This document shows positions 1 to 64,000 of a DNA stretch of 64,000 bases, one piece after another; the first letter of the stretch is position 1; each line of letters opens with the position of its first letter. The notes beneath the pieces are model-generated. The model was not told the DNA's origin. It did not search any database and saw nothing but the letters and a program-made list of their open reading frames with translations. The translations under genes were made by a program, and so were the position numbers. Source of the stretch: Halobacteria archaeon HArc-gm2. Lineage in GTDB: Archaea > Halobacteriota > Halobacteria > Halobacteriales > Haloarculaceae. Where the stretch lies: assembly GCA_025517465.1 (NCBI GenBank), contig JAOPKE010000011.1:1-64000 (forward strand), written 5' to 3'.

Positions 1-37
1 CGAGGAACGAGCGCGCGCAGGGGGTCCGCGCGACTCC

Positions 38-55
38 AGCGCGCCGAGGGCTTTC
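38..55 (+). repeat. Dispersed 18-bp repeat, copy at left edge
   Basis: The 18-mer AGCGCGCCGAGGGCTTTC here recurs exactly twice near 43.75-43.82 kb and once in inverted orientation at 43174-43191. The first 60 bases of the window are G+C-rich and simple in composition like the 43-kb block, so the window probably begins at the end of another such repeat module. I see no gene in 1-267. Confidence 0.6.
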
Positions 56-267
56 TAGTTGTTGTCCCTACAGTTCTGTCCAGCACTCAAATCACAGAAC
101 TACCCGTTACAGAAGCAAGGTGAGTCTAACGGAGCGTCCATCGGGACGATTCTGGGGCAAGAGCCCCCGTCTGTACTACCAGTCCAAGCTTCCACAGCTC
201 GATCCCATCCAGCGCGTACAGCACGCAGAGACCAACCCTTAGGTAGGCCGGCGCGAAAGAGCGGCCA

Positions 268-1293
268 ATGGCACGGGACGAGCGGGACCCGGTGGCGGCC
301 CGAAGCGCGGACTCCGAGGACCTCTACGGCATCGCCGACTGGGAGGTCCGAACGGTCTTCGACCGGCTGGTCTACTGGCTCTACTACGGCTTCTACCTGA
401 CCGTCAGGGTGGGCGTCGTCCTCGCGGCGGTCGCCATCCTCGCCGCGCAGCTCGTCCTCGGCGGCCTCGGGGCGGTGGCGGACCCCGTGCTGGGCGCCCT
501 CACGATTCTCTCGGCGGTCCCGGCGCTGGCGCTGGCGGTCTACGTCTGGCACGCCGACGTCACGACGCAGGAGCCACTCCATCTCCTGGTCGTGACGTTC
601 GTCCTGGGTGTGCTGTTCGCCAGCTTCGCTGGCGTGCTGAACGGCGAGATCGGGGACCCGGTCCGGAACTTCGCCTCCTTCGGCGGCGCGGTCCCATTCC
701 TCGGCTCGGTCGTGTTCTTCTACCTCGTCGTGGGTCCGGTCGAGGAGACGGTCAAGCTACTGGCAGTTCGACTGTTCGCCTTCCGGAGCGACCGGTTCGA
801 CGCCGTCGTCGACGGCGCGGTGTACGGCGCCGTCGCGGGGCTGGGCTTCGCCACCATCGAGAACGCGCTGTACATCACACAGGACGCCGACGCGGGTCTC
901 CAGGCGGCCAGAGCGGTCACGGAGGCCGGCGGCGTCGCCGTCGTCCGGGGGCTCGCGGGCCCGGGCCACGTCATCTACTCCGCGTTCGCCGGCTACTACC
1001 TCGGCCTGGCGAAGTTCAACCGCGAGCACGCCGGCCCCATCGTCCTGAAGGGACTCGTCATCGCGGCCGTCGTCCACGCCACCTACAACACGCTGGTCGG
1101 CATCGTCCCCGGTGCCGTGACCGCTCTGACCGGCGTCAATCCGATGGTTGCGTTCTTCGGCTTCGTCATCGTCTACGACAGCGTCTTCGGCCTGCTGTTG
1201 ATCCGGAAGATCAGGGCCTACGCCCGGGCCTACCGGGCGGCGAACCCGGCACCGACGAGCTACGCGTCCGAGCGGACGGAGTTCGAATCTTAA
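268..1293 (+). CDS. PrsW-family intramembrane metalloprotease
   Basis: A 341-residue multi-pass membrane protein with the PrsW (CPBP/CAAX-like) protease signature. EExxK (EETVK) lies at residues 159-163, FATIEN near 195-200, and candidate metal-ligand histidines are in GPGHVIYSAF (H234) and VVHATYN (H270). A soluble N-terminus of about 35 residues precedes the first helix. Bacterial PrsW cleaves an anti-sigma factor within the membrane. Archaea lack such sigma factors, so the substrate here is unknown. It converges on riboflavin synthase, and the two reading frames overlap by 4 nt at their stops. Confidence 0.88.
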   Translation: MARDERDPVAARSADSEDLYGIADWEVRTVFDRLVYWLYYGFYLTVRVGVVLAAVAILAAQLVLGGLGAVADPVLGALTILSAVPALALAVYVWHADVTTQEPLHLLVVTFVLGVLFASFAGVLNGEIGDPVRNFASFGGAVPFLGSVVFFYLVVGPVEETVKLLAVRLFAFRSDRFDAVVDGAVYGAVAGLGFATIENALYITQDADAGLQAARAVTEAGGVAVVRGLAGPGHVIYSAFAGYYLGLAKFNREHAGPIVLKGLVIAAVVHATYNTLVGIVPGAVTALTGVNPMVAFFGFVIVYDSVFGLLLIRKIRAYARAYRAANPAPTSYASERTEFES

Positions 1294-1916
1294 ACCATCC
1301 GCTCGACGTACTTCGCGATAACGTCGACTTCGAGGTGGACCGGGTCGCCGGGGGCCTTTGCCGAGAGCGTCGTCAGGTCGTACGTCGCGGGGATGATCGC
1401 CACCGAGAACGTCGACTCGTCCCGGTCGGCGACGGTCAGGCTGATCCCGTCGACGGTGATCGACCCCTTCTCGACGAGGTACTGGGTGAGTTCTTCCGGC
1501 AGCGAGAACGTGAACGTCCAGTCACCGTCGGACTCGTCCGACGAGGTCTCACTCGCGTCGCTCGCGAGACCTTCCCCCACCGACTCCACGGCGACCACTT
1601 CCGCCGTCGCGTCGACGTGTCCCTGGACGACGTGGCCGTCGAAGCGACCGTCGGCCGGCATCGCCCGTTCGAGGTTGACGGCGTCGCCCGTCTCCAGCGA
1701 GTCGAAGAACGTCCGATCGACCGTCTCGGCGGCGAGGAAGACCGAGAACCACTCGCCCGGTTCGTACTCCTCGACGGTGAGGCAGGCGCCGCTGACGCTG
1801 ATCGATTGGCCGTGAGAGAGGTCCTCGAACCCGGTCGAAATCCGGACGCGCCGCCCGCTCGCGTCGTCCTCGACGGCGAGCACCTCGCCGGTGTCCTCGA
1901 CGATGCCGGTGAACAT
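1290..1916 (-). CDS. ribE: Riboflavin synthase (lumazine-binding, alpha type)
   Basis: The N-terminus MFTGIVEDTGEV is the hallmark of the two-barrel riboflavin synthase that disproportionates two 6,7-dimethyl-8-ribityllumazines to riboflavin. The first barrel covers about residues 1-90 (SVSGACLTVEEY). The second starts near residue 93 (GHVVQGHVDATAEV) and repeats the fold with SITVDGISLTVAD. The length, 208 residues, fits the family. An acidic insert of about 15 residues between strands of the second barrel is a halophilic adaptation. No other riboflavin gene is in the window. Confidence 0.95.
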   Translation of the reverse strand: MFTGIVEDTGEVLAVEDDASGRRVRISTGFEDLSHGQSISVSGACLTVEEYEPGEWFSVFLAAETVDRTFFDSLETGDAVNLERAMPADGRFDGHVVQGHVDATAEVVAVESVGEGLASDASETSSDESDGDWTFTFSLPEELTQYLVEKGSITVDGISLTVADRDESTFSVAIIPATYDLTTLSAKAPGDPVHLEVDVIAKYVERMV

Positions 1917-2017
1917 GCCCGAGCGTTGGCCGAGCCGTCACAAGAGGGTTATGGATGTCAATTCTGGGATGGTGCGTGGCACACTGCTTTTGCCGCGGCG
2001 GGTTCTACCTCGCCCCA

Positions 2018-2257
2018 ATGGCTGGTGGCATCCTCGACACGATCGGACTCGCCGGCACCGTGCTGTTCGCCGCGCCGGTCGCGCTGTACGGCGCCGACCT
2101 CCTCTTTGGGGGCGACGGCACTCAGGGGCTGATCTTTCTCGGCATCGCGGCGTTGATGGTCGTCGTTCCGCGGTACCTCCGCACGCCGAAGGATGTCGCT
2201 ACCGACGCGGTGTCGGGCACGGCGGGACGGCTCGTCGAGACCGAGGACGAGGAGTAG
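2018..2257 (+). CDS. Small two-helix membrane protein
   Basis: A 79-residue protein starting MAGGILDTIGLAGTVLF, with two hydrophobic segments (about residues 8-27 and 36-53) and an acidic tail ending in EDEE. I chose the ATG at 2018 rather than the upstream in-frame ATG at 1955, because the extra 21 residues are cysteine-rich and unlike haloarchaeal coding sequence. It resembles short haloarchaeal DUF75xx-type membrane proteins of unknown function. It converges on the helicase gene. Confidence 0.65.
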   Translation: MAGGILDTIGLAGTVLFAAPVALYGADLLFGGDGTQGLIFLGIAALMVVVPRYLRTPKDVATDAVSGTAGRLVETEDEE

Positions 2258-2279
2258 GTGGCGAAAAACAGCGGCCGTC

Positions 2280-4130
2280 TCAGGGCGCCGGGAGCGGCTC
2301 CTGGGCCTCGATCAGCAGGTCGTCGGGCGATTCGTCGATGGGCTCGTTCTCAAGGAGCACGTCGATGGGGAGCGTCGGCGCGCCGTCGACGAGGTTCTCC
2401 ATGAGGACGAGGCGCTCACGGGCGCGGCTCATCCCGACGTAGAAGACGCGGCGTTCGTTGTCCGTCAGCGTCGGTACGGGGTCGGTGTGCTTGGTGAAAT
2501 CCTCGTCGCCGGGGACCTCCTGGCCGGTCTGCTCGACGGTGGCGGCCATCTGCTCGACGACCTTCTCGGTGAGGTCGGTACCGACGAAGACGTGGTCGGC
2601 CTCGCGACCCTTGGCGGAGTGGATGGTGCCCAGGCGGACCTGGTCGGTCGCCATGCCCTCGTAGTCGCCGTGGAAGTACGCCTCGACGGAGCGCTCCTGG
2701 AAGTTCGTCACCTTCCGGAGCATGTCGGCCGCGGAGGCGGTGTTGGGCGCGAAGGGGGCGTGCTCGCGGATCACGTCGGGGGCGACCTCGATCTTCGCGA
2801 GGTCCTCCTCCGCGTGATTCTCGGCGATCTCGTCGAGTTCGTCGAAGAGGTCGTCGCGCTCGCCCGTACCGAACGCGGAGTCGGCGAGCATGTCCGCCAG
2901 GCGCCGGCCCTGCAGCGCCGTGAGGTGTTCGTCCGCCTCCAGGGCCTCGATGGCGCGGACGTACTCGGTGAGTCGGTCGGTCCACATCCGCTGGTCGGTG
3001 AGGCAGGTGAAGGGGATCCCATGGCCGATGAACTCGTCGATGAACTGGAACATCTGGTAGCGCGCGCGGAACAGCACCATGACGGTCCCCTCGTCGTCGT
3101 CGACGGTGCGACAGACCTCGCGAACGAGGTCGAGCATCGACGGACCGAGCATGGGGAGGACCTCGCCGCCCTCCTTGCGCGGGTCCAGATCCTTCTCCTG
3201 GCGCTTCTCGATGTGGCGCACTTCCCTGTTCACGACGTTGAGGATCGAGGAGGGCAGGCGGTAGGAGTTGGGGAGGATCTCGTCGACGTCGACCTCCTCT
3301 TCGAGCAGGAGGTCGGGGTCGGCGCCCTGCCAGGCGTAGACGACCTGGTCGTCGTCGCCGGCGATGAGGATCTTCTTCATGTGGGGTTTCCACTCCTCGT
3401 AGACGCCGTACTGCAGCGTCGTGATGTCCTGGAACTCGTCGATGATGAGGTAGTCGACGCTGGGGAGCAGCGAGCGCTGCCTGACCCGTTCGAGCATGTC
3501 GGCGAACCCGGTGAGGTCGTTCGTCCCCTTGTAGTTGCGCCAGCCGCGGATGGCCTCGGGGACGTCGATGCGGTCGTCGTCGCTGGGCCACGTCGGCGTG
3601 TACTTGTTCCCTGTCTGGGCGTTGTCGTCGATATCTGGCGGGAGCCGAACTTCCTCGTCGTTCCACTGGAAGGGAACGTCGTACCAGTCGGCGACGTCGC
3701 GGTTGGTCCGCTGGAGCCACTGGCTGGTGGCGATGATCTTGTTCCCGATGGTGGTCGAGCGCGCCGAGCGCCGTCGTGACCCCTCGTACTCGTCCTCGTA
3801 GTCGATACCGAACTCCTCGCAGAAGTCCTCCTTGTCGGACTCGCCGACGACGTCTCCACGCGAGAGGTTCAGGAGTTCGTAGGCCTTCGCGTGCATCGTG
3901 GAGACGTTCCCCTTCAGCGAGCGCGGCGAGATGTCGAGACGCTCGGCGAGGCGTTCGCGGATCTCGGCCGCGGCCGCACGCGTGTACGAGACGACTAGGA
4001 CGTCCCGGACGTCGACGTCCTCCTCGGTCAACAGTTCTTCGACGCGGTCGAGGAGGGCCGTCGTCTTCCCGCTCCCCGGTCCACCGAACAGGCGAACCAC
4101 TTCGGGGCTCGTGTCAGTCATTGCGGACAT
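2280..4130 (-). CDS. UvrD/Rep-type superfamily 1 DNA helicase
   Basis: A 616-residue SF1A ATPase. Walker A is GGPGSGKTT near the N-terminus; motif Ia is in LVVSYTRAAAAEI; Walker B is DYLIIDEFQDIT; motif III is IAGDDDQVVYAWQGA; motif V is GTIHSAKGREADHV; motif VI is FYVGMSRARERLV. It translocates on ssDNA and unwinds duplex, probably in repair or replication restart. It is shorter than bacterial UvrD. The start is uncertain between the ATGs at 4130 and 4121; the ORF also extends upstream to 4193, but those extra residues look non-coding. It stands alone, divergent from nothing obvious. Confidence 0.88.
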   Translation of the reverse strand: MSAMTDTSPEVVRLFGGPGSGKTTALLDRVEELLTEEDVDVRDVLVVSYTRAAAAEIRERLAERLDISPRSLKGNVSTMHAKAYELLNLSRGDVVGESDKEDFCEEFGIDYEDEYEGSRRRSARSTTIGNKIIATSQWLQRTNRDVADWYDVPFQWNDEEVRLPPDIDDNAQTGNKYTPTWPSDDDRIDVPEAIRGWRNYKGTNDLTGFADMLERVRQRSLLPSVDYLIIDEFQDITTLQYGVYEEWKPHMKKILIAGDDDQVVYAWQGADPDLLLEEEVDVDEILPNSYRLPSSILNVVNREVRHIEKRQEKDLDPRKEGGEVLPMLGPSMLDLVREVCRTVDDDEGTVMVLFRARYQMFQFIDEFIGHGIPFTCLTDQRMWTDRLTEYVRAIEALEADEHLTALQGRRLADMLADSAFGTGERDDLFDELDEIAENHAEEDLAKIEVAPDVIREHAPFAPNTASAADMLRKVTNFQERSVEAYFHGDYEGMATDQVRLGTIHSAKGREADHVFVGTDLTEKVVEQMAATVEQTGQEVPGDEDFTKHTDPVPTLTDNERRVFYVGMSRARERLVLMENLVDGAPTLPIDVLLENEPIDESPDDLLIEAQEPLPAP

Positions 4131-4266
4131 AAACGGGGCGCTCTCCCATAAACGACGTGCTTTGCAAAAGTTGTTGACGCCGCCGGTCGTCACCCGTTTC
4201 GGATATCGGCACCACCGGACTGGCGACGTCCGGTTCGACGTTCCGACCGACGGTGTTGGGGCGATG

Positions 4267-4425
4267 CTACGGATGCCGCGGGGACCGAGCTTCGCGGACG
4301 TCCGCCCCGTCGCGAATCATGTCTTCACAGCGGGGACACACGCGCGGTTCGTCGACCTCTTGCGGCGTAAACACACGGACGTAGTCCTTCGTGACGAAGG
4401 ATTCACAGTTTTGGCAATGGGGCAT
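4267..4425 (-). CDS. DUF7563-type mini zinc-ribbon protein
   Basis: A 52-residue gene beginning MPHCQNCESFVTKDYV. It has one CxxC at residues 4-7 and a second in VCPRCEDMI (30-33), which together would bind one zinc ion. The sequence ADVREARSPR at the end is typical of the haloarchaeal DUF7563 family as I remember it. Function is unknown; such mini zinc fingers are probably nucleic-acid or protein adaptors. The ATG is at 4423-4425 and the stop TAG complement at 4267-4269. Confidence 0.8.
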   Translation of the reverse strand: MPHCQNCESFVTKDYVRVFTPQEVDEPRVCPRCEDMIRDGADVREARSPRHP

Positions 4426-4505
4426 TCCCTCTCCCCGCGTGCATCCAACACCCCCTGGGTAATAAAATGTTTCCCAGAATTACACTCTGCCTCGATGACC
4501 TGTTC

Positions 4506-4805
4506 TCACCGGTACAGCGAGACGTACAGCATGCTGAAGCCGATGATGAACGGGATGGTCTCGGAGAACTGGAAGAGGACGCGTACGATCTCCGTGGCCT
4601 CGCCCGCGCTCAACTGGGTGATGACGCTCGAGACGGCCACGCCCATGCTGATGAACGCGAACCCGAGGAAGGCGTACTGGAGCCGCTCCGAGGGCCGCTT
4701 GCGGTAGGCCTGGAAGCTGATCAGCGTAATCCCGAGTGTGAGCCCGAACACAACCATCCGTAACAGGACGAGGATCCCCCGTGCCAGCTCGACGCCATCC
4801 ACCAT
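4506..4805 (-). CDS. DUF7521-like three-helix membrane protein
   Basis: A 99-residue protein starting MVDGVELARGILVLL. It has three hydrophobic helices (about residues 8-30, 42-62 and 73-95) and a basic first loop (YRKRPSERLQ). This matches haloarchaeal DUF7521 proteins, which are often found next to a small winged-helix regulator, as here (5075-5425 on the same strand). The ATG at 4805 is preferred over 4847 because the upstream residues are not membrane-protein-like. Role is unknown. Confidence 0.75.
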   Translation of the reverse strand: MVDGVELARGILVLLRMVVFGLTLGITLISFQAYRKRPSERLQYAFLGFAFISMGVAVSSVITQLSAGEATEIVRVLFQFSETIPFIIGFSMLYVSLYR

Positions 4806-5074
4806 GTCGTTACGTGGTGAGTGATGTGAGTACCGTCTTAAGCCCACCGACTACTCCCGGATCGATTCACTCACCGCGCGCGTTCAAGATAGGCGCGCGG
4901 TGGGCGGATACATATTCCCGCTCCCGGGGGACGGTCGAACGTCTAGTGGGGTTAGGCGACGCGCACTCGCTGTTCGATGTCTGAGGGCCTCGCTCCGCTC
5001 GCCACTCCGTCCTCACGGGTCGCTCTGCTCCCCGTTCGGTATCAAGATGGTTCCTCCCGTTGGTCGGAACCATC

Positions 5075-5425
5075 CTATTCGGGATTCAGTTCGTCCCAGA
5101 GCTGGCTGAACCGGTCGGGCAGATTCTCCTCGCGGTAGATCCGGACGCGGTACTCGTCGTCTTCGAGCGAGATGACGGTCGACTCGAAGTTCGACTCGTA
5201 GACCTTGTAGTGGTTACCGTCGTCGGCCACCAGCGTCCGGTCGGTGACGAGTTCGTACTCGTCGAGCATCTCGATGCGCCGGTACACCGTGGGGAGGGAC
5301 AGGTCGCACTCCTCGGCCAGTTCCTTGGCGGACTTGGGCTCGCGGCTGATCGTCGCGAGCACGCGTCGGGCGTGCTGGTCGCCGATGGTGTCGAGGATTT
5401 CCTCGATGCTCTTCTCGTCGTCCAC
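5075..5425 (-). CDS. ArsR-like winged-helix transcriptional regulator
   Basis: A 116-residue regulator. Residues 1-70 form a winged helix (IGDQHARRVLATISREPKSA, then the recognition helix LSLPTVYRRIEMLDEYELV), and a short beta-rich C-terminal part follows (HYKVYESNFESTVI). It has no visible metal-binding cysteines. The DUF7521-like membrane gene is about 270 nt downstream on the same strand. The pair probably forms a sensor/regulator unit (inference from recurring neighbourhood). The intervening 4806-5074 holds no gene I can support. Confidence 0.82.
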   Translation of the reverse strand: MDDEKSIEEILDTIGDQHARRVLATISREPKSAKELAEECDLSLPTVYRRIEMLDEYELVTDRTLVADDGNHYKVYESNFESTVISLEDDEYRVRIYREENLPDRFSQLWDELNPE

Positions 5426-5556
5426 TACTGGCCACTTTTTCTCTCATCACATAAGCGTTTTCGAGCGGGGTTGTTTCACGGCGAGAAAACACTGCTGGGG
5501 CCTTATGGGGTTACCCTCTATAGGAATAATCGCGGATCGAATCCAAGTGAGTACAC

Positions 5557-6057
5557 ATGTCCGGGGATAACCTACGTCGCGTGGCTGCGGGAGATACAGC
5601 GGGACAGAGTCCCGACGAGCGCTTGACCCCCCTCGTCAGTGGACACGTCCCCGATCGTACGTCGACCCCAGCCGACCGCGGCGGAGAGTGGGACGAACTG
5701 CTCTCCTCGGCCGGCGAGGCCGCGGCCGACGGCGGCGCTGCCGTCGACAACGGCCTCGTCACGGAAAGCCTGGACGAGATCCTTCTCGCGATGATAGCGT
5801 CGTCGAGCACCGAGACCCACGGTACAGGACTGATGGAGGAGCTGGAACGTCAGTTCGACGTCCAGTTGAGTCCGGGAACTGTCTACCCGCGGCTGCACGA
5901 ACTCGAAGACGACGGCACCCTCGCCGTCCACGAGCTCGTGCAGACCAAGCAGTACTCGGTCAGCGACCGCTCCGCCGCGAAGTCGCGGATCGAGCGCGCG
6001 GTGCAACAGCACCTCGCGATGGGTATGTTCCTGCAAACCGCGCTCGACGCGATGTGA
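5557..6057 (+). CDS. PadR-family transcriptional regulator
   Basis: A 166-residue protein. The first 70 or so residues are acidic and low in complexity. They are followed by a PadR winged helix (LDEILLAMIASSSTETHGTG, PGTVYPRLHELEDDGTL, VHELVQTKQYSVSD) and a C-terminal dimerisation helix. PadR proteins usually repress neighbouring genes in response to small molecules. A TATA-like stretch (CTATAGGAATAA) lies about 40 nt before the ATG at 5557. A 29-bp repeated dyad follows the gene at 6098 and may be related to its transcription. Confidence 0.83.
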   Translation: MSGDNLRRVAAGDTAGQSPDERLTPLVSGHVPDRTSTPADRGGEWDELLSSAGEAAADGGAAVDNGLVTESLDEILLAMIASSSTETHGTGLMEELERQFDVQLSPGTVYPRLHELEDDGTLAVHELVQTKQYSVSDRSAAKSRIERAVQQHLAMGMFLQTALDAM

Positions 6058-6097
6058 CCTCACACACTGACCAACCCCCCTAGACGCTATCTCCCCC

Positions 6098-6164
6098 TTT
6101 CGACCCCCCTTATCGAAAGACCCCCCTTTCGACCCCCCTTATCGAAAGACCCCCCTTTCGACCC
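6098..6164. repeat. 29-bp tandem repeat carrying TTTCGA/TCGAAA dyads
   Basis: Two exact 29-bp units (6098-6126 and 6127-6155) and a 9-nt third start (to 6164). Each unit contains TTTCGA, nine bases, then TCGAAA, an inverted repeat. The C-runs between the dyads form a second overlapping dyad (CGAAA ... TTTCG). It starts 41 nt after the PadR stop. It could be a terminator cluster or a multi-site operator; the sequence does not decide. Confidence 0.7.
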
Positions 6165-6296
6165 TATCTTTTCGACTGGCACGGAGTGACTAGTCGACGG
6201 TAACTGCCAGCGGCGATGCTGCGCCTCGTTCTGGAGCCGATCACGCGATCGCGTCGCTATCGACGCGGTATCGAGAAAAGTGACGACGGGTGTCGT

Positions 6297-6476
6297 TCAG
6301 TTGCCTGGTGCCCAGCCGCAAACCGAGCATTCGGTGGCCGCCCCCTCGTGGAGACCACCGCAGTCCGGACACTGTTTCTTGTTGTAGCTTTCCTGCCAGC
6401 CGACCGACTCGGTTTCGTGCCCGCGCTGTGAGAGGAACTCGTCTATCATGTCGTCAGTGCTCGGGGCGGTCGCCAT
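6297..6476 (-). CDS. HVO_0416-family zinc-finger protein
   Basis: A 59-residue protein starting MATAPSTDDMIDEFLSQRG, then ETESVGWQESYNKKQ and two CxxC knuckles (CPDCGG and CSVCGW) separated by about 13 residues, forming one zinc site. This matches the conserved haloarchaeal HVO_0416 family. The ATG at 6476 is chosen because a TATA box (CTATATG on the minus strand, about 6501-6507) sits 25-31 nt upstream, giving a leaderless transcript. A perfect 14-bp palindrome lies just upstream of that box. Function is unknown. Confidence 0.85.
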   Translation of the reverse strand: MATAPSTDDMIDEFLSQRGHETESVGWQESYNKKQCPDCGGLHEGAATECSVCGWAPGN

Positions 6477-6518
6477 ACATGATATGGTATAGCACACCAG
6501 CATATAGGTCTACTGGTC

Positions 6519-6532
6519 GTGTCAATTGACAC
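6519..6532. promoter_or_regulatory. Perfect palindrome upstream of the HVO_0416 promoter
   Basis: GTGTCAATTGACAC is a perfect 14-bp palindrome about 43-56 nt before the ATG of the minus-strand zinc-finger gene, immediately upstream of its TATA box. This is where archaeal activators commonly bind. The cognate regulator is unknown. Confidence 0.5.
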
Positions 6533-6959
6533 CAGGCAGCAGTCCTGTGAGGGACTGACGAGTACTGGCACGTACCTGACGCTACTCGTTATCGAGCCGG
6601 ATCCAGGTCGGGATCACGGCGTGACGACCGCACGCGTCGCGGTACGGAGTCCGGACGTCGCTACGGAGTATTCGAGCGTCTCGCGTCGCCGGACGGCGTC
6701 GCCACTATCAGGAGTAGTACCAAAAAGGAATGGTGGGTGGTGGGTGGTGGGAAGGTGGATAATGGCACCGGTGGGGCGCCATTATCGGGATAAATGCGAG
6801 GGGCGGTAATAAGAATTGGGGGTCTGAGTATCAGTGTTGATACCAGTGCCGCTGGTCGAGCGCCTGGTTCCCGTCCGGGCCGACGCTCGCGGTTCCTGAG
6901 CGATGCGACTGCCGAGACATCGGACGGCAGTGGCGCGAACGCTGGCGGAGCGACGCCGT
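6533..6959. other. Non-coding stretch with a G-rich triple repeat
   Basis: No ORF here has convincing codon use. The notable element is three perfect head-to-tail copies of TGGTGGG at 6731-6751, continuing into GAAGG. The G-runs could form a quadruplex on the plus strand. A short AT-richer patch (about 6770-6830) follows. The remainder is G+C-rich with no recognisable RNA gene. Confidence 0.5.
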
Positions 6960-7445
6960 CTACGCGTGTTTTTCGGTGTACTGTTCCAGCGCGAGTTCGA
7001 TCGCTGCCGGACGCTTGCTGACGCGGCCGTCGGCCACGCGCATCAGACCGCCCGGGTTGTAGCCGTCCGCGTAGTCGAAGATGCGGTTCACGGCCGCCCG
7101 GGGGACGGTGACCGGCGTGAACTCGTCGACGGTGAAGATGCGCGAGGCGGGAGTGTCGTGCCAGACGGTGGTGGCCGCCCACGACTCGTCGTCGGTGAAC
7201 GTGGTTCCGATGCGGCCGGTCCCGACGTACGTGTCGCCCTGGTAGAAAAGCACGAGGTCGCCGGCTTCCATCTTCTCGAAGTAGGTCTGGTTGCTGTCGC
7301 CGTCCTGGACGCCCCAGAACCGGACCTCGTCTCCCGATGAGAGCGCGTCCGGGTGGTCGGGGTAGTCGGCGAGCGAGACCGCGGACCGGACCGTCCGGTC
7401 GAAGTCGTCCGGGTCACAGGGAGCCACGAAGACGTTCGAACTCAT
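6960..7445 (-). CDS. EVE/PUA-like domain protein
   Basis: A 161-residue protein starting MSSNVFVAPCDPDDFDRT. The middle has the features of the EVE/PUA-like barrel: GDEVRFWGVQDG, then MEAGDLVLFYQGDTYVGTGRIG and SWAATTVWHDTPASRIFTVDEF. Such domains bind modified bases in RNA or DNA, and EVE proteins often sit near restriction or repair genes. No such neighbours are visible here. The ATG at 7445 is preferred over 7478. The family assignment rests on pattern memory. Confidence 0.6.
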   Translation of the reverse strand: MSSNVFVAPCDPDDFDRTVRSAVSLADYPDHPDALSSGDEVRFWGVQDGDSNQTYFEKMEAGDLVLFYQGDTYVGTGRIGTTFTDDESWAATTVWHDTPASRIFTVDEFTPVTVPRAAVNRIFDYADGYNPGGLMRVADGRVSKRPAAIELALEQYTEKHA

Positions 7446-7673
7446 ACCGGTCGTTCGGACAGTCTCGTGATAAAACACCGGTTTGCGGCCGTCCGTGGGA
7501 GGCCCACCTCGTTCGGCACGCGGACGAACGCGAACCGCCTCTCACTCTGGATCACACCGGCTCCGGATCACACCGGGACCACGACGGAGTCACTCGATCC
7601 CCCTGATCCTCCTCCAACACCTAGAGGGGCATTAGTGGTCACAGTTATACGCTGGACCTCGTAATCAGTTGAT

Positions 7674-8141
7674 ATGACCGGACAGGGCGTCACCTACGTC
7701 GAGAAGGCCTGCGCCTACGTCACCAGGAACGGGTCGGAGTTGCTGGTGTTCGAGGGGCCGGAACACGACGGGCTCCAGATCCCGAAAGGGACGATCGAAC
7801 CGGACGAGGGTCCGCGCGAAGCGCTGTGTCGCGAAGTCATCGAGGAGAGCGGTCTCGCCACCTTCGAGGGGATACAGCACCTGGTCACCGACGTCTGGAA
7901 CCGCCGGGCGTTCCCGCCCAAGCGGTACGTCCGCAACTTCTTCCACGTCCCCGTGCTGGGAGCGAAGGACGCATGGACCCACACCGTCACCGGCGCGGGC
8001 GCGGAACGCGGGAATCGCTTCGAGTTCTTCTGGGTCGACCTCCCGACGGACGCCGCGTTCGCGCTCGACCTCGACGACTACCTCCACGCGCTCGACGGCG
8101 TCGACGTCGGGGACCCGGGCGGCGGCGTCACTGCCGACTGA
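7674..8141 (+). CDS. NUDIX hydrolase
   Basis: A 155-residue protein with a NUDIX box, GTIEPDEGPREALCREVIEE followed by SG, at about residues 39-60. It matches GX5EX7REUXEEXGU, so it should hydrolyse a nucleoside diphosphate linked to another moiety. The substrate cannot be told from the sequence. A TATA-like TTATAC at about 7645 lies 27 nt before the ATG, so the mRNA is likely leaderless. Confidence 0.88.
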   Translation: MTGQGVTYVEKACAYVTRNGSELLVFEGPEHDGLQIPKGTIEPDEGPREALCREVIEESGLATFEGIQHLVTDVWNRRAFPPKRYVRNFFHVPVLGAKDAWTHTVTGAGAERGNRFEFFWVDLPTDAAFALDLDDYLHALDGVDVGDPGGGVTAD

Positions 8142-8249
8142 ACGCCCTCCCGGCGTCGTTTCTGTCCGAATGCGGTCCTCGTCGGCTGTCTCCGTCCACT
8201 GTCAGCCGCCGGCGGTACCCTTAGTGTCGCCGACAGCGTACCAGACGAC

Positions 8250-8942
8250 ATGTGCGGACGTACCTCGCTGTTCCTCGAACGGGCGGACCTGGAGGACCGT
8301 TTCGGCGCCGAACTCGTCACCGACGGCGGGGTGGACTACCGGCCGCGGTACAACGTCGCCCCCGGGAGTGACCTCGAGGTCGTCACGAACGAGGCGCCGG
8401 CGACCATCGACCAGTTCCAGTGGGGGCTCGTCCCGTCGTGGGCCGAGGAGCCGACCCGTGGGCTGATCAACGCCCGCTCGGAGACGGCCGCGGAGAAGCG
8501 CTCGTTCCGCGAGGCCTGGGAACGCCGGCCGTGTCTCGTCCCCTCGACGGGCTTCTACGAGTGGCAGGAACGCGACGTCGGCGGGAAGCGGCCCTACCGC
8601 ATCTACCGCGACGGCGACGACCCTGCGTTCGCGATGGCCGGGCTCTGGGAGCGCTGGGAGGGCGCGGACGGGACGCTGGCGACGGTGACGATACTCACGA
8701 CCGAACCGAACGACGTCGTCGCCCCCATCCACGACCGGATGCCGGTGATCCTGCCGTCGGCGGCCGAACGAACCTGGCTCGAGGCAGGGCCCGACGAGCG
8801 GCGGAGGCTGTGCTGCCCGTATCCGGGCGACGACCTCGCCGCCTATCCGGTCTCCACCGCGGTCAACGACCCGGCAAACGACCGCCCGGGCGTCGTCGAG
8901 GAGGACGCGTCTGAACAGGCCGGTCTCGGCGATTTCGGCTGA
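8250..8942 (+). CDS. SRAP-domain protein (YedK/HMCES family)
   Basis: A 230-residue protein starting MCGRTSLF. Cys2 becomes the N-terminal residue that crosslinks to abasic sites in ssDNA after Met removal. The conserved NARSETAAEKRSFREAW, the family region CLVPSTGFYEWQ and the histidine in PIHDRMPVIL are all present, so the catalytic set looks intact. It protects abasic sites during replication. The ATG is leaderless-like. Nothing nearby suggests an operon. Confidence 0.93.
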   Translation: MCGRTSLFLERADLEDRFGAELVTDGGVDYRPRYNVAPGSDLEVVTNEAPATIDQFQWGLVPSWAEEPTRGLINARSETAAEKRSFREAWERRPCLVPSTGFYEWQERDVGGKRPYRIYRDGDDPAFAMAGLWERWEGADGTLATVTILTTEPNDVVAPIHDRMPVILPSAAERTWLEAGPDERRRLCCPYPGDDLAAYPVSTAVNDPANDRPGVVEEDASEQAGLGDFG

Positions 8943-9226
8943 CCGCTCGCTCCGAGGGCATCGACCGAGGGTCGCTGGCGAGACGACGTGTGGACGCTGG
9001 CCCTCATCAGTTTGGCTCGTTACTTATTCCGCTCCCCCACCGAGTACAACTGCCGGTTGACCATGCGATACCACCGGCACTTCCACCCACCCCCACACGA
9101 GTCCAGCCGTCGAGCCCCCCGCTCACGGCTGGCACTTCTCTCTTCGCGACGACCGATAGCGTCGTCTCCAGTGCCGTCGGTGCCCGGAATTGCCGTCGGT
9201 GCCCGGACTGCCGGCGGGGCCACGGG

Positions 9227-9682
9227 TTACTTCGGCGGAAGGTGCGCGACGCCGAGCCAGAAATCCTCGATGGCACGGGCCATCGTCACGAACGCTTCCG
9301 ACGTCGTCGGCTTCTCGAGATAGGCGTTCGCGTTGAGTTCGTACGATCGCGTGACTTCCGCCGCTTCTTCTGACGCGGTGAGAACGAGCACGGGGATCCG
9401 GCGCAACTCGGGTCGACTATCGAGTTCGGCGAGGATCTCGTTCCCGCTCGTTCCCGGAACGTGGAGGTCGAGGAGGATGATGTCGGGACGCGGGGCGTCC
9501 GTGTAGCCGTCGCGCTGGTGGAGGAAATCGAGCGCGTCGGCGCCGTCCCCGACGACCGAGACGGTCTCCGTGGCGTCGGTCGCCTCGAACGAATCGACGA
9601 ACTGCGATGCCGCTTCGGGATCGCTTTCCACGAGCAGGACGTCGAACGGACCGCTGTTTCCGCGTGAATTAGTTCGAGCCAC
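9227..9682 (-). CDS. Single-domain response regulator (CheY-like)
   Basis: A 151-residue receiver domain with no output domain. Phosphoacceptor Asp is in PDIILLDLHVPG, the acidic pair in LLVESDPEAA, Thr/Ser in VLVLTASEE and Lys in ANAYLEKPT. The DLHVPG variant and the C-terminal helix ending WLGVAHLPPK are typical of haloarchaeal Rcp1-like regulators, often cotranscribed with PAS-type kinases. No kinase is adjacent here; the nearest is 22 kb away. The region 8943-9226 upstream on the left holds no gene I can support. Confidence 0.9.
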   Translation of the reverse strand: MARTNSRGNSGPFDVLLVESDPEAASQFVDSFEATDATETVSVVGDGADALDFLHQRDGYTDAPRPDIILLDLHVPGTSGNEILAELDSRPELRRIPVLVLTASEEAAEVTRSYELNANAYLEKPTTSEAFVTMARAIEDFWLGVAHLPPK

Positions 9683-9780
9683 GATCGCTGTACCAGTACG
9701 TGTGAATGGCTATCTATCGACGTAACTCGTTTCCCAATTATGTTAGGTCGGCGTCCGGCGGACGGCCGGCTCACAGAGAT

Positions 9781-9817
9781 GAAGGAGGAAGCCCACGACT
9801 TCAGTCGTGAGTTGATG
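9781..9817 (+). mobile_element. Solo right-end relic of an IS200/IS605 (IS1341-type) element
   Basis: GAAGGAGGAAGCCCACGACT, then TCAGTCGTGAGTTGATG, carries the hairpin CACGACT-TC-AGTCGTG (9794-9809). From memory this closely resembles the conserved right end of haloarchaeal tnpB elements, which is also the 3' part of the element's guide RNA scaffold. No tnpA or tnpB remains, so this is a leftover end. It supplies the last codons and stop of the adjacent minus-strand gene. Confidence 0.65.
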
Positions 9818-10418
9818 ACTCGCCGACGAACCCGACGAACACCATGTCGTCGGTCTTCAGTTCGTACTCGACGCCGGCGGACAGCCGGGTGTAGTCGAAC
9901 GGCTCGGTGACGACGTGGAACCCGTTGGGCGTCTCTCGGCGGAGCAGGACCGTCGTGGAATCGGCGAGCGAGTCGGCGAACGCGTCGGCCTCGTCCGCCG
10001 AGACGTCGTCGAGGTCGAAGAGGAAGTTCGTCTCGTCTGCGCACGCGTCCGACTGGAGCACCGATACGAACTCGCTGTCGACCCGCTTGAACTTCCGGAG
10101 GACGTCCGTGTCGCCGTGGAAACGCATCTCCAGCCAGTCGTCGGTCCGCTCGCGGAGCCGGAAGAGCGCCGACGTGGTGTCCCGCGCGTTGACGCTGAGG
10201 TAGAGCCGGTAGCGCTCCTCGAACCGTGAGACCGCGTGGTCGAGTCGCGCGACCGTCTCGGGGAGTTCCTCGGCCTCCGCGACGATTTCACGGATCACCG
10301 GCTCCGAACTCGCGGTGAGGCCCTCGTTGTCCTTGGACCGGGCGATGGCCAGCAGGAGGTACACCCGTTCCGGGCCGAACTCGCAGTACTCCTGGAAGTC
10401 ATCGATCTCGATGGGCAT
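9801..10418 (-). CDS. Uncharacterised protein, primase-like motifs
   Basis: A 205-residue protein. I do not firmly recognise it. Visible features are YRLYLSVNARDTTSA (about residues 70-84), an acidic triad NFLFDLDDVS (about 132-141) and TPNGFHVVTEPFDYT (about 163-177). The hhDhD plus small-G-hHhhT order recalls the catalytic core of archaeo-eukaryotic primase-type folds, but this is weak inference. The last residues (SSTHD) and the stop are encoded by the IS relic at 9781-9817, so the C-terminus has been rewritten. Confidence 0.6.
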   Translation of the reverse strand: MPIEIDDFQEYCEFGPERVYLLLAIARSKDNEGLTASSEPVIREIVAEAEELPETVARLDHAVSRFEERYRLYLSVNARDTTSALFRLRERTDDWLEMRFHGDTDVLRKFKRVDSEFVSVLQSDACADETNFLFDLDDVSADEADAFADSLADSTTVLLRRETPNGFHVVTEPFDYTRLSAGVEYELKTDDMVFVGFVGESSTHD

Positions 10419-10520
10419 GGCGGGTCGACGAGTAGGCAGGATAAAGGACTCACGGGGGAGTGAGGGACGGTCTCACTGACGACCGAGTCACCGTCGTCGG
10501 CCCGTCTCTCAGCACGTTTC

Positions 10521-11263
10521 TCACCCCGTCGCCTCCTCGGACTCGAGCGCGCTGGATCGGTCCGGCTCCCTGCCGAGGCGGGTCTTCAGCTCGGATAGCT
10601 CCCGGTCGATCCGCTGTTCGGACGAACGGCGGTTCAGTTCGCGGTCGATGTCGTCGCCTTCGGCGAGGACGTCGTCGAGCGCGCCGCTCTCCTCCAGTTC
10701 TTCCAGCGCGGCCGCACGGGCCTCCATCTGCTCGGTCCGCTCGGCGGCGCGCTCGACGGCGCGGTTCACGTCGGTCATCCGGCCTCCGACGCCGGAGAAC
10801 GCCTCGGCGACCCGCGCCGACGCCTGGGCCGCCTCGTGACGGGCTTTCAGCGACTCCTTGCGCGTTCGGAACCCCTCGATCCGACCCCGAAGCGCGATCT
10901 GGCGCTCGACCAGCCTGTCCTGGGTCGCCTGCAGGCGCTCGATCTGTTCGCCGAGGTCGGCGATCTGTTCGCTGGAGGCGTGTTTCTTCTCGAGGGCGCG
11001 CCTGGCCAGGTCGTCGCGGTCCTGCCGGACCGCCTCGCGGACCTGCTCGTCGTGTTTCTCGACGGCACGTTGCAGGCGCTCGCGGTGCATCTCCAGGCGT
11101 TTCTTCTGGGTCGTGAGGTCGGCGATGCCGCGGTTGATCCCCTGGAGTTCGTCGCGCAACTGCTCGTAGGAGTAGTCGAGTTCCGCGGCGGGGTCCGCTG
11201 CCCGGTTCAGCAGGGCGTTCAGCCACGACTGGACGGTAAAGGAGACCGCTGAAAGAGGGTCAT
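10521..11263 (-). CDS. pspA: PspA/IM30-family coiled-coil protein, N-terminus frameshifted
   Basis: A long coiled coil (NALLNRAADPAAELDYSYEQ, LTTQKKRLEMHRERL, ASARVAEAFSGVGG, ARAAALEELEESGA) identifies the PspA/IM30 membrane-remodelling family, about 245 residues. The frame has no usable ATG, GTG or TTG near its start. The ATG at 11261-11263 is in another frame: it reads M-T-L-F, and one missing base around 11252-11256 would join it to S-A-V-S-F-T-V-Q-S-W-L-N, aligning with family N-termini (M-G-I-L-S-...). So it is a one-base deletion or sequencing error. Confidence 0.75.
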
Positions 11264-11462
11264 CGCGACCTCTTCCGGTCGTCCGCGTCGTCTCGCCGGC
11301 TGGGGCGGTGTCGGGACATACGCACGCTACGGGCGAGACCCGGTTAATTGTGTTGCTGAGACTGAACGTCTGGGCCGGCACGGGATCCGACGGCCGGCGG
11401 TCCCTCGCACCGTGGTACACCTCCGCAAGAGTAATACGCGCACAGACCCTCCCACTAACAGA

Positions 11463-12215
11463 ATGGACGTCCACGTGCAGGGTGGGCCCGCCGAACCCTT
11501 TCTCGGGGCTCGCGACGTCTTCGAGACCGAACAGGACCTGGAGCGCCGGGTAACCGTTCGCATCCGCGAAGACCCCGACGAGCGAACCCGCGTGAGCCAC
11601 GACGCGGAGAGCCACCTGCTCACCATCTCCCGACAGGCGGCGACGAGCGCGATGGCCAGGGAACTCGCCCTCCACGAGTTCGCACACATGGCCCGCTACG
11701 AGCAGGGACACCCCTCACACACGCAGTCGACGGAGGAGGCCATCTACCTCGCGCTGGCCGGCCGGAGCGTCGAACGCCGGAAGCTCTCGCACTGTTATCA
11801 GATCGCCAACCACATGAAGGACATCTACGCCGACGACGTCTGGCTGGGCGTCGCGCCGGCCGACAAACTGGTCACCTTCCTGGAGTCACAGCTGGCGACC
11901 GCCATCGCCGACGTGCCCCACGACCCGCCCGCCGGCCAGCGGCTCACGCCGACGTCGGACCCGGATATCACCGCCGTCAACGCCGCCTTCGCGCTGGCAC
12001 TGGTCGAGCGTCACGACCTCGTCGACGACGACCACCCGATGTACGACATCGCCCGCGTCGCGGCCGACGACGCGCCCCACGTCGGCCTGGCGACGTTCAA
12101 GCGCCACTTCGCCACGCTGGCCAGGGACACCGACGAGAGCACCTACCGGAAGGCCCTCGTCGACGTGACGCGGGAGTACGCCACGGCCAAGCGCGGCGAA
12201 CAGGCGGCGGACTGA
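11463..12215 (+). CDS. DUF5781 family protein with HExxH-like motif
   Basis: A 250-residue protein starting MDVHVQGGPAEPFLG. ALHEFAHMARYEQGHPSH (about residues 75-92) resembles a zincin HExxH (HEFAH) with a downstream Glu (STEEAI), suggesting a zinc peptidase-like fold; activity is unproven. The C-terminal half is helical. The ATG at 11463 is preferred over 11412 because the extension is basic and atypical. It diverges from the pspA-like gene with about 200 nt between them. I identify it with the haloarchaeal DUF5781 family from memory. Confidence 0.75.
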   Translation: MDVHVQGGPAEPFLGARDVFETEQDLERRVTVRIREDPDERTRVSHDAESHLLTISRQAATSAMARELALHEFAHMARYEQGHPSHTQSTEEAIYLALAGRSVERRKLSHCYQIANHMKDIYADDVWLGVAPADKLVTFLESQLATAIADVPHDPPAGQRLTPTSDPDITAVNAAFALALVERHDLVDDDHPMYDIARVAADDAPHVGLATFKRHFATLARDTDESTYRKALVDVTREYATAKRGEQAAD

Positions 12216-12523
12216 CCGGCGCTGCGCGAGGGCCTTTCTCTTCGTTTCGGCTCTGTTTGACCGAGCGCCAGCCATCCGCAACCGTTCGAATCGCGGTGAC
12301 GTTGGCGGCTTCGGCATCTGGTGGTCCTCTCGGTGCCCGAAGCGTCCTGACAGCCGGGTGGTGACGGGGCACGGACCGACGTGACCCGAATCACTAAGGT
12401 TCTGTCAACCGGGATCAACTGTGTGGTTTACGATGTCGGGGGCGACTGGTCGCAGGTGGCGGCCGTTCCGGGCGCGCCGGACTCTGGACCCGACGCGAAC
12501 GACAGACACATCGATTCGAGACG
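12216..12523. other. Intergenic region upstream of the biotin synthesis operon
   Basis: No gene is supported here. It contains the BirA-like operator at 12402-12433, listed separately. About 90 nt of probable 5' leader lies between operator and the ATG at 12524. Confidence 0.6.
12402..12433. promoter_or_regulatory. BirA-like biotin operator before the bioF-bioD operon
   Basis: CTGTCAACC, 14 bases, GGTTTACGA. The right half-site equals seven core bases of the BirA half-site GGTTTAC; the left half (GTCAACC) has one core mismatch. The 14-nt spacing is identical to that of the near-perfect site before bioY. Being 90 nt before the first synthesis gene, it would allow biotinyl-BirA to repress synthesis. 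Confidence 0.65.
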
Positions 12524-13672
12524 ATGGACGAGATCAACTTCGCCGTACTCGGCACTGGAGGTATCGGCAGACGAGCGCTCGACGTCTCGCGAGACAAACC
12601 GCAGCTGACCCCGGTGGCGGCCTGTGACCGCCACGGCGTCGCCGTCGACCACGACGGCCTCGACGTCGCGGAACTGCTGGCCGCGACCGAGGGCAACGTC
12701 GCCAGCGACCCCGAGCATCGCGACGTGGCGAGCGATGGCGGGGCGGCCACCGGTGCGGACGAGGGGCGTCGTTCGGCCGGGGAGCACGGCGGCGTCAAGC
12801 AAACCGGCGCGGACGCTGGGGTCGTCGCCTCCGACCAGGCCGAGCCGACGGAGACGCCGATTGACGATATCATCGCCGAGGCAACCTCGGCAAGCAAGCA
12901 GCACTCTTCGAGTACTGATGGCATCGCCGCGAGCGACCGCATCGACGGCGTGCTGATCGCGCTCCCCAACTTCGAGCACGACTTCGTCCCTCGCGTGGCC
13001 GACCGGTTCGCCGACGCCGGCTACACCGGCGTCCTCGTGGACGTGCTCAAACGCTCGCGAGTGATCGGAATGCTGGACGACCGGGAAGCGGCCTTCGAGG
13101 ACGCGGGGATGACGTTCGTCTGCGGCGCCGGTGCGACGCCCGGCTTCCTCACCGGCGCCGCGGCTATCGCGGCTCAGTCGTTCGTCGAGGTCGAGGAGGT
13201 CGAGATCTGGTGGGGCGTCGGTCTCAGGTCCGGCTACGAGGACAACCGCGGCACCGTCCGTGAGGACGTCGCGCACCTGCCGGGGTACGACATCGACGAC
13301 GCGCGTGCGATGAGCGACGACGAGATCGAGGCGGTCATCGACGAGCACGACGGCGTCATCGAGTTCGAGGACATGGAACACGCCGACGACGTGCTCCTTG
13401 AGCGGGCCGGCGTCTGCGACGCCGCGGACGTGACGGTGGGTGGCATCCTCGACGTTACCTCGGACGAGAAACCGACGACCACGACCGTCAGTGTGACCGG
13501 GCGGACCTTCGACGGCGAGACGGGCACCAACACGTTCCAGCTCGACGACGCGACGAGCATGGAGGCCAACGTCAATGGGCCGGCGCTAGGTTACCTGAAG
13601 GCGGGCGTCCGGCGCAACCGCGCCGGCGAGTACGGCGTCTTCGGCCCGGCCGACCTCATGCCCAGATTCTGA
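12524..13672 (+). CDS. Saccharopine-dehydrogenase-like oxidoreductase, first gene of the biotin operon
   Basis: A 382-residue NAD(P)-dependent oxidoreductase. The Rossmann motif VLGTGGIGRRALD is at residues 8-20. A long acidic insert (about residues 60-130) separates it from the rest of the nucleotide domain (GVLIALPNFEHDF). Family-like CGAGATPGFLTGAA is near residue 205. The stop is 1 nt before the bioF ATG, so they are one transcript. The invariant link to bioF/bioD suggests a role in supplying the pimeloyl precursor or another biotin step; that is inference. Confidence 0.8.
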   Translation: MDEINFAVLGTGGIGRRALDVSRDKPQLTPVAACDRHGVAVDHDGLDVAELLAATEGNVASDPEHRDVASDGGAATGADEGRRSAGEHGGVKQTGADAGVVASDQAEPTETPIDDIIAEATSASKQHSSSTDGIAASDRIDGVLIALPNFEHDFVPRVADRFADAGYTGVLVDVLKRSRVIGMLDDREAAFEDAGMTFVCGAGATPGFLTGAAAIAAQSFVEVEEVEIWWGVGLRSGYEDNRGTVREDVAHLPGYDIDDARAMSDDEIEAVIDEHDGVIEFEDMEHADDVLLERAGVCDAADVTVGGILDVTSDEKPTTTTVSVTGRTFDGETGTNTFQLDDATSMEANVNGPALGYLKAGVRRNRAGEYGVFGPADLMPRF

Positions 13673-13673
13673 G

Positions 13674-14966
13674 ATGCGGGAGGACGACAGCGGTCGCCGG
13701 GCCGGGCCGGAGTCTGCGTCGGGGGCCGATCGGTCTGCCGACCGCGGCTTCGACCCCGCCAGTCGCCTCGCCGCCCGAGAGCGACGCGGCCGCCGACGCG
13801 ACCTCGCGCCGGTCGACCGGGTCGACGCACGGGCGCGACTCGCTCCCGACCCGCGGAGCACTCCGCCCGAGTTCCGCGACGGGGAGCACCTGGTGTTCGC
13901 CGCGAACGACTACCTCGGACTCTCGGGAGACGAACGCGTCCAGCGGGCCGCGGCCGACGCCGCAAGCGAGGTCGGCACCGGCGCGGGGGCGAGCCGACTG
14001 GTGACCGGCGACACGCCCGTCCACCGTGCGCTCGAACGGAACCTGGCCGCGTCGAAGGGGACCGAGCGAGCCCTCGTCTTCTCCTCAGGGTACGCGACCA
14101 ACGTCGGCACCATCGCCGCGCTCGACCCGGACGTGGTCTTCTCCGACGAACGGAACCACGCCAGCATCGTCGACGGCTGCCGACAGGCCGACGCGGAGGT
14201 GGTGGTCTACGACCACTGCGACCCCGACGGCCTCGCGGCAATGATGGACGCTCGCGCGGGCGAGGTCGGTGACGGTGGCGACCCGAGCGACGGGACCGAC
14301 GGCGAGTCCTGGCTGGTCGTCACCGACACGGTGTTCAGCATGGACGGCGACGTCGCGCCCCTCCGGGAACTCTGCGACGTCGTCGAGCGCTTCGGCGCGT
14401 GGCTGATGGTCGACGAAGCCCACGCCACCGGGCTGTACGGCGACGGCGGCGGTATCGTCCAGCGGGAGGGACTCGGCGACCGGGTCCACGTCCAGATGGG
14501 CACGCTCTCGAAAGCGCTGGCGAGCCAGGGCGGCTACGTCGCCGGCAGCGAAGCACTGGTCGAGTACCTGTGCAACGCCGCCCGCCCGTTCGTGTTCTCG
14601 ACCGGGCTGGCCCCGCCTGCCGCCGCGGCCGCGCGGGAAGCACTCCGCATCGCCCAGGAGAACGACCGCCAGGATCGCCTCTGGACGAACGTCGACCGAC
14701 TGCGCGACGACCTCGCGGACGCGGGCTTCGACGTCCGGGGCGACACCCAGATTCTCCCGGTCGTCGTCGGTGACAGCGCGGACGCGATGGCCCTCGACGC
14801 GGAACTCCGCGAACGCGGAATACTCGCCCCAGGTATCAGGCCGCCGACCGTCCCCGAGAGGACCAGCCGCGTCCGCGTGGCCCCGACGGCGAGCCACACC
14901 AAATCGGAGATCGACCGCTGCGTCGCGGCGTTCCGCGACGCGGGGACGGAACTCGACCTGCTATGA
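13674..14966 (+). CDS. bioF: 8-amino-7-oxononanoate synthase
   Basis: A 430-residue PLP enzyme condensing pimeloyl-thioester with L-alanine to make KAPA. Visible: the substrate region FAANDYLGLSGDERV, GTGAGASRLVTGDTPVH, the Asp of the cofactor site in LMVDEAHATGLYG, and the PLP lysine in GTLSKALASQGGY near residue 280. An N-terminal extension of about 30 disordered acidic residues precedes the catalytic domain. It is translationally coupled to its neighbours, overlapping bioD by ATGA at 14963. Confidence 0.93.
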   Translation: MREDDSGRRAGPESASGADRSADRGFDPASRLAARERRGRRRDLAPVDRVDARARLAPDPRSTPPEFRDGEHLVFAANDYLGLSGDERVQRAAADAASEVGTGAGASRLVTGDTPVHRALERNLAASKGTERALVFSSGYATNVGTIAALDPDVVFSDERNHASIVDGCRQADAEVVVYDHCDPDGLAAMMDARAGEVGDGGDPSDGTDGESWLVVTDTVFSMDGDVAPLRELCDVVERFGAWLMVDEAHATGLYGDGGGIVQREGLGDRVHVQMGTLSKALASQGGYVAGSEALVEYLCNAARPFVFSTGLAPPAAAAAREALRIAQENDRQDRLWTNVDRLRDDLADAGFDVRGDTQILPVVVGDSADAMALDAELRERGILAPGIRPPTVPERTSRVRVAPTASHTKSEIDRCVAAFRDAGTELDLL

Positions 14967-15634
14967 CCCGGGATCTCGCCGTCGTCGGGACCGATACCGG
15001 CGTCGGCAAGACCGTCGTCACTGCTGGTCTGGTGGCGACGCTCCGGGCAGACAGCGTCGACGCCCGCGCGATCAAACCCTGCCAGACGGGATATCCTCCG
15101 GACGACGATGCGCGCTTCGTCGCCGACGCCTGCGGGACCGACGAGGCGGCGACCTGTCTCCGCCGGCTGGAACCGCCGCTGGCCCCCGAAGTAGCCGCCA
15201 GGGAAGCGGGTACCGACCTCTCCTACGAGTCGATACTCGGGGACTGCCGGGCGGCCCTTTCCGAGACGGACCGGGGCGTCGTGGAGGGCATCGGCGGGTT
15301 ACGGGTTCCCCTCGCCGACGGCCGTGAGGTTATCGACCTCGTGGCGGACCTCGGCTTGCCCGCCGTGGTCGTCGCCCGGTCCGGACTTGGCACCCTCAAC
15401 CACACGGCCCTGACCGTCGAGGCGTTGCGCCGGCGTGACGTTCCGGTCCGCGGCGTCGTCCTGAACGAGTACGAGGGGGCGTCCGTGGCAGAGCGGACGA
15501 ATCCCGACGTCATCCGGGAGATGACGGACTGTCAGGTAGCGACGCTCCCGCCCGTCGATCTGTCGGACCCGTCTGCCGCCGTCGACGCCGTCGCGGAACA
15601 CCTCCCGCGCTCGCTCGTCGACGACACCGCGTAG
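14963..15634 (+). CDS. bioD: Dethiobiotin synthetase
   Basis: A 223-residue P-loop enzyme that makes dethiobiotin from DAPA, CO2 and ATP. The P-loop GTDTGVGKTVV is at residues 8-18. AIKPCQTGY and GIGGLRVPLADG match substrate and metal regions. It overlaps the bioF stop by 4 nt. No bioA (KAPA aminotransferase) or bioB (biotin synthase) is present in the window, so they must be elsewhere if biotin is made. Confidence 0.93.
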   Translation: MTRDLAVVGTDTGVGKTVVTAGLVATLRADSVDARAIKPCQTGYPPDDDARFVADACGTDEAATCLRRLEPPLAPEVAAREAGTDLSYESILGDCRAALSETDRGVVEGIGGLRVPLADGREVIDLVADLGLPAVVVARSGLGTLNHTALTVEALRRRDVPVRGVVLNEYEGASVAERTNPDVIREMTDCQVATLPPVDLSDPSAAVDAVAEHLPRSLVDDTA

Positions 15635-15657
15635 CAGCGCTGGAGGTCAACCGCGGT

Positions 15658-16374
15658 TCAGAGGAACAGCTTCACGAGCGGCGCCGCCGCCAGGGCCAGG
15701 CCGGCGACGAGTACCGGGTAGTCGGCCCGGCCGAACGCCAGCGCGGGCAACGTCGGGTTCCAGGCGAAACAGCGCGCCTGCAGGGCGATAGCGAGGCGGT
15801 CTGCGCGTTCGAACGCTCGTGTCAGACCGAGCATGCCGATTCGCCGTGCCCGGTCGACAATCGACCGGTTCGACCCGGCGCGGGCCCGCATCGCGTCTCG
15901 CACCGCGACGAGATCTCGGCGGAGGACCGGGACGAAGCGGAACGTCAGCGCGACACCGACGCCGAGGAGCTGCCCGGTCCGGCCCGGGACGTGTCGCTGG
16001 ATGGCAGCCCGCGTCTCGCGGACCGGCGTCGACTGGACGTAGGCCGCGCCGACGAAGAAGACGAGCGCGACTCTCGCGACCTGCATCGCCGGACCGACGG
16101 CGGCCTCGGGAGTGAGCCGGAACGGCAAGACGGACACCGTCGCGAGTACGGGCCCGCCGGCCAGGATCAGGAAGACGAACCAGTAACTCCGGACGACGGC
16201 GACCGGCGAGACCCTGGCGGTGACGAGGACGACCGACGCGACGCCCGCGAGCGCCGCCAGCCACGCCGCGTCGACGCGAGCGAACGCGGCGACGGCGAAC
16301 CCGACCTGGAAGACCATCTTCGACCGCGGGTCCAATCGGTGGGCCAGCGTCTCGCCGGACTCGTAGGTCAGCAT
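15658..16374 (-). CDS. ecfT: Energy-coupling factor transmembrane protein EcfT (BioN)
   Basis: A 238-residue membrane protein starting MLTYESGETLAHRLDPRSK, the usual EcfT N-terminus. It has about five helices and the coupling-helix motifs (VRDAMRARAG and RADRLAIALQARCF). It couples ATP hydrolysis by EcfA to BioY. Its start overlaps the ecfA stop by 7 nt. It converges on bioD. Confidence 0.88.
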   Translation of the reverse strand: MLTYESGETLAHRLDPRSKMVFQVGFAVAAFARVDAAWLAALAGVASVVLVTARVSPVAVVRSYWFVFLILAGGPVLATVSVLPFRLTPEAAVGPAMQVARVALVFFVGAAYVQSTPVRETRAAIQRHVPGRTGQLLGVGVALTFRFVPVLRRDLVAVRDAMRARAGSNRSIVDRARRIGMLGLTRAFERADRLAIALQARCFAWNPTLPALAFGRADYPVLVAGLALAAAPLVKLFL

Positions 16375-17072
16375 GACGGGAGGTCGACGTCCACCGCGGC
16401 GACGGCGTCGCGCACCTCTTCGGGTGGCCCGTCGGCGACGACCCGTCCCTCGTCGAGGGCGACGATCCGGTCTGCCCGGTCGAACAGCTCGCGGAGGTCG
16501 TGGGTGACCACGACGACGCTGGTTCCGTCGCTGCTGAGGGCGTCGAGGTGGTGGAGCACCGACTCGCGGGCCCTGCGGTCCAGTCCGGCGAAGGGTTCGT
16601 CGAGCACGAGGTGGGTGGGTTCCATCGCGAGCGCCCCCGCGATGGCCAGGCGAGACTGCTCGCCCCCGGAGAGCGCGTCGATCCGCTCGTCCTCCCGACC
16701 CGCCAGTTCCACCGCTGCGAGCGCCTCGCGGACGCGCCGATCGATCTCAGACCGGTCAAGCCCGAGGTTCTCCGGGCCGAAGGCGACGTCTGCGCCGACC
16801 GTCGCCGCGACGAACTGGTCGCGGGGGTGCTGGAACACCATGCCGACGCTCGTCCGCGCCGCGACGGGGTTCTCGGTCACGTCGACGCCGTCGACGGTGA
16901 CTCGTCCCTCGTCGGGTTCGAGGAGCGCGTTGCAGTGACGGACGAGCGTCGTCTTCCCGCTCCCGTTGGGGCCGACCACGAGGACGAACTCGCCGTCGTC
17001 GACCGTCACCGACACCGAATCGAGCGCGAGAGCGTCACCGAACCGGTGGGTCACTCCCTCGATGCCGATCAT
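16368..17072 (-). CDS. ecfA: Energy-coupling factor ATPase EcfA (BioM)
   Basis: A 234-residue ABC ATPase starting MIGIEGVTHRFGDALALDSV. Walker A is GPNGSGKTTLV, the Q-loop is VFQHPRDQFVA, the signature LSGGEQSRLAIAG, Walker B HLVLDEPFAGLD and the switch His in VVTHDLREL. QHPRDQ is the usual Q-loop style of ECF ATPases. The ATG overlaps the bioY stop by 4 nt. One ATPase gene for one BioY and one EcfT indicates a dedicated, biotin-specific ECF transporter. Confidence 0.92.
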   Translation of the reverse strand: MIGIEGVTHRFGDALALDSVSVTVDDGEFVLVVGPNGSGKTTLVRHCNALLEPDEGRVTVDGVDVTENPVAARTSVGMVFQHPRDQFVAATVGADVAFGPENLGLDRSEIDRRVREALAAVELAGREDERIDALSGGEQSRLAIAGALAMEPTHLVLDEPFAGLDRRARESVLHHLDALSSDGTSVVVVTHDLRELFDRADRIVALDEGRVVADGPPEEVRDAVAAVDVDLPSC

Positions 17073-17668
17073 GCGGTGACGCCGGCCTGCTCCCTGGCCA
17101 GGACACCCGCCCGCACGAGGCCCAGCGTCGCAGCGACCTTGATCAGGTCCCCGGGGAGGAAGATGGCTGCGCCGACAGTCGCCGCGTGGACGAAGTCGTA
17201 CCCCGCGCTCACTGCCAACCAGGGAACGCCGATGGCGTAGATGACGGCGAGGCCGGCGACCAGCGCGACGGTCTGGGTCCCGAGTGACACCGTCGAGAGC
17301 GGTCTGGGGTCGAGCCCCCGGTGGACGATCAGGCCGATGACGACCGCCGCGACGACCCACGAGAGGATGTAGCCACCGGTCGGCCCGAGCAGGTAGGCGA
17401 GGCCGGCGCCGCCGTTGGAGAACACCGGTGCGCCGGCGACGCCGACGAGCACGTACAGCACCATCGAGAACGCGCCCCAGCGCGGGCCCAGCAGGAGTCC
17501 GGCGAAGAAGACGCCGAACACCTGGAAGGAGATAGGTGCCGGCAGGCCCGGGAGCGGGATGGAGACGTAGGCGAAGGCGGCGGTCAGCGCGGCGAGCACC
17601 GCCGCCAGCGCGACGTGTTTGACCGTCGCGTCACCGACGAGATCGACCGACTCGTGTTCCTGTGACAT
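17069..17668 (-). CDS. bioY: Biotin transporter substrate-binding subunit BioY
   Basis: A 199-residue six-helix S-component starting MSQEHESVDLVGDATVKHVA. The helix region ISFQVFGVFFAGLLLGPRWG and LLGPTGGYILSW are BioY-type. The ATG at 17668 is chosen over 17695 because the TATA box (TTATTTG on the minus strand, 17693-17699) sits 25-31 nt upstream. That box lies inside the spacer of the BirA operator at 17682-17713. First gene of bioY-ecfA-ecfT. Confidence 0.9.
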   Translation of the reverse strand: MSQEHESVDLVGDATVKHVALAAVLAALTAAFAYVSIPLPGLPAPISFQVFGVFFAGLLLGPRWGAFSMVLYVLVGVAGAPVFSNGGAGLAYLLGPTGGYILSWVVAAVVIGLIVHRGLDPRPLSTVSLGTQTVALVAGLAVIYAIGVPWLAVSAGYDFVHAATVGAAIFLPGDLIKVAATLGLVRAGVLAREQAGVTA

Positions 17669-17681
17669 GGCTCTCACTGGG

Positions 17682-17713
17682 CCGTAAACCGACAAATAAC
17701 TGCTGGTTTACGG
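17682..17713. promoter_or_regulatory. BirA-type biotin operator over the bioY promoter
   Basis: CCGTAAACC-N14-GGTTTACGG is a perfect 9-bp inverted repeat. It matches the BirA operator half-site (GTAAACC/GGTTTAC) known from bacteria, with the 14-nt spacing I recall for archaeal and Gram-positive sites. The spacer holds the bioY TATA box, so bound biotinyl-BirA would block TBP. Confidence 0.85.
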
Positions 17714-17785
17714 AGTTCGCAGCGCTACCGAACGACGGTGCAGGCGCTCACGAACCGGAGAACAGAGAGAAAACGCAGAGAGACG

Positions 17786-18412
17786 CTATCGCGCGGCGGC
17801 TGCGACGCGTTCCTTCTCGACCTTCTGGTTGACGGCGTAGGTCTGGACGTCGCCGTCGGCGGCGCCGATGAGTTGCTGGGCGAGCGCGTCCTCGGCGTCG
17901 GTCGTCGTCTTGAACGAGTCGCCGTAGACGCCCTCGGCGAGGAACTTGAGGCCCTGGTCGACGCGGCGCTGGGGCGCGACGTCGACGGCCTTGGGCACAC
18001 TGATCCCACCGTACTTCAGGCGGACGGTCTCCTCGCGCGGTGCGCTGTTCTCGACGGCGGTGACGAGCACCTGGACCGGGTTCTCGTCGGTCTGGTCGGC
18101 GATAATCTCGAAGGCGTCCTCGACGATAGTCGTCGCGAGCTGCTTCTTGCCCGTGTTCTCGTCGGTCTGCATCAGGCGGTTGATGAGCCGCTCGACGATG
18201 GAGATCTCGGACTTCTGGAACTGCTTGTTGGCGTGCCGGCCCATCGTGTGGGCGATCGGCGTGACCGTGATGTAGCGCTCGGTCGAGGGGTCCTGGTAGT
18301 CGACGTTGGTGACGTCCCACTCGCCGAACAGTTTGGCGACGGCGGTCTCCTGCTCTTGTGCTTCGTCGGCGCCGGCCTCGTCGTCGGCCGGCTCGGATTC
18401 TGATTCGCTCAT
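17786..18412 (-). CDS. rps7: 30S ribosomal protein uS7
   Basis: A 208-residue uS7, with the archaeal N-terminal extension (about 25 acidic residues). Core regions are RYITVTPIAHTMGRHANKQF, VERLINRLMQTDENTGKKQ, NPVQVLVTAVENSAPREE and RRVDQGLKFLAEG. It follows S12 by 3 nt, so they are one transcript. In many archaea elongation factor genes follow. Here the next gene on this strand is bioY, about 120 nt away. Confidence 0.96.
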   Translation of the reverse strand: MSESESEPADDEAGADEAQEQETAVAKLFGEWDVTNVDYQDPSTERYITVTPIAHTMGRHANKQFQKSEISIVERLINRLMQTDENTGKKQLATTIVEDAFEIIADQTDENPVQVLVTAVENSAPREETVRLKYGGISVPKAVDVAPQRRVDQGLKFLAEGVYGDSFKTTTDAEDALAQQLIGAADGDVQTYAVNQKVEKERVAAAAR

Positions 18413-18415
18413 CTG

Positions 18416-18844
18416 TTATCGCACCGGCTTCTCCGCGTTCCCGCGGACGAGTTCGAGCATGGCGACGCCGTTGACCTTGTCGACCTTGTAGTTGACGCCG
18501 GAGAGGTCCCCCATCGCACGACCCTTCGCCCCGCCGATGCCGGCGATGGTGACTTCGTCGTGTTCGTCGATGAAGGAGATGGCGCCGTCACCGGGACAGA
18601 ACGCGGTGACCTGCTTGCCGTTCTTGATCAGCTGGACCCGCACACACTTCCGGATCGCGGAGTTGGGCTGTTTCGCTTCGATACCGACCTTCTCGAGCAC
18701 GATCCCTCGACCCTGGGGGGCGCCCTCGAGCGGGTCCGAGGCCTTGCCCAGACCGCGCTCGCGGCGCGCGTAGTCAGAGTCGGACCACCGGTGGTTCTGG
18801 CGGTCCTTCTTGAGTTTGCGTGCGGCATATTTGCCGTTCGCCAT
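18416..18844 (-). CDS. rps12: 30S ribosomal protein uS12
   Basis: A 142-residue archaeal uS12 starting [20 protein letters not shown]. The universally conserved decoding-centre loop is [18 protein letters not shown], and the second loop is [14 protein letters not shown]. The ATG at 18844 is confirmed by the N-terminus and its own TATA box at 18871-18878; the upstream 25 residues of the open frame are spurious. Confidence 0.96.
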
Positions 18845-18870
18845 AGTAGGCTTCGGTAACCCGCCGAGGT

Positions 18871-18878
18871 ACTTAAGA
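18871..18878 (-). promoter_or_regulatory. TATA box of the rps12-rps7 operon
   Basis: TCTTAAGT on the minus strand, centred about 30 nt before the S12 ATG. It shows that S12-S7 are transcribed separately from the RNA polymerase operon, from which a transducer gene separates them. Confidence 0.5.
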
Positions 18879-19042
18879 CTCCTCTTTCGACCCCGCCACG
18901 GTGCGGTGACACAGCCCACGTTCTGCCCCCGTTCCGCCCGGGAGAGTTTCCCTCCTGATAATTGGGGGCGAGGACTTTTACTGCCCGAATCGAGTCGTAT
19001 CCGTACCCAACAGGCTGTTGCCGATCGCCTTTACTTTCACGA

Positions 19043-21976
19043 ATGAGATTACAATCCCATCTCCCGGACGCTATCAGGAAGAGCTACCTGCGGAAGTTCG
19101 CCCTCGTCGTACTCGTCGTGCTCGTCGCGGTGTCGAGCCTCGGCGTGTACACCCAGCAGGCCGTCTCGGCCGAACTGACCGACCAGCGCGACGTCCAGCT
19201 CGAAACGAGTACGGTGCAGCAGGCCGACTCGATCGCGTCCTGGACCGCACGCCAGGAGGACACCACCCGGATGCTGTCGAACCACGAAGTGGTGCGAACC
19301 GGTAAGGAACCCGCCATCGCAGACGTTCTCGACAGGGAAGTGGAACGGCTCCCGGCCGACATCATCGACATCCACTACATAGACCCCTCGAAGGGAACTA
19401 TCGAGCGGAGCACTGGTACCTCGATGATGGGTGCGTCCATCGAGAGCACCGGCGCCGAGTGGGAGGGCGGCGAACTGACGTTCGACGGCCCGGACGACGT
19501 CGCTACGTCGAGCGCGTACCGCCACTTCGCACTGAACCGCCTGGCCTTCGCGAGTCCGGTCCCCGGCCGAGACACCGCGATCATGCTCGTCGTCGACACG
19601 GGCGCGACCGCTGCCGGGTTCCAGAACGCCATCGAGGGCGGGGAGACGCGCGTCCTCGACGGCGACGGGACGGTCACCTTCTCTCGAAACGGCAGCGAGG
19701 TTCACGAGACGGGGCCCTACGGCGACCACGCCGTGACGACGGACGCCGAGGACGGCAACGCCACCGTCCAGCGCGTCGGTGACTCCCTGGTCGCGGCCGC
19801 GGGCGTCCCCGGCACCGACTGGGTCGTCGTCAAGGAGGCACCGACGTCGTCGGCCTACGCGCTCCGCCAGCAGATCCAGACCGACCTGATCGCGCTCATC
19901 GCCGTCGCCATGGGCGGGTTCGTCGTTCTCGGTGTCATCGTCGGTCGCGACCTCACCGGCGCCCTGCCGCGACTCGCGACGCAGGCCCGCTCGCTGGCCG
20001 AAGGGGACCTGACGGCGTCGATGGACGAGACCGACCGGATCGACGAGATCGGCGACGTCAACGCCGCCTTCGGGGAGATTCAGCTCTACCTCCAGACGGT
20101 TGGCTCCCAGGCGGAGGCGCTCGCCTCCCAGGAGTTCGACGCCCCCGTCCTGGACCAGGACGTCCCCGGTGCGCTGGGTGACTCCCTCGACCGGATGCGC
20201 CGGGACCTGGAGGGATTCGTCGCCGACATCGAGCAGGCCCGCGCCGACTCCGAACGGGCGCGCGAAGAGGCCGAACAGCTCGCTTCGACACTCGAAACGC
20301 AGGCCGAGTCGTTCAGCCGGACGATGGAGCTGGCCGCCGACGGCGACCTCACCCAGCGCCTCGATTCGGACCTGGACAACGAGGCCATGGCCGCCATCGC
20401 GACGGCGTTCAACGACATGCTCTCCGAACTCCAGCACACGGTCGACCAGATAGACGACTTCGCCGCGGAGGTCGACGCCTCCAGCGAGACCATCTCGGCC
20501 AGCGCCGCCGAGGTCGAGGAGGCCAGTTCGCAGGTCAGCGACACGGTCCAGGAGATCGCCGCCGACGCCGAGCGCCAGGACCGCAACGTCTCCCAGGCCG
20601 CCGGGGAGATGACCGACCTGTCGGCGACCATCGAGGAGGTCGCCTCCTCGGCCACCGAGGTCGCCAACCGGTCCCAGCGGGCCGCCGCGGCCGGCGAGGA
20701 CGGCAGCGAGGCCGCCACCGCGACCGTCGCCGAGATGAACGCCATCGAGGAGACGGCCGCCGAGACCGCCGAGCAGATGGAACGCCTCGACGAGGAGATG
20801 GCCGACATCGAGGAAGTCGTCGCCTTCATCGACCAGATCGCCGACCAGACGAACATGCTCGCGCTCAACGCCTCCATCGAGGCCGCCCGCGCGGGCGAGG
20901 CCGGCCAGGGATTCGCCGTCGTCGCCGACGAGATCAAGTCCCTGGCCCAGGAGACCACCGAGGCCACCGACGAAATCGCGGCGATGATCGACGAGGTCCA
21001 GGACGCCACGACCGAGGCCGTCGACGACGTCCGCGAGATGGGCGACCGCGTCGAGTCCGGCGTCGACTCCGTCGAGGAGACCGTCGACACGCTCGAAGAG
21101 ATCGTCGACCAGGTCGAGGACGCCGACGCCGGCGTCCAGTCCATCGCCGACGCCACGGACGACCAGGCCGCCTCCACCGAGGAGGTCGTCGCCATGGTCG
21201 ACCAGGTCGGCGACGTCAGCGAACAGACCCTCGCGCGCGCCCAGAACGCCGCCGCAGCGACCGAGCAACAGACCGCCTCCATCACCGAGGTGACCCGGAA
21301 CATCCGGTCGCTCTCCGGGCGGGCGAGCGACCTGCGCGACCTCGTCGACCAGTTCGAGGTCGAGGGCGAGGCCACCGCCGCGTCGGTGGCGGACCCGGTG
21401 ACCGACGGGGACGCGGGTCCAGACCCGGCGAACGAGAACTCGGCGGACGAGGACGTCCCGGCAGACGGGGGCGAGGCGGCCGAGGAAGACGACGGGTTCC
21501 CGGAGACCGAGGAAGGCGAGTGGACGCCGATCGCCGAGGACGACGGTCGGCACGCGGACGACGAGTCCCCTGCGGACGCCGGTGACGACGGCGCCCCGAC
21601 CGCCGAGGTCGAAGCACCGGTGGACGATGCGGTCGACGCATCGGTGGAGTCTCCGGACGACGCCGACGGCGCCACAGACGGTTCCAGCCTCGGCCGAGTC
21701 ACGGACGGCGCCGCCGGCCTCGTGAGCGACGCGACTGACCGAGTTCGCCTGCCCGACCGGGCCGGAGTCTCCGACCGGATGGACGGGCTGAGGAGTCGAT
21801 TGCGTGGCGCGACGGACCGCGTGGCCGGGGCGGTCGGCGGACTGACGACCCGGCGTTCCGAGCACGAGGACCCGCTGGACGACGCGCTGGCGACAGACGG
21901 AGACGGAGCAGCGGCCGACGACGACCAGACCGTCGCGGACTTCGACGACCCGGCGCCCGCCTCGGACGACGACTAG
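19043..21976 (+). CDS. Methyl-accepting chemotaxis transducer (Htr family)
   Basis: A 977-residue transducer. TM1 is at about residues 17-36 ([14 protein letters not shown]), an extracellular dCache-like domain spans about 40-285, TM2 is near 290-310 and HAMP follows ([17 protein letters not shown]). A long coiled-coil signalling domain has its tip at [18 protein letters not shown], and then an acidic C-terminal tail of about 180 residues. The ATG at 19043 is chosen because the extra upstream residues are implausible. It sits in reverse orientation between nusA and rps12, splitting an otherwise conserved gene string. The ligand is unknown. Confidence 0.9.
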
Positions 21977-22054
21977 CGCGGGTCGCTCTCTTTTCGCCGT
22001 TCGGGCTACCGAGTCGTCACTGGGGGACTGTCGAACGCCGAAAAGAGCGACCGC

Positions 22055-22480
22055 CTACGTCAGTTCGATGCCGTCGACGTCGCAGTGGCGCTCGGCCAGG
22101 CGACGCGCGGCGTCGATGTTCTTCCCGCCGGTGCCGATGGCGACGCCGCGGTCCTCACTGGCCACCTCGACGTAGGCGACGGTGTCCTGGTTCCGCGAGA
22201 TGGTGACGTTGTTCACCGTGGCGGGCGCCAGCGCGTTGGCGACGACCCCAGCGGCGGAAGGGGCGTCCTCGACGAGTTTGACGTCCCGGTCGAGTTCGCG
22301 CTCGACGCGCTCGACGTTGCGACCGCCGGGGCCGATGGCGTCGGCCATCTCGCCGGCCTCGACGAGGAAGACGACCAGATCGTGGTCCTCGACGACGACG
22401 CAGTCCCGGACGCCGACGCCGGCCTCGTCCTCGAACAGCGCGAGGTGCCGGCGGGCCTCGTCCGAGCGTTCGACGACCAT
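22055..22480 (-). CDS. nusA: NusA-like transcription factor (KH domains)
   Basis: A 141-residue archaeal NusA homologue with KH domains only. The first KH has MADAIGPGGRNVERVERELD and the second has GVAIGTGGKNIDAARRLAE; both carry the GxxG RNA-binding loop. It lacks the N-terminal polymerase-binding and S1 parts of bacterial NusA, as is normal in archaea. Its ATG overlaps the rpoA2 stop by 1 nt, and it ends the RNA polymerase operon. Confidence 0.95.
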   Translation of the reverse strand: MVVERSDEARRHLALFEDEAGVGVRDCVVVEDHDLVVFLVEAGEMADAIGPGGRNVERVERELDRDVKLVEDAPSAAGVVANALAPATVNNVTISRNQDTVAYVEVASEDRGVAIGTGGKNIDAARRLAERHCDVDGIELT

Positions 22481-23667
22481 CAGTCCTGTTTGGCACCCAT
22501 CCGCAGGTCGACGTCGCCGGTGCCGAGCTTGATCGGCTTCCCGACGATGACGTTCTCCGTGACGCCGTCGAGGGCGTCGATCTCGCCGTGGATCGCGGCG
22601 TCGAGCAGGTGGTTGACCGTCACCTCGAACGCCGCCCGCGCGAGGACGGACTGCTTGTTGCCGGAGATGCCGTGGCGACCGATGGACTCGATCTCGCCGC
22701 GGTTCGTCATGATGTCGGCGACCAGCATCAGGTGGCGGATGTTCACGTCGTCGAGGCCCTGCTCTTCGAGCGTGTGCATCGTCTCGTTGATCAGGGTCTC
22801 GCGGGCCGCCTCGATGCCGAGTTCGCTCTTGATCTCGTGGATGTTGTTACACGTCGTCCGCGAGGCGTCGACGCCCTCGATGCCGAGCACGTCGCCGAAC
22901 GCGGAGCCCTCGGTGTAGAGGACGAACTCCTCGCCGTCGTCGGTCTCCTCTTTCCGGATGACGACGCGGTTGATCTCCTCGATCCCCTTGAAGACGATCT
23001 CCCGGAGTTCCTCGACCAGCTGGAGCAGGTCCCGGTAGGACGGCTCCTCGGGTCCGAACTCGATGACCGTCCCCGATCGTCGGGTTTTCACGCCGAGGTT
23101 CGACTCGATTGTCTCGGCGATCTCGTCGGCGACGTCCTCCGTGCGGGAGACCGTCGGCCACCGCTCCATCAGCGTCTCGTCGTTCAGGTCGATCTGGACG
23201 AGCATGTCGGCGACGTTCGTCGAGATGTCACCCAGCGCGAGGATGCGCGTCGCCTCGATGTTCCAGACGACCTCGTGGGCCTTCTCCCGGTCGGTCGCGT
23301 ACTCGTCGTCGAGGTGGACCGTCATCATCGGGGTGTCCGGGGTCTTCCGGGCGTCCACCAGCTCGATGAGCCGGGGCAGCCCCTGCGTGACGTCGATCTC
23401 GGCGACGCCCGCGTAGTGGAACGTGTTCATCGTCATCTGCGTCCCAGGCTCCCCGATGGACTGGGCCGAGACGGTTCCCACGGGGTCGAGCGGGTCGACC
23501 CGGGTGTCGAGGTACCGTGACTCGACGGCCCTGGCGACGTCGTCGGCCTCGTCGACGGTGAGACCCCGCTGTTCGACCGTGTCGTACACCTCGTCCTTGA
23601 GGCGTCGCGGGAGGTCGGTGTCCTCCACGACGGCCTCGACGTCGTCGGATACGTCTGCTCGTGTCAT
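22480..23667 (-). CDS. rpoA2: DNA-directed RNA polymerase subunit A''
   Basis: A 395-residue C-terminal half of the largest RNA polymerase subunit (Rpo1C). It carries [20 protein letters not shown] of the bridge helix/trigger loop region near residue 65, and [17 protein letters not shown] just after it. The split from A' is universal in archaea. The ATG overlaps the rpoA1 stop by 1 nt. Confidence 0.97.
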
Positions 23668-26585
23668 CAGTCGTCACCCTCCGCCATCCACCAGTCGTCC
23701 GCGTGTTCGGACAGGTTCGTCGGCTCGGCGCGCTCGCCGAGGAACTCCTGTTTCTGTTCGGCCGACTGGAACTCCTCGTCGAGGACGCGGTCGGCGATGC
23801 CCTCGACGTCGACGCTGTTCTCCTCGTCGGAGGAGACTCGCACCGGCGAGGTGCCGTCCTCGCCGAACTCGAACTGGACGATGGTGTCCGAGGTGTCCCG
23901 GACGGTGCCGTCGTACTGGGTCTCCAGTTCCGAGAGCGCGTTGATGAGCCGGCGCTGCAGGTAGCCGGACTTGGAGGTCCGGACTGCCGTGTCGACCAGC
24001 CCCTCGCGACCGCCCATCGCGTGGAAGAAGAACTCCTTGGGGTCGAGGCCGCTGCGGTAGGAGGCCTCGACGAAGCCGTGGGCGTCCGCAGAGAGGTCGT
24101 CCTGCTTGAAGTGACTCAGGGTACGATCCTCGTACCCGCGGTTGATCCGCTCGCCCCGAACCGCCTGCTGGCCGACGCAGCCGGCCATCTGGGTGAGGTT
24201 CAACAGCGAGCCACGCGCGCCGGACTCGGCCATGACGACGGCCGGGTTGTCGTCCGCGAAGTGGTCCTCCGCGATGTCACCGGCGGAGTCACGTGCCTTG
24301 CCGAGCGTCTGCATGATCTTCATCTCCAGGGTCTCGTCGACCGTGCGGCCCGGGAGCGACTCGAGTTCGCCCCGGTCGTAGGTCTCGATGAGCTCCTGGA
24401 CGCGCTCGTAGGCGTTGTCGATTGCTTCCTGGATGTGCTCCTCTGCGGCCTCCGGGATGGACTCGTCGTCGATCCCGATCGAGAACCCGAAGTGCATGAT
24501 CGAGCGCATCGCCAGCGAGGCGACCTCGTTGATCAGGATGCGCGCCCTGGTCTTCGAGTACATCTTCGCCGTGGTGTCGACGATCTCGCCGCCGAAGCCG
24601 CCGACGGCGCTGTCGTCGATAGTCCCTTCGAGCAACTGACCGTCCTCGATGACGACGTCGTCGCCGGCCTCGCTCGTGAACGCCAGGTTCATGTCGTCGG
24701 GGAGGAGCTCCGAGAACAGGTCACGGCCGGTCCAGTACGGCGTGCCGTCCTCGGTACCCGAGGGCTCCGGCAGTTCGTCGATCCGCGTGGCGCGAAGCAG
24801 GTCCAGGGCCTGGGTCTCGTTGAAGTGCGGGTTCTCGTGGGTCAGCAGGTACGTCCCGCTGATGTGGTCCTGGATGGCGCCGATGATGTTCTCACCGAAG
24901 CGCGGGCTGAGGATCTGCTCCTGGACGCGCATGAGGACGCGGGCCTCCGCACGGGCCTCCTCGTTCTGCAGCGCGTGCATGTTCATCTCGTCGCCGTCGA
25001 AGTCGGCGTTGTACGGCGGACAGACGACGGTGTTGAGCCGGAACGTCTTGTACGGCATCACGACCACTTCGTGGGCCATGATCGACATCCGGTGGAGCGA
25101 CGGCTGGCGGTTGAAGATGATGATGTCGCCGTCGATGAGGTGCCGGCTGACCTCCCAGCCGGGCTCGACCTTCTCCGAGAGCTCCTCGCAGTTCTTCTCG
25201 GTCACCTTGAGTCGGCGGCCGTCGGGCCGCTTGACGTAGTTGGCACCGGGGTGGGCCTCGGGCCCGTTCGCCACGTAGCGCTGGGCCTCCTCGAGGTTGC
25301 GCTCGTTGACGTTCATCGTCTGGGTCATCTCGCTGGCGACCCGGTCCGGCACGCCCACTTCGTTCAGCGAGAGCGTCGGGTCCGGCGAGATGACGGTTCG
25401 CGCCGAGAAGTTGACGCGCTTCCCGGACAGCGAGCCACGGAAACGGCCCTCCTTGCCCTTGAGGCGCTGGGAGAGGGTCTTGAGCGGTCGGCCGGAGCGG
25501 TGTCGCGCCGGCGGCGTGCCCGAGATCTCGTTGTCCATGAACGTGGTGACGTGGTACTGGAGCAGTTCCCAGAGGTCCTCGATAATCAGCTGTGGGGCAC
25601 CCGCCTCGCGGTTCTCCATGAACCGCTGGTTGATGCGGATGATGTCCACGAGTTTGTGGGTGAGGTCGTCCTCGGAACGCTGGCCGTTGTCGAGCGTGAT
25701 GGAGGGACGGGCGGTGACCGGCGGCACCGGCAGCACCGTCAGGATCATCCACTCCGGTCGGGAGCGTTCTGCCACCATCCCGAGCACTTCGATGTCCTCG
25801 TCCGGGATGTCCTCGAACCAGTCCCGGATGTCGCTGGGCATCAGCTTGTTCATGTCCTCCTCGGTCAGGTCGACGTCGAGGACCTTCTCGATGGCCTTGC
25901 GGTCCTCCTCGCGGGGCCGGAACTCCCCGGAGATGATCTCCTGGACGCGCGAGGCGGCGATGCCGGTCTTGTCCGACAGTTCCTGGGGGGAGACTGGCTG
26001 GGAGTCCTCTTCTTCCTCGTCGCCCTCCATGGCGGCGACGATGCGCTGGGAGAACTCCGAAGAGAGCACCTGCTGGACCTCGTAGTACGTCGTCGGCTTC
26101 TCGTGCTGGATGTCGTACTGGACCTCGCCGCAGAACGGACAGGTGTCCTTCTTTCGGGCCTGCCGGATGGCGGCCTTGGTGACGTCGTTGAGGTCCTCCT
26201 GCAGTTCGCGCGTGCGGGTGAGACGGTCGCGGAACTCGTCGCGCTCGTGCTCGTCTAACACCAGGCGCGAACAGTTGCGACAGGTGCCCCGGAGCAGACG
26301 GCGGATGAGCTTGTTGAAGCCGACGTGGATGACCGGCGCCGCGAGTTCGATGTGGCCGAAGTGGCCGTTACACGACCCGGAGTGCTTGCCGCAGGTCTTG
26401 CACTCCAGTCCCGGGTCGATGACGCCCAGGCGCGGGTCCATCAGCCCCATGTCGATGGGGAAGCCGTCGTCGTCGTACGTGTCGGCCGTGATGACCTTCG
26501 TCGCGCTCATCTCCCGGTACTCCTCGGGGTCCATCAGGCCGAAGTTGAGGGACCCGATCGTTTTGGGTGTCTGTTGTGAACTCAT
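23667..26585 (-). CDS. rpoA1: DNA-directed RNA polymerase subunit A'
   Basis: A 972-residue Rpo1N. The N-terminal zinc clamp ([19 protein letters not shown], then CRNCSRL) and the catalytic metal-A motif [12 protein letters not shown] near residue 527 are visible, with [20 protein letters not shown] before it. Starts right after rpoB1 (1-nt gap). No sign of an intein. Confidence 0.98.
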
Positions 26586-26586
26586 C

Positions 26587-28413
26587 TTAGACTGCGTCCT
26601 CCAGTTCGATGCGCGGGGCGATGCCGAGCGCCTTCATCTCGTCGAGCAGGAGCTTGAACGCGTAGGACATCTCCACCTCGTGGACGTCCGTCTCCTCGTC
26701 ACAGTTCGGACAGTAGATGCGGCGTTGCTCGACGTTCTCGACGGCGGACATGCCACACTGGCCACAGACGTTGATCCACTCGCGGTCGGACTCGTCGAGG
26801 AGCCGTTCCTTGAGCGCCATCGCCGCGCCGTGACCGATGAGCACGTCCCGTTCCATCTCACCCACGCGGAGACCACCCTCCCGGGCGCGCCCCTCGGTGG
26901 GCTGGCGGGTCAGCACCTGCACGGGCCCGCGCGAGCGGGCGTGCAGCTTGTTCGAGACCATGTGGTAGAGCTTCTGGTAGAAGATGCTCCCAACGAAGAT
27001 CTCGGCCTCGATCTTCTCGCCGGTGACGCCGGAGTACATGACTTCCTTCCCGGAGGAGTCGAAGCCGTGGTCGACCAGCGCACCGCGCAGTTCCTCCTCG
27101 TCCTCGCCGGTGAAGGCCGTGCCGTCGACGCGGCGGCCTTCGAGCGAGCCGACCTTGCCGCCCAGCATCTCCAGGACGTGGCCGACCGTCATGCGCGATG
27201 GGAGCGCGTGCGGGTTCAGGACCAGGTCGGGGACGACGCCCTGTTCGGTGAAGGGCATGTCCTCCTGGGGCGCCAGGTGACCGACGACGCCTTTCTGGCC
27301 GTGCCGAGATGCGAACTTGTCGCCCAGTTCCGGAATCCGCTCGTCACGGACGCTGACCTTGGAGAGCTTCGAGCCGTCCTCGCCCTCCATCAGCGTGACC
27401 GTGTCGACGACCCCGGACTCGCCCGAACGCATCGTCACGGACGTCTCCCGGCGCTTCTGTGGCGAGAGACCGCCCATGTCGTCGGGCTCTTCGAGGAACC
27501 GCGGCGGCGACGTCTTGCCGAGCAGGACGTCGTTCTCGCCGACGCGGGTCTCGGGGTTGACGAGGCCGTCCTCGTCGAGGTGGGTGTACGCTTCCTCGCC
27601 GCGCGCACCGCGGACCTCGTCGTCGGGCTTCTCGAAGCGGTCCTCCTGGCCGCCGGGGTAGCGCCGTTCCTCGCCCTCGTACGTTCGGAAGAAGTGCGAG
27701 CGAGCGAGCGCGCGCTCGACGGAGCCGCGGTTCATGACGAGCGCGTCCTCGATGTTGAACCCCTCGTAGCTCATGACCGCGACGACGAAATTCTGGGCGG
27801 CCGGGCGGTCGTCGTAGCCGATCTGTTCGGTGGTCTGGGTCTTGACCATCGAGAGCTGCGGGTAGTGCAGCAGGTGCTGGCGCGTGTCCGGGCGAATGCG
27901 GTAGTTCGCGGAGGGGAGCCCCAGCGACTGCTTGATCATCCCCGACCCCATCGTAATGCGGGGCGAGGCGTTGTGCTCGGGGTAGGGGATCATCCCGGCA
28001 CCGATGCCGAAGATGAGCTGCGGGTCCACTTCGAGGTGCGTGTGGTCCTCGGTGAGGTCCTCTTCCTCGACGCCGACGAGGATGTCCTCTTCCTCCTCGG
28101 CGTCGATGAACTCGACCTTGCCGCGGTCGACCAGTTCCTCGAACTCCAGGTCGCCGTCCTTCAGCGCCGTGACCTCCTCCTCGTCGATGAGGGGCTCGCC
28201 GTTCTCGACGACCAGGAGCGGTCGGCGGGCGCGGCCGGCGTCGGCGTTGACGATGACCTCGTCGGTGCGGTCGCGCACGGAGACGTTGACCATCTCCGAG
28301 ACGTCGCCCCGGCGTCGGGCCTGCCGGATCTGTTCTGCGAGCTGTTCGGGGCTGGGATGGGTCCCAACCAGACTGCCGTTGACGTACACTTTGGCGTCGC
28401 GTCCCTGACTCAT
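26587..28413 (-). CDS. rpoB1: DNA-directed RNA polymerase subunit B'
   Basis: A 608-residue C-terminal half of subunit 2. It has the lysine-rich active-site region [16 protein letters not shown], the hybrid-binding/anchor region [19 protein letters not shown], and a C-terminal zinc site (CGQCGMSA, then CPNCDEETD). Splitting of B into B'' and B' is usual for halophiles and many methanogens. It starts 3 nt after rpoB2. Confidence 0.98.
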
Positions 28414-28416
28414 GAT

Positions 28417-29982
28417 TTAGTCGTCTGCTGGCTGCTGTTCGATGCGGTCGATTCCGGGGATACCCGAAACGCCCATCTCGGCGAGTTCCTGCTTCAGTTC
28501 CTGGTCGTCCTCGATGTTCTGGGAGAGCTCCATCGCCTGGGCGAAGTTCTTCACCAGCCCGCAGTTGGGCCCCTCGGGGGTCTCCGAGGGTCCGATGCGA
28601 CCCCACTGGGTCGCGTGCAGGTCACGCGCCTCGAAGTGGGGCTGGCTGCGCGACAGCGGCGAGCGCAGCCGGCGCAGGTGCGAGAGGACGCCCATGTAGT
28701 TCGTCCGGTCGACAAGCTGTGAAACCCCAGAACGGCCACCGACCCAGTTCCCCGTCGCGATGGGGTGTTCGAGTCGCTCGGTCAGCACGTCCGATCGAAC
28801 CACGGTGGAGACGGAGAGCTGCCGGTTCCGCATGTTCGCGCGTTCGAGCTGGTACTTCACGTCCCGGGCCAGCTTGTTCAGCGCCGTCCGGAACAGGTCG
28901 CGCATCAGGTCGCCGCTGACCTTGAGGCGCTTGTTGGCGTAGTGGTCCTTGTCGTCGGACTCGCGGCGGTTGAGGGCGAGTTCGAAACACGCCTCGGCCA
29001 TCCGGCAGAGGTAGAACGCCTTGTTGATGCGGACGTCCTCCTCGTCGACGCCGTCCTCGTGAAGGTGGGGGAGGAGGTAGCGGTCGATGACGTAGTTGGC
29101 CCGCTTGAGCTGGTAGTTCTTGCCCTGCCCGGAGGCGACGCGCTTCCCGAGGGTCTCGATGGCCTCCTCGGTGGTCTGGACGTCGGCGGCCTCCAGGTTC
29201 TCGAGCATGAACTTCACGATCTCGGGGTCGTCGCTGACGCGGTGGACGATCTCCTCGTCGGATTCGAGGCCGAGGGCGCGGACGAGCGTGACGAAGTTGA
29301 TGGAGCCGGAGACGCTCGGGAACGACACCTCGAGGATGCCGTCGCGGGTCCGCTCACAGAGGACGAGCGCGCGGTAGCCGCGGCGCTGGGAGAAGGTCTT
29401 GGCGACCTGGACCTCGTCGCCGTACTTGGTGTCGTACTCCGCGAGGATCTTGTTCGGTGCCAGGTCCTCGCTGGTCATCAGGACGCGCTCGGAGCCGTTG
29501 ACACAGAAGTAGCCGCCGGGGTCGGCCGGGTCCTCGCCGATGTCGATCAGCTCTTCCTCGGTGAAGCCGGCGATGTTACACTTGTCCGAGCCGACCATGA
29601 TCGGCATCCGACCGATCTTGGTCTCGGTCTGGTCGACGACGCGTTCCTCTTCCTCCTCCCCGCCCTTGATGATCGCCATCTCCATGAAGACGGGCGCGGA
29701 GTAGGTGATGTTCCGCAGGCGTGCCTCCTGGGGGTAGAGCAGTTCTTCGCTCCCGTCGGCTTCTCGCACGCGCGGAGTGACGACGCGGACGTCGCCGAGT
29801 TCGACGTAGACGGGCTCCTGGCCCTCCTTGTCGCCGATGTCGGTGTCGATGGTCTCCTTCTCGTCGACGACCTCCTGCATGCCGCGGTTGAGGAAGGCGT
29901 TGAACGAGCGGAAGTGGTGTTCTGCGAGTCGTTCCCGGGAGAAGTACTCGCGCGAGATCGCGCGGTGGTCGGCGGTGTCCAT
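28417..29982 (-). CDS. rpoB2: DNA-directed RNA polymerase subunit B''
   Basis: A 521-residue N-terminal half of RNA polymerase subunit 2 (lobe and protrusion). Conserved parts are YFCVNGSERVLMTSEDLAPN, the fork region LSHLRRLRSPLSRSQPHFEA and GRIGPSETPEGPNCGLVKN. It begins 1 nt after the rpoH stop. Confidence 0.98.
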   Translation of the reverse strand: MDTADHRAISREYFSRERLAEHHFRSFNAFLNRGMQEVVDEKETIDTDIGDKEGQEPVYVELGDVRVVTPRVREADGSEELLYPQEARLRNITYSAPVFMEMAIIKGGEEEEERVVDQTETKIGRMPIMVGSDKCNIAGFTEEELIDIGEDPADPGGYFCVNGSERVLMTSEDLAPNKILAEYDTKYGDEVQVAKTFSQRRGYRALVLCERTRDGILEVSFPSVSGSINFVTLVRALGLESDEEIVHRVSDDPEIVKFMLENLEAADVQTTEEAIETLGKRVASGQGKNYQLKRANYVIDRYLLPHLHEDGVDEEDVRINKAFYLCRMAEACFELALNRRESDDKDHYANKRLKVSGDLMRDLFRTALNKLARDVKYQLERANMRNRQLSVSTVVRSDVLTERLEHPIATGNWVGGRSGVSQLVDRTNYMGVLSHLRRLRSPLSRSQPHFEARDLHATQWGRIGPSETPEGPNCGLVKNFAQAMELSQNIEDDQELKQELAEMGVSGIPGIDRIEQQPADD

Positions 29983-29983
29983 C

Positions 29984-30211
29984 TCAGTCCACCACCAGTC
30001 GATAGACGACTGCCTGGTCGGTCGTCCGCGAGTCCCGGGTCACTCTGACGACGTCGCCCACGCTGGCCTCGTCGGGGGCCGCGGGGTCGAGTCGCTGTAG
30101 CTTCGGGAGGTCTGTTTTCTTGATGTCGTACTCCTCGAGCACGTCTTCGATCTCCTCGTCGTCGACGACGGTGTGGTCTGGGACGAGTTCGTGTTGGCTT
30201 ACATCTACCAT
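29984..30211 (-). CDS. rpoH: DNA-directed RNA polymerase subunit H
   Basis: A 75-residue Rpo5/RpoH (Rpb5 C-terminal homologue): [16 protein letters not shown], then [21 protein letters not shown] (shown in part) and [18 protein letters not shown]. It heads the H-B''-B'-A'-A''-nusA operon, transcribed leftwards. Confidence 0.97.
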
Positions 30212-30667
30212 GGTTTGTGTGGCCGGTGAGTGGAGAAGGTTGCAGTCACGAGATACTACAGGTCGCTATTGACCACACCCATGTAACGCTTACGAAGTAA
30301 GTCTGCCGTGGCTATCCGACCCCGGTGGTCGGCCGAGCGTCTTACCCAGCCATAGGACTATCTCACTCATAGTAGTTTGGGTTACCCAGATTCGAGGAAT
30401 TTGTGGTCCATGGCGCGTCTCTGGACTGATTTCCGCCGATACCTCCGTTCCCGCGCCGGTCGCGGGGGTGCCGACTGGACGACAGGAATCCCGATTCGAC
30501 CGAGCCAGCGGCCACTGCCGATCTGCCAGGACTCTGCGGCCCGTCTGTGGTGCAGACTCTGCGACCTATCGGTCCGCCGGGCGTGTTTTCATTCCCCACG
30601 ACACCGCCCCACAATGGCGCCGTTTTTGAGAAGCCTTAAGTATAACACCGGGATACCTGTGAGTGTA
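30212..30667. other. Non-coding region between rpoH and tRNA-Asp
   Basis: It carries the promoter of the polymerase operon (not clearly visible as a TATA box) and, at its right end, the tRNA promoter. An 83-residue minus-strand frame (30363-30614) has a composition unlike local genes. I see no other RNA gene. Confidence 0.5.
30636..30645 (+). promoter_or_regulatory. TATA box of tRNA-Asp
   Basis: TTAAGTATAA centred 27 nt before the first base of the tRNA, the standard archaeal box A position. Confidence 0.65.
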
Positions 30668-30740
30668 GCCCGGATGGTGTAGTGGCCCATCATACGACCC
30701 TGTCACGGTCGTGACGCGGGTTCAAATCCCGCTCCGGGCG
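30668..30740 (+). tRNA. tRNA-Asp (GTC)
   Basis: 73 nt. The acceptor stem is GCCCGGA with TCCGGGC, and discriminator G73. The anticodon loop is CTGTCAC between CGACC and GGTCG, with GTC at 30702-30704. The T arm is GCGGG-TTCAAAT-CCCGC. The variable region is short and I see no intron. CCA is not encoded. Its last 22 nt are duplicated at 30860-30881. Confidence 0.95.
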
Positions 30741-30741
30741 T

Positions 30742-30804
30742 TTTCTCGAACCAAATTCGTGAGCGACCAGCTTTGCTGTGTCGCGAACACTCAGGTTCGA
30801 GAAA
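30742..30804 (+). other. Long hairpin directly after tRNA-Asp
   Basis: TTTCTCGAACC (30742-30752) pairs perfectly with GGTTCGAGAAA (30794-30804). Inside is a second stem, GCGAC-CAGC-TTT-GCTG-T-GTCGC (30763-30784). It may aid 3' processing or termination of the tRNA transcript, or be a recombination structure of the former integrated element. Confidence 0.55.
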
Positions 30805-30859
30805 CGGCAATGTGGGATTTGAAGCACGGAACGAGCGAGCGGAGTGAGCGAAGTTCAGG

Positions 30860-30881
30860 CGGTTCAAATCCCGCTCCGGGC
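30860..30881 (+). repeat. Duplicate of the tRNA-Asp 3' end (att-site scar)
   Basis: GGTTCAAATCCCGCTCCGGG then CG is an exact 22-nt copy of the last 22 bases of the tRNA at 30719-30740, 141 nt further on. Direct repeats of a tRNA 3' end are the classic attL/attR pair left by tyrosine-recombinase elements. The material between holds no integrase, so the element has been lost or decayed. Confidence 0.7.
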
Positions 30882-30980
30882 GTCCTTTTGCGACGAACTA
30901 TTTCGACGAGCACCGCGTAGCGTGTGCTCGACGGCCAGTAGCGTTATTTTGCAAGAGACGACTGGGTACGAAGACGACAG

Positions 30981-31721
30981 ATGGCGGGGAACTCGGACGA
31001 GTACGACGTTCCGGAGACGAGTGCGGACCTGCTCCCGAAACGACTGTACCTCGCGGAGGTACTGCTGATCCCGTTCTTCTGGCTCGGCCCGCTGCTGGCG
31101 CTCGTCCTGGGTGGCGTGATGGCCCTGGACGTGCAGCGTCTCCATCGGCGATACGGCGTCGAGTACGGCGACATCCGGTACGCGTTCTACCTGTGTCCGC
31201 TTGCGATCGGGCACGTCGGGTCGCTGGCGTACCGAACGCAACGCCGCCAGCAGCTACTCGAATCCCGTGGGTTCGAGCCGTCGGTGCTGTCCCGGACGCT
31301 GAAGCGGCGCGGAACGAACCAGAACTACGTCCTCGCCGGCTGGTTCTGCCTGCAACTGGCGACGGTGCTCGCGCTCGTTGTCGTTCCTGGGGAGATGGCG
31401 ACCGTCGTCGACGTGTTCGCGGTGGCGACCGTGCTGGCGTTCGCCGTGAACCTGGTCGTCGGGCCGGTACTCGTGTGGTGGGACGTCCGCTCGCTCCTGG
31501 AGATCGAGACCGTGTCCTGGGGGTGGACGCGGTACCTCCACGTGCTCGTGAGCGCGTTTCCGTTCGGTATCTTCGTCTATCTCGTCCAGCGATTGGCCCA
31601 CGTCCAGTGTGCGGTGATCGTCGAGCTGTGGGACGAGGACCCGGCTGAGTTCCGAGTGCCCGAGTCCGAGAAGGGACGGCTGGAGCGGCTCAACGACCGC
31701 ATTCAGGCTATCTTCGCCTGA
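30981..31721 (+). CDS. Uncharacterised multi-pass membrane protein
   Basis: A 246-residue protein with five likely helices (about residues 28-50, 66-84, 118-138, 141-163 and 183-205). The soluble ends are acidic, and the C-terminal tail ends RLNDRIQAIFA. A basic loop (YRTQRRQQLL) follows helix 2. I do not recognise the family. It is next to the tRNA-Asp scar, so it could have come with the former element, but its codon use is host-like. Confidence 0.7.
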   Translation: MAGNSDEYDVPETSADLLPKRLYLAEVLLIPFFWLGPLLALVLGGVMALDVQRLHRRYGVEYGDIRYAFYLCPLAIGHVGSLAYRTQRRQQLLESRGFEPSVLSRTLKRRGTNQNYVLAGWFCLQLATVLALVVVPGEMATVVDVFAVATVLAFAVNLVVGPVLVWWDVRSLLEIETVSWGWTRYLHVLVSAFPFGIFVYLVQRLAHVQCAVIVELWDEDPAEFRVPESEKGRLERLNDRIQAIFA

Positions 31722-31919
31722 GACGTGGTCCAGTCCTGGGCCCCCGGTCCCGACACTCCGTACTGTGGCTCTCAGCACCCCGACGCCGTTATCACTCGAT
31801 TCGAAGAATGGTTGGCATTCTAATCTATGGGAAATCGACGGACACCTGTCTAATTCCACGTGTAATTGGCATGCAACGGACGGCAAGCTTTTCAACAGTG
31901 AATATGCAATCCTGACGTA

Positions 31920-32819
31920 ATGGGCAACCAGGGGTGGGGAACGTCGCACGGTGCCGTGAGGATCACGGCCGCGTACGTACTCCTGAGCGGGGCCTGGATA
32001 CTCTTCTCTGACTGGGTGATAGGTGTGCTCTTTCAGGACGCCGCGAACCTGCGCTTCGGCCAGACGGTGAAGGGACTGGTGTTCGTCGGGCTGTCGGGAC
32101 TCCTCATCTTCTGGCTTGTCCGTCGCGAGCAGCGACGACTCGCCGCGACGAACGAGAGCCTCGAACGGACGGTAGCGCACGCGACAGTGCTCCATCGGCT
32201 GTTACGGCACAATCTGCGGAACAGCTGTGACGTGATCCAGAACAACGTCGACCTGCTGCAGTCTGGACGGGGGGACCCCGCGGAGAACCACGAACGCATC
32301 CAGCGGCAGGCGGCGACCCTGTCCAACATCGCCGCGAAGTCCCAGCACCTCCGGGACGTGGTGTTCGACGACCGGACCGAATCGATGGAACAGGACCTGA
32401 CGGCGGTCGTCGAGGAGGCGGTCGCGGCGGCGCGCGAGGAGTTTCCAGCGGCGACGTTCGAACTCGAGCCGTCGCCGTCCCAGCGAGTCGTCGCCCACCC
32501 ACGGCTCGCCATCGCCGTCGAGGAGTTGCTCGGCAACGCCGTCGTCCACCAGGAGGACCGCGACCCGAACGTGACGGTGTCGCTGGATCGCGAGGGCGAC
32601 GAAGCGGTCGTCCGCATCACCGACGACGGGCCGGGGATACCAGACATCGAACGCGCGGTGCTGGAGGACGGCGTCGAGGACGCGCTGACGCACTCCCGCG
32701 GTATCGGCCTCTGGGTCGTGCGGTTCATCGTCACCGCGAGCGGCGGTTCGCTCTCGGTCCCGCTGACCAACAGCGACGGGACGGTCGTCTCGATCCGGTT
32801 GCCAGTCGCCGGAGCCTGA
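31920..32819 (+). CDS. Membrane-bound sensor histidine kinase
   Basis: A 299-residue kinase with two N-terminal helices (about residues 14-35 and 45-65) and no PAS or HAMP domain. The H-box is LHRLLRHNLRNSCDVIQ with His at the second HN. The ATPase has the N-box VEELLGNAVVHQ, G1 ITDDGPGIPD and G2 SRGIGLWVVRFIV. The sensory input is probably the membrane part itself, like other small haloarchaeal kinases. No response regulator is beside it. Confidence 0.88.
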   Translation: MGNQGWGTSHGAVRITAAYVLLSGAWILFSDWVIGVLFQDAANLRFGQTVKGLVFVGLSGLLIFWLVRREQRRLAATNESLERTVAHATVLHRLLRHNLRNSCDVIQNNVDLLQSGRGDPAENHERIQRQAATLSNIAAKSQHLRDVVFDDRTESMEQDLTAVVEEAVAAAREEFPAATFELEPSPSQRVVAHPRLAIAVEELLGNAVVHQEDRDPNVTVSLDREGDEAVVRITDDGPGIPDIERAVLEDGVEDALTHSRGIGLWVVRFIVTASGGSLSVPLTNSDGTVVSIRLPVAGA

Positions 32820-33110
32820 CCACTGGTCGGGGCGTGAGCGCTGGTCGGACACTTCCAGTACCAGTCGAGTACACGTCGCAGAACGGCACGTGCGGGGGAA
32901 CTCCCCGCGCCCTGTCAGTGGCGTCCGTCCCACCGCGGGAGGCGGACAGGGACTACGAGTCGGCTCCGCGGTAAAGGCTTTGTGGGAACCCGTGGCACGG
33001 GGTCGCGGGTGCCATCGCGGCGACTCCGGTCTCCGATGGCGAGACGGTGACCGGACAGCGACCGCCTGCCCCCTGAAAACAGTTAACTGCGCCGCCACGC
33101 ATTCGGTGCT

Positions 33111-33764
33111 ATGGACGACGTGGACGGCGATTCGATGCCGCGGACTATCGTCGAGGCGTTTCTGGAGCGCGAACGCGGGACGCGCGCGCTCCTCGACGAA
33201 CTGGAGAAGCTCTCCATCGAGGGCCGCCACGACGAGGTCCACGAGCGAGTTCGCAACCTGGCCGAACACGACGAAGCGGTGTTCTACACCGTCGCGTTCA
33301 GCCTCTCTGGCTCGAAGCAGTTCTTCGGCGACGTCGAGGCACAGCTCGACGTGACGGCCGCGGACCGGCTGCGTGACCTCTCGGAGACGTACGGCTCGTT
33401 GACCGACGCCTTCGCTATCGTGCGCACCGAGGTGTCCGAGGACCGCCGGAACCCCGTGACGGACCTGAGCTACACGGTCTCGTACCACCGGGGGGTCGAG
33501 TCGCCCATCGTCGGCTACCAGCCACGCTCCGGCGAACGGGAGCTGTTCGAGTCCCGCGGCACGCCCTCGGAGGTGCTCCACCTCTCGACGGACCTGGTGG
33601 AGGCGACCACGGACGCGCTCGACGTCGCGCTGGAGGAGGGGTACTCGGTCAACACCGAGGAGCTGAGCGCGCTCATCGACCGGCGGGAGGAACTCGAGTC
33701 GGCGCTGTCGCGACTCCGCGACGACCTCGACGAACTCCGCCGCAAGCCGCTCGGCGACGAGTGA
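33111..33764 (+). CDS. Uncharacterised acidic helical protein
   Basis: A 217-residue soluble acidic protein, MDDVDGDSMPRTIVEAFLER. A helical N-terminus (about residues 12-60), a middle with mixed strands (YTVSYHRGVESPIVGYQPR) and a C-terminal coiled coil (LIDRREELESALSRLRDDL). I do not recognise the family. Upstream, 32820-33110, shows no gene. Confidence 0.65.
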   Translation: MDDVDGDSMPRTIVEAFLERERGTRALLDELEKLSIEGRHDEVHERVRNLAEHDEAVFYTVAFSLSGSKQFFGDVEAQLDVTAADRLRDLSETYGSLTDAFAIVRTEVSEDRRNPVTDLSYTVSYHRGVESPIVGYQPRSGERELFESRGTPSEVLHLSTDLVEATTDALDVALEEGYSVNTEELSALIDRREELESALSRLRDDLDELRRKPLGDE

Positions 33765-33887
33765 GCCGGGAACAGCTGTCGGACGCTCGCTCTCGTCGCC
33801 GGCCCGCGGACGGGGGGTCACTCCTTCGCCGGTGATCCAACTGGGGCGTTTAAGGTGTGTCGGCCGATATCCACGATAGAGGCGCAC

Positions 33888-34196
33888 ATGGGTATGGATC
33901 GACTGGCCGACCAGGTCGAGAAAGAACGCCGGGACGTGGCGATCTTCCGGGCCGTCATCGAACACGGGCCCATCGACATCGTCAGCCTCGCAGAGGAGAC
34001 GAGTATCCCGGAGCACAAGGTGCGCCAGTCGGTGCGGATGCTGGAGAACGACGGGGTAGTGGAGCCGAGCCAGCAGGGCACCGTCCCGCCGGCCGACGTC
34101 GATGACCAGGTCGCGGCGATCAACGAGGGGGTCGACCACCTCGTCGAACGCGTCGAGGAACTGCGGTCCGTCTTTTCCGAGGACGTCGAGGACTGA
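33888..34196 (+). CDS. Winged-helix transcriptional regulator
   Basis: A 102-residue protein starting MGMDRLADQVEKERRDVA. A single winged helix spans about residues 15-75 (IFRAVIEHGPIDIVSLAEE, IPEHKVRQSVRMLENDGVV), followed by a short acidic helix. The upstream ATG at 33855 is less likely. It converges on the fluoride-channel genes and could control them, but no operator was found. Confidence 0.75.
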   Translation: MGMDRLADQVEKERRDVAIFRAVIEHGPIDIVSLAEETSIPEHKVRQSVRMLENDGVVEPSQQGTVPPADVDDQVAAINEGVDHLVERVEELRSVFSEDVED

Positions 34197-34201
34197 ACCG
34201 C

Positions 34202-34600
34202 TCACTCCAAAAGGACAGCCACGACGGCGGCACCGAGCGCGACTGCCAGGAGCGCTGCGACGAGGGTCCCGACGGCGTTGACGATGGCTCGGCGTGGTTT
34301 CCCTGTCTCGGCGAGTCGGACGGTCTCGACCGCGAACGAGGAAAAGGTCGTGAACGCGCCACAGAAGCCGACGCCGACGGCGAGCGACGTCGGGCCGACA
34401 GGGTCGAGCGACGGCACCGCGACGAGCGCGCCGAGGACGAAGCTTCCCAGCACGTTCACCGCGAGCGTGTCGACGGTGGTCCGCTCGACGTACGTGCCGA
34501 CGAGGTAGCGAGCGACCGCACCCCCGGCACCGCCCAGCCCCACGAGGAAGAACGGAGTGAAGGCGAACGTGCCGAGGACGGACGGGGTCACGAGGACCAC
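34202..34600 (-). CDS. crcB: Fluoride efflux channel CrcB (first of pair)
   Basis: A 132-residue four-helix Fluc channel. It has GGAGGAVARYLVG (first helix), NVLGSFVLGAL with the conserved Asn, and GFCGAFTTFSSFAVE with the Phe/Thr selectivity residues. The gene overlaps its partner by 13 nt. Paired crcB genes usually form an antiparallel heterodimer. Confidence 0.92.
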   Translation of the reverse strand: MVLVTPSVLGTFAFTPFFLVGLGGAGGAVARYLVGTYVERTTVDTLAVNVLGSFVLGALVAVPSLDPVGPTSLAVGVGFCGAFTTFSSFAVETVRLAETGKPRRAIVNAVGTLVAALLAVALGAAVVAVLLE

Positions 34601-34986
34601 CTCGCGACGACCTGGCCCACCACGACTGCGAGGAAGCCGAGGGCGTAGTTGCCGGCGACGTTGACGACGGCCAGTCGCGGCGACAGCGAGGCGGTCTCGA
34701 CGGCGAACGTGCTGTAGGTCGTGAAGGAGGCGAGGAAGCCGGTCCCGACGACGAGGCGCGTCTCGGCAGAGAGCGCCGTCGCCAGGCGGGCCTCGGACAG
34801 CACCACCCCGAGCGCGAAACTGCCCACGACGTTCACCACGAGCGTGCCGAGGACGGCACTCGGCACCGAGATGGCGGCAGTCGGTAGCGAGACGGTGACG
34901 GCGTGACGGGCGACGGCACCGAGAACGCCGCCGATGGCGACGAGCGCGACCGGCCGGACTTGCGCTCGGATTCGCGCCTGGTTCAT
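34588..34986 (-). CDS. crcB: Fluoride efflux channel CrcB (second of pair)
   Basis: A 132-residue paralogue starting MNQARIRAQVRPVALVAIGG. Motifs GGVLGAVARHAV, NVVGSFALGVV and GFLASFTTYSTFAVE repeat those of the partner. The ATG at 34986 is supported by the length match to CrcB; the ORF reaches back to 35232 but those residues are in the methyltransferase region of the other strand. I saw no convincing fluoride riboswitch upstream. Confidence 0.92.
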   Translation of the reverse strand: MNQARIRAQVRPVALVAIGGVLGAVARHAVTVSLPTAAISVPSAVLGTLVVNVVGSFALGVVLSEARLATALSAETRLVVGTGFLASFTTYSTFAVETASLSPRLAVVNVAGNYALGFLAVVVGQVVARWSS

Positions 34987-35127
34987 CGTCCCCTGCGATG
35001 GGACGCCCCTACTCGGTGGTTTCGATGTGCCGGCGCGTGTCGCACTCCACGAGGGGCGGCCGTCCGCGTGCATCCACAGCCCTATCCCGGACTGGGGAGT
35101 AGCCCGGGCCAACTGGAGGACGATTTC

Positions 35128-35808
35128 GTGACTCGACAGCAGCGAGACGACGAGACGGTCAAGAAGACCGTTCAACAGCACTGGAACGGGCGCGCGGAGA
35201 CGTTCGACGACGTCAGCCACCACGGCGTCCACACGGCCGACCAGCGCGAGCGCTGGTTGGACGTGCTCCGCGAGTGGGCCGGCGAAGACTCACTACGCGC
35301 TCTCGACGTGGGCTGTGGCACTGGCGTGATCTCCCTGCTGCTCGCGGAACTCGGCCACGACGTGGCAGGCGTCGACGTCGCGCCCGCCATGCTCGACCGG
35401 GCTCGCCGGAAAGTGCGGAGCACTGGCCGCGCGGTCGATTTCTTCCGCGGCGACGCCGAACGTCTCCCGTTCCCGGACGACAGCTTCGAACTGGTCACCG
35501 CTCGCCACCTCGTCTGGACGCTCCCCGACCCGGAATCGGCACTTCGGGAGTGGAAACGCGTCGTCGAACCCGGCGGCCGCGTCGTCCTCTTCGATGGGTA
35601 CTGGGACCACGAGGAGCCGTGGGACGAGTACGAGGAAATCCACGGCGACCTGCCGCTGTACGACGGTCGACCACCCGGCGAACTCCGGGAGTTCCTGGCT
35701 GGGACCGGGCTCGACGACTTCGCGCACGAACCGCTCCAGGACCCGACGCTCTGGGGCAGAGAACCCCACCACGACTACTACGTCGTGCGCGGGACCGTCC
35801 CCCGCTGA
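35128..35808 (+). CDS. Class I SAM-dependent methyltransferase
   Basis: A 226-residue enzyme. Motif I is ALDVGCGTGVISLLLAELGH (about residues 55-74), motif post-I DVAPAMLDRAR and motif II ERLPFPDDSFELVTARHLVW, as in the UbiE/menaquinone-type group. Start GTG at 35128 has a Shine-Dalgarno-like GGAGG 9-13 nt upstream; an ORF extension to 34903 overlaps the crcB promoter region and is unlikely. The substrate is unknown. Confidence 0.87.
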   Translation: MTRQQRDDETVKKTVQQHWNGRAETFDDVSHHGVHTADQRERWLDVLREWAGEDSLRALDVGCGTGVISLLLAELGHDVAGVDVAPAMLDRARRKVRSTGRAVDFFRGDAERLPFPDDSFELVTARHLVWTLPDPESALREWKRVVEPGGRVVLFDGYWDHEEPWDEYEEIHGDLPLYDGRPPGELREFLAGTGLDDFAHEPLQDPTLWGREPHHDYYVVRGTVPR

Positions 35809-35813
35809 CTTCC

Positions 35814-37043
35814 TCACCACGCCTCGTCCAGCACGCGCTCGATCTCCTCGGCCGTCGGGTCGAGGTCGGGCGGCCCGTTGGCCACGAACGAGTCGGCTAG
35901 CACGTCCTCGGCGACGTCCGGAAACTCCTCCCGGTCGGGGCCGTCGACGTCCCGCAGGCGCGTCGGCAGGTGCAGCGCGTCCCGGACGGCCGCGACCCGA
36001 TCGACGACCGAAGCGGCCGCGTCGTCGGCGTCCTCCGCGCCCAGTGCGTCGGCAAGCAGGTCGCGCCGGCCGTCGACTTGCTCGAAGAGATAGCGGAGAA
36101 CGTGGGGCGCGACGACGGCGTGAGCGTCCCCTTGCTGGACAGCGTACGTGCGCGTGAGCCCGTGCCCGAAGGCGTGGATCAGCGACAGGGTCCCGTCGCC
36201 GGGCCGGGAGATGCCGTACTGGACGAGTACGAGCCCCTTCAGGACGGGTTTCAGCACGTCGGCGTCGACGCCATCCTCGCCGAGGCGGAGCAGTCCCTCC
36301 TGCATCAATCCCAGTCCGCGGGCCGCCGTCGCGTCCGTGACCGGCGTCGCGTTGGCGGTGTACAGCGTCTCGATCCCCTTGTCGAAGCCGTTCATCGCCG
36401 AGCCCGCGAGTACCTCCCTGGGTGTGGTCGCGACCAGTGCGGGGTCGTAGACGACCGCTCGCGGCATCAGCCGCCTATCGCCGATACCGCCGCTGACCTG
36501 CTCCTCGATGAGTCTCCTGTCCTCCTCCGGTGAGGCCGTCACGCCGGCGACCATCGACAGGTCCGCACCGGCCAGCGTCGTCGGGACGGCGACGATGGGC
36601 GCGAGCGACCCGTCGGGGATCGAGACGGTCCCCGTCTCGGCGAGTTCCCGGCCGACTGCCTCCGGGTCGCGATCGTCGACGGCGAGGACGCTCGTCACCT
36701 TCGCCACGTCGAGGCTGCTCCCGCCGCCGAGGCTGACGAGAACGTCGGCGTCCGCCGCTTCCATCGCTTCCATCGCGTCGTAGGCCGTCGAGAGCGTCTT
36801 CGACGGCGTCGTCTCGGCGAAGACGCCGCCCAGTCGGTCGCCCAGTCCGTCTCTCACTGGGTCGATGACCGCCGGCGTGTCTCCGACGGTCGACCCGCAG
36901 ACCACCAGCGCGCGCTCGAACCCCTGGGCGTCGAGTTCCTCTCCCAATTCGGCGACCGCGTCGACGCCGTACCGCAGGACTGCGGGGTCGTACTCGAACC
37001 GGAACGAGTCGTCGCCGTCGCGATGGCTGTTGGCCGGTGACAT
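35814..37043 (-). CDS. Iron-containing alcohol dehydrogenase
   Basis: A 409-residue group III alcohol dehydrogenase. The NAD-binding part is VSLGGGSSLDVAKV. Metal-ligand histidines are in the region LSLIHAFGHGLTRTYAVQQG and the later DAHAVVAPHVL. The substrate cannot be told; related haloarchaeal enzymes act on lactaldehyde or glycerol-like compounds. It converges on the methyltransferase, 5 nt apart. Confidence 0.88.
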   Translation of the reverse strand: MSPANSHRDGDDSFRFEYDPAVLRYGVDAVAELGEELDAQGFERALVVCGSTVGDTPAVIDPVRDGLGDRLGGVFAETTPSKTLSTAYDAMEAMEAADADVLVSLGGGSSLDVAKVTSVLAVDDRDPEAVGRELAETGTVSIPDGSLAPIVAVPTTLAGADLSMVAGVTASPEEDRRLIEEQVSGGIGDRRLMPRAVVYDPALVATTPREVLAGSAMNGFDKGIETLYTANATPVTDATAARGLGLMQEGLLRLGEDGVDADVLKPVLKGLVLVQYGISRPGDGTLSLIHAFGHGLTRTYAVQQGDAHAVVAPHVLRYLFEQVDGRRDLLADALGAEDADDAAASVVDRVAAVRDALHLPTRLRDVDGPDREEFPDVAEDVLADSFVANGPPDLDPTAEEIERVLDEAW

Positions 37044-37171
37044 TCTCGTCCGGCGCTACGCGCCCCAGTCACGTATGTCTACATGGACGCCCACGCAACC
37101 AGGTTACCTCTCGAAACTTGCTGTCGGCGACGCCGCCGAATCGTTAACCCGCGTCCACGCGAACTGTCCCC

Positions 37172-37405
37172 ATGACCTGTCCGTTCCTGGACTACCGCGA
37201 TTCCGCTGGCGACCGGACGTTCGACACCGCCCGAGCGTACTGCACCGCCGCCGAGCGGTTCGTCCAGCCGATGCGGGCCGACGTCTGCAACGACCGGTAC
37301 GACCTCGACCACGCGAGCGACTGCGAGATATTCCTCGCCCACGAGGACGAACTCGACGAAGCCGAAATCGGCAGCGAGGTGCCCACGGAGGGGCCCGACG
37401 CGTGA
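37172..37405 (+). CDS. Small cysteine-containing acidic protein coupled to a BKACE gene
   Basis: A 77-residue protein, MTCPFLDYRDSAGDRTFD. Four cysteines (CPF, AYCTA, DVCND and DCEIF) could bind a metal cluster or zinc. The TGA overlaps the GTG of the next gene by 2 nt, so the two are cotranscribed and translationally coupled. I know of similar small haloarchaeal proteins but no function. Confidence 0.72.
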   Translation: MTCPFLDYRDSAGDRTFDTARAYCTAAERFVQPMRADVCNDRYDLDHASDCEIFLAHEDELDEAEIGSEVPTEGPDA

Positions 37406-38244
37406 CCTACGACGACTTCCTCGCGGGCGACCCGCTGATTATCACTGCGGCGCTGACCGGGGGCGTCCACGGGAAGGAGGCCAACCCCAACCTCCCCGAA
37501 ACGCCGGCGGAAATCGGGAGGGCAGCGGCCGCCGCGGAGGACGCGGGCGCCGCCGTCGTCCACCTCCACGCCCGCCGACCGAACGGCGAGCGATCCTTCG
37601 CTACCGAGCGATTTCAGGAGATAGACGACGCCGTCCGCCGGCACGCCGACGACGTGATCGTTCAACATTCGACCGGTGGGACGGGCGCCCCCGCCGAAAA
37701 GCGGCACCTGCCCCTTCGGACGGATCCCGCCCCAGAGATGGCCTCCCTCGACATGGGGCCGCTCAACCGCTACGACCACCTGACGAGCGAGAACACCCGC
37801 GGGATGGTCGACGCGCTCCACGCGGAGATGGTCGAGCGCGGGATCAAGCCCGAACTGGAGGTGTTCAACGACGGCCACCTCAACGAGGTCCACGGCCTGC
37901 TGGAGCGACGCGAACTCGCCGACCCGGTGTACGCGACGCTCATCTTCGGCGGCGGCACGCTGACGCCGCCCCGGCCCCGGAACCTGCGCAACGCCGTCGA
38001 CAACCTCCCGGAGGGCGCGCTGTTCAACACCCTCGGCTTCGGGCGCCACCAGCTTCCCTTCGCGACGATGGGAATCCTCTTCGGGGGCCACGTCCGCGTC
38101 GGCCTGGAGGACAACGTCTACTACCGGCAGGGGGAACTCGCCGAAAGCAACGCGCAACTCGTCGAGCGCGTCGTGCGAGTGGCCGAGGAGCTCGGTCGCG
38201 AGGTCGCCAGCCCGTCGCAGGCCCGCGACATTCTGGGCCTGTAG
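37402..38244 (+). CDS. BKACE-family enzyme (3-keto-5-aminohexanoate cleavage, DUF849)
   Basis: A 280-residue TIM-barrel enzyme with zinc-binding HLHARRPNGE (His-x-His, near residue 52), and LIITAALTGGVHG and GGHVRVGLEDNVYY. The family splits beta-keto acids with acetyl-CoA. The substrate specificity is not visible. The GTG start at 37402 overlaps the stop of the small cysteine protein. Confidence 0.88.
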   Translation: MTYDDFLAGDPLIITAALTGGVHGKEANPNLPETPAEIGRAAAAAEDAGAAVVHLHARRPNGERSFATERFQEIDDAVRRHADDVIVQHSTGGTGAPAEKRHLPLRTDPAPEMASLDMGPLNRYDHLTSENTRGMVDALHAEMVERGIKPELEVFNDGHLNEVHGLLERRELADPVYATLIFGGGTLTPPRPRNLRNAVDNLPEGALFNTLGFGRHQLPFATMGILFGGHVRVGLEDNVYYRQGELAESNAQLVERVVRVAEELGREVASPSQARDILGL

Positions 38245-38272
38245 GTCACCGGCGAAGGGATTCGCCGACGAC

Positions 38273-39223
38273 TCAGTCTCGGCCGACCGCGATCTCGGGC
38301 AGCTGCGATTCGAGCATCTCGCGGTCTTCCTCGTACTGGCTCGGCAGCTGGAGCGACGACCCGAGTTCGTCCACGTCTTCGTCGACGGTGAACCCTGGCT
38401 CGGTGGTCGCCACCTCGAAGAGGATGCCGCCGGGGTCGCGCGCGTAGACGGACTGGAAGTAGCGCCGGTCCTTGATCCGGGTCGGTTCGAGCCCGGCGTC
38501 GGACAGGCGCTCGCGCCACTCTACCAGCGGGACGTCGCCCGCGCCGAAGGCGACGTGGTGGATGGTGCCGATTCCCTCCTTGCCGTACTCGGACTCGACG
38601 TCGAGGATATCGACGACGGCTGGGTCCGCGCCGTCGTCGCCGCCATCACCGGGCGCCTCGTATCGGACCCGGTCGCCCGCCTGGTCGACCAGGTCGAACC
38701 CGAACACCTCCAGCGTCGCGGCGGTGTGGTAGACGCTGCTCGACCGGAGCGTCACGCTGTGGAGGCCGCGGACCGCGTACTCGGCGGGAATCGCGTCCGT
38801 CGCCGGCGGCCGTGACGAGTCGCTCTCCACGAGTTCGACAGGGACGCCGTCGTGGTCGCAGAACCGGACGACGGCGTCGCCGAATCGGTCCGCCGGTTCG
38901 TCGACGGCCACCTCGAAGTCCGCGGACGAGAGCCGGTCGTACCAGTATTCGGCACTTCCTTCGGGGACGGTCAGTGCCACGGCACTGGGCTGTGGCTGCC
39001 CGACGCGGCCCACCTCGCCGCGCTGGTAGGGGAAGAAGGTGACCAGCGTCCCTGGGTCGGCACTCTCTGACCCGTAGTAGAGGTGGTACATGAACTCGTA
39101 GTCGAAGTTGACGGTCCGCTTGACGAATCGCAGACCCAGGACGTCGGTGTAGAAGTCGACGTTCGCCTGGGGGTCGCCGGCGATGGCGGAGACGTGGTGG
39201 AGTCCGGAGACGGGGTCCCTCAT
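38273..39223 (-). CDS. VOC-family ring-cleaving dioxygenase-like protein
   Basis: A 316-residue protein of two vicinal-oxygen-chelate repeats. The metal ligands are His in GLHHVSAIAG and Glu in VELVES (first), and His in IHHVAFGAGD and Glu in GILFEVATTE (second). Haloarchaea commonly have this gene next to an esterase, as here (ATGA overlap at 39220). The substrate is unknown. The start at 39223 is clear from MRDPVSGLHHV. Confidence 0.86.
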   Translation of the reverse strand: MRDPVSGLHHVSAIAGDPQANVDFYTDVLGLRFVKRTVNFDYEFMYHLYYGSESADPGTLVTFFPYQRGEVGRVGQPQPSAVALTVPEGSAEYWYDRLSSADFEVAVDEPADRFGDAVVRFCDHDGVPVELVESDSSRPPATDAIPAEYAVRGLHSVTLRSSSVYHTAATLEVFGFDLVDQAGDRVRYEAPGDGGDDGADPAVVDILDVESEYGKEGIGTIHHVAFGAGDVPLVEWRERLSDAGLEPTRIKDRRYFQSVYARDPGGILFEVATTEPGFTVDEDVDELGSSLQLPSQYEEDREMLESQLPEIAVGRD

Positions 39224-39903
39224 CGGTTCGCCGACCCCCGTTCGGGCGCTCCCCGTTCTGGTGCCCCTTCGAGGAGTTCGGCGACCATCTCGCCGGCGCT
39301 CGCCAGGTCCGCGTCGCTGGCTCCGTGACCGTCCCCCTCGTCGATGCACTCGGTGACGTCACCACCGAGTCGCTCGAAGACGGCGGCGGTCTCGTTGAGG
39401 CGTTCGGCCGGGACCTGGGGGTCCTCCTCGGTCCCGCTGACGAGGACTGGAGTCCCGTCGAGGGTTCCGTCGTACCGGTCGGGGTCGGGTTCTGGGCCGA
39501 GCAGTCCGCCGCTCGCCGCGACTACGCCGCCGTACCGCGTCGGATTTCTGGCGTCGAACTCGCTGACGAGGCAGGCCCCCTGGGAGATGCCGAACAGCAG
39601 GACCCGGTCTGTGGAAATCCCCGCGTCGTTCGCCTCGGCGACGGCGTCTGCTACGGCCTGGAGGGCCGACGACAGCCAGGGCTCGTTCGATTCGACGGGT
39701 GCGAGAAACGAGTTCGGATACCACCGGTTCCGCTCGGCCTGCGGCGCGAGAAGTGCCAGGCCGTGCCGGTAGAACTCCTCGGCGAGCCGGACGACGCCGT
39801 CGGCGGTCGCTCCGCGTCCGTGGACGAGTACCGCGGCGGCGTCGGCCGCACAAGGCGGTGCACCGGCCGTTACGAGCGGCTGGTCCTGGTGTGGCCCAGT
39901 CAC
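39220..39903 (-). CDS. Alpha/beta-hydrolase (phospholipase/carboxylesterase type)
   Basis: A 227-residue esterase-like protein. The nucleophile is Ser in GISQGACLV, the acid Asp in GTEEDPQVP and the base His in DEGDGHGAS. An early VHGRGATADG forms the oxyanion-hole region. I chose the GTG at 39903 (VTGPHQDQPLV) with a GGGGAGG upstream over the ATG at 39978. It overlaps the VOC gene by 4 nt and is upstream of it in the same transcript. Confidence 0.82.
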   Translation of the reverse strand: MTGPHQDQPLVTAGAPPCAADAAAVLVHGRGATADGVVRLAEEFYRHGLALLAPQAERNRWYPNSFLAPVESNEPWLSSALQAVADAVAEANDAGISTDRVLLFGISQGACLVSEFDARNPTRYGGVVAASGGLLGPEPDPDRYDGTLDGTPVLVSGTEEDPQVPAERLNETAAVFERLGGDVTECIDEGDGHGASDADLASAGEMVAELLEGAPERGAPERGSANR

Positions 39904-39980
39904 GAGCGCTCGCCTCCCCGAACCGGCGATGGTGTCTGTGGAAACACGTTCGATGCTGTCCTCTAGAGCGGGCAGCACCT

Positions 39981-41060
39981 TCAGTCACAGCCTCCGTCGG
40001 TGATGCACTCGTTCCCCGCAGTGCGTTCCAGTTCCGACGCTCGCGGACTCTCACCGCCGTGGGGCGTCTTGCGCTCGCGAACCGTCAGCGCGTGGACGGA
40101 CTCCGTCGCGTCGTCGACCACGAGGGCTTCGCCCGGTTCGGTCGGCATGCGTTCGACGAACGTCCCGTCCATGTACGCGGGGCGCGACGCCGCCAGTGCC
40201 TCCCGATCGGCCCGGTTCGTCAGCCGGTGGGCGACCAGCAGGTCGGCCTGCGAGTGGGCCACGTCGGGGAGCGCGCTCGGCCGCTGGGTCGCGGCGACGA
40301 GGCTGACGCCGGGCTGTCGTCCCCGGGTGAGGAGCTGTCTGAGCGACGGCGCCGCCACCCCGTCGAACAGGACGTGAGCCTCGTCGACCAGCAACCAGGG
40401 GAGGACGTCGAGCGTGCCCGCGACGCGCGCCCGGTAGAGTGACTCGGCGACCGCGGCGACGACGGCGTTCGTCGGTGCGCGGCCGAGTCCGGCGCAGTCC
40501 AGGACTGTCGGGCGGTCGGTAAGGTCCTGGGGCGCGAGCGCGTCGCCGCCGAAGACTCGCCACTGGGCGGCCGTGCGGAGGTGGTTCGCGGCCGCCCGAC
40601 ACGTCGCGGCCGCTGCGTCCGCGTCGTCGACGTACTCTTGCATCCCTGCGAGCGTCTCCCGTTCCGCGGCGGCCCGCCAGACGAGCGATCCGGGGCCGCT
40701 CTCCGGGTCCAGCCCCACCAGTCGACACCACGCGCGCGGTGCGAGCGCGTCCGCAGCGACGCGCGGTTCGACGACGCGGGCCGAGACGGGCGGCCGGTCC
40801 AGCGTCCGGAACGCTCCCATCGGGTCGACCACGACCGGTGCGACTGTCTCGGCCCGTGCAAGCGCCTCCGCGAGCACGCCGAGCGTGTAGGACTTGCCCG
40901 ACCCGCGCTTGCCGACGACCAGGCCGACGTGGGGTCGGTCCAGGTCCAGTTCGACGCGCGCGCCGTGGCTCCCGTCGCGGGCGCGGTAGTGCCCGAGTTC
41001 GCCGGTGGGCCTGTCTTCAGCACCCCTCTCGTCCCCCGATTCGCGTCCGATGACGACCAT
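39981..41060 (-). CDS. HerA/DUF87-type ATPase
   Basis: A 359-residue P-loop ATPase: GKRGSGKSYTLGV (Walker A, about residues 50-62), LPWLLVDEAHVLFDG (Walker B) and SLVAATQRPSALP (sensor/motif III). The region after it has LTNRADREAL. The family moves DNA or acts in conjugation-like systems. No nuclease partner (NurA) lies next to it, so the role is open. It diverges from the pilin-like protein gene. Confidence 0.78.
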   Translation of the reverse strand: MVVIGRESGDERGAEDRPTGELGHYRARDGSHGARVELDLDRPHVGLVVGKRGSGKSYTLGVLAEALARAETVAPVVVDPMGAFRTLDRPPVSARVVEPRVAADALAPRAWCRLVGLDPESGPGSLVWRAAAERETLAGMQEYVDDADAAAATCRAAANHLRTAAQWRVFGGDALAPQDLTDRPTVLDCAGLGRAPTNAVVAAVAESLYRARVAGTLDVLPWLLVDEAHVLFDGVAAPSLRQLLTRGRQPGVSLVAATQRPSALPDVAHSQADLLVAHRLTNRADREALAASRPAYMDGTFVERMPTEPGEALVVDDATESVHALTVRERKTPHGGESPRASELERTAGNECITDGGCD

Positions 41061-41135
41061 GGCGGGGCTGGCCCCTGCTTCCCACTTGAACCCTCGTCCG
41101 GGCCTTTATCAGTCGGGACGGGACCAGACCGGTCC

Positions 41136-41582
41136 ATGTTCGAAGAACTGTGGCGCGACGACCGCGCCATCGAGGGACTGCCGATCCGGCTCGTGATCGC
41201 ACTCGTCGTCGGCGTCGCCAGTCTGAGCGTGATGATGAACACCATCGGCGGGCTGGACGCGATGACCGTCACCGAACTCAACGTCGCGCCCGAGCCGGAG
41301 GTGATCGAGGTCGGGGAGACCGACCTCGACCTGACCGTCGTCGACCCGGACGGCGAGCCGGTCGCCGACGCCACCGTCGTCGTCTCCGGCGGCACGGCCA
41401 CGCTGGACGGGGTGGTGACCGACAAAACGGGCGACGACGGGTCGGTGGACGTGGACGTCGACCCGTCGCTCGGTCCCAACCAGGACGAGGGAACCGTCGA
41501 GATAGACGTCAAACCGCCCGCGAGCGGCGGATACACCGACCGCCGGGCCAACACCGACGTCCTGGTCGTCCGGGACGACTGA
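41136..41582 (+). CDS. Membrane-anchored carboxypeptidase-regulatory-like domain protein
   Basis: A 148-residue protein: a short N-terminal part (MFEELWRDDRAIEG), one hydrophobic segment (LVIALVVGVASLSVMM, about residues 19-34) and an extracellular Ig-like/carboxypeptidase-regulatory domain (VVDPDGEPVADATVVVSGGTA). It resembles the haloarchaeal DUF7382-type family. It is possibly a pilin- or stalk-like surface protein. Confidence 0.75.
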   Translation: MFEELWRDDRAIEGLPIRLVIALVVGVASLSVMMNTIGGLDAMTVTELNVAPEPEVIEVGETDLDLTVVDPDGEPVADATVVVSGGTATLDGVVTDKTGDDGSVDVDVDPSLGPNQDEGTVEIDVKPPASGGYTDRRANTDVLVVRDD

Positions 41583-41873
41583 CCGGCCCGTGGATCCGGT
41601 AGGTCGGTCGTCGGCGTCTGACGAGCGTCGTTGCTCGCCGTCGCCGCGGTACCGAGCCGTCGCTGTTCGGTAAGCGCCGCCTGCGGGCGGGCGCGACACG
41701 TCGTGTCCACGCAGTGGTCCGCTTCGGCCGGTTCCGACCGGGGCGCTCTGGCACCGACCTTCGCGAGAACCGGCAGTGTTCGGTCGGCTAAGGTCCCGAT
41801 AACGGTCGTGACAGCGCGCGTGACGGGAGGTAAGTAGCCTATAATTAATCGGCCCCCTGCCGGAGACGCGTGC

Positions 41874-43061
41874 ATGAATCTCGCAGTGATCGGCTTCGGC
41901 AACGCGGGCGGCAAGATCGCCGACAGGTTGCTGGCCTTCGAGCGTGAGACCGGACGCTCGCTCAGCGCCTTCGCCATGGCCGTCAACGCGGCGGCAATCG
42001 ATCTCGAGAGACTGGAGGTGATTCCGGAGGAAAAGCGCCTGCTCATCGGCCAGACCCACGAGCAGGTCAAGGGCCGCGGCGCCGGTGCGGACCCCGAACT
42101 CGGCGCCGAGGTGACGCGCCAGGACCTCAACGAGATCGAGCGTGCCCTCGACGGCGTCCCGCTCCACGCCGTCGACGGCTTCCTCGTCGTCGCGGGGCTC
42201 GGCGGCGGCACGGGCTCCGGTGGCGCGCCGGTCCTGGCCGAGCGTCTCGGCGAGACCTACGAGGAACCGGTGTACGGCCTCGGCGTGATGCCTGGCTCGG
42301 CCGAGGGCGGCCGGGCGTCGCTCAACGCCGCCCGCTCGCTGCAGTCGTTCACCAACGCGACGGACAACCTCATGCTGTTCGACAACGACGCCTGGCGGTC
42401 GACCGACGACTCCATCGAGGGCGGTTACCAGCGCACCAACCAGGAACTGGCCCGACGGTTCGTCACGCTGCTGGCCGCCGGGGAAATCGACGGCTCGCAG
42501 GTCTCCGAGAGCGCGATGGACTCCAGCGACATCCGCCGCACGCTGTCGACGGGCGGGGTCAGCACCATCGCCTACAGCGAGGCCACCGTCGAGCAGGAGA
42601 CCCGCAAGAGCCAGGGGCTGCTCGGCCGCCTCTCGACCAACGGCCACGACGAGAACGAGAGCGAGAACAGCGACCTCCCGATGAAGATCCACGGCCTCGT
42701 CCGCAAGGCCGTCCAGTCCCGGCTCACCTGCCCGGCGGACGTCTCCTCGGCCGAGCGCGCACTCATCGTCATCTCCGGGCCGCCACGGGAGTTCTCCCAG
42801 AAGGGGATCCAGCGCGCCCGCCAGTGGCTCGAACAGGAGACCCAGTCCGTCGAGGTCCTGGCCGGCGACGACCCCCGGCAGGACGCCGATACCCTCTCCG
42901 CCTGCGTGCTCCTGTCCAACGTCACCGACGTCCCCCGCGTCGACCAGCTCCAGGAGCAAGCGGTCGGCGCCCAGGACTCCATCGACGACCAGGCGGCGAC
43001 CCGCGAAGACGAAATCGACGACCTGATCACCGACGACCAGAACCGCATCGACCCTGTGTAG
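41874..43061 (+). CDS. cetZ: Tubulin-like cell-shape protein CetZ
   Basis: A 395-residue protein of the CetZ group of the tubulin/FtsZ superfamily. It has GFGNAGGKIAD at residues 7-17 and the GTP-binding tubulin signature GGGTGSGGAPVLAERL near residue 105. CetZ proteins control haloarchaeal cell shape and motility. An acidic C-terminal tail follows. TATAATTA at about 41842 is 27 nt before the ATG, so the gene is leaderless. The upstream 41583-41873 holds nothing else I can support. Confidence 0.93.
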   Translation: MNLAVIGFGNAGGKIADRLLAFERETGRSLSAFAMAVNAAAIDLERLEVIPEEKRLLIGQTHEQVKGRGAGADPELGAEVTRQDLNEIERALDGVPLHAVDGFLVVAGLGGGTGSGGAPVLAERLGETYEEPVYGLGVMPGSAEGGRASLNAARSLQSFTNATDNLMLFDNDAWRSTDDSIEGGYQRTNQELARRFVTLLAAGEIDGSQVSESAMDSSDIRRTLSTGGVSTIAYSEATVEQETRKSQGLLGRLSTNGHDENESENSDLPMKIHGLVRKAVQSRLTCPADVSSAERALIVISGPPREFSQKGIQRARQWLEQETQSVEVLAGDDPRQDADTLSACVLLSNVTDVPRVDQLQEQAVGAQDSIDDQAATREDEIDDLITDDQNRIDPV

Positions 43062-43882
43062 TAGTTCGATACGTCACTATTTGCTTCGAGTGTACTTCGA
43101 GAAGTGGCTCTTTGAGCACTGAATCCGCGTTCCTCCGTCCGCTCGCTGCTCCTGCCGATACCGCAAACAACCAGAAAGCCCTCGGCGCGCTCCAGTCCCG
43201 GGGCTTGCTGCGCACCTCACTTCGTTGCGGTGCCCTCAGCGGAGCTGAGGACTACGCGAGAGCGGAGCTCTCGCGGTCGCTTACTGCGCCCGGGTTCCCG
43301 GAGCGCGCCTCGCCCTTTCAGTCCACCGGAAGACTCACTTCGTTCGTCTTCCGAGCCCTGCTTTGCTTCGCTCAGCAGGACACCAGGTCAGCACAGCACC
43401 GCGGCCCTGCCCTTCCCCTTCCACGCGAGCGAAGCGAGTGTGGGCTCGAAAGACGAGGTGTGCCGAGTCTTTCGGTGGGTCGCGCGATAAAACGCGCTCC
43501 CGGCCGTGCGGTTGCTGAAGGAAGCGTGTCGCGCCGCCAGGCGCGACCGGGGAGGTTTGGTGGTTATAATCGCGAGCGTCCTCGTGGCGCGAGCAACGCT
43601 GTTCTTGGAGGACTGAAAGGGCGAGGCCCGCTCGACGAAGTCCGACGACGGAAGCACCGCAACGGAGTGAGGAGCGCAGCGAGTCGCACGAGTCGAGCGG
43701 GCCGAGGGCTTTCCTTCCGTTGTTTGGAGTAACGTTGTCGGCTGCTGTCAAGCGCGCCGAGGGCTTTCCGTTGTTTGGAGTAACGTTGTCGGCTGCTGTC
43801 AAGCGCGCCGAGGGCTTTCCTTTGGTACCGCTGTCGAGGTCGAGATCGCGACGACGAACCACAGCAGAATTAGAGAGAACTC
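43062..43882. repeat. Repeat-rich non-coding module
   Basis: About 820 bases, full of short inverted repeats (for example ACTTCGTTCG near 43334, CGAGCGAAGCGAG near 43427) and with no convincing gene. It is bounded by an 18-mer on the left in inverted form (43174-43191) and by two exact tandem 51-bp units on the right (43719-43769, 43770-43820), each ending in the 18-mer. A diverged third end sits at about 43697-43716. All six frames read as low-quality protein. I found no tRNA, CRISPR, RNase P or SRP RNA signature. Confidence 0.7.
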
Positions 43883-44623
43883 CTAGTAGCTGTCCCAGTC
43901 GATCCACTCCTGCTCCCAGCCGGTGCGGGACTCGGCCGACCGACGGGCGCGCTCGCGGTCCTCCCGGCGGGTCCGGTTGCGCTCGGGCGTGTCGGCCTGT
44001 TCGCCTTCCAGCAGCATGGGCTGGAAGGCGACGCCGCCGAGGCGGGTGTCGACCTCGCCCGAGGAATCCACGGTCACCAGCGACTGCTCGCCGGCGCCCA
44101 GCGGCATCACCAGTCGACCGTCGTCGGCCAGCTGGCGGACGAGCGCCCGGGGCGGTTCGATGGCGGCCGCCTCCAGGAGAATTCGGTCGAAGGGGGCGTA
44201 CTCGGGCAGGCCGTCGGCGCCGTCGCGGCGGTCGACGAGGACGCCGCCGTAGCCGGCCTTCGAGAGGTTCGATCGGGCGTCGAGGACGAGGCGGCGGGCG
44301 ATGTCGATGGCGTGGACGTTGGCCTCGCCGACGAGTTCGGCGACGACGGCAGCGGTGTAGCCGACGCCGACGCCGACGACGAGGACGTCGTCGCCCTCGG
44401 CGGGGTCCAGCGCCTCGACTATGCGGGCGACGGTACTCGGCGAGAGGACGCGCGTGCCGAAGCGTTCGAACGGGCGGTCGGCGTAGGCGCCGCGCTCGTC
44501 GTCGACGAACACCTCCCGCGGCACCGTCCGCATGGCCTGGGAGACGTTCGGGGAGTGGACGCAGCCCTTGCTCTCGTGTTGCAGGCTGTCGACCATGTCG
44601 TCCCGCACGACCGCGAGGTCCAT
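43883..44623 (-). CDS. Protein-L-isoaspartate methyltransferase-like protein
   Basis: A 246-residue protein starting MDLAVVRDDMVDSLQHES. The PCMT N-terminal motif VPREVFVDDERGAYADRPF and the SAM region VLVVGVGVGYTAAVVAEL are present. The EIGTG form of motif I is replaced by VVGVGVG, so it may be a divergent paralogue. A second, canonical PCMT gene (45299-45928) follows on the same strand, separated by an opposite-strand membrane gene. Confidence 0.85.
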   Translation of the reverse strand: MDLAVVRDDMVDSLQHESKGCVHSPNVSQAMRTVPREVFVDDERGAYADRPFERFGTRVLSPSTVARIVEALDPAEGDDVLVVGVGVGYTAAVVAELVGEANVHAIDIARRLVLDARSNLSKAGYGGVLVDRRDGADGLPEYAPFDRILLEAAAIEPPRALVRQLADDGRLVMPLGAGEQSLVTVDSSGEVDTRLGGVAFQPMLLEGEQADTPERNRTRREDRERARRSAESRTGWEQEWIDWDSY

Positions 44624-44781
44624 ACGCCGCAGTGAGAGCCCGATGCTATTCAATGAACTGGTCGGGGCGAACCCGTCGGCGTCTCTCGGTATCGTCGGAT
44701 CCCGTAGCGCCACGAGCGGGGACCCACGACCCGACAGCGGCCGGCGGAACGTTGAGAACCCGCGGGCGTGAACCGCGAGGT

Positions 44782-45294
44782 ATGCAGGGCTTGCCGGACC
44801 CGCTGCTCGGGAGCAGGCTCGCGAACCTGGGGGTCGCCGTCGCGGTGGCGCTCGCGCTCGTGGCCCTGCCGCTCCGATATCGCCGGTCCGACACGCCCTT
44901 CCGAATCGCGGCGTCGAGCGGGATTCTCGCCGCCGCCGTCGGGCTTACACTCTGGGCGGTCCCTCGGCTCGCTGCCGGGACGTTCCAGCAGTTCACCTGG
45001 ACGAATCCCGCCGTCGCCGTGGCTCTCTACGCGGTCGGAACGGTCGTCCTCGGTGTTCAGGTCGCCGGGCCGGTGTACGGCTATCTGGAGTACGGGCTCG
45101 TCGCGCCGCTGGCCGTGGGGGTCGCTGCGACGACGCTATCGACGTTCCTCCACTTTCAGCTCGGCGGCGAGACGGAGTCGTTCGGTCTCTACGCCCTGTT
45201 CACGCCGTGGATACTCGCTGTGATTCTCGTGGTCGCGTTGCTGGAGGCGGGCGCCCGCCGGTTCGTCGTCCCTCACGTCGCCAGGGCGGAGTAG
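44782..45294 (+). CDS. Uncharacterised multi-pass membrane protein
   Basis: A 170-residue protein starting MQGLPDPLLGSRLANLG. It has five hydrophobic helices (about residues 12-33, 43-64, 76-97, 103-122 and 132-152). I recognise no family. It is embedded between two minus-strand methyltransferase genes. The ATG at 44782 is chosen over the long upstream open frame, whose residues are mostly Arg. Confidence 0.7.
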   Translation: MQGLPDPLLGSRLANLGVAVAVALALVALPLRYRRSDTPFRIAASSGILAAAVGLTLWAVPRLAAGTFQQFTWTNPAVAVALYAVGTVVLGVQVAGPVYGYLEYGLVAPLAVGVAATTLSTFLHFQLGGETESFGLYALFTPWILAVILVVALLEAGARRFVVPHVARAE

Positions 45295-45298
45295 CGGG

Positions 45299-45928
45299 TC
45301 ACTGCAACGTAACGAACCGGACGCCGCCGTGGCGCTCCTGCTCCAGGGACCCGTCGGCGCGCTTGTGGGCGCGGACCAGCGTCTGTCGTCCCCTTCCGAT
45401 GGGGGCCAGCAGGAGGCCCTCGGGCCGGACCTGCTCGACGACCGCATCGGGAAACTCCGGCGCTGCGCAGGTCAGGTACGCGCGGTCGTAGGGGGCGTGG
45501 TCGGCCCACCCCTGCTTGCCGTCGCCGGCGCGGACCGAGATGCCCTGGTACCCCAGGTCGGCGAGTCGCCCGCGAGCATCATCGGCAAGGTTCTCGTGGT
45601 ACTCGACGCTGTAGACGTTGTCCGCGCCCACGATTTCCGCGGTGACGGCGGCGTGGTAGCCACAGCCCGTCCCGATTTCGAGGATCGTGTCACCTGGCCG
45701 CAGGTCCAGCAGGTCGGCCATGATGGCGACCATGTGGGGCGCACTGATGGTCTGGCCCTCGCCGATGGGGAGCGGGCGGTCGGCGTAGGCGTCGGCGCGC
45801 TCGTGGTCGGGGACGAAGGCGTGGCGCGGGACGGCTCCCATCGCGTCGAGCACACGCTCGTCGTCGACCGCCTCGCGCCCTGCGAGTCGGTCGACTAGGC
45901 GCCGGCGGCGCTCGGCCCAGTCGATCAT
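45299..45928 (-). CDS. pcm: Protein-L-isoaspartate O-methyltransferase
   Basis: A 209-residue protein-repair enzyme that methylates isoaspartyl residues. It carries VPRHAFVPDHERADAYADRP, GEGQTISAPHMVAIM (active-site loop with Ser), EIGTGCGYHAAVTAEI (SAM motif I) and GDGKQGWADHAPYDR. The ATG at 45928 fits family length; the upstream M at 45955 is less likely. Confidence 0.93.
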   Translation of the reverse strand: MIDWAERRRRLVDRLAGREAVDDERVLDAMGAVPRHAFVPDHERADAYADRPLPIGEGQTISAPHMVAIMADLLDLRPGDTILEIGTGCGYHAAVTAEIVGADNVYSVEYHENLADDARGRLADLGYQGISVRAGDGKQGWADHAPYDRAYLTCAAPEFPDAVVEQVRPEGLLLAPIGRGRQTLVRAHKRADGSLEQERHGGVRFVTLQ

Positions 45929-46024
45929 GGGTGCCGTTAGCACGGCCGAGGACAAGAGCGCGTCGGCGAGAAGCGACCGACGGCAGTGGGTCTCCCCGCC
46001 GTCAGGGTCGAGCAGCCGGTGGCG

Positions 46025-46681
46025 CTACCAGGCCGACCACGCCGTCGTGGACTCGTCGCGGACGTAGAGGCGCTTGACGTCCTTGGCCACCACGGAGTCC
46101 CCGCCCTGGTCGTAGCGGTCGCGGTCGTAGCCGTGGGCGTCGTCGCGGACGTGGAACCCCTCGACGGTGAACTCGTTGTCGCCGTACTCGGAGCTGCGGC
46201 CGACGATGAACTCCTCGTCGCCGGGGATGTGGAGCTTGAAGCTCTCGGTCTCGTCGTGGCGGCCGTCTTTGGGATGCATCGTCACGTTGACCGAGACGTT
46301 GCCGACGGCGCGCGTCCAGATGGTCCGGACGTCCTCGGCAGTGGCCTCGTCGACGCGCTGTTCGCCGTCGAGTTCGAGGCTGGTGATCCGCACCGTCATG
46401 ATCGCCTCCTCGGTCTCCAGCAGGAACTCCTCCCCGGTCGCCAGTTCCTCCTCGGCGGGGACGTCGACCTGCGCGGAGAAGGACTCGCCCTCCTGGGAGA
46501 CGACGACCTTGCGCTGGATCTCGCTGGCTTCGGGAAGCTGTGTCTTGTGGACGTGGTCGCACTCCGTACAGCGAACCGTCACCTGCCCGCCCGGCTTGAG
46601 CACCTCGTGGACCGTCTCCAGGTCCGGCGAACAGGCCGGACACGGCAGGGCGACGCGTTCGCCCGGTGTAGCGTCTGTCAT
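46025..46681 (-). CDS. HVO_0476-family zinc-finger protein
   Basis: A 218-residue protein: an N-terminal zinc ribbon (LPCPACSPDL ... VRCTECDHVH, CxxC pairs 14-17 and 38-41 or so), then a long acidic body rich in strands (ETEEAIMTVRITSLEL, EEFIVGRSSEYGDNEF). This matches the conserved HVO_0476 family. Function is unknown, perhaps a translation or RNA-related factor. Confidence 0.87.
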   Translation of the reverse strand: MTDATPGERVALPCPACSPDLETVHEVLKPGGQVTVRCTECDHVHKTQLPEASEIQRKVVVSQEGESFSAQVDVPAEEELATGEEFLLETEEAIMTVRITSLELDGEQRVDEATAEDVRTIWTRAVGNVSVNVTMHPKDGRHDETESFKLHIPGDEEFIVGRSSEYGDNEFTVEGFHVRDDAHGYDRDRYDQGGDSVVAKDVKRLYVRDESTTAWSAW

Positions 46682-46767
46682 GCGAAGGGCTACTGGGTCC
46701 GAGCGTAAATGCGCGTCGTACTCGGCGTGCACCCCGCGCTGCTGCCGACGGTGATCAGCCGAGGGCG

Positions 46768-48884
46768 TCAGCCGCGAAGCAGTCGCAGGCCACCGAGTAC
46801 CAACACTGTGACGCCGGCCCCGATTCCGACAGACGTGGGCACGCCGCCGTTATCGTCGGCCGCCGCCTCGGCAGCGGTCGTCACGGCTGCACGTTCGGTC
46901 GCCGAGGCGCGATTCGAGGCCGAAGTCGAGGCCGACGCGTCCTGTGTGGCGGCCACGTCCACCTCCGAGGTGGTCGTCCGAACGACTCCTCGGTCGTCCC
47001 GCACGCTGAGTGTGACCGTGTACGTGCCCGGTGACGCGAACCGGTGGGTGACGCGCTCGCCCGTGCGTTCGTGCCGTCGCCGAACTCCCATCCGTACGCC
47101 TGTACCTGCCCGTCGGCATCTGCCGACCCCGAGGCGTCGAACTCCACCTGCGTGCCGGCCGCCGGGCTCGCGTCCGAGGCGTCGAACGCCGCCGTGGGCG
47201 GCTGGTTCGGCGTGCGGACGGTGAGTGTTCTGGTCACCGTCGCCACGTTTCCAGCCGCGTCGGTGACGGTGAGCGTGACATCGTACGACCCGGCGGTGGT
47301 GTAACTGTGCGTGGCACTCGCACCGGTGCCGACGCTTCCATCGCCGAAGTCCCACTCGTGGCTCGCAATCTGTCCCTCTGGGTCGACGGACCCGGACCCG
47401 TCGAACGTCACTTGCTGCCCAGGTTCGACCTTGCCGCGAGAGGTGGCGAACACCGCTCTCGGGTCCCTGTCTTCGACCGTGAGCCGTGTCCGAACCGTGT
47501 CACTGAACCCGTCCGTGTCCTCGACCGTGAGCGCAACATCGTACGTCCCCGGCGTCGCGTAGCTGTGGGTGACCCGCTGCCCGCTGGCGGTCGTGCCGTC
47601 CCCGAACGACCAGGTGTAGCTGTCGATGGCCCCGAACAGCGAGTACGAGTCAAGCCCGTCGAAGGCGATCGTCTGTGCCGAGCGTGGCCTGTCGGGGACG
47701 GCAGTCACGTTCGCGTGAATCGCCGTATCGAGCACCGAGGTGGTGTCGACGATGTCCGGAAGGGATCCGGGGACCGCGACGGTCGGATCGCCCGTGGCCG
47801 TCGACGACTCGATGCTACCCACGTCGAAGACCTGCGTTCCGTTCTGTGACGTGCTCGACTCGTTCGTACTCGTGCCATTGACGAACGTGAACTCTGTCCC
47901 GCCGACACCGGACAGTCGCGTGTTCACCGACACCAGCGAGGCGTTGATGCTTCGCGGTGCCGAAACGTTGGTGAACGTCTGGGTGAAATAGCCGTCTCTC
48001 TCGACGCGGACGGTACGGGACTGGTCGACCCAGAACTCGCCGACCCACGGCGTCTGTCCGACCGCCTGTCCGTCGACGTAGACGGTCGCATCGTCCGGCG
48101 TCGAGACGACGATGACCGGCTTGGTCCGTCGCTCCATCGAGAGTCGAACCGTCGATCTGTTCAGTGCGACCCGCTCGCTCGCCGTCCGATAGCCGTCGGC
48201 GCGAACCTCGACGGTCGCCTCGCCGTATCGCCTCGTGTGGTCGACCGCGAACGACCCCGTCCACGGCGTCTCCCCCCGGCGTTCGCCGTCGAGATACACG
48301 TCCGCGCCGTCGACGTTCGCGGTCACCGTCACGTCCCTGCGCGTGTCATTCGCGGGCGTCTCGATTTTGAGCGGATCGTCTACGAACACGTAGTCGAGGC
48401 TCGTGACGGATTCCGACGAGAGTACGTCCGCATCGAGCAGCCGAACCGTCAGGACCGAGAACGTCGGGTCGACCGCTATCGGGTCGGTGTCGCCGCCGCC
48501 CTGTGCGAACACCTCGTCGCCCGTTATCTCGAAGATGAACGTCCCGTCCCGGTCCCGCCCGACCGGAACGCTCCGCACGGTCGACGTCCCGCCGGCGTCG
48601 AGCGCCAGCACGACCTCCATCTCGGGATTGCCGGCCCCCAATCCACCGACCTCGGGGAACTCCGTGTCCGCGTCGACCGTCACCTGGAACGACGACACGT
48701 ACCCGTCGCCGTCCACGTCTACCCTATCTGAGATGGTTATCTCCGTTATCTGTGCATCCGGCTCGGCTGCCGAGGCGATTCCGACGCTAGCGCTGACGGC
48801 CACCAGTACGACTAGGACACAGACGCCGAATGCACGCGGCGTCGACCTCATCTCCCTCCCGAAAACGGTTGATTCGTGTTTCAT
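46768..48884 (-). pseudogene. PKD-domain surface protein with PEGA repeats, frameshifted
   Basis: It starts MKHESTVFGREMRSTPRAF with a signal peptide, then a cohesin-like region, two PEGA repeats (VDGADVYLDGERRGETPWTG and ATVYVDGQAVGQTPWVGEF) and three PKD domains (each with a WSFGDGT- or WDFGDGS-like core). In the third PKD the frame breaks near 47064-47066: adding one base restores TGERVTHRFASPGTYTVTL and the C-terminal anchor IGAGVTVLVLGGLRLLRG in frame. So the two open frames are one gene of about 705 residues with one base missing. Confidence 0.8.
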
Positions 48885-49201
48885 AGTACACACCTGATCG
48901 GTCTCGGAACCGGTCTAACCCGGCCCCTCACCGCTCGTTCTCCACCGACACCAGTCAGCGGAGCGCTTACAGAACTCGTCTCACGCCCACCGTTGAATAA
49001 CGAGACACTAGCTGTGTAGTGTCGGCGTATCCACCCGAGAACACCGGACCGTTGGCTGCTCCGATACTGCCCTCTTCGCGAGAACGTGACGGCGAGCGGC
49101 CTCGGCACTTCGATAAATCGCAACGTGGAACCGAGTGGGTTTCACCAATACCCGGGAAAGTCTACTTCATCCCCGCGTTCGCGTGTCGCTCGCGCTCCCA
49201 C
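48885..49201. other. Intergenic region with a 7-bp hairpin
   Basis: No gene is supported. A perfect hairpin GACACTA-GCTGTG-TAGTGTC occupies 49004-49023, about 120 nt upstream of the PKD gene start on the minus strand. It could be an operator or terminator. Confidence 0.45.
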
Positions 49202-50152
49202 TCACTCCCGCCGCGGAAGATCGATCTCCTCACCATCTGCGAACACCGTCGGTTTCGTCAGGATGCCGTCGAGGTGGATCGGTGCGTCGGTGTCGCCGCC
49301 GATGGCGTGGTCGTCGCCGATGGCGATGTGGACGGTGCCGCCGGCCTTCTCGTCGAGCAGCACCGACCCCACGAGTTCCTCGACGGCGACGTTGGTGCCG
49401 ATGCCGAGTTCGGCGAGGTTGTACGCGGCGTCGCCCACCTCCTCCGCCGCCTCTTCGATCTCCTCGCGAACCCGGTCGTCTGAGATATCAGTGACGTAGC
49501 CGTCTTCGACGTCGAAGCGGAGTTGCCGGCCCTCCAGGGCGCCGTAGGGCATCATCGTCCCGTCGACGACGAAGGTGCCGTTGGCAGTCTCGGGGGAGAG
49601 GAACACCTCGCCGGCGGGGAGGTTGGACATCGAGCCGGCCTCGTGGACGATGCCGGTGTCGAGGCGCCACTCGCGGCTGCCCGGTTCGAAGGTGATGTCG
49701 GTGCCCTGGGGCGAGGTCACCCGGATCTCGTCGGCGTCTTCGACCTGGGCCAGGACGTCCCGGCAGTGCTGGGCGATGGCCTCGTAGTCGGCGTCCAGCC
49801 CCATCAGGAAGACGGCATCCGTGATCCCTGGTAGGGTCGCGACGCGGGCACCGGCGTCCGTCGCGTCGCTCCGGGCGCGCGTGTGAGTCACGCTCTTCGT
49901 GGTGGGCGCCAGCACGACGTCGGCGCTGGCCATCGCGGCGGCGACGGGTTCCGGCGGTTCCTCGCCGTGTTGCTCGCCCGGCGGGTAGCGAAGCAGGATA
50001 GCGTCGTCGGTTATCTCGCTGGCGACGCCGTACAGCGCCTCGCCGATGGCTTTGCGCTTGTCGTCGGTGACGACGGCGCAGGACTCACCGGGCTGGAGGT
50101 CCATGCATTGCTCGACAGCGGTCTCCGCGGGCTTCCGGAGCGACGAGTTCAT
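49202..50152 (-). CDS. Aminopeptidase (M29/thermophilic aminopeptidase type)
   Basis: A 316-residue protein like leucyl aminopeptidases of the M29 group in haloarchaea. ITDAVFLMGLDADYEAI, the metal-site regions NLPAGEVFLSPETANGTF and NLAELGIGTN (Glu), HIAIGDDHAIGGD (His) and DAPIHLDGIL (Asp) follow the family order. It releases N-terminal residues from peptides. The two-metal assignment is from family pattern. It diverges from gap. Confidence 0.82.
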   Translation of the reverse strand: MNSSLRKPAETAVEQCMDLQPGESCAVVTDDKRKAIGEALYGVASEITDDAILLRYPPGEQHGEEPPEPVAAAMASADVVLAPTTKSVTHTRARSDATDAGARVATLPGITDAVFLMGLDADYEAIAQHCRDVLAQVEDADEIRVTSPQGTDITFEPGSREWRLDTGIVHEAGSMSNLPAGEVFLSPETANGTFVVDGTMMPYGALEGRQLRFDVEDGYVTDISDDRVREEIEEAAEEVGDAAYNLAELGIGTNVAVEELVGSVLLDEKAGGTVHIAIGDDHAIGGDTDAPIHLDGILTKPTVFADGEEIDLPRRE

Positions 50153-50263
50153 GCCGACGACTGGGTTCGGCGGGGGATTAGGTCTTGCGTCCGCGAGACA
50201 CGAGGCCGTCGCCGCGGCGAACTCACCGCCCGCCGTCGGGCGGTGACGGGGTTGTTTGCGATA

Positions 50264-50279
50264 TACTCCGAAGCGAGTT
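50264..50279 (+). promoter_or_regulatory. TrmB-like operator upstream of the gap TATA box
   Basis: TACT-CCGAAGC-GAGTT matches the TrmB motif TACT-N7/8-GAGTA of Halobacterium with one mismatch. It ends about 25 nt upstream of the TATA-like GAAATATA at 50304-50311, so binding would not block TBP and fits activation. The ATG at 50336 is leaderless relative to that box. Confidence 0.6.
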
Positions 50280-50335
50280 AAATTGTTGCATCGGAGACGA
50301 CAAGAAATATACCCGCTGGCCGAGAATCACGGGAC

Positions 50336-51409
50336 ATGCTCCGCGTGGGCATCAATGGATTCGGTACTATCGGGAAGCGCGTCGCCGACGCCGTCCGGGC
50401 CCAGCCGGACATGCGGGTCGCCGGCGTCGCCAAGCGGTCCCCGAACTACGAAGCCGAGGTCGCCCTGGACCGCGGCTACGCACTATACAGCGCCGCCGAC
50501 GACGGCGCCACGCCGTTCGAGGACGCGGGCCTGCCCGTCGAGGGCGGCGTCCACGACCTCGTCGTCGAGAGCGACATCGTCGTCGACGCCACGCCCTCCG
50601 GCGTCGGCGCCCAGAACAAGGGCATCTACGAGGCCCACGACACCCCGGCCATCTTCCAGGGTGGCGAGTCCGCCGACGTGGCCGAGGTGAGCTTCAACGC
50701 CCGCGCGAACTACGACGAGGCGGTCGGCGCCGACTCCGTCCGCGTCGTCTCCTGCAACACCACGGGGCTCTCCCGCGTCCTCGCGCCGCTGGAGGAGTCC
50801 TACGGCGTTGAGAACGTCCGCGTGACCCTCGTACGGCGGGGCGGCGACCCCTCCGACACCGGCCGCGGGCCGATCAACGACACGCTGCCCGATCCGATCG
50901 GGATCCCCTCCCACCACGGCCCCGACGTCCAGACCATCTTCCCCGACGTGAACATCACGACGATGGGCCTGAAGGTCCCCTCGACGCTGATGCACACGCA
51001 CGCGCTCAACGTCACCCTCGACGCCGAGCCCTCGACAGAGGAGGTGCGCGACCTGTTCGCCGGTGAATCGCGCCTCTTCCTCCTCCCCGAGCGCCTCGGC
51101 ATCGACGGCGCCGGCAAGCTCAAGGAGTACACCAGCGACGCCGGCCGGCCTCGCGGCGACGTCTGGGAGAACTGCATCTGGGACGAGTCGCTGACGATGG
51201 ACGGCGCCGACCTGTACCTCTTCCAGGCCATCCACCAGGAGGCCGACGTCGTCCCCGAGAACGTCGACGCCGTCCGGGCCATCGCCGACGCCGCCACCAA
51301 GGAGGAGAGCGTCGAGCGGACGAACGAGGCGCTGGGCGTCGGTTCCGGCCTCACCGACCACGCCGTCGACCACACCGACCCCATCTCCGACGCCGCCAGC
51401 GACGACTGA
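50336..51409 (+). CDS. gap: Type II glyceraldehyde-3-phosphate dehydrogenase
   Basis: A 357-residue archaeal class II GAPDH. The NAD(P) motif [16 protein letters not shown] is at residues 4-19, and the catalytic Cys is in [12 protein letters not shown] near residue 140. In haloarchaea this class serves gluconeogenesis, while a bacterial-type enzyme serves sugar breakdown. A TrmB-like site upstream fits that role. Confidence 0.94.
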
Positions 51410-51452
51410 CGGCGTTCTCGCTGTTTCTCCGTTTTTCGTCTTTCTCCACGAC

Positions 51453-51944
51453 CTACGCCAGTTCTTCGAACTCGACCTCGCCCGTCTCGGTATCGAGGAC
51501 CGCCACCGAGAACGGTTCGGGCGCGCCCGCGAACGCGATACCGCCGGGATTGATCTGGACGGTGCCCTCGAACACCTCGTGCGTTCGCTCGTGGGTGTGG
51601 CCGTGGAGGACGTAGTCGTAGTTGGCCGAGGCCACCAGCGCCTCGACGATGGCCTCGCTCGTGCCGTGATAGACGCCGAGCTCGGTGCCGTCGAGGGTCA
51701 GTTCGGCCGTCTCGCCGTGGTAGGTGCCGAACTCGTCGATGGCCGACTGGAGCGCCCACTCGCCGTCGTTGTTGCCGCGGACGGCGTGGAACGCGAAGTC
51801 CGCGTCGAAGGGCGCCGCCGAGAACGGCGCGACGATATCCCCGCAGTGGACCACCGTCTCGACGTCGCGTTCTTCGAACGTTTCGACCGCTGCTTCGACC
51901 AGGTCCAGGTTGTCGTGCGTGTCCGCGACGATGCCGACGAGCAT
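51453..51944 (-). CDS. YfcE/MJ0936-type metallophosphoesterase
   Basis: A 163-residue phosphodiesterase starting MLVGIVADTHDNLDLVE. Metal ligands are in VADTHDN, HCGDIVAP, GNNDGEW and the HGHTHERTH pair. The gene is about half the length of the open frame, whose upstream part (to 52235) overlaps the next gene. The physiological substrate is unknown. It lies tail-to-tail with gap and divergent from the ABC operon. Confidence 0.9.
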   Translation of the reverse strand: MLVGIVADTHDNLDLVEAAVETFEERDVETVVHCGDIVAPFSAAPFDADFAFHAVRGNNDGEWALQSAIDEFGTYHGETAELTLDGTELGVYHGTSEAIVEALVASANYDYVLHGHTHERTHEVFEGTVQINPGGIAFAGAPEPFSVAVLDTETGEVEFEELA

Positions 51945-52053
51945 ACGCGTCGTTCGCCCGGCCAGGGCAAGAAGGCTGGCGTCACTGGCGATTGTGGCCC
52001 TGTCACAGGGTACCGAATGATATTTACCGGGGTCGTCGGTACGACGAAAAGAC

Positions 52054-53945
<1,892 letters not shown>

Positions 53946-53949
<4 letters not shown>

Positions 53950-55937
53950 GCGACGAGTCCGAAGAAGTCGACGAGTCCGACGACACCGAGGAGGCCGACG
54001 AAGCGAACGAGACCCGGGAGTCGAGCTACCGGGCCGATACCGACTGGCCGGTGCTGGCACTGATGCGCGACCACGGCCGCCCTTACCTCCACCTCGCGGT
54101 GGCAGGTCTGCTGATCCGGCTGGTGTGGATCGTTCCCGGCCAGGCCAGCACGGCCATCCTGGGGTACGCCTACGACACGCTGTTCAGCGACGCCCGCGAG
54201 TTCGCGCCGCCGCTGGTGCCGCAGGCCTGGATACAGGAACCGATCGACCAGCTGTGGCTCGTCGCCGGCGCCATGCTGGGACTGACCGTCTTCGGGAAGC
54301 TGTTCCAGGTGCTCCGGACGCTCTCCTGGGGCGCGTTCGCGTTCAACCTCCAGCACGACGTGCGAACCGGCACCTACGACACCGTCCAGCGCCTGGAGAT
54401 GGGGTTCTTCGACGACCACCAGACGGGCGAGGTGATGTCCATCCTCAACAACGACGTCAACGAGATGGAGGCGTTCTTCACGGACACCATCGACGACGCG
54501 ATGACCGCCGTCTCCTTCCTCCTCGGCGTCGGCTTCTTCATGGTCCTGCTGAACTGGCAGTTCACGCTGGTGGCGCTGGCCGTCGCGCCCGTCATCGTCG
54601 CCGCCAACTACTGGTTCTCGGGCCGGATCGGCGCCGCGTACGGCGCGATCCGCGAGACGACCGGCAAGCTGAACGCCCAGCTCCAGAACAGCGTCAGCGG
54701 GATCTCCGTCGTCAAGGCCTACACCGCGGAACCCTTCGAGTACGACCGCGTCGGGAACGCCTCCCGGGCCGTCGTCGACGCCGGCCTCGAGCTGGTCGAC
54801 ATCAGGGCGAGACACTACCCGTCGATGCGCGCGCTCACGGGCCTCGGCGTCGTCCTGACCTTCGGTATCGGGGCGTTCTGGGTCGTCGACGGCCCGCCGG
54901 GTCCGTTCACGCTCACGTTGACGGCCGGGACCCTGCTCACGTTCCTCCTGTACACCCAGCGCATCTCCTGGCCGATGATAGAGGTGGCCGGCGTCATCGA
55001 CAGCTACCAGAGTGCGAAGGCCTCGGCCGACCGGATCCTCGGCGTCCAGCGGGCGGCGGAGTCGGTCACCGAGCGCCCGGACGCGACCGAACTCGACGCG
55101 GTCGACGGCGGCGTCAGCTACGACGACGTCACGTTCGCCTACCCCGAGAGCGACCGCGGCGACCCGACGAACGGCGACGGCGGCGAGAACGGCCCGGTCC
55201 TCACAGACGTCTCCTTCGACGTCGACCCGGGCGAGACGGTCGGTATCGTCGGCCCGACCGGCGCGGGGAAGTCGACGCTGCTCAAACTACTCATGCGGTT
55301 CTACGACGTTGACGAGGGGAGCGTCCAACTCGACGGCCACGACGTTCGGGACCTGACCGTCGACAGCGTCCGGGACGCCGTCGGCTACATCAGCCAGGAC
55401 CCGTTCCTCTTCTCGGGGACGGTCCGGGCGAACGTGACGTACGGCACCCCACAGACCGACGAAGCGGCGGTCTGGACTGCCCTGGAGCGAGCGGAGGCCG
55501 ACGCCTTCGTGGCGGACCTGCCCGACGGGCTCGACACGACCATCGGCGAGCGCGGCGTCAGGCTCTCCGGTGGCCAGCGCCAGCGCCTCTGTCTCGCCCG
55601 GACGATGCTCCACGACCCGGACGTCCTGATCCTCGACGAGGCGACGAGCCACGTCGACAACGAGACGGAGGCGCTCATCCAGCGCAGCATCGCCTCGCTC
55701 GTCGCCGAACGCACCACCCTCATCGTGGCCCACCGGCTCTCGACGGTCAGGGACGCCGACCGCATCGTCGTCCTCGACGACGGCGAGGTCGCCGAGGTCG
55801 GAACGCACGACGAGTTGCTCGACGCCGACGGTCTGTACGCGTCGCTCTGGCACGTCCAGGTCGGCGACGTCCAGTCGCTCCCCACCGAGTTCGTGGACAG
55901 GGTCGAGCAGCGGGCCGACGCCATCACTACCGACTGA
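53946..55937 (+). CDS. ABC exporter, membrane and ATPase fused (half 2)
   Basis: A 663-residue partner half with an acidic N-terminal tail of about 25 residues (ESEEVDESDDTEEADEANE). The NBD motifs are [13 protein letters not shown] near residue 436, [37 protein letters not shown] and HRLSTVRD. Both halves have a complete catalytic Glu, so both ATP sites look active, unlike many heterodimeric exporters. The substrate is unknown (drug or lipid type). Confidence 0.92.
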
Positions 55938-56032
55938 GTGGCGTCGCCGCCGGCTGACGGGTTATCGACGCGAGCGTTCCTCACCCGTTTCGTGGCCCCA
56001 CGAGTCAAGGTGGTCAGCCCCGAACAGTCTCT

Positions 56033-56875
56033 ATGAACGTGCTCCTGACCGGCGGCGCTGGCACCGTCGGCACCGCCATCACCGATCACCTCGCCGACCG
56101 CGACGAGTACCGGCTGACGAGCGTCGACCCGGAGCCCCACCCCGACCCGGACGTCGAGTCGGTCGAAGCCGACGTCGGCGACTACGAGGCCATCCGGCCC
56201 CACTTCACGGACCAGGACGCCGTCGTCCACCTCGCCCACGCGCCCATCGAGGGGGGCGGCCCGTCGGACCGCTCGATCCACGCCTTCGACGGCCACCTCG
56301 CCAACCTGGAGATCCACGCCAATGCCTACGCGGCGGCCGTCGACGCCGGCGTCGACACCTTCGTCTACGCCTCTTCGAACCACGCCGTCGGGCTGTACGA
56401 GGTCGAACACGCCCCCGAGGTCTACTACCCGAATTACGACCTCACCGTCGACCACACCGTCCAGCCACGGCCGGACTCGATGTACGGCGTCGAGAAGGTG
56501 TATGCCGAGGGGCTGGGGAGACTGGCCGCCGAGGCCCACGATATGCAGGTGTACGCGCTGCGAATCTGTGCGGTCCGGGACCCCGAGTACGACCACCCCT
56601 ACGGCGACGCCGAGGCGGGCGTCGACCGCGGGGAGTTCGAGCGCGACAGCGACGCCTACGCGACCCAGGTCGCCCGGATGAAGGGGATGTGGCAGTCCCG
56701 CCGCGACCACGCCCAGATGGTCGAGCGTTGCTTCGCCGACGATTCCGTCGAGTTCGACGTGTTCTACGGCGTCAGCGACAACGACCGCCGATGGTTCGAC
56801 ATCGACCACACCAGGGACGTGCTGGGGTACGAACCGGAAGATAATGGAGAAACGTGGGATTCGCCGCCAGAATAA
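56033..56875 (+). CDS. Azf-like NAD-dependent sugar (phosphate) dehydrogenase
   Basis: A 280-residue extended SDR. The NAD site is LLTGGAGTVGTAI, and SSNHAVGLYE, SMYGVEKVYAEGL (YxxxK, Tyr near 150) and FYGVSDNDRRWFDIDHTRDV are close to the haloarchaeal NAD-dependent glucose-6-phosphate dehydrogenase Azf (HVO_0511) as I recall it. It may be Azf itself or a uronate dehydrogenase-like paralogue. It is slightly longer than Azf. Confidence 0.8.
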   Translation: MNVLLTGGAGTVGTAITDHLADRDEYRLTSVDPEPHPDPDVESVEADVGDYEAIRPHFTDQDAVVHLAHAPIEGGGPSDRSIHAFDGHLANLEIHANAYAAAVDAGVDTFVYASSNHAVGLYEVEHAPEVYYPNYDLTVDHTVQPRPDSMYGVEKVYAEGLGRLAAEAHDMQVYALRICAVRDPEYDHPYGDAEAGVDRGEFERDSDAYATQVARMKGMWQSRRDHAQMVERCFADDSVEFDVFYGVSDNDRRWFDIDHTRDVLGYEPEDNGETWDSPPE

Positions 56876-56954
56876 CATCGACGTCTGGTCGGAGTTGGAC
56901 GCCACTGTCTCGGGACCGACGAAATAAGGTGGACGCGACGAGAGACGGCACACA

Positions 56955-58280
56955 GTGAACGCCAACGACCGCTCGATTACGGCGCTCGTGATGGTCGCCC
57001 ACGCGGCGGTCCACACCTACGAGATGGCCGTCCCGCTGTTCGTCGTCGTCTGGCTCACCGAGTTCGACGTCATCTCGCTCGGCGTCGCCCAGTTCGACGT
57101 GACGACGGCGACGCTGGGCGTCGTCGTGACGCTGGGCTACGGGCTCTTCGGCCTCGGCGCGTTGCCGGGCGGGATTCTCGTCGACCGCGTCGGCTCCCGT
57201 CGGCTCATCAGCGCCTGCCTGCTCGGGATGGGGCTCTCCTACGTCCTGCTCGGCCTGGCGCCGAGCATGCTCGTCGTCGCCCTGGCCCTGATCCTCTGGG
57301 GCGTGGCGGCCAGCGTCTACCACCCGGCGGGTCTCTCGCTCATCAGCAAGGGCGTCGAGGAACGCGGGACCGGGCTGGCTTACCACGGCATCGCGGGCAA
57401 CCTCGGCATCGGCCTCGGGCCGCTCCTTGCCGCGATATTGCTCCTGTTCGTCGAGTGGCGGACGGTCGCGCTGATCCTGGGGGTGCCCGCGCTGCTCGCG
57501 GCGGCCTACGCCGCTCGTGCGAACTTCGACGAGACGGCCGCCGTCGAGGGGGGACCCGAGGGAACGGCGGCCGACGGCGGTAGTTCGAAGGCCGACGCCG
57601 GCGTCGACTCGCTCGGGGAGTTCCTCACCGAGTCGCGACGGCTCCTGGCCGGCGGGTTCCTCCTCGTGTTCGTCGTCGTGATGTGCTCGGGGCTGTACTA
57701 CCGCGGCATCCTCACCTTCCTGCCGGAACTGCTCCGCGGACTGCCCGGGTTCGCGCCGATTCCCGTCACCGAACTGCTGCCGCCGAGCGTCGGGTCCGCG
57801 CTGGGCGTCGAAGCGGGCGACGCCCAGACCCTCTCACCGCAGGACTACTTCTACGCCGGCCTGCTGCTCGTCGGCGTCGTGGGCCAGTACGCCGGCGGGA
57901 AGCTGACCGACCGGTTCCCCGTCGAGTACGGCATCGCCGGCGCCTTCGCCGTCCTCGCGGTCCTGGCGCTGGCGTTCGTTCCCGTCGCCGGGATGGGCAT
58001 CGGCCCCCTGATGGCGCTCGGTGCCGTCCTGGGAATCTTCCTCTTCGTCGTCCAGCCGCTGTACCAGGCGACCGTCGCCGAGTACACGCCCGCCGGCACG
58101 CGCGGGCTCTCCTACGGCTTCACCTACCTCGGCGTGTTCGGCGTCGGCGCGCTCGGGGGCACCATCGCCGGGGCCATCCTCGCGTTCGCCGACGTCACCG
58201 CGCTGTTCCTGGTGCTAGCGATAATCGCACTCGTCGCGTCCGGTGTGGGGCTCTTTCTCGCCCGTCGGGCGGACGGATAG
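56955..58280 (+). CDS. MFS transporter
   Basis: A 441-residue major facilitator with twelve helices. The loop 2-3 motif is LPGGILVDRVGSRR (G-x-x-D-R-x-G-x-R). The start is a GTG at 56955. An acidic loop (residues about 194-215) separates the halves. Helix-dense C-terminal half with GPLMALGAVLGIFLFV. The substrate cannot be predicted. About 80 nt follow the SDR gene, and they may be cotranscribed. Confidence 0.88.
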   Translation: MNANDRSITALVMVAHAAVHTYEMAVPLFVVVWLTEFDVISLGVAQFDVTTATLGVVVTLGYGLFGLGALPGGILVDRVGSRRLISACLLGMGLSYVLLGLAPSMLVVALALILWGVAASVYHPAGLSLISKGVEERGTGLAYHGIAGNLGIGLGPLLAAILLLFVEWRTVALILGVPALLAAAYAARANFDETAAVEGGPEGTAADGGSSKADAGVDSLGEFLTESRRLLAGGFLLVFVVVMCSGLYYRGILTFLPELLRGLPGFAPIPVTELLPPSVGSALGVEAGDAQTLSPQDYFYAGLLLVGVVGQYAGGKLTDRFPVEYGIAGAFAVLAVLALAFVPVAGMGIGPLMALGAVLGIFLFVVQPLYQATVAEYTPAGTRGLSYGFTYLGVFGVGALGGTIAGAILAFADVTALFLVLAIIALVASGVGLFLARRADG

Positions 58281-58359
58281 CCACACGCCCGGTACGAGGT
58301 CGAACGGTGGGGAACGTGCCGGCGTACCCTCTCGACGATACGGCCGATCGTCCCATAAA

Positions 58360-58381
58360 TTTATCACTCGAATATGATAAA
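58360..58381. promoter_or_regulatory. TTTATCA-N8-TGATAAA operator
   Basis: A perfect 7-bp inverted repeat (58360-58366 and 58375-58381) ends 8 nt before the ATG at 58390, overlapping the TATA region (ATAAATTTA at 58355-58363). Binding would block the promoter of the small gene, so this is a repressor-site candidate. Confidence 0.5.
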
Positions 58382-58389
58382 CTATCTTC

Positions 58390-58569
58390 ATGGATTCGAC
58401 CGAACGCGACGGCGACGGCGAGTCGGCTCCCGCGATGGGTGACCTGACCGAACGGCTGCACGTGAACATCCCGCTCACCGAGGCGTACGTCTTTCGCGGA
58501 CCGAAGCTGACGCTGTTGATCAACAGACGGGCGACGTCGCCGGAATCGCGAATTCTCGACGAGGACTAG
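58390..58569 (+). CDS. 59-residue orphan protein
   Basis: Translates as MDSTERDGDGESAPAMGD ..., with a short central helix (LTERLHVNIPLTEAYVF) and a positively charged stretch (GPKLTLLINRRA). No recognisable family. The operator-like dyad sits just upstream, and it is followed by an inverted repeat at 58636. It is the first gene of the AT-rich-promoter cassette and could be a regulator, antitoxin or peptide-like gene; nothing proves it. Confidence 0.55.
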   Translation: MDSTERDGDGESAPAMGDLTERLHVNIPLTEAYVFRGPKLTLLINRRATSPESRILDED

Positions 58570-58635
58570 ACCGTTCGTCGGCGTCGTCGCCGGTCTCCGT
58601 CGCCCACCGCAAGAACCGTCGTACCGACGACGAGC

Positions 58636-58670
58636 GCGCCGAATTCGAGGAACGCATTCGGATTCGGCGC
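58636..58670. terminator. Possible stem-loop after the 59-residue gene
   Basis: GCGCCGAAT (58636-58644) pairs perfectly with ATTCGGCGC (58662-58670) around a 17-nt loop. A terminator of the preceding gene is likely; the same DNA also contains a 37-codon minus-strand frame (58566-58679), which I do not call. Confidence 0.4.
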
Positions 58671-58735
58671 GACACTCATAAATTCAATTACATCAATCAG
58701 TAATACTTATTGATTGTCATTGTTACTCACTGCAT

Positions 58736-58752
58736 GGGTGGGCGGTCCACCC
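58736..58752 (+). promoter_or_regulatory. 5' UTR hairpin of precursor peptide 1
   Basis: GGGTGG-GCGGT-CCACCC. It ends 9 nt before the peptide ATG at 58762. TAATACTTAT at 58701-58710 is a likely TATA box, within the 21-bp near-palindrome 58695-58715 (AATCA...TGATT ends), which would put the mRNA 5' end near this hairpin. Confidence 0.5.
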
Positions 58753-58761
58753 GGATACGCC

Positions 58762-58890
58762 ATGACGAACGAACTCACCATCGGCGAACTGACGGAACTG
58801 AGCGAAGGCGGCATCGAGAAACGTGCCGATTACATCATCGGCTGGAGCAGTTTCATCATCGACTGCGAAGACGGCGTCTGCGAGAACTGA
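58762..58890 (+). CDS. Candidate precursor peptide 1 (42 residues)
   Basis: MTNELTIGELTEL leads into EGGIEKRADYIIGWS, followed by a core-like FIIDCEDGVCEN with two cysteines (35 and 40). 24 of its first 30 residues are identical to peptide 2. Too short for a typical domain; the pattern of a conserved leader and a variable tail is that of a RiPP precursor. The GWS at 27-29 may mark the cleavage or boundary region. Confidence 0.75.
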   Translation: MTNELTIGELTELSEGGIEKRADYIIGWSSFIIDCEDGVCEN

Positions 58891-59025
58891 TCGGCAACCG
58901 ACCGCGGTGAGCGGTTCCGGCACAGTCGGCGGGCCGCTCGTCCGGTTTTCGGCCGGGAGAGGCGACGCGGCGCAAAAAAGTGACAATTGCAAATGTTTAT
59001 TATATAGGACTTATATGCATTAGGC

Positions 59026-59046
59026 GAGTGGTAAATTCAACCACTC
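59026..59046 (+). promoter_or_regulatory. 5' UTR hairpin of precursor peptide 2
   Basis: GAGTGG-TAAATTCAA-CCACTC, ending 9 nt before the ATG at 59056, equivalent in position and stem to the hairpin of peptide 1 (GGGTGG/CCACCC). TTTATTATATA at 58996-59006 is a TATA box that would place the mRNA start at the hairpin. Confidence 0.5.
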
Positions 59047-59055
59047 AGAGAAACG

Positions 59056-59169
59056 ATGACGAGCGAACTCACCATCGGCGAACTGACGGAACTGACCGAA
59101 GACGGCACGGAGAAGCGCGCGGACTACATCGCTGGCTGGAGCGACTGGGTCCTCGCCGTCGACGAATAA
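59056..59169 (+). CDS. Candidate precursor peptide 2 (37 residues)
   Basis: MTSELTIGELTEL with EDGTEKRADYIAGWS, then DWVLAVDE and the stop. Shares the leader-like half with peptide 1 at DNA level, so they arose by duplication. It has no cysteines, so any modification cannot depend on thiols. Two paralogous precursors with one operon downstream suggest a two-component or diversified peptide product. Confidence 0.75.
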   Translation: MTSELTIGELTELTEDGTEKRADYIAGWSDWVLAVDE

Positions 59170-59350
59170 CTGAGCGATTCAGCGCAACGTGGGGCGCTCA
59201 CGTCGAGTGAGCGACGACCCACGTTTGCGTGCGATCTGACGGTCGAATCGCTCGACGGGCCGAAGCCGCGACGCCGCCGGCAGATAAATCCAAACCGTTC
59301 GTGACAGATGAGAAGTTTTATTACTTAATTGGTATTTATTCCCGGCAGGA

Positions 59351-60712
59351 ATGGACAGGAATATTCCGCGAATCGACCCGTTCCCCGACGAGCGCGCCGT
59401 CGAGGCGGCGCTCGCCGATCTCGTTGCGGACACGGACGCATGGCTCGACGACCACGCTGCGCAGTTCGACCCGCTCGTCTGGTCGGACGCGGAGGTCCGG
59501 TTCCTCCGTCGGAAAGCGTTCGCCGAAGCGGGGATGTACCTCCAGCGAGCAGCCTACTCGGAGACGGAACCGTCCGATCGGCTCCGGTCGCTGGTCCTCG
59601 ACCACGTGAACGAAGCCGAGTACCGGCACCTCCTGGCGCGGTCGCCACAGCAAGTCGCGATGTTCGGCTATCCGGTGGCCTACGCCAAGGACCAGGGCGC
59701 GTTGGACGAAGCGACCGCCGAGGCGTTCGAGCGAACGGTCTCGCGCCCGGACCTCTGGGCGAGCGAGGTGTTGCCGTTCCGGAAACTCGACCTGTTGCAC
59801 CTGTGCCGGCTCTACGGGCAGGAGCCGCCGGTCGACGCCTCCCTCGAAGCCGCGGTCGGCTCGACGTGTGCGGCCAACCAGATCAATCCCGCGACGGTGT
59901 CGATGGAGGACACCTACGGACTGACCCACGTCCTGATGTACTACCAGAACTTCGGGAGCGGCCACGAACGGTTCCCGGACGAGCCGATTCCCTACCGCTA
60001 TCCGGCCACGCTCCACGGCCTCCTGTTGCGGTACATGGCCGCTGACAACTGCGACCTGGTCGGCGAACTCCTGCTCTGCGGGGCCCTCGAGAAGCGCCTC
60101 CCGCGGGGCCTGGCGCGTTTCGCGCTGGCGTGGTACCTCGACCAGGTCTCCGCGGAGGGGTACGTTCCCCACCCCGGAGACAGCCTCCCCATCGGCGCCC
60201 GACGGGGCGACATCGGTGACGGCTCGCTCGACATCGACATCGGGTCGTGGGACGACGAGAGCGAGGCGTGGGCGAAACACTACCACCCAACCCTGATCGG
60301 CGCGACGCTCGGCCGGGTCCTGCTCGAACGCTGGCCCGAGATCGACGCGCTGGCGACCGACCGACAGCTCGACTACGAGTCGGAGGCGACGAACCTGCTC
60401 ACGCTGGGGCGGGCGTTCGACCTGTTCGCCGACTACCAGCTCGAGGACGGGGCCAAGCTGATCCGGGAACTCGGCGGGACGGCGACCGCGGCGGTGTACG
60501 CCGACGTCGTGGACCTGGGCGTCCAGTTCATGGAGTGGCAGCGCCGGCCCGACGACCGGTTCGGCTTCTGGACCGACGAGAAGACGCTCTTCGTCGCGGC
60601 GGGCGACGACCGGGACGCCGATCAGTTCCGGGCCGACCTCGTGGATCCGCTCTCCGAGCTGTGCGAGGACGCCATCGCGGGCGTCGAACGAACGCGGGTA
60701 GAGGGCGAGTGA
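59351..60712 (+). CDS. DUF6895-like helical protein of the peptide cassette
   Basis: A 453-residue soluble all-helical protein. YGLTHVLMYYQNFG (near residue 198), NCDLVGELLLCGALE (near 235) and WAKHYHPTLIGATLG (near 310) resemble the motifs I recall for the actinobacterial DUF6895 family, predicted to be an alpha/alpha-barrel of the prenyltransferase/LanC-like kind. In this context it could modify or bind the peptides. The AT-rich promoter (TTTTATTA, 59317-59324) and AGGA near the ATG fit. ABC genes follow 23 nt downstream. Confidence 0.65.
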   Translation: MDRNIPRIDPFPDERAVEAALADLVADTDAWLDDHAAQFDPLVWSDAEVRFLRRKAFAEAGMYLQRAAYSETEPSDRLRSLVLDHVNEAEYRHLLARSPQQVAMFGYPVAYAKDQGALDEATAEAFERTVSRPDLWASEVLPFRKLDLLHLCRLYGQEPPVDASLEAAVGSTCAANQINPATVSMEDTYGLTHVLMYYQNFGSGHERFPDEPIPYRYPATLHGLLLRYMAADNCDLVGELLLCGALEKRLPRGLARFALAWYLDQVSAEGYVPHPGDSLPIGARRGDIGDGSLDIDIGSWDDESEAWAKHYHPTLIGATLGRVLLERWPEIDALATDRQLDYESEATNLLTLGRAFDLFADYQLEDGAKLIRELGGTATAAVYADVVDLGVQFMEWQRRPDDRFGFWTDEKTLFVAAGDDRDADQFRADLVDPLSELCEDAIAGVERTRVEGE

Positions 60713-60735
60713 CGCACGCCGCCACCTGACGACCA

Positions 60736-61611
60736 ATGACTCTGACAGCCGAGAACCTCGGGAAGCGATGGAGCGGTGACGTGTGGGGTATCAGAAACGC
60801 GTCGCTCGACCTCGACGACGGCGTCGTCGGCCTCCTCGGACCGAACGGCGCGGGGAAATCCACGTTCATGCAGGTGATCGCGACGGTGACGAAGCCGACG
60901 GAGGGGCGGCTCTACTGGAACGGCGCGGACGTCGCGGCGTCGCCGAACGACGTCCGCTCGGTGCTCGGGTACTTGCCCCAGGATTTCGGCGTCTACCCGA
61001 ACCTCACCGCGACGGAGTTCCTCGAGTACATGGCCGCGCTGAAGGGCCTGCCCGGTGGCGTCGCCCGCGACCGGATCGACGAACTGCTGGCGGTGACGAA
61101 CCTCGAGGAGTATCGGGGGCGGAAACTGTCGGGGTACTCCGGCGGGATGCGCCAGCGCGTCGGCATCGCGCAGGCGCTGCTGAACGACCCGGACCTGCTG
61201 ATCGTCGACGAACCGACCGTCGGCCTCGACCCCGCCGAACGCGTCCGCTTCCGGAACGTCATCGGCGACCTGACCGAAGACCGACTGGTCATCCTCTCGA
61301 CGCACATCGTCACCGACGTCGAGTCGACAGCCACGGAACTCGTCGTGCTCGACGACGGTCGGTTGCTGACCCAGACGACGCCGGAGGCGCTGATCGACGA
61401 GGTGGACGGGATGACCTGGGAGTGGACGGTCTCCAGTGATCGCCTCACGGCGGTGAAACGGTCCCATCCGGTCACGAAGACCGTCAGGCGGGCGGGCGGC
61501 GTGCTCGTCCGGGCGGTGAGTCCCGACCGCCCCGACCCGGATGCGACGGCCGTGGAACCGACGCTCGAAGACGCATACCTGTGGACGATCGAACACGATG
61601 GCGGCGCGTAA
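60736..61611 (+). CDS. ABC transporter ATPase of the peptide cassette
   Basis: A 291-residue ATPase. Walker A is GPNGAGKSTFM, Q-loop GYLPQDFGVYPNLT, signature YSGGMRQRVGIAQA, Walker B LLIVDEPTVGLD, His in LSTHIVTDV. The GxxxQDFG Q-loop and LSGYSGG signature are those of the gliding/bacitracin-type ABC group (CcmA/YadG-like). It overlaps the permease gene by 14 nt. Probable roles are export of or immunity to the peptide. Confidence 0.88.
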   Translation: MTLTAENLGKRWSGDVWGIRNASLDLDDGVVGLLGPNGAGKSTFMQVIATVTKPTEGRLYWNGADVAASPNDVRSVLGYLPQDFGVYPNLTATEFLEYMAALKGLPGGVARDRIDELLAVTNLEEYRGRKLSGYSGGMRQRVGIAQALLNDPDLLIVDEPTVGLDPAERVRFRNVIGDLTEDRLVILSTHIVTDVESTATELVVLDDGRLLTQTTPEALIDEVDGMTWEWTVSSDRLTAVKRSHPVTKTVRRAGGVLVRAVSPDRPDPDATAVEPTLEDAYLWTIEHDGGA

Positions 61612-63187
61612 CGCCCTCCGTCAGTGCGTCGCCGTCGCCAGGGCGGACGTCCTCGACAGGGGCCGCGACAGGCGGTTCCTGGTCGTCCTGCTGGCCAGCG
61701 CCTACCTCGGTCACCTGGTCACCGTCGGCGACCTCGAGATGGCGCTCGGCGACAACGGGTTCCGCGGGGTCCACAACGCGGCCTGGCTGGGGACCAACAT
61801 GGCGCTGGCCGGCAGCGCGGCCGTCGCGGTGTTCGGATTCTACTACACGAAAACCGCGATAGAACGGGACCGGCACGGCGGCCCCCGACAGCTGATCGCG
61901 TCGAGCCCCATCGGGACGGTCGCGTACCTCGTGGGCAAGTGGCTGAGCAACCTCGCGCTCCTGGCGGTCGTCCTCGGGGCGATGGGAGTCTCGGTCGTGC
62001 TCCTGTTCGCGCTTCGGGGCACGGGACCGTTCGACCCGGTCGCGTTGCTTGCTCCGCTCGCGCTGTTCGCCTTCCCCGTCGCGGCGCTGGTCGCGGCGGT
62101 CGCCCTCGCCTTCGAGGCGACCCCGGTCCTCCGGGGCTCGCTCGGGAACGTCCTCTACCTGGTCGCGCTCGTCGCGATTCCGGTCGTGCCGGCCGTCGAC
62201 CCGCTCGGCGGGACGTTCATCGTCGAGAGCATGCAGCAGGCCATCGCGGCCCAGTATCCGGACTACACTGGCGGCGGATTCTCCTTCGGGTACATCGCCG
62301 GCGAGTACCAGCGCTTCGAGTGGCAGGGCCTCCCGGTCACGGCCGACCTCCTCCTCCACCGCGTCGCGTACTTCGCCGTCGCGCCGGTCATCGTCGTCTT
62401 CGCTGCGGTCCCGTTCGACCGGCTCTCCCCGGACGCGGGCTTCGGTCGCTCGCTGCCGTGGCCGTCCCGCAGCGGAGAGGAGTCGGTGTCCGACGGTGAC
62501 GCGTCGGCTGACCCGATGGTCACCGTCGATCACGGCTCGAGGACGGCCGTCGAACCCGAACCGGTGACGCTCGGGACGGTCGACGCCGCGCGGACGTTCC
62601 GCCCCGTCAGACTGCTCGTGGCGGAGTTGAAACTCGCGCTGGCCGGGCGCTCTCGCCTCTGGTACGCGGGGTACGTCGGACTGTTCGTCGGCGGCCTCGC
62701 GGCGCCGTCCGGGCCGGCGACGCGGGTCGTGCTGACGCTCGCGTGGGTCTGGCCGCTGTTCGTCTGGTCGCAGACCGGCGTTCGCGAGTACCGCCACGGC
62801 ACGCACGAACTGGTGTTCACCTCGCTGCACCCGCTGGCGCAGTTACTGGCGACCTGGGCGGCGAGCGTCGTCTGCGTCGGCGTGCTCGTCGGCCCGGCGG
62901 CCGTCCGGTTCGGCCTCGCGGGCGACCTGGGCGTCGCGCTGGCGATGGCTGCCGGCGTTCTCATGGTGCCGTCGCTCGCGGCCGCCGCGGGCGTCACCAC
63001 ACGGACGGGCCGCGTCTTCGAGGTCGGCTACCTCCTCGTCTGGTACGTCGCCATCGTGAACCAGACGCCTGCGCTGGATTACGGGGGCGTGACCGGAGCG
63101 CCCTCGGCCAGCGCCGCGCTCTTCGCTGCCGTCGCCGTCGCGTCGATGGCCGTCGCCGTCGTCGGCCGCTGGCGGCTGCTCCGGTGA
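61598..63187 (+). CDS. Large ABC-2-type permease of the peptide cassette
   Basis: A 529-residue membrane protein with two halves, each with about six helices (around residues 25-290 and 340-525), linked by an acidic loop. There are no ATPase motifs. The ATG at 61598 is chosen because it overlaps the ATPase stop and the first residues fit a cytosolic start (MAARNALRQCVAV). Works with the upstream ATPase. Confidence 0.82.
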   Translation: MAARNALRQCVAVARADVLDRGRDRRFLVVLLASAYLGHLVTVGDLEMALGDNGFRGVHNAAWLGTNMALAGSAAVAVFGFYYTKTAIERDRHGGPRQLIASSPIGTVAYLVGKWLSNLALLAVVLGAMGVSVVLLFALRGTGPFDPVALLAPLALFAFPVAALVAAVALAFEATPVLRGSLGNVLYLVALVAIPVVPAVDPLGGTFIVESMQQAIAAQYPDYTGGGFSFGYIAGEYQRFEWQGLPVTADLLLHRVAYFAVAPVIVVFAAVPFDRLSPDAGFGRSLPWPSRSGEESVSDGDASADPMVTVDHGSRTAVEPEPVTLGTVDAARTFRPVRLLVAELKLALAGRSRLWYAGYVGLFVGGLAAPSGPATRVVLTLAWVWPLFVWSQTGVREYRHGTHELVFTSLHPLAQLLATWAASVVCVGVLVGPAAVRFGLAGDLGVALAMAAGVLMVPSLAAAAGVTTRTGRVFEVGYLLVWYVAIVNQTPALDYGGVTGAPSASAALFAAVAVASMAVAVVGRWRLLR

Positions 63188-63277
63188 CGGACCATCCCGG
63201 TGGGCGTGGACACACCGGGCACAATTCTGAAAATTAACTGTTACATTTTATTATTCTCCAGTTTAATTTACACCCAA

Positions 63278-64000
63278 ATGGAGGGTAACGACTTCGGGTC
63301 GGCTTCGGCCCCGGCAGTTCGGGTGACGGACCTGACCAAGGTGTACGACGCCGAAGACGGCGAGGTAACGGCTCTCGACGGCATCTCGCTCGAGATCGAG
63401 CGTGGGACGGTCGTCGGTATCCTCGGCCCCAACGGGGCGGGCAAGACGACGCTCATCAAGTCGATACTCGACCTCGTGCGCCCGACCGACGGAGACGTGG
63501 CGGTGCTCGGAGCCGACGTCACCGCCGCTGGCGGGGAGCTGTATCGCCACGTCTCGGCCATGCTGGAGGGGGCACGGAACGTCTACTGGCGGCTCTCGCT
63601 CCGGGAGAACCTCCGGTACTTCACCAGCCTCCAGGGGATCGACCCGGACGAGGTCGCCGAAGAGAACCTCGCGTTCGTCGAGTCGCTCGGGCTGACCGAC
63701 AAGCTCGACGAACCGGTCAACTCCCTCTCGCGCGGGATGAAACAGAAGGCGACGCTCGCGTGTACGCTCGCGCGTCGGACCGACCTCGTGTTCCTCGACG
63801 AGCCGACCCTGGGCCTGGACGTCGAGGCGTCGGCCGCGCTCGTCGACACCTTCCGTGAGATGGTCGACCGCGACGAGAAGACCGTCGTCCTGAGCAGCCA
63901 CGACATGGACGTGATAGAGGACCTGTGTGACCGCGTCGTCGTCCTGAACGCCGGACGCGTCGTCGTCGACGACTCCGTGTCCGCGCTCCTCGACGCGTTC
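63278..64000 (+). CDS. ABC transporter ATPase, 3' end beyond window
   Basis: 241 residues are present; the gene runs off the window end. MEGNDFGSASAPAVRVTDLT starts it, then LGPNGAGKTTLIKS (Walker A), LSRGMKQKATLACTLAR (signature, LSRGMKQ rather than LSGGQ) and LVFLDEPTLGLDV (Walker B), with His in LSSHDMDV. An AT-rich promoter (TTTTATTATT near 63246) precedes the ATG. The permease partner presumably lies to the right. Confidence 0.85.
   Translation, partial: MEGNDFGSASAPAVRVTDLTKVYDAEDGEVTALDGISLEIERGTVVGILGPNGAGKTTLIKSILDLVRPTDGDVAVLGADVTAAGGELYRHVSAMLEGARNVYWRLSLRENLRYFTSLQGIDPDEVAEENLAFVESLGLTDKLDEPVNSLSRGMKQKATLACTLARRTDLVFLDEPTLGLDVEASAALVDTFREMVDRDEKTVVLSSHDMDVIEDLCDRVVVLNAGRVVVDDSVSALLDAF

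What the first reader, a model, noticed from the sequence alone, without database searches (positions are those of the whole stretch)
9781..9830. Transposon right-end relic supplies the C-terminus of an adjacent gene
The hairpin CACGACT-TC-AGTCGTG with TTGATG is a haloarchaeal IS200/IS605-type right end without its transposon. The minus-strand gene at 9801-10418 reads through it, so its last residues (SSTHD) and stop come from the relic. This looks like domestication of an insertion scar, and the relic is also part of a former TnpB guide-RNA scaffold.
Basis: partly seen in the sequence, partly recalled or inferred. Interest (0 to 1): 0.6.

Follow-up and report, generated by a model that had tools for sequence, protein, structure and literature searches.

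The report
Fused transposon ends lengthen a gene
In a salt-loving archaeon, a 45-base leftover made of the two fused ends of a jumping gene sits exactly on the stop codon of a neighbouring gene, giving its protein five extra amino acids and a new stop; similar leftovers lie on the stop codons of other genes in salt-loving archaea.

Summary
The insert is not a bare right end but a 45-bp unit (9775-9819) holding both ends of a TnpB (IS200/IS605, IS1341-type) element fused through one hairpin. Three full 1,398-bp copies in the same genome share its ends; fusing the ends of one copy in silico gives the window unit but for one substitution and one missing base. A same-genus genome has the empty site, without target duplication. 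The target TCAC is here the complement of G+TGA, the ancestral stop codon. Of 12 other genomes with the gene, 9 end at residue 200 and none has SSTHD, so SSTHD and the stop do come from the insert. Domestication is not supported: one genome, a variable C-terminus, no sign of function. Only the last hairpin of a guide-RNA scaffold could remain. Similar solo units are widespread in haloarchaea: 23 of 132 examined lie on an antisense TGA stop, against 83 of 4,248 other TCAC sites. Nearby 3'-flank sites are hit as often, so tolerance explains it. The kind is known ('terminal-only PATE', Dyall-Smith 2011); the recurrent S-x-T-H-D-stop tail I did not find in print.

The parts
9771..9774 (+). Insertion target TCAC (CTCAC with 9770). 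Its first three bases are the complement of the ancestral TGA stop codon of the minus-strand gene.
   Evidence: Empty site CTCAC-TCGCC in L004; all 132 strict units follow TCAC by definition of the set; the three full copies also follow TCAC
9775..9819 (+). 45-bp fused-end unit (terminal-only PATE): left-end foot + right-end hairpin + right-end terminus TGAC
9775..9797 (+). Left-end-derived part (AGAGATG-AAGGAGGAAGCCCACG, one base shorter than in the full copies); the junction lies somewhere in the shared AAGCCCACG
9791..9819 (+). Right-end-derived part: GCCCACGACTTCAGTCGTGAGTTGATGAC
   Evidence: one substitution (G to A at 9810) against the full copies
9794..9809 (+). Hairpin, 6-bp stem with TTCA loop
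9801..10418 (-). Gene of 205 codons, family of unknown function (no Pfam match)
9801..9819 (-). Tail taken from the unit: third base of Glu200, then SSTHD and stop TGA (9801-9803)
9771..9773 (-). Stranded ancestral stop codon TGA

Best explanation
An IS1341-type (TnpB) IS200/IS605 element, or its already fused end unit, inserted on the + strand just after TCAC. At this place TCAC is the complement of G+TGA, the stop codon of the minus-strand gene (empty site: shown). The unit now consists of the left-end foot joined to the right-end hairpin and terminus through their common palindrome (shown). The core was most likely lost by deletion between the two similar end palindromes (inferred). Because the target is the stop codon itself, the reading frame into the element is fixed: the last base of the unit restores the G of the penultimate codon, and the complement of the right end then reads Ser-x-Thr-His-Asp-stop. 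The gene was therefore lengthened by five residues and ended again at once (frame and tail shown), at little cost (inferred). It is a tolerated scar, not a demonstrated domestication.
For: Empty site with 0 bp between the flanks and no duplication in a same-genus genome. Three full copies in the own genome with the same two ends; fusion of the L019 ends equals the window unit but for one substitution and one missing base. 9 of 12 other genomes end at residue 200, none with SSTHD. In G196/G231 the fusion of one full element's ends through its 23-bp repeat equals seven solo units letter for letter. Core deletion to 52-bp terminal-only units is described in Haloquadratum (PMC3119063, passages). 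Insertions are nearly absent from genes and common at gene 3' ends.
Against: In the own genome the direct repeat between the ends is only 7-9 bp, which makes deletion in place less certain there. No strain with a full element at this very site was seen. Nothing shows that the protein with its tail is made.
Confidence: 0.88

Rival explanations
1. The fused single-hairpin unit is itself mobile: a Y1 transposase (TnpA) cuts after TCAC and after TGAC and moves the 45-46 nt piece in trans, so the window copy landed already fused.
For: Solo units are widespread, with identical copies in unrelated flanks (G196 four identical of five; seven identical over G196 and G231). All 13 genomes checked have a Y1 TnpA match. 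Both cleavage borders are kept. Dyall-Smith et al. report six strain-specific insertions of a 52-bp form and suggest mobility. The own full copies share only 7-9 bp between ends.
Against: Identical solo units are equally expected from core deletion of recently spread full copies, which exist in the same genomes. The window unit has the right-end type of the own full copies (TTGATGAC), rare elsewhere (2 of 132). No excision or fresh insertion of a solo unit was observed.
Confidence: 0.35
2. Domestication: the tail SSTHD was selected because it improves the host protein.
For: The reading frame is intact and the one substitution in the tail-coding part keeps the residue (ACC to ACT, both Thr).
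Against: Found in one genome only; homologues tolerate different ends (3 of 12 with other tails); the tail is the automatic result of any such landing (119 of 132 units read five residues and a stop in this frame).
Confidence: 0.04
3. The transposase actively prefers stop codons.
For: Stop sites exceed all TCAC sites (odds ratio 10.6) and all intergenic TCAC sites (4.2).
Against: The excess falls to 1.3 (p 0.42) against intergenic TCAC sites within 60 nt of a gene's 3' end and away from starts. No extended target motif beyond a mild preference for C or T at -5.
Confidence: 0.07

Closest known systems
Terminal-only PATEs of Haloquadratum walsbyi (HqIRS46, ISHwa23; Dyall-Smith et al. 2011, PMC3119063, passages read)
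   Same: About 50 bp, both ends of an IS605-type element fused through one palindrome, no target duplication, next to a short targeting oligonucleotide, proposed to arise by repeat-mediated core deletion.
   Different: Here 45-46 bp, TCAC target, another element lineage, spread over many haloarchaeal genera; here it lies on a stop codon and changes a protein end, which the passages I read do not mention.
IS1341-type (TnpB-only) IS200/IS605 elements of haloarchaea
   Same: Same target, left-end foot and right-end terminus as the three full copies in the own genome.
   Different: No tnpB and only one hairpin instead of two.
Bacterial REP sequences with RAYT transposases (search listing only, and recall)
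   Same: Short single palindromes related to IS200-like Y1 transposases.
   Different: Low copy number here (at most 10 pattern matches per genome), IS605-type left and right borders; linkage to a dedicated RAYT gene was not tested.

Membership tests
PATE, terminal-only form | No target duplication | tested here: met
   Empty site in L004, flanks adjacent
PATE, terminal-only form | No terminal inverted repeats, palindrome near the ends | tested here: met
   By inspection of 9775-9819 (AGAGATGA... / ...TTGATGAC) with hairpin 9794-9809
PATE, terminal-only form | Fused ends of an IS605-type element, too short to code for a transposase | tested here: met
   Ends match three full tnpB elements; length 45 bp
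PATE, terminal-only form | Core lost by repeat-mediated deletion | tested here: inconclusive
   Fusion through a 23-bp repeat exact in G196/G231; own copies share 7-9 bp only; no full element seen at this site
IS200/IS605 element | Carries tnpA and/or tnpB with a hairpin at each end | tested here: not met
   The unit has one hairpin and no gene
IS200/IS605 element | Cleavage and transposition by TnpA | not testable with these tools
   A Y1 TnpA gene exists in the own genome; activity unknown
TnpB guide-RNA (omega-RNA) scaffold | Scaffold from the tnpB 3' region to the right end, next to the guide | tested here: not met
   Only the 29-nt right-end part remains; a right-end hairpin as scaffold part is reported for H. 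salinarum (PMC12558985, passage); no Rfam match here
REP/RAYT | High copy number within a genome | tested here: not met
   1 unit in the own genome, at most 10 pattern matches per genome elsewhere
REP/RAYT | Conserved REP tag and a linked RAYT gene | not tested
   -

The most novel reading that the evidence does not exclude
The 45-46 nt single-hairpin units are a trans-mobilised mini-element of haloarchaea whose TCAC target and right end work together as a safe landing cassette: landing on the complement of G+TGA always restores the codon and adds S-x-T-H-D-stop, so gene ends become recurrent homes and the same pentapeptide is repeatedly appended to unrelated proteins.
Probability: 0.27. Interest if true: 0.6.

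Novelty: new member of a known kind. Interest (0 to 1): 0.4.

Why it matters
With an empty site, full parent elements and homologues, it shows how a tiny transposon remnant rewrites the end of a protein, and that this recurs: 22 further genes in the survey carry the same kind of tail. It gives a simple annotation rule (S-x-T-H-D-stop ends in haloarchaea may be transposon-derived) and a set of sites in which to ask whether 46-nt fused ends move by themselves.

Tried and rejected
Considered and rejected: chance palindrome (empty site and full copies rule it out); bare right end (the left-end foot is present); tail shared by homologues (0 of 12 genomes); active preference for stop codons (explained by tolerance near 3' ends); an unusually stable hairpin in the window copy (fold z -0.12).

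Across 124 distinct 50-nt units (target included) the stem pairs in 92.9% of cells against 90.2% after shuffling (maximum 91.0%), with 24 two-sided compensated changes, 37 one-sided changes still paired and 79 broken; relatedness was not controlled, so this is weak support only.

The wider pattern mixes solo units with right ends of other elements: five loci (L076, L078, L082, L085, L097) had tnpB 29-51 bp upstream, so its 79 of 391 genomes is not a count of solo units. The strict set of 132 needs exact TCAC and TGAC and drops sites with changes there; not all listed places were fetched, mostly such changed ones. Two pairs among the 132 are orthologous (L102/L107, L247/L248); neither is in the stop set. 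Of the 22 other stop-site ORFs, 20 were scanned with Pfam: 18 of 20 matched a family, L150 and L211 none; L219 and L239 were not scanned. In L073, L177 and some others the codon-position signal is weak. All 23 stop-site units have the five-residue stop against 96 of the other 109; I did not treat this as a result. The unit finds nothing in phage records. Not all papers could be read: PMC3119063, PMC12558985 and PMC10544981 by passages only, the others by search listing.

Full report
Observation. The hairpin CACGACTTCAGTCGTG is at 9794-9809, and the minus-strand ORF 9801-10418 (205 aa) ends inside it with ...FVGE-SSTHD-stop.

Empty site. A same-genus genome (G064, locus L004) encodes a protein 95% identical to the window's. 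Its DNA aligns over 3.6 kb at 93%, with gaps, the insert among them. Its site reads CTCAC-TCGCC; the window reads CTCAC-[45 bp]-TCGCC. Flank mapping gives 0 bp between the flanks in G064, so no target duplication. On the gene strand the end in G064 is GGC GAG TGA; in the window it is GGC GAG TCA TCA ACT CAC GAC TGA. The last base of the unit supplies the G of the penultimate codon, and the old stop lies stranded beyond the new one.

Homologues. The protein has no Pfam match. A match was found in 13 of 116 genomes of the family, the own included. Of the 12 others (loci of one genome merged), 9 end at the position of window residue 200 (4 with GE-TGA, 5 with DG-TAG) and 3 have other tails (G076, G026, G088). 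None ends in SSTHD. L001 and L002 duplicate two of these. The C-terminus is thus variable, which argues for tolerance rather than function.

Parent elements. The own genome has 12 tnpB matches and one Y1 TnpA gene. Three tnpB elements are near copies of each other (95.6-96.9% over 1.4 kb). Each starts after TCAC with AGAGATGCAAGGAGGA(A/T)GCCCACGGCTTCAGC(C/T)GTGGG and ends ...CAAGCCCACGAC(T/G)TCAGTCGTGGGTTGATGAC, 1,398 bp in all. The window unit has the foot of the left end and the hairpin and terminus of the right end. Against the fusion of the L019 ends it lacks one base and has one substitution. Its right-end type TTGATGAC is rare elsewhere: 2 of 132 solo units, the window included.

Wider family. 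With a pattern of fused ends (up to 3 mismatches, reversed control 0), 7 of 146 genomes of the own family have a match. A slightly looser pattern gave 79 of 391 genomes of the class, but these include right ends of other elements. With TCAC included in the pattern, 116 places in 56 of 170 genomes of family f4 and 57 places in 32 of 125 genomes of family f3 match (places counted by me from the listings). From the fetched loci I kept 132 distinct units with exact TCAC and TGAC; 1 has a tnpB match within 200 bp and 8 within 2 kb. Named plasmid examples include Natrinema salinisoli, Natrononativus amylolyticus and Haloplanus sp. GDY1. In the last, the deposited annotation ends a hypothetical protein inside the unit.

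Origin of solo units. In G196 and G231 a full element has a 23-bp direct repeat at its two ends. Fusing the ends through it gives 46 bp identical to seven solo units in these two genomes. This fits the repeat-mediated core deletion described by Dyall-Smith et al. 2011 for 52-bp terminal-only PATEs (PMC3119063, passages read). The same paper notes six strain-specific insertions of a 52-bp form and suggests that it may be mobile. In the own genome the end repeat is only 7-9 bp, so an already fused unit may have landed here. My data do not decide between the two; all 13 genomes checked have a Y1 transposase match.

Stop codons. TCAC is the complement of GTGA, so a unit landing antisense on a TGA stop preceded by G meets the gene in a fixed frame. 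In that frame 119 of 132 units read five residues and a stop, mostly SVTHD or SSTHD; 12 stay open and 1 differs. With a simple gene caller on joined flanks, 23 of 132 units (window included) lie exactly on such a stop, against 83 of 4,248 other TCAC sites in the same flanks. A first test on fewer loci without the gene caller gave 8 of 74 against 53 of 2,032. All 23 have five-residue tails, and blastp among the 23 ORFs listed no related pair. Pfam families were found for 18 of 20 scanned; the profile reaches its last position three residues before the junction in L151 (glucose dehydrogenase C-terminus) and L214 (Cmi2 C-terminal). The ratio of units to other available TCAC sites is 0.28 on stops, 0.21 at intergenic sites within 60 nt of a 3' end and away from starts, 0.09 near starts, 0.04 in other intergenic DNA and 0.003 inside genes. 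The first two do not differ (odds ratio 1.3, p 0.42). Gene ends are simply tolerant places; active preference is not supported.

Guide RNA. The right-end hairpin is reported as part of the guide RNAs of H. salinarum TnpB elements (PMC12558985, one passage). In the window only 29 nt of the right end are left and tnpB is gone, so a working scaffold is unlikely.

Verdict. This is a terminal-only PATE, a known kind, on the stop codon of a gene that it lengthened by SSTHD. Domestication is not shown. What I did not find in print is the recurrence of S-x-T-H-D-stop tails on unrelated genes; the searches were in an open-access library, and supplementary files, those of the 2011 paper among them, could not be read.

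Noticed in passing
9160-9230: A short GC-rich tandem repeat (GGAATTGCCGTCGGTGCCCGG-like) after the response-regulator gene is about 54 bp longer in G064 than in the window: a variable-number repeat (alignment).
   Followed up: no
L290, L291, L302, L303 (G196, G225): Left ends of the same family followed by AGGAATCC and other DNA without a tnpB match or right end in the fetched stretch: longer tnpB-less elements or decayed copies.
   Followed up: no
L073 (G015): A solo unit whose hairpin pairs a left-end-type G with a right-end-type T (CACGGC...GTCGTG), as expected if left and right arms were joined at the loop.
   Followed up: partly
L228 (G481:C450), L232-L235 (G482, G284): Lineage-specific solo units with other stems (CACGGC/GCCGTG, CACCCC/GGGGTG), which suggests lineage-specific families of fused ends.
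   Followed up: partly
30668-30740: A tRNA gene, the only Rfam match in the window.
   Followed up: no

Follow-up and report, generated by a model that had tools for sequence, protein, structure and literature searches.

Biotin genes and operator sites in the window

The window, by which we mean the whole 64,000-nt stretch of DNA analysed, carries genes for both biotin synthesis and biotin uptake. On the forward strand, bioU (12524 to 13672), which encodes a BioU-like suicide dehydrogenase probably replacing BioA, is followed by bioF (8-amino-7-oxononanoate synthase, 13674 to 14966; TIGR00858, 2.2e-119) and bioD (dethiobiotin synthase, 14963 to 15634; TIGR00347, 121.4 bits with a cut-off of 83.3). 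On the reverse strand lie bioN (EcfT-like transmembrane subunit, 15658 to 16374; PF02361, 6.4e-15), bioM (ECF transporter ATPase, 16368 to 17072; TIGR04520, 3.1e-69) and bioY (biotin S-component, 17069 to 17668; PF02632, 2.7e-39). As in the known BioYMN ECF biotin transporter, the BioY S-component is encoded next to its ATPase and T-component, while the bioYMN genes of the window differ in being preceded by a BirA-type operator, with an archaeal TATA box inside it. A preliminary description of this DNA had named an oxidoreductase-bioF-bioD operon and bioY; its bioF, bioD and bioY are confirmed, and its oxidoreductase is replaced by the BioU-like protein.

The same description had reported two BirA-type operators with identical 14-nt spacing, and we found both palindromes in place. 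The operator before bioU-bioF-bioD (12402 to 12433) reads CTGTCAACC-N14-GGTTTACGA, with arms at 12402 to 12410 and 12425 to 12433, and the operator before bioY (17682 to 17713) reads CCGTAAACC-N14-GGTTTACGG, with arms at 17682 to 17690 and 17705 to 17713. The published BirA consensus is TTGTAAACC-N14/15-GGTTTACAA, as quoted in PMC545781, and both sites agree with the published regulon's operator pattern GTAAACC-N14/15-GGTTTAC. With a 14-nt spacer, this pattern matches the window with no mismatches at 17684 and one mismatch at 12404, as compared to a mean of 0.48 matches at up to three mismatches in shuffled windows.

The source genome comprises 4.25 Mb in 18 contigs and is 99% complete. Nowhere else in it does the pattern occur at up to one mismatch, and a reversed-pattern control at the same threshold returned 0 sites. 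Two mismatches were found at four places, at one of which bioB begins, on a different contig (C1:665311); a third operator thus precedes bioB, outside the window. Another of these places, C14:421115 (L008 1501-1528, G000), precedes a TrmB-like HTH gene and ends in ATGGTTTACGA. It was considered as a fourth operator and judged to be probably a chance match, because it lacks a clear TATA-like element and because the same number of mismatches occurs at two further places away from bio genes.

The product of bioU matched no Pfam family, and aligned to NF047886 (3.7e-97) and to Synechocystis Slr0355 (structures 6ir4 and 6itd, 9.2e-84). Its NF047886 score of 325.3 bits is below the NCBI equivalog cut-off of 600, which was exceeded in none of the 146 genomes of the order; we therefore call the protein BioU-like by homology, lysine and context, and not a certified member of that family. 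Lys176 aligns with the residue replaced in 6itd, Lys124 of Slr0355, and this reactive position is a lysine in all 81 homologues aligned. Compared to the cyanobacterial BioU (Slr0355; PDB 6ir4, 6itd and 6k36-6k38), the whole catalytic part aligns, the reactive lysine is kept and the biotin operon context is shared; the haloarchaeal protein differs by a variable insertion and by an operon with bioB, bioF and bioD. The insertion falls at residues ~55-130, a region that holds 41-91 residues across 81 proteins, and is absent from Slr0355. Among 80 named loci, bioB is directly upstream of bioU in 79, most of which continue with bioF and bioD. In one small-genome member of the order (L229, G011:C76), bioW lies directly beside bioU, the single genome of 146 with BioW.

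No BioA match exceeded its cut-off in the 146 genomes, with the source genome's best score at 279.7 bits versus 405. Similarly, a 2018 survey recorded bioA in 0 of 31 Halobacteria, although bioF, bioD and bioB appeared present (PMC6138646). Cyanobacterial BioU is a suicide enzyme that is spent after one reaction and replaces BioA, according to papers citing Sakaki et al. (2020). The BioU-like protein of the window probably replaces BioA and would be consumed in one turnover. We propose that the missing bioA in Halobacteria is explained by a BioU-like protein, its lysine intact, encoded second in the biotin operon of haloarchaea.

The predicted regulator and the conservation of the sites

The operators had led to the prediction that a BirA with an N-terminal HTH is encoded elsewhere in the genome, and one such protein is present. 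It has ~310 residues with HTH_11, BPL and BPL_C domains; its HTH scores 46.4 bits against PF08279 (cut-off 25), and its alignment with the solved S. aureus and E. coli BirA structures extends over the HTH. Its match to TIGR00122 (2.8e-14, 52.7 bits) is below the cut-off of 70. An ORF close to birA carries a biotin-carrier signature, as read by eye. The genome's second ligase-family gene has no such HTH and, also by eye, looks like a lipoate-protein ligase. In most of the order, relatives of BirA retain the HTH.

At distinct haloarchaeal bioB starts, the site begins exactly at -19 from the start codon in 70 of 71 cases (at up to two mismatches), the exception having a 13-nt spacer. A TATA signal is found at about -29 to -26 in these 71 regions. 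Ahead of the start, the left arm hardly varies (G 99%, T 99%, then A 99%, A 100% and C 97%), while the 14-nt spacer drifts. An upstream operator with a 14-nt spacer precedes 24 of 30 bioY genes at up to two mismatches and 29 of 30 at up to three; all other spacers from 8 to 21 together gave one match in these genes.

Among the 75 order-wide matches listed with at most one mismatch, 43 are before bioY, 18 are before bioB or bioU and 14 were classed as other, three of which are also located at bioB. Sites and regulator co-occur: at the one-mismatch threshold, a site is present in 79 of the 130 genomes counted as HTH-BirA carriers and in 0 of the 16 order members without HTH-BirA (Fisher p ~1e-6, uncorrected for phylogeny). 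The degenerate pattern GTMAACC-N14-GGTTKAC was found in 78 of 146 genomes, compared to 2 for its reversed control. Conservation ahead of bio genes in relatives, which the preliminary description had proposed as a check, is thus observed. The opposing outcomes it had named, a genome with only a BirA devoid of the HTH and repeats that related species do not share, are both contradicted by these data.

Promoter layouts and history of the locus

The bioY operator was said to cover the TATA box, and it does contain a TATA-like element, TTATTTG (17693 to 17699, reverse strand), within its spacer. The centre of this element is ~28 nt before the bioY ATG at 17668, and the bioY transcript is predicted to be leaderless. 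The arrangement is common to relatives, whose bioY genes have a TATA element in the operator spacer and an ATG ~28 nt past its centre. Coverage of the TATA box is nevertheless confined to the bioY operator. At bioU the operator falls between where the TATA box is placed and where transcription is predicted to start, because this promoter appears to be an old bioB promoter. Here the TATA box is a degenerate CACTAAGG (12392 to 12399, forward strand), aligned with CTATAAGG of the bioB promoters in two genomes from the same genus; its centre is 27 nt before the predicted transcription start, a GTG at 12423 that the operator overlaps. This layout, with the operator just past the TATA position and across the predicted start, is identical to that of the conserved bioB operator at -19.

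In the two same-genus genomes, bioB-bioU-bioF-bioD form one operon with one operator, placed between thiC and a P-loop gene (names assigned by eye), and bioN-bioM-bioY are placed between a DUF5781 gene and rps7. In the window, bioU-bioF-bioD occupy exactly the interval from the DUF5781 gene to bioN, while bioB has a different location and an operator of its own. The DUF5781 gene (11412 to 12215) adjoins bioN in the sister genomes, and within the genus it stays syntenic with bioYMN. In four family members, bioB has neighbours other than the genes found upstream of it in the source genome; the present place of bioB is therefore probably not ancestral, or at least not theirs.

The window's bioU promoter resembles the sisters' bioB promoter (GACCCGAAYC..TAAGGTTCYGTCAAC). 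A blastn search of the bioU leader past the operator found no bioB remnant except the promoter match to a sister genome (E 0.002). From the GTG at 12423, where transcription is predicted to begin, an open frame extends for 50 codons or more (VVYDVGGDWSQ..., 12423 to 12573) and runs across the start of bioU in a different frame. Its beginning resembles the original first codons of bioB, which would have stayed in place after bioB moved. The two operators had been described as framing a biotin locus. Both flanking sites exist, but the frame itself appears to be a rearrangement in the source genome's lineage, since the sisters have a single bioB-bioU-bioF-bioD operon with bioYMN elsewhere. The comparison of three genomes suggests that this rearrangement was recent and that each piece kept or regained an operator. 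In another genome (L227, G010), bioU has no bioB upstream and an operator, GTCAACC-N14-GGTTAAC, is located ~110 nt before it, apparently an independent case of the window's arrangement.

A probable BirA regulon at archaeal promoters

Assignment of the window loci to the already known BirA regulon is well supported. The sites follow the published consensus, and the BirA signal is reportedly conserved in Archaea, as the title of a 2002 study by Rodionov, Mironov and Gelfand claims. As in E. coli and B. subtilis, there is a GTAAACC-N14-GGTTTAC palindrome, a bifunctional HTH biotin ligase, and a set of targets comprising bioB, bioF, bioD and bioY. The haloarchaeal sites differ from the bacterial ones in being placed at an archaeal core promoter, in often having C or T at arm position 3, and in outer bases that are usually CG rather than TT/AA. 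The haloarchaeal bioB operator also extends over the start codon, in a gene that appears to be leaderless, and birA is not autoregulated, with an upstream site at up to three mismatches in none of 30 birA genes; the known regulon does not require autoregulation. The analysis broadens the BirA regulon to include haloarchaea and locates its predicted operators exactly within archaeal promoters. Of more interest are the assignment of a BioU-like protein to haloarchaea and the operator at the start codon, and the operator placement is itself informative.

We are highly confident that the window sites are operators of a haloarchaeal BirA regulon, for which we propose the following scheme. When biotin is plentiful, BirA loaded with biotinyl-AMP would dimerise and its N-terminal winged helices would bind the two half-sites. 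At bioY, the BirA dimer would occupy the TATA box and block TBP/TFB. At bioU-bioF-bioD and at bioB, it would lie between the TATA box and the point at which a seemingly leaderless transcript begins, and it could there block either polymerase recruitment or initiation. Repression at both layouts by biotinyl-AMP-loaded BirA is the most likely mode. As unbiotinylated carrier protein accumulates, BirA would be drawn to biotinylation and leave the DNA, and both import (bioYMN) and synthesis (bioB, bioU, bioF and bioD) would be turned on.

Alternatively, another HTH regulator, such as a GntR-, TetR- or TrmB-type protein, could bind the palindromes while BirA acts merely as a ligase. Haloarchaea are rich in wHTH regulators, and bacteria are known to have other biotin repressors, for example BioQ and BioR (PMC4554459 for the latter). 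We nevertheless consider such a regulator improbable: the sequence and spacing of the sites are those of the published BirA consensus (PMC545781), the BirA HTH is kept in most of the order, and the 16 genomes without an HTH-BirA have no site at up to one mismatch. A doubt specific to bioU is that its operator could be a relic of the former bioB promoter that no longer functions, with bioU-bioF-bioD expressed from elsewhere or constitutively. The TATA box is degraded compared to that of the sisters, bioB is gone and a ~100-nt leader is now ahead of bioU, all of which would be expected of a relic. Yet the arms of the bioU operator are one mismatch from the consensus, versus two in the sisters' bioB operators, and no other operator is located nearer to the bioU-bioF-bioD operon; a relic is therefore unlikely, though less so than an unrelated regulator.

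It is also conceivable, though it can practically be dismissed, that what appears as a right half-site, both before bioU and in bioB, is simply conserved coding sequence and that the palindrome is coincidental. The right arm of bioB does fall in codons 1-3, GTG GTT TAC, which encode M-V-Y. But the left arm, upstream of the bioB start, is nearly as fixed while the spacer drifts, the bioY sites have the identical geometry and are wholly non-coding, and the arm, hence the amino acid, has changed in some genomes. In the bioB of G108, G066, G118 and Halalkalicoccus, a right arm of GGTTGAC yields M-V-D, with codon 3 changed from Tyr to Asp, and the bioY operator of G108 has the same base change as its bioB arm. 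Because the changed arm alters the residue and is shared with a bioY operator, these few genomes suggest that selection at the bioB start holds the DNA site rather than the protein.

Under a BirA regulon, these observations can be joined into a broader reading, on which we are evenly divided. Haloarchaea would make biotin through a suicide BioU, at a cost of one ~340-390-residue protein per biotin, and BirA would gate this cost at the core promoter. At bioB, the right half-site would coincide with codons 1-3, start codon included, of an mRNA that has no leader, and the repressor's DNA preference would therefore have dictated the first residues of BioB (M-V-Y, or M-V-D where the arm is GGTTGAC). 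Three loci (L219, L223 and L224) have a bioB with the start-codon operator and no adjacent bioU, bioF or bioD, which suggests that these genomes may only convert salvaged dethiobiotin.
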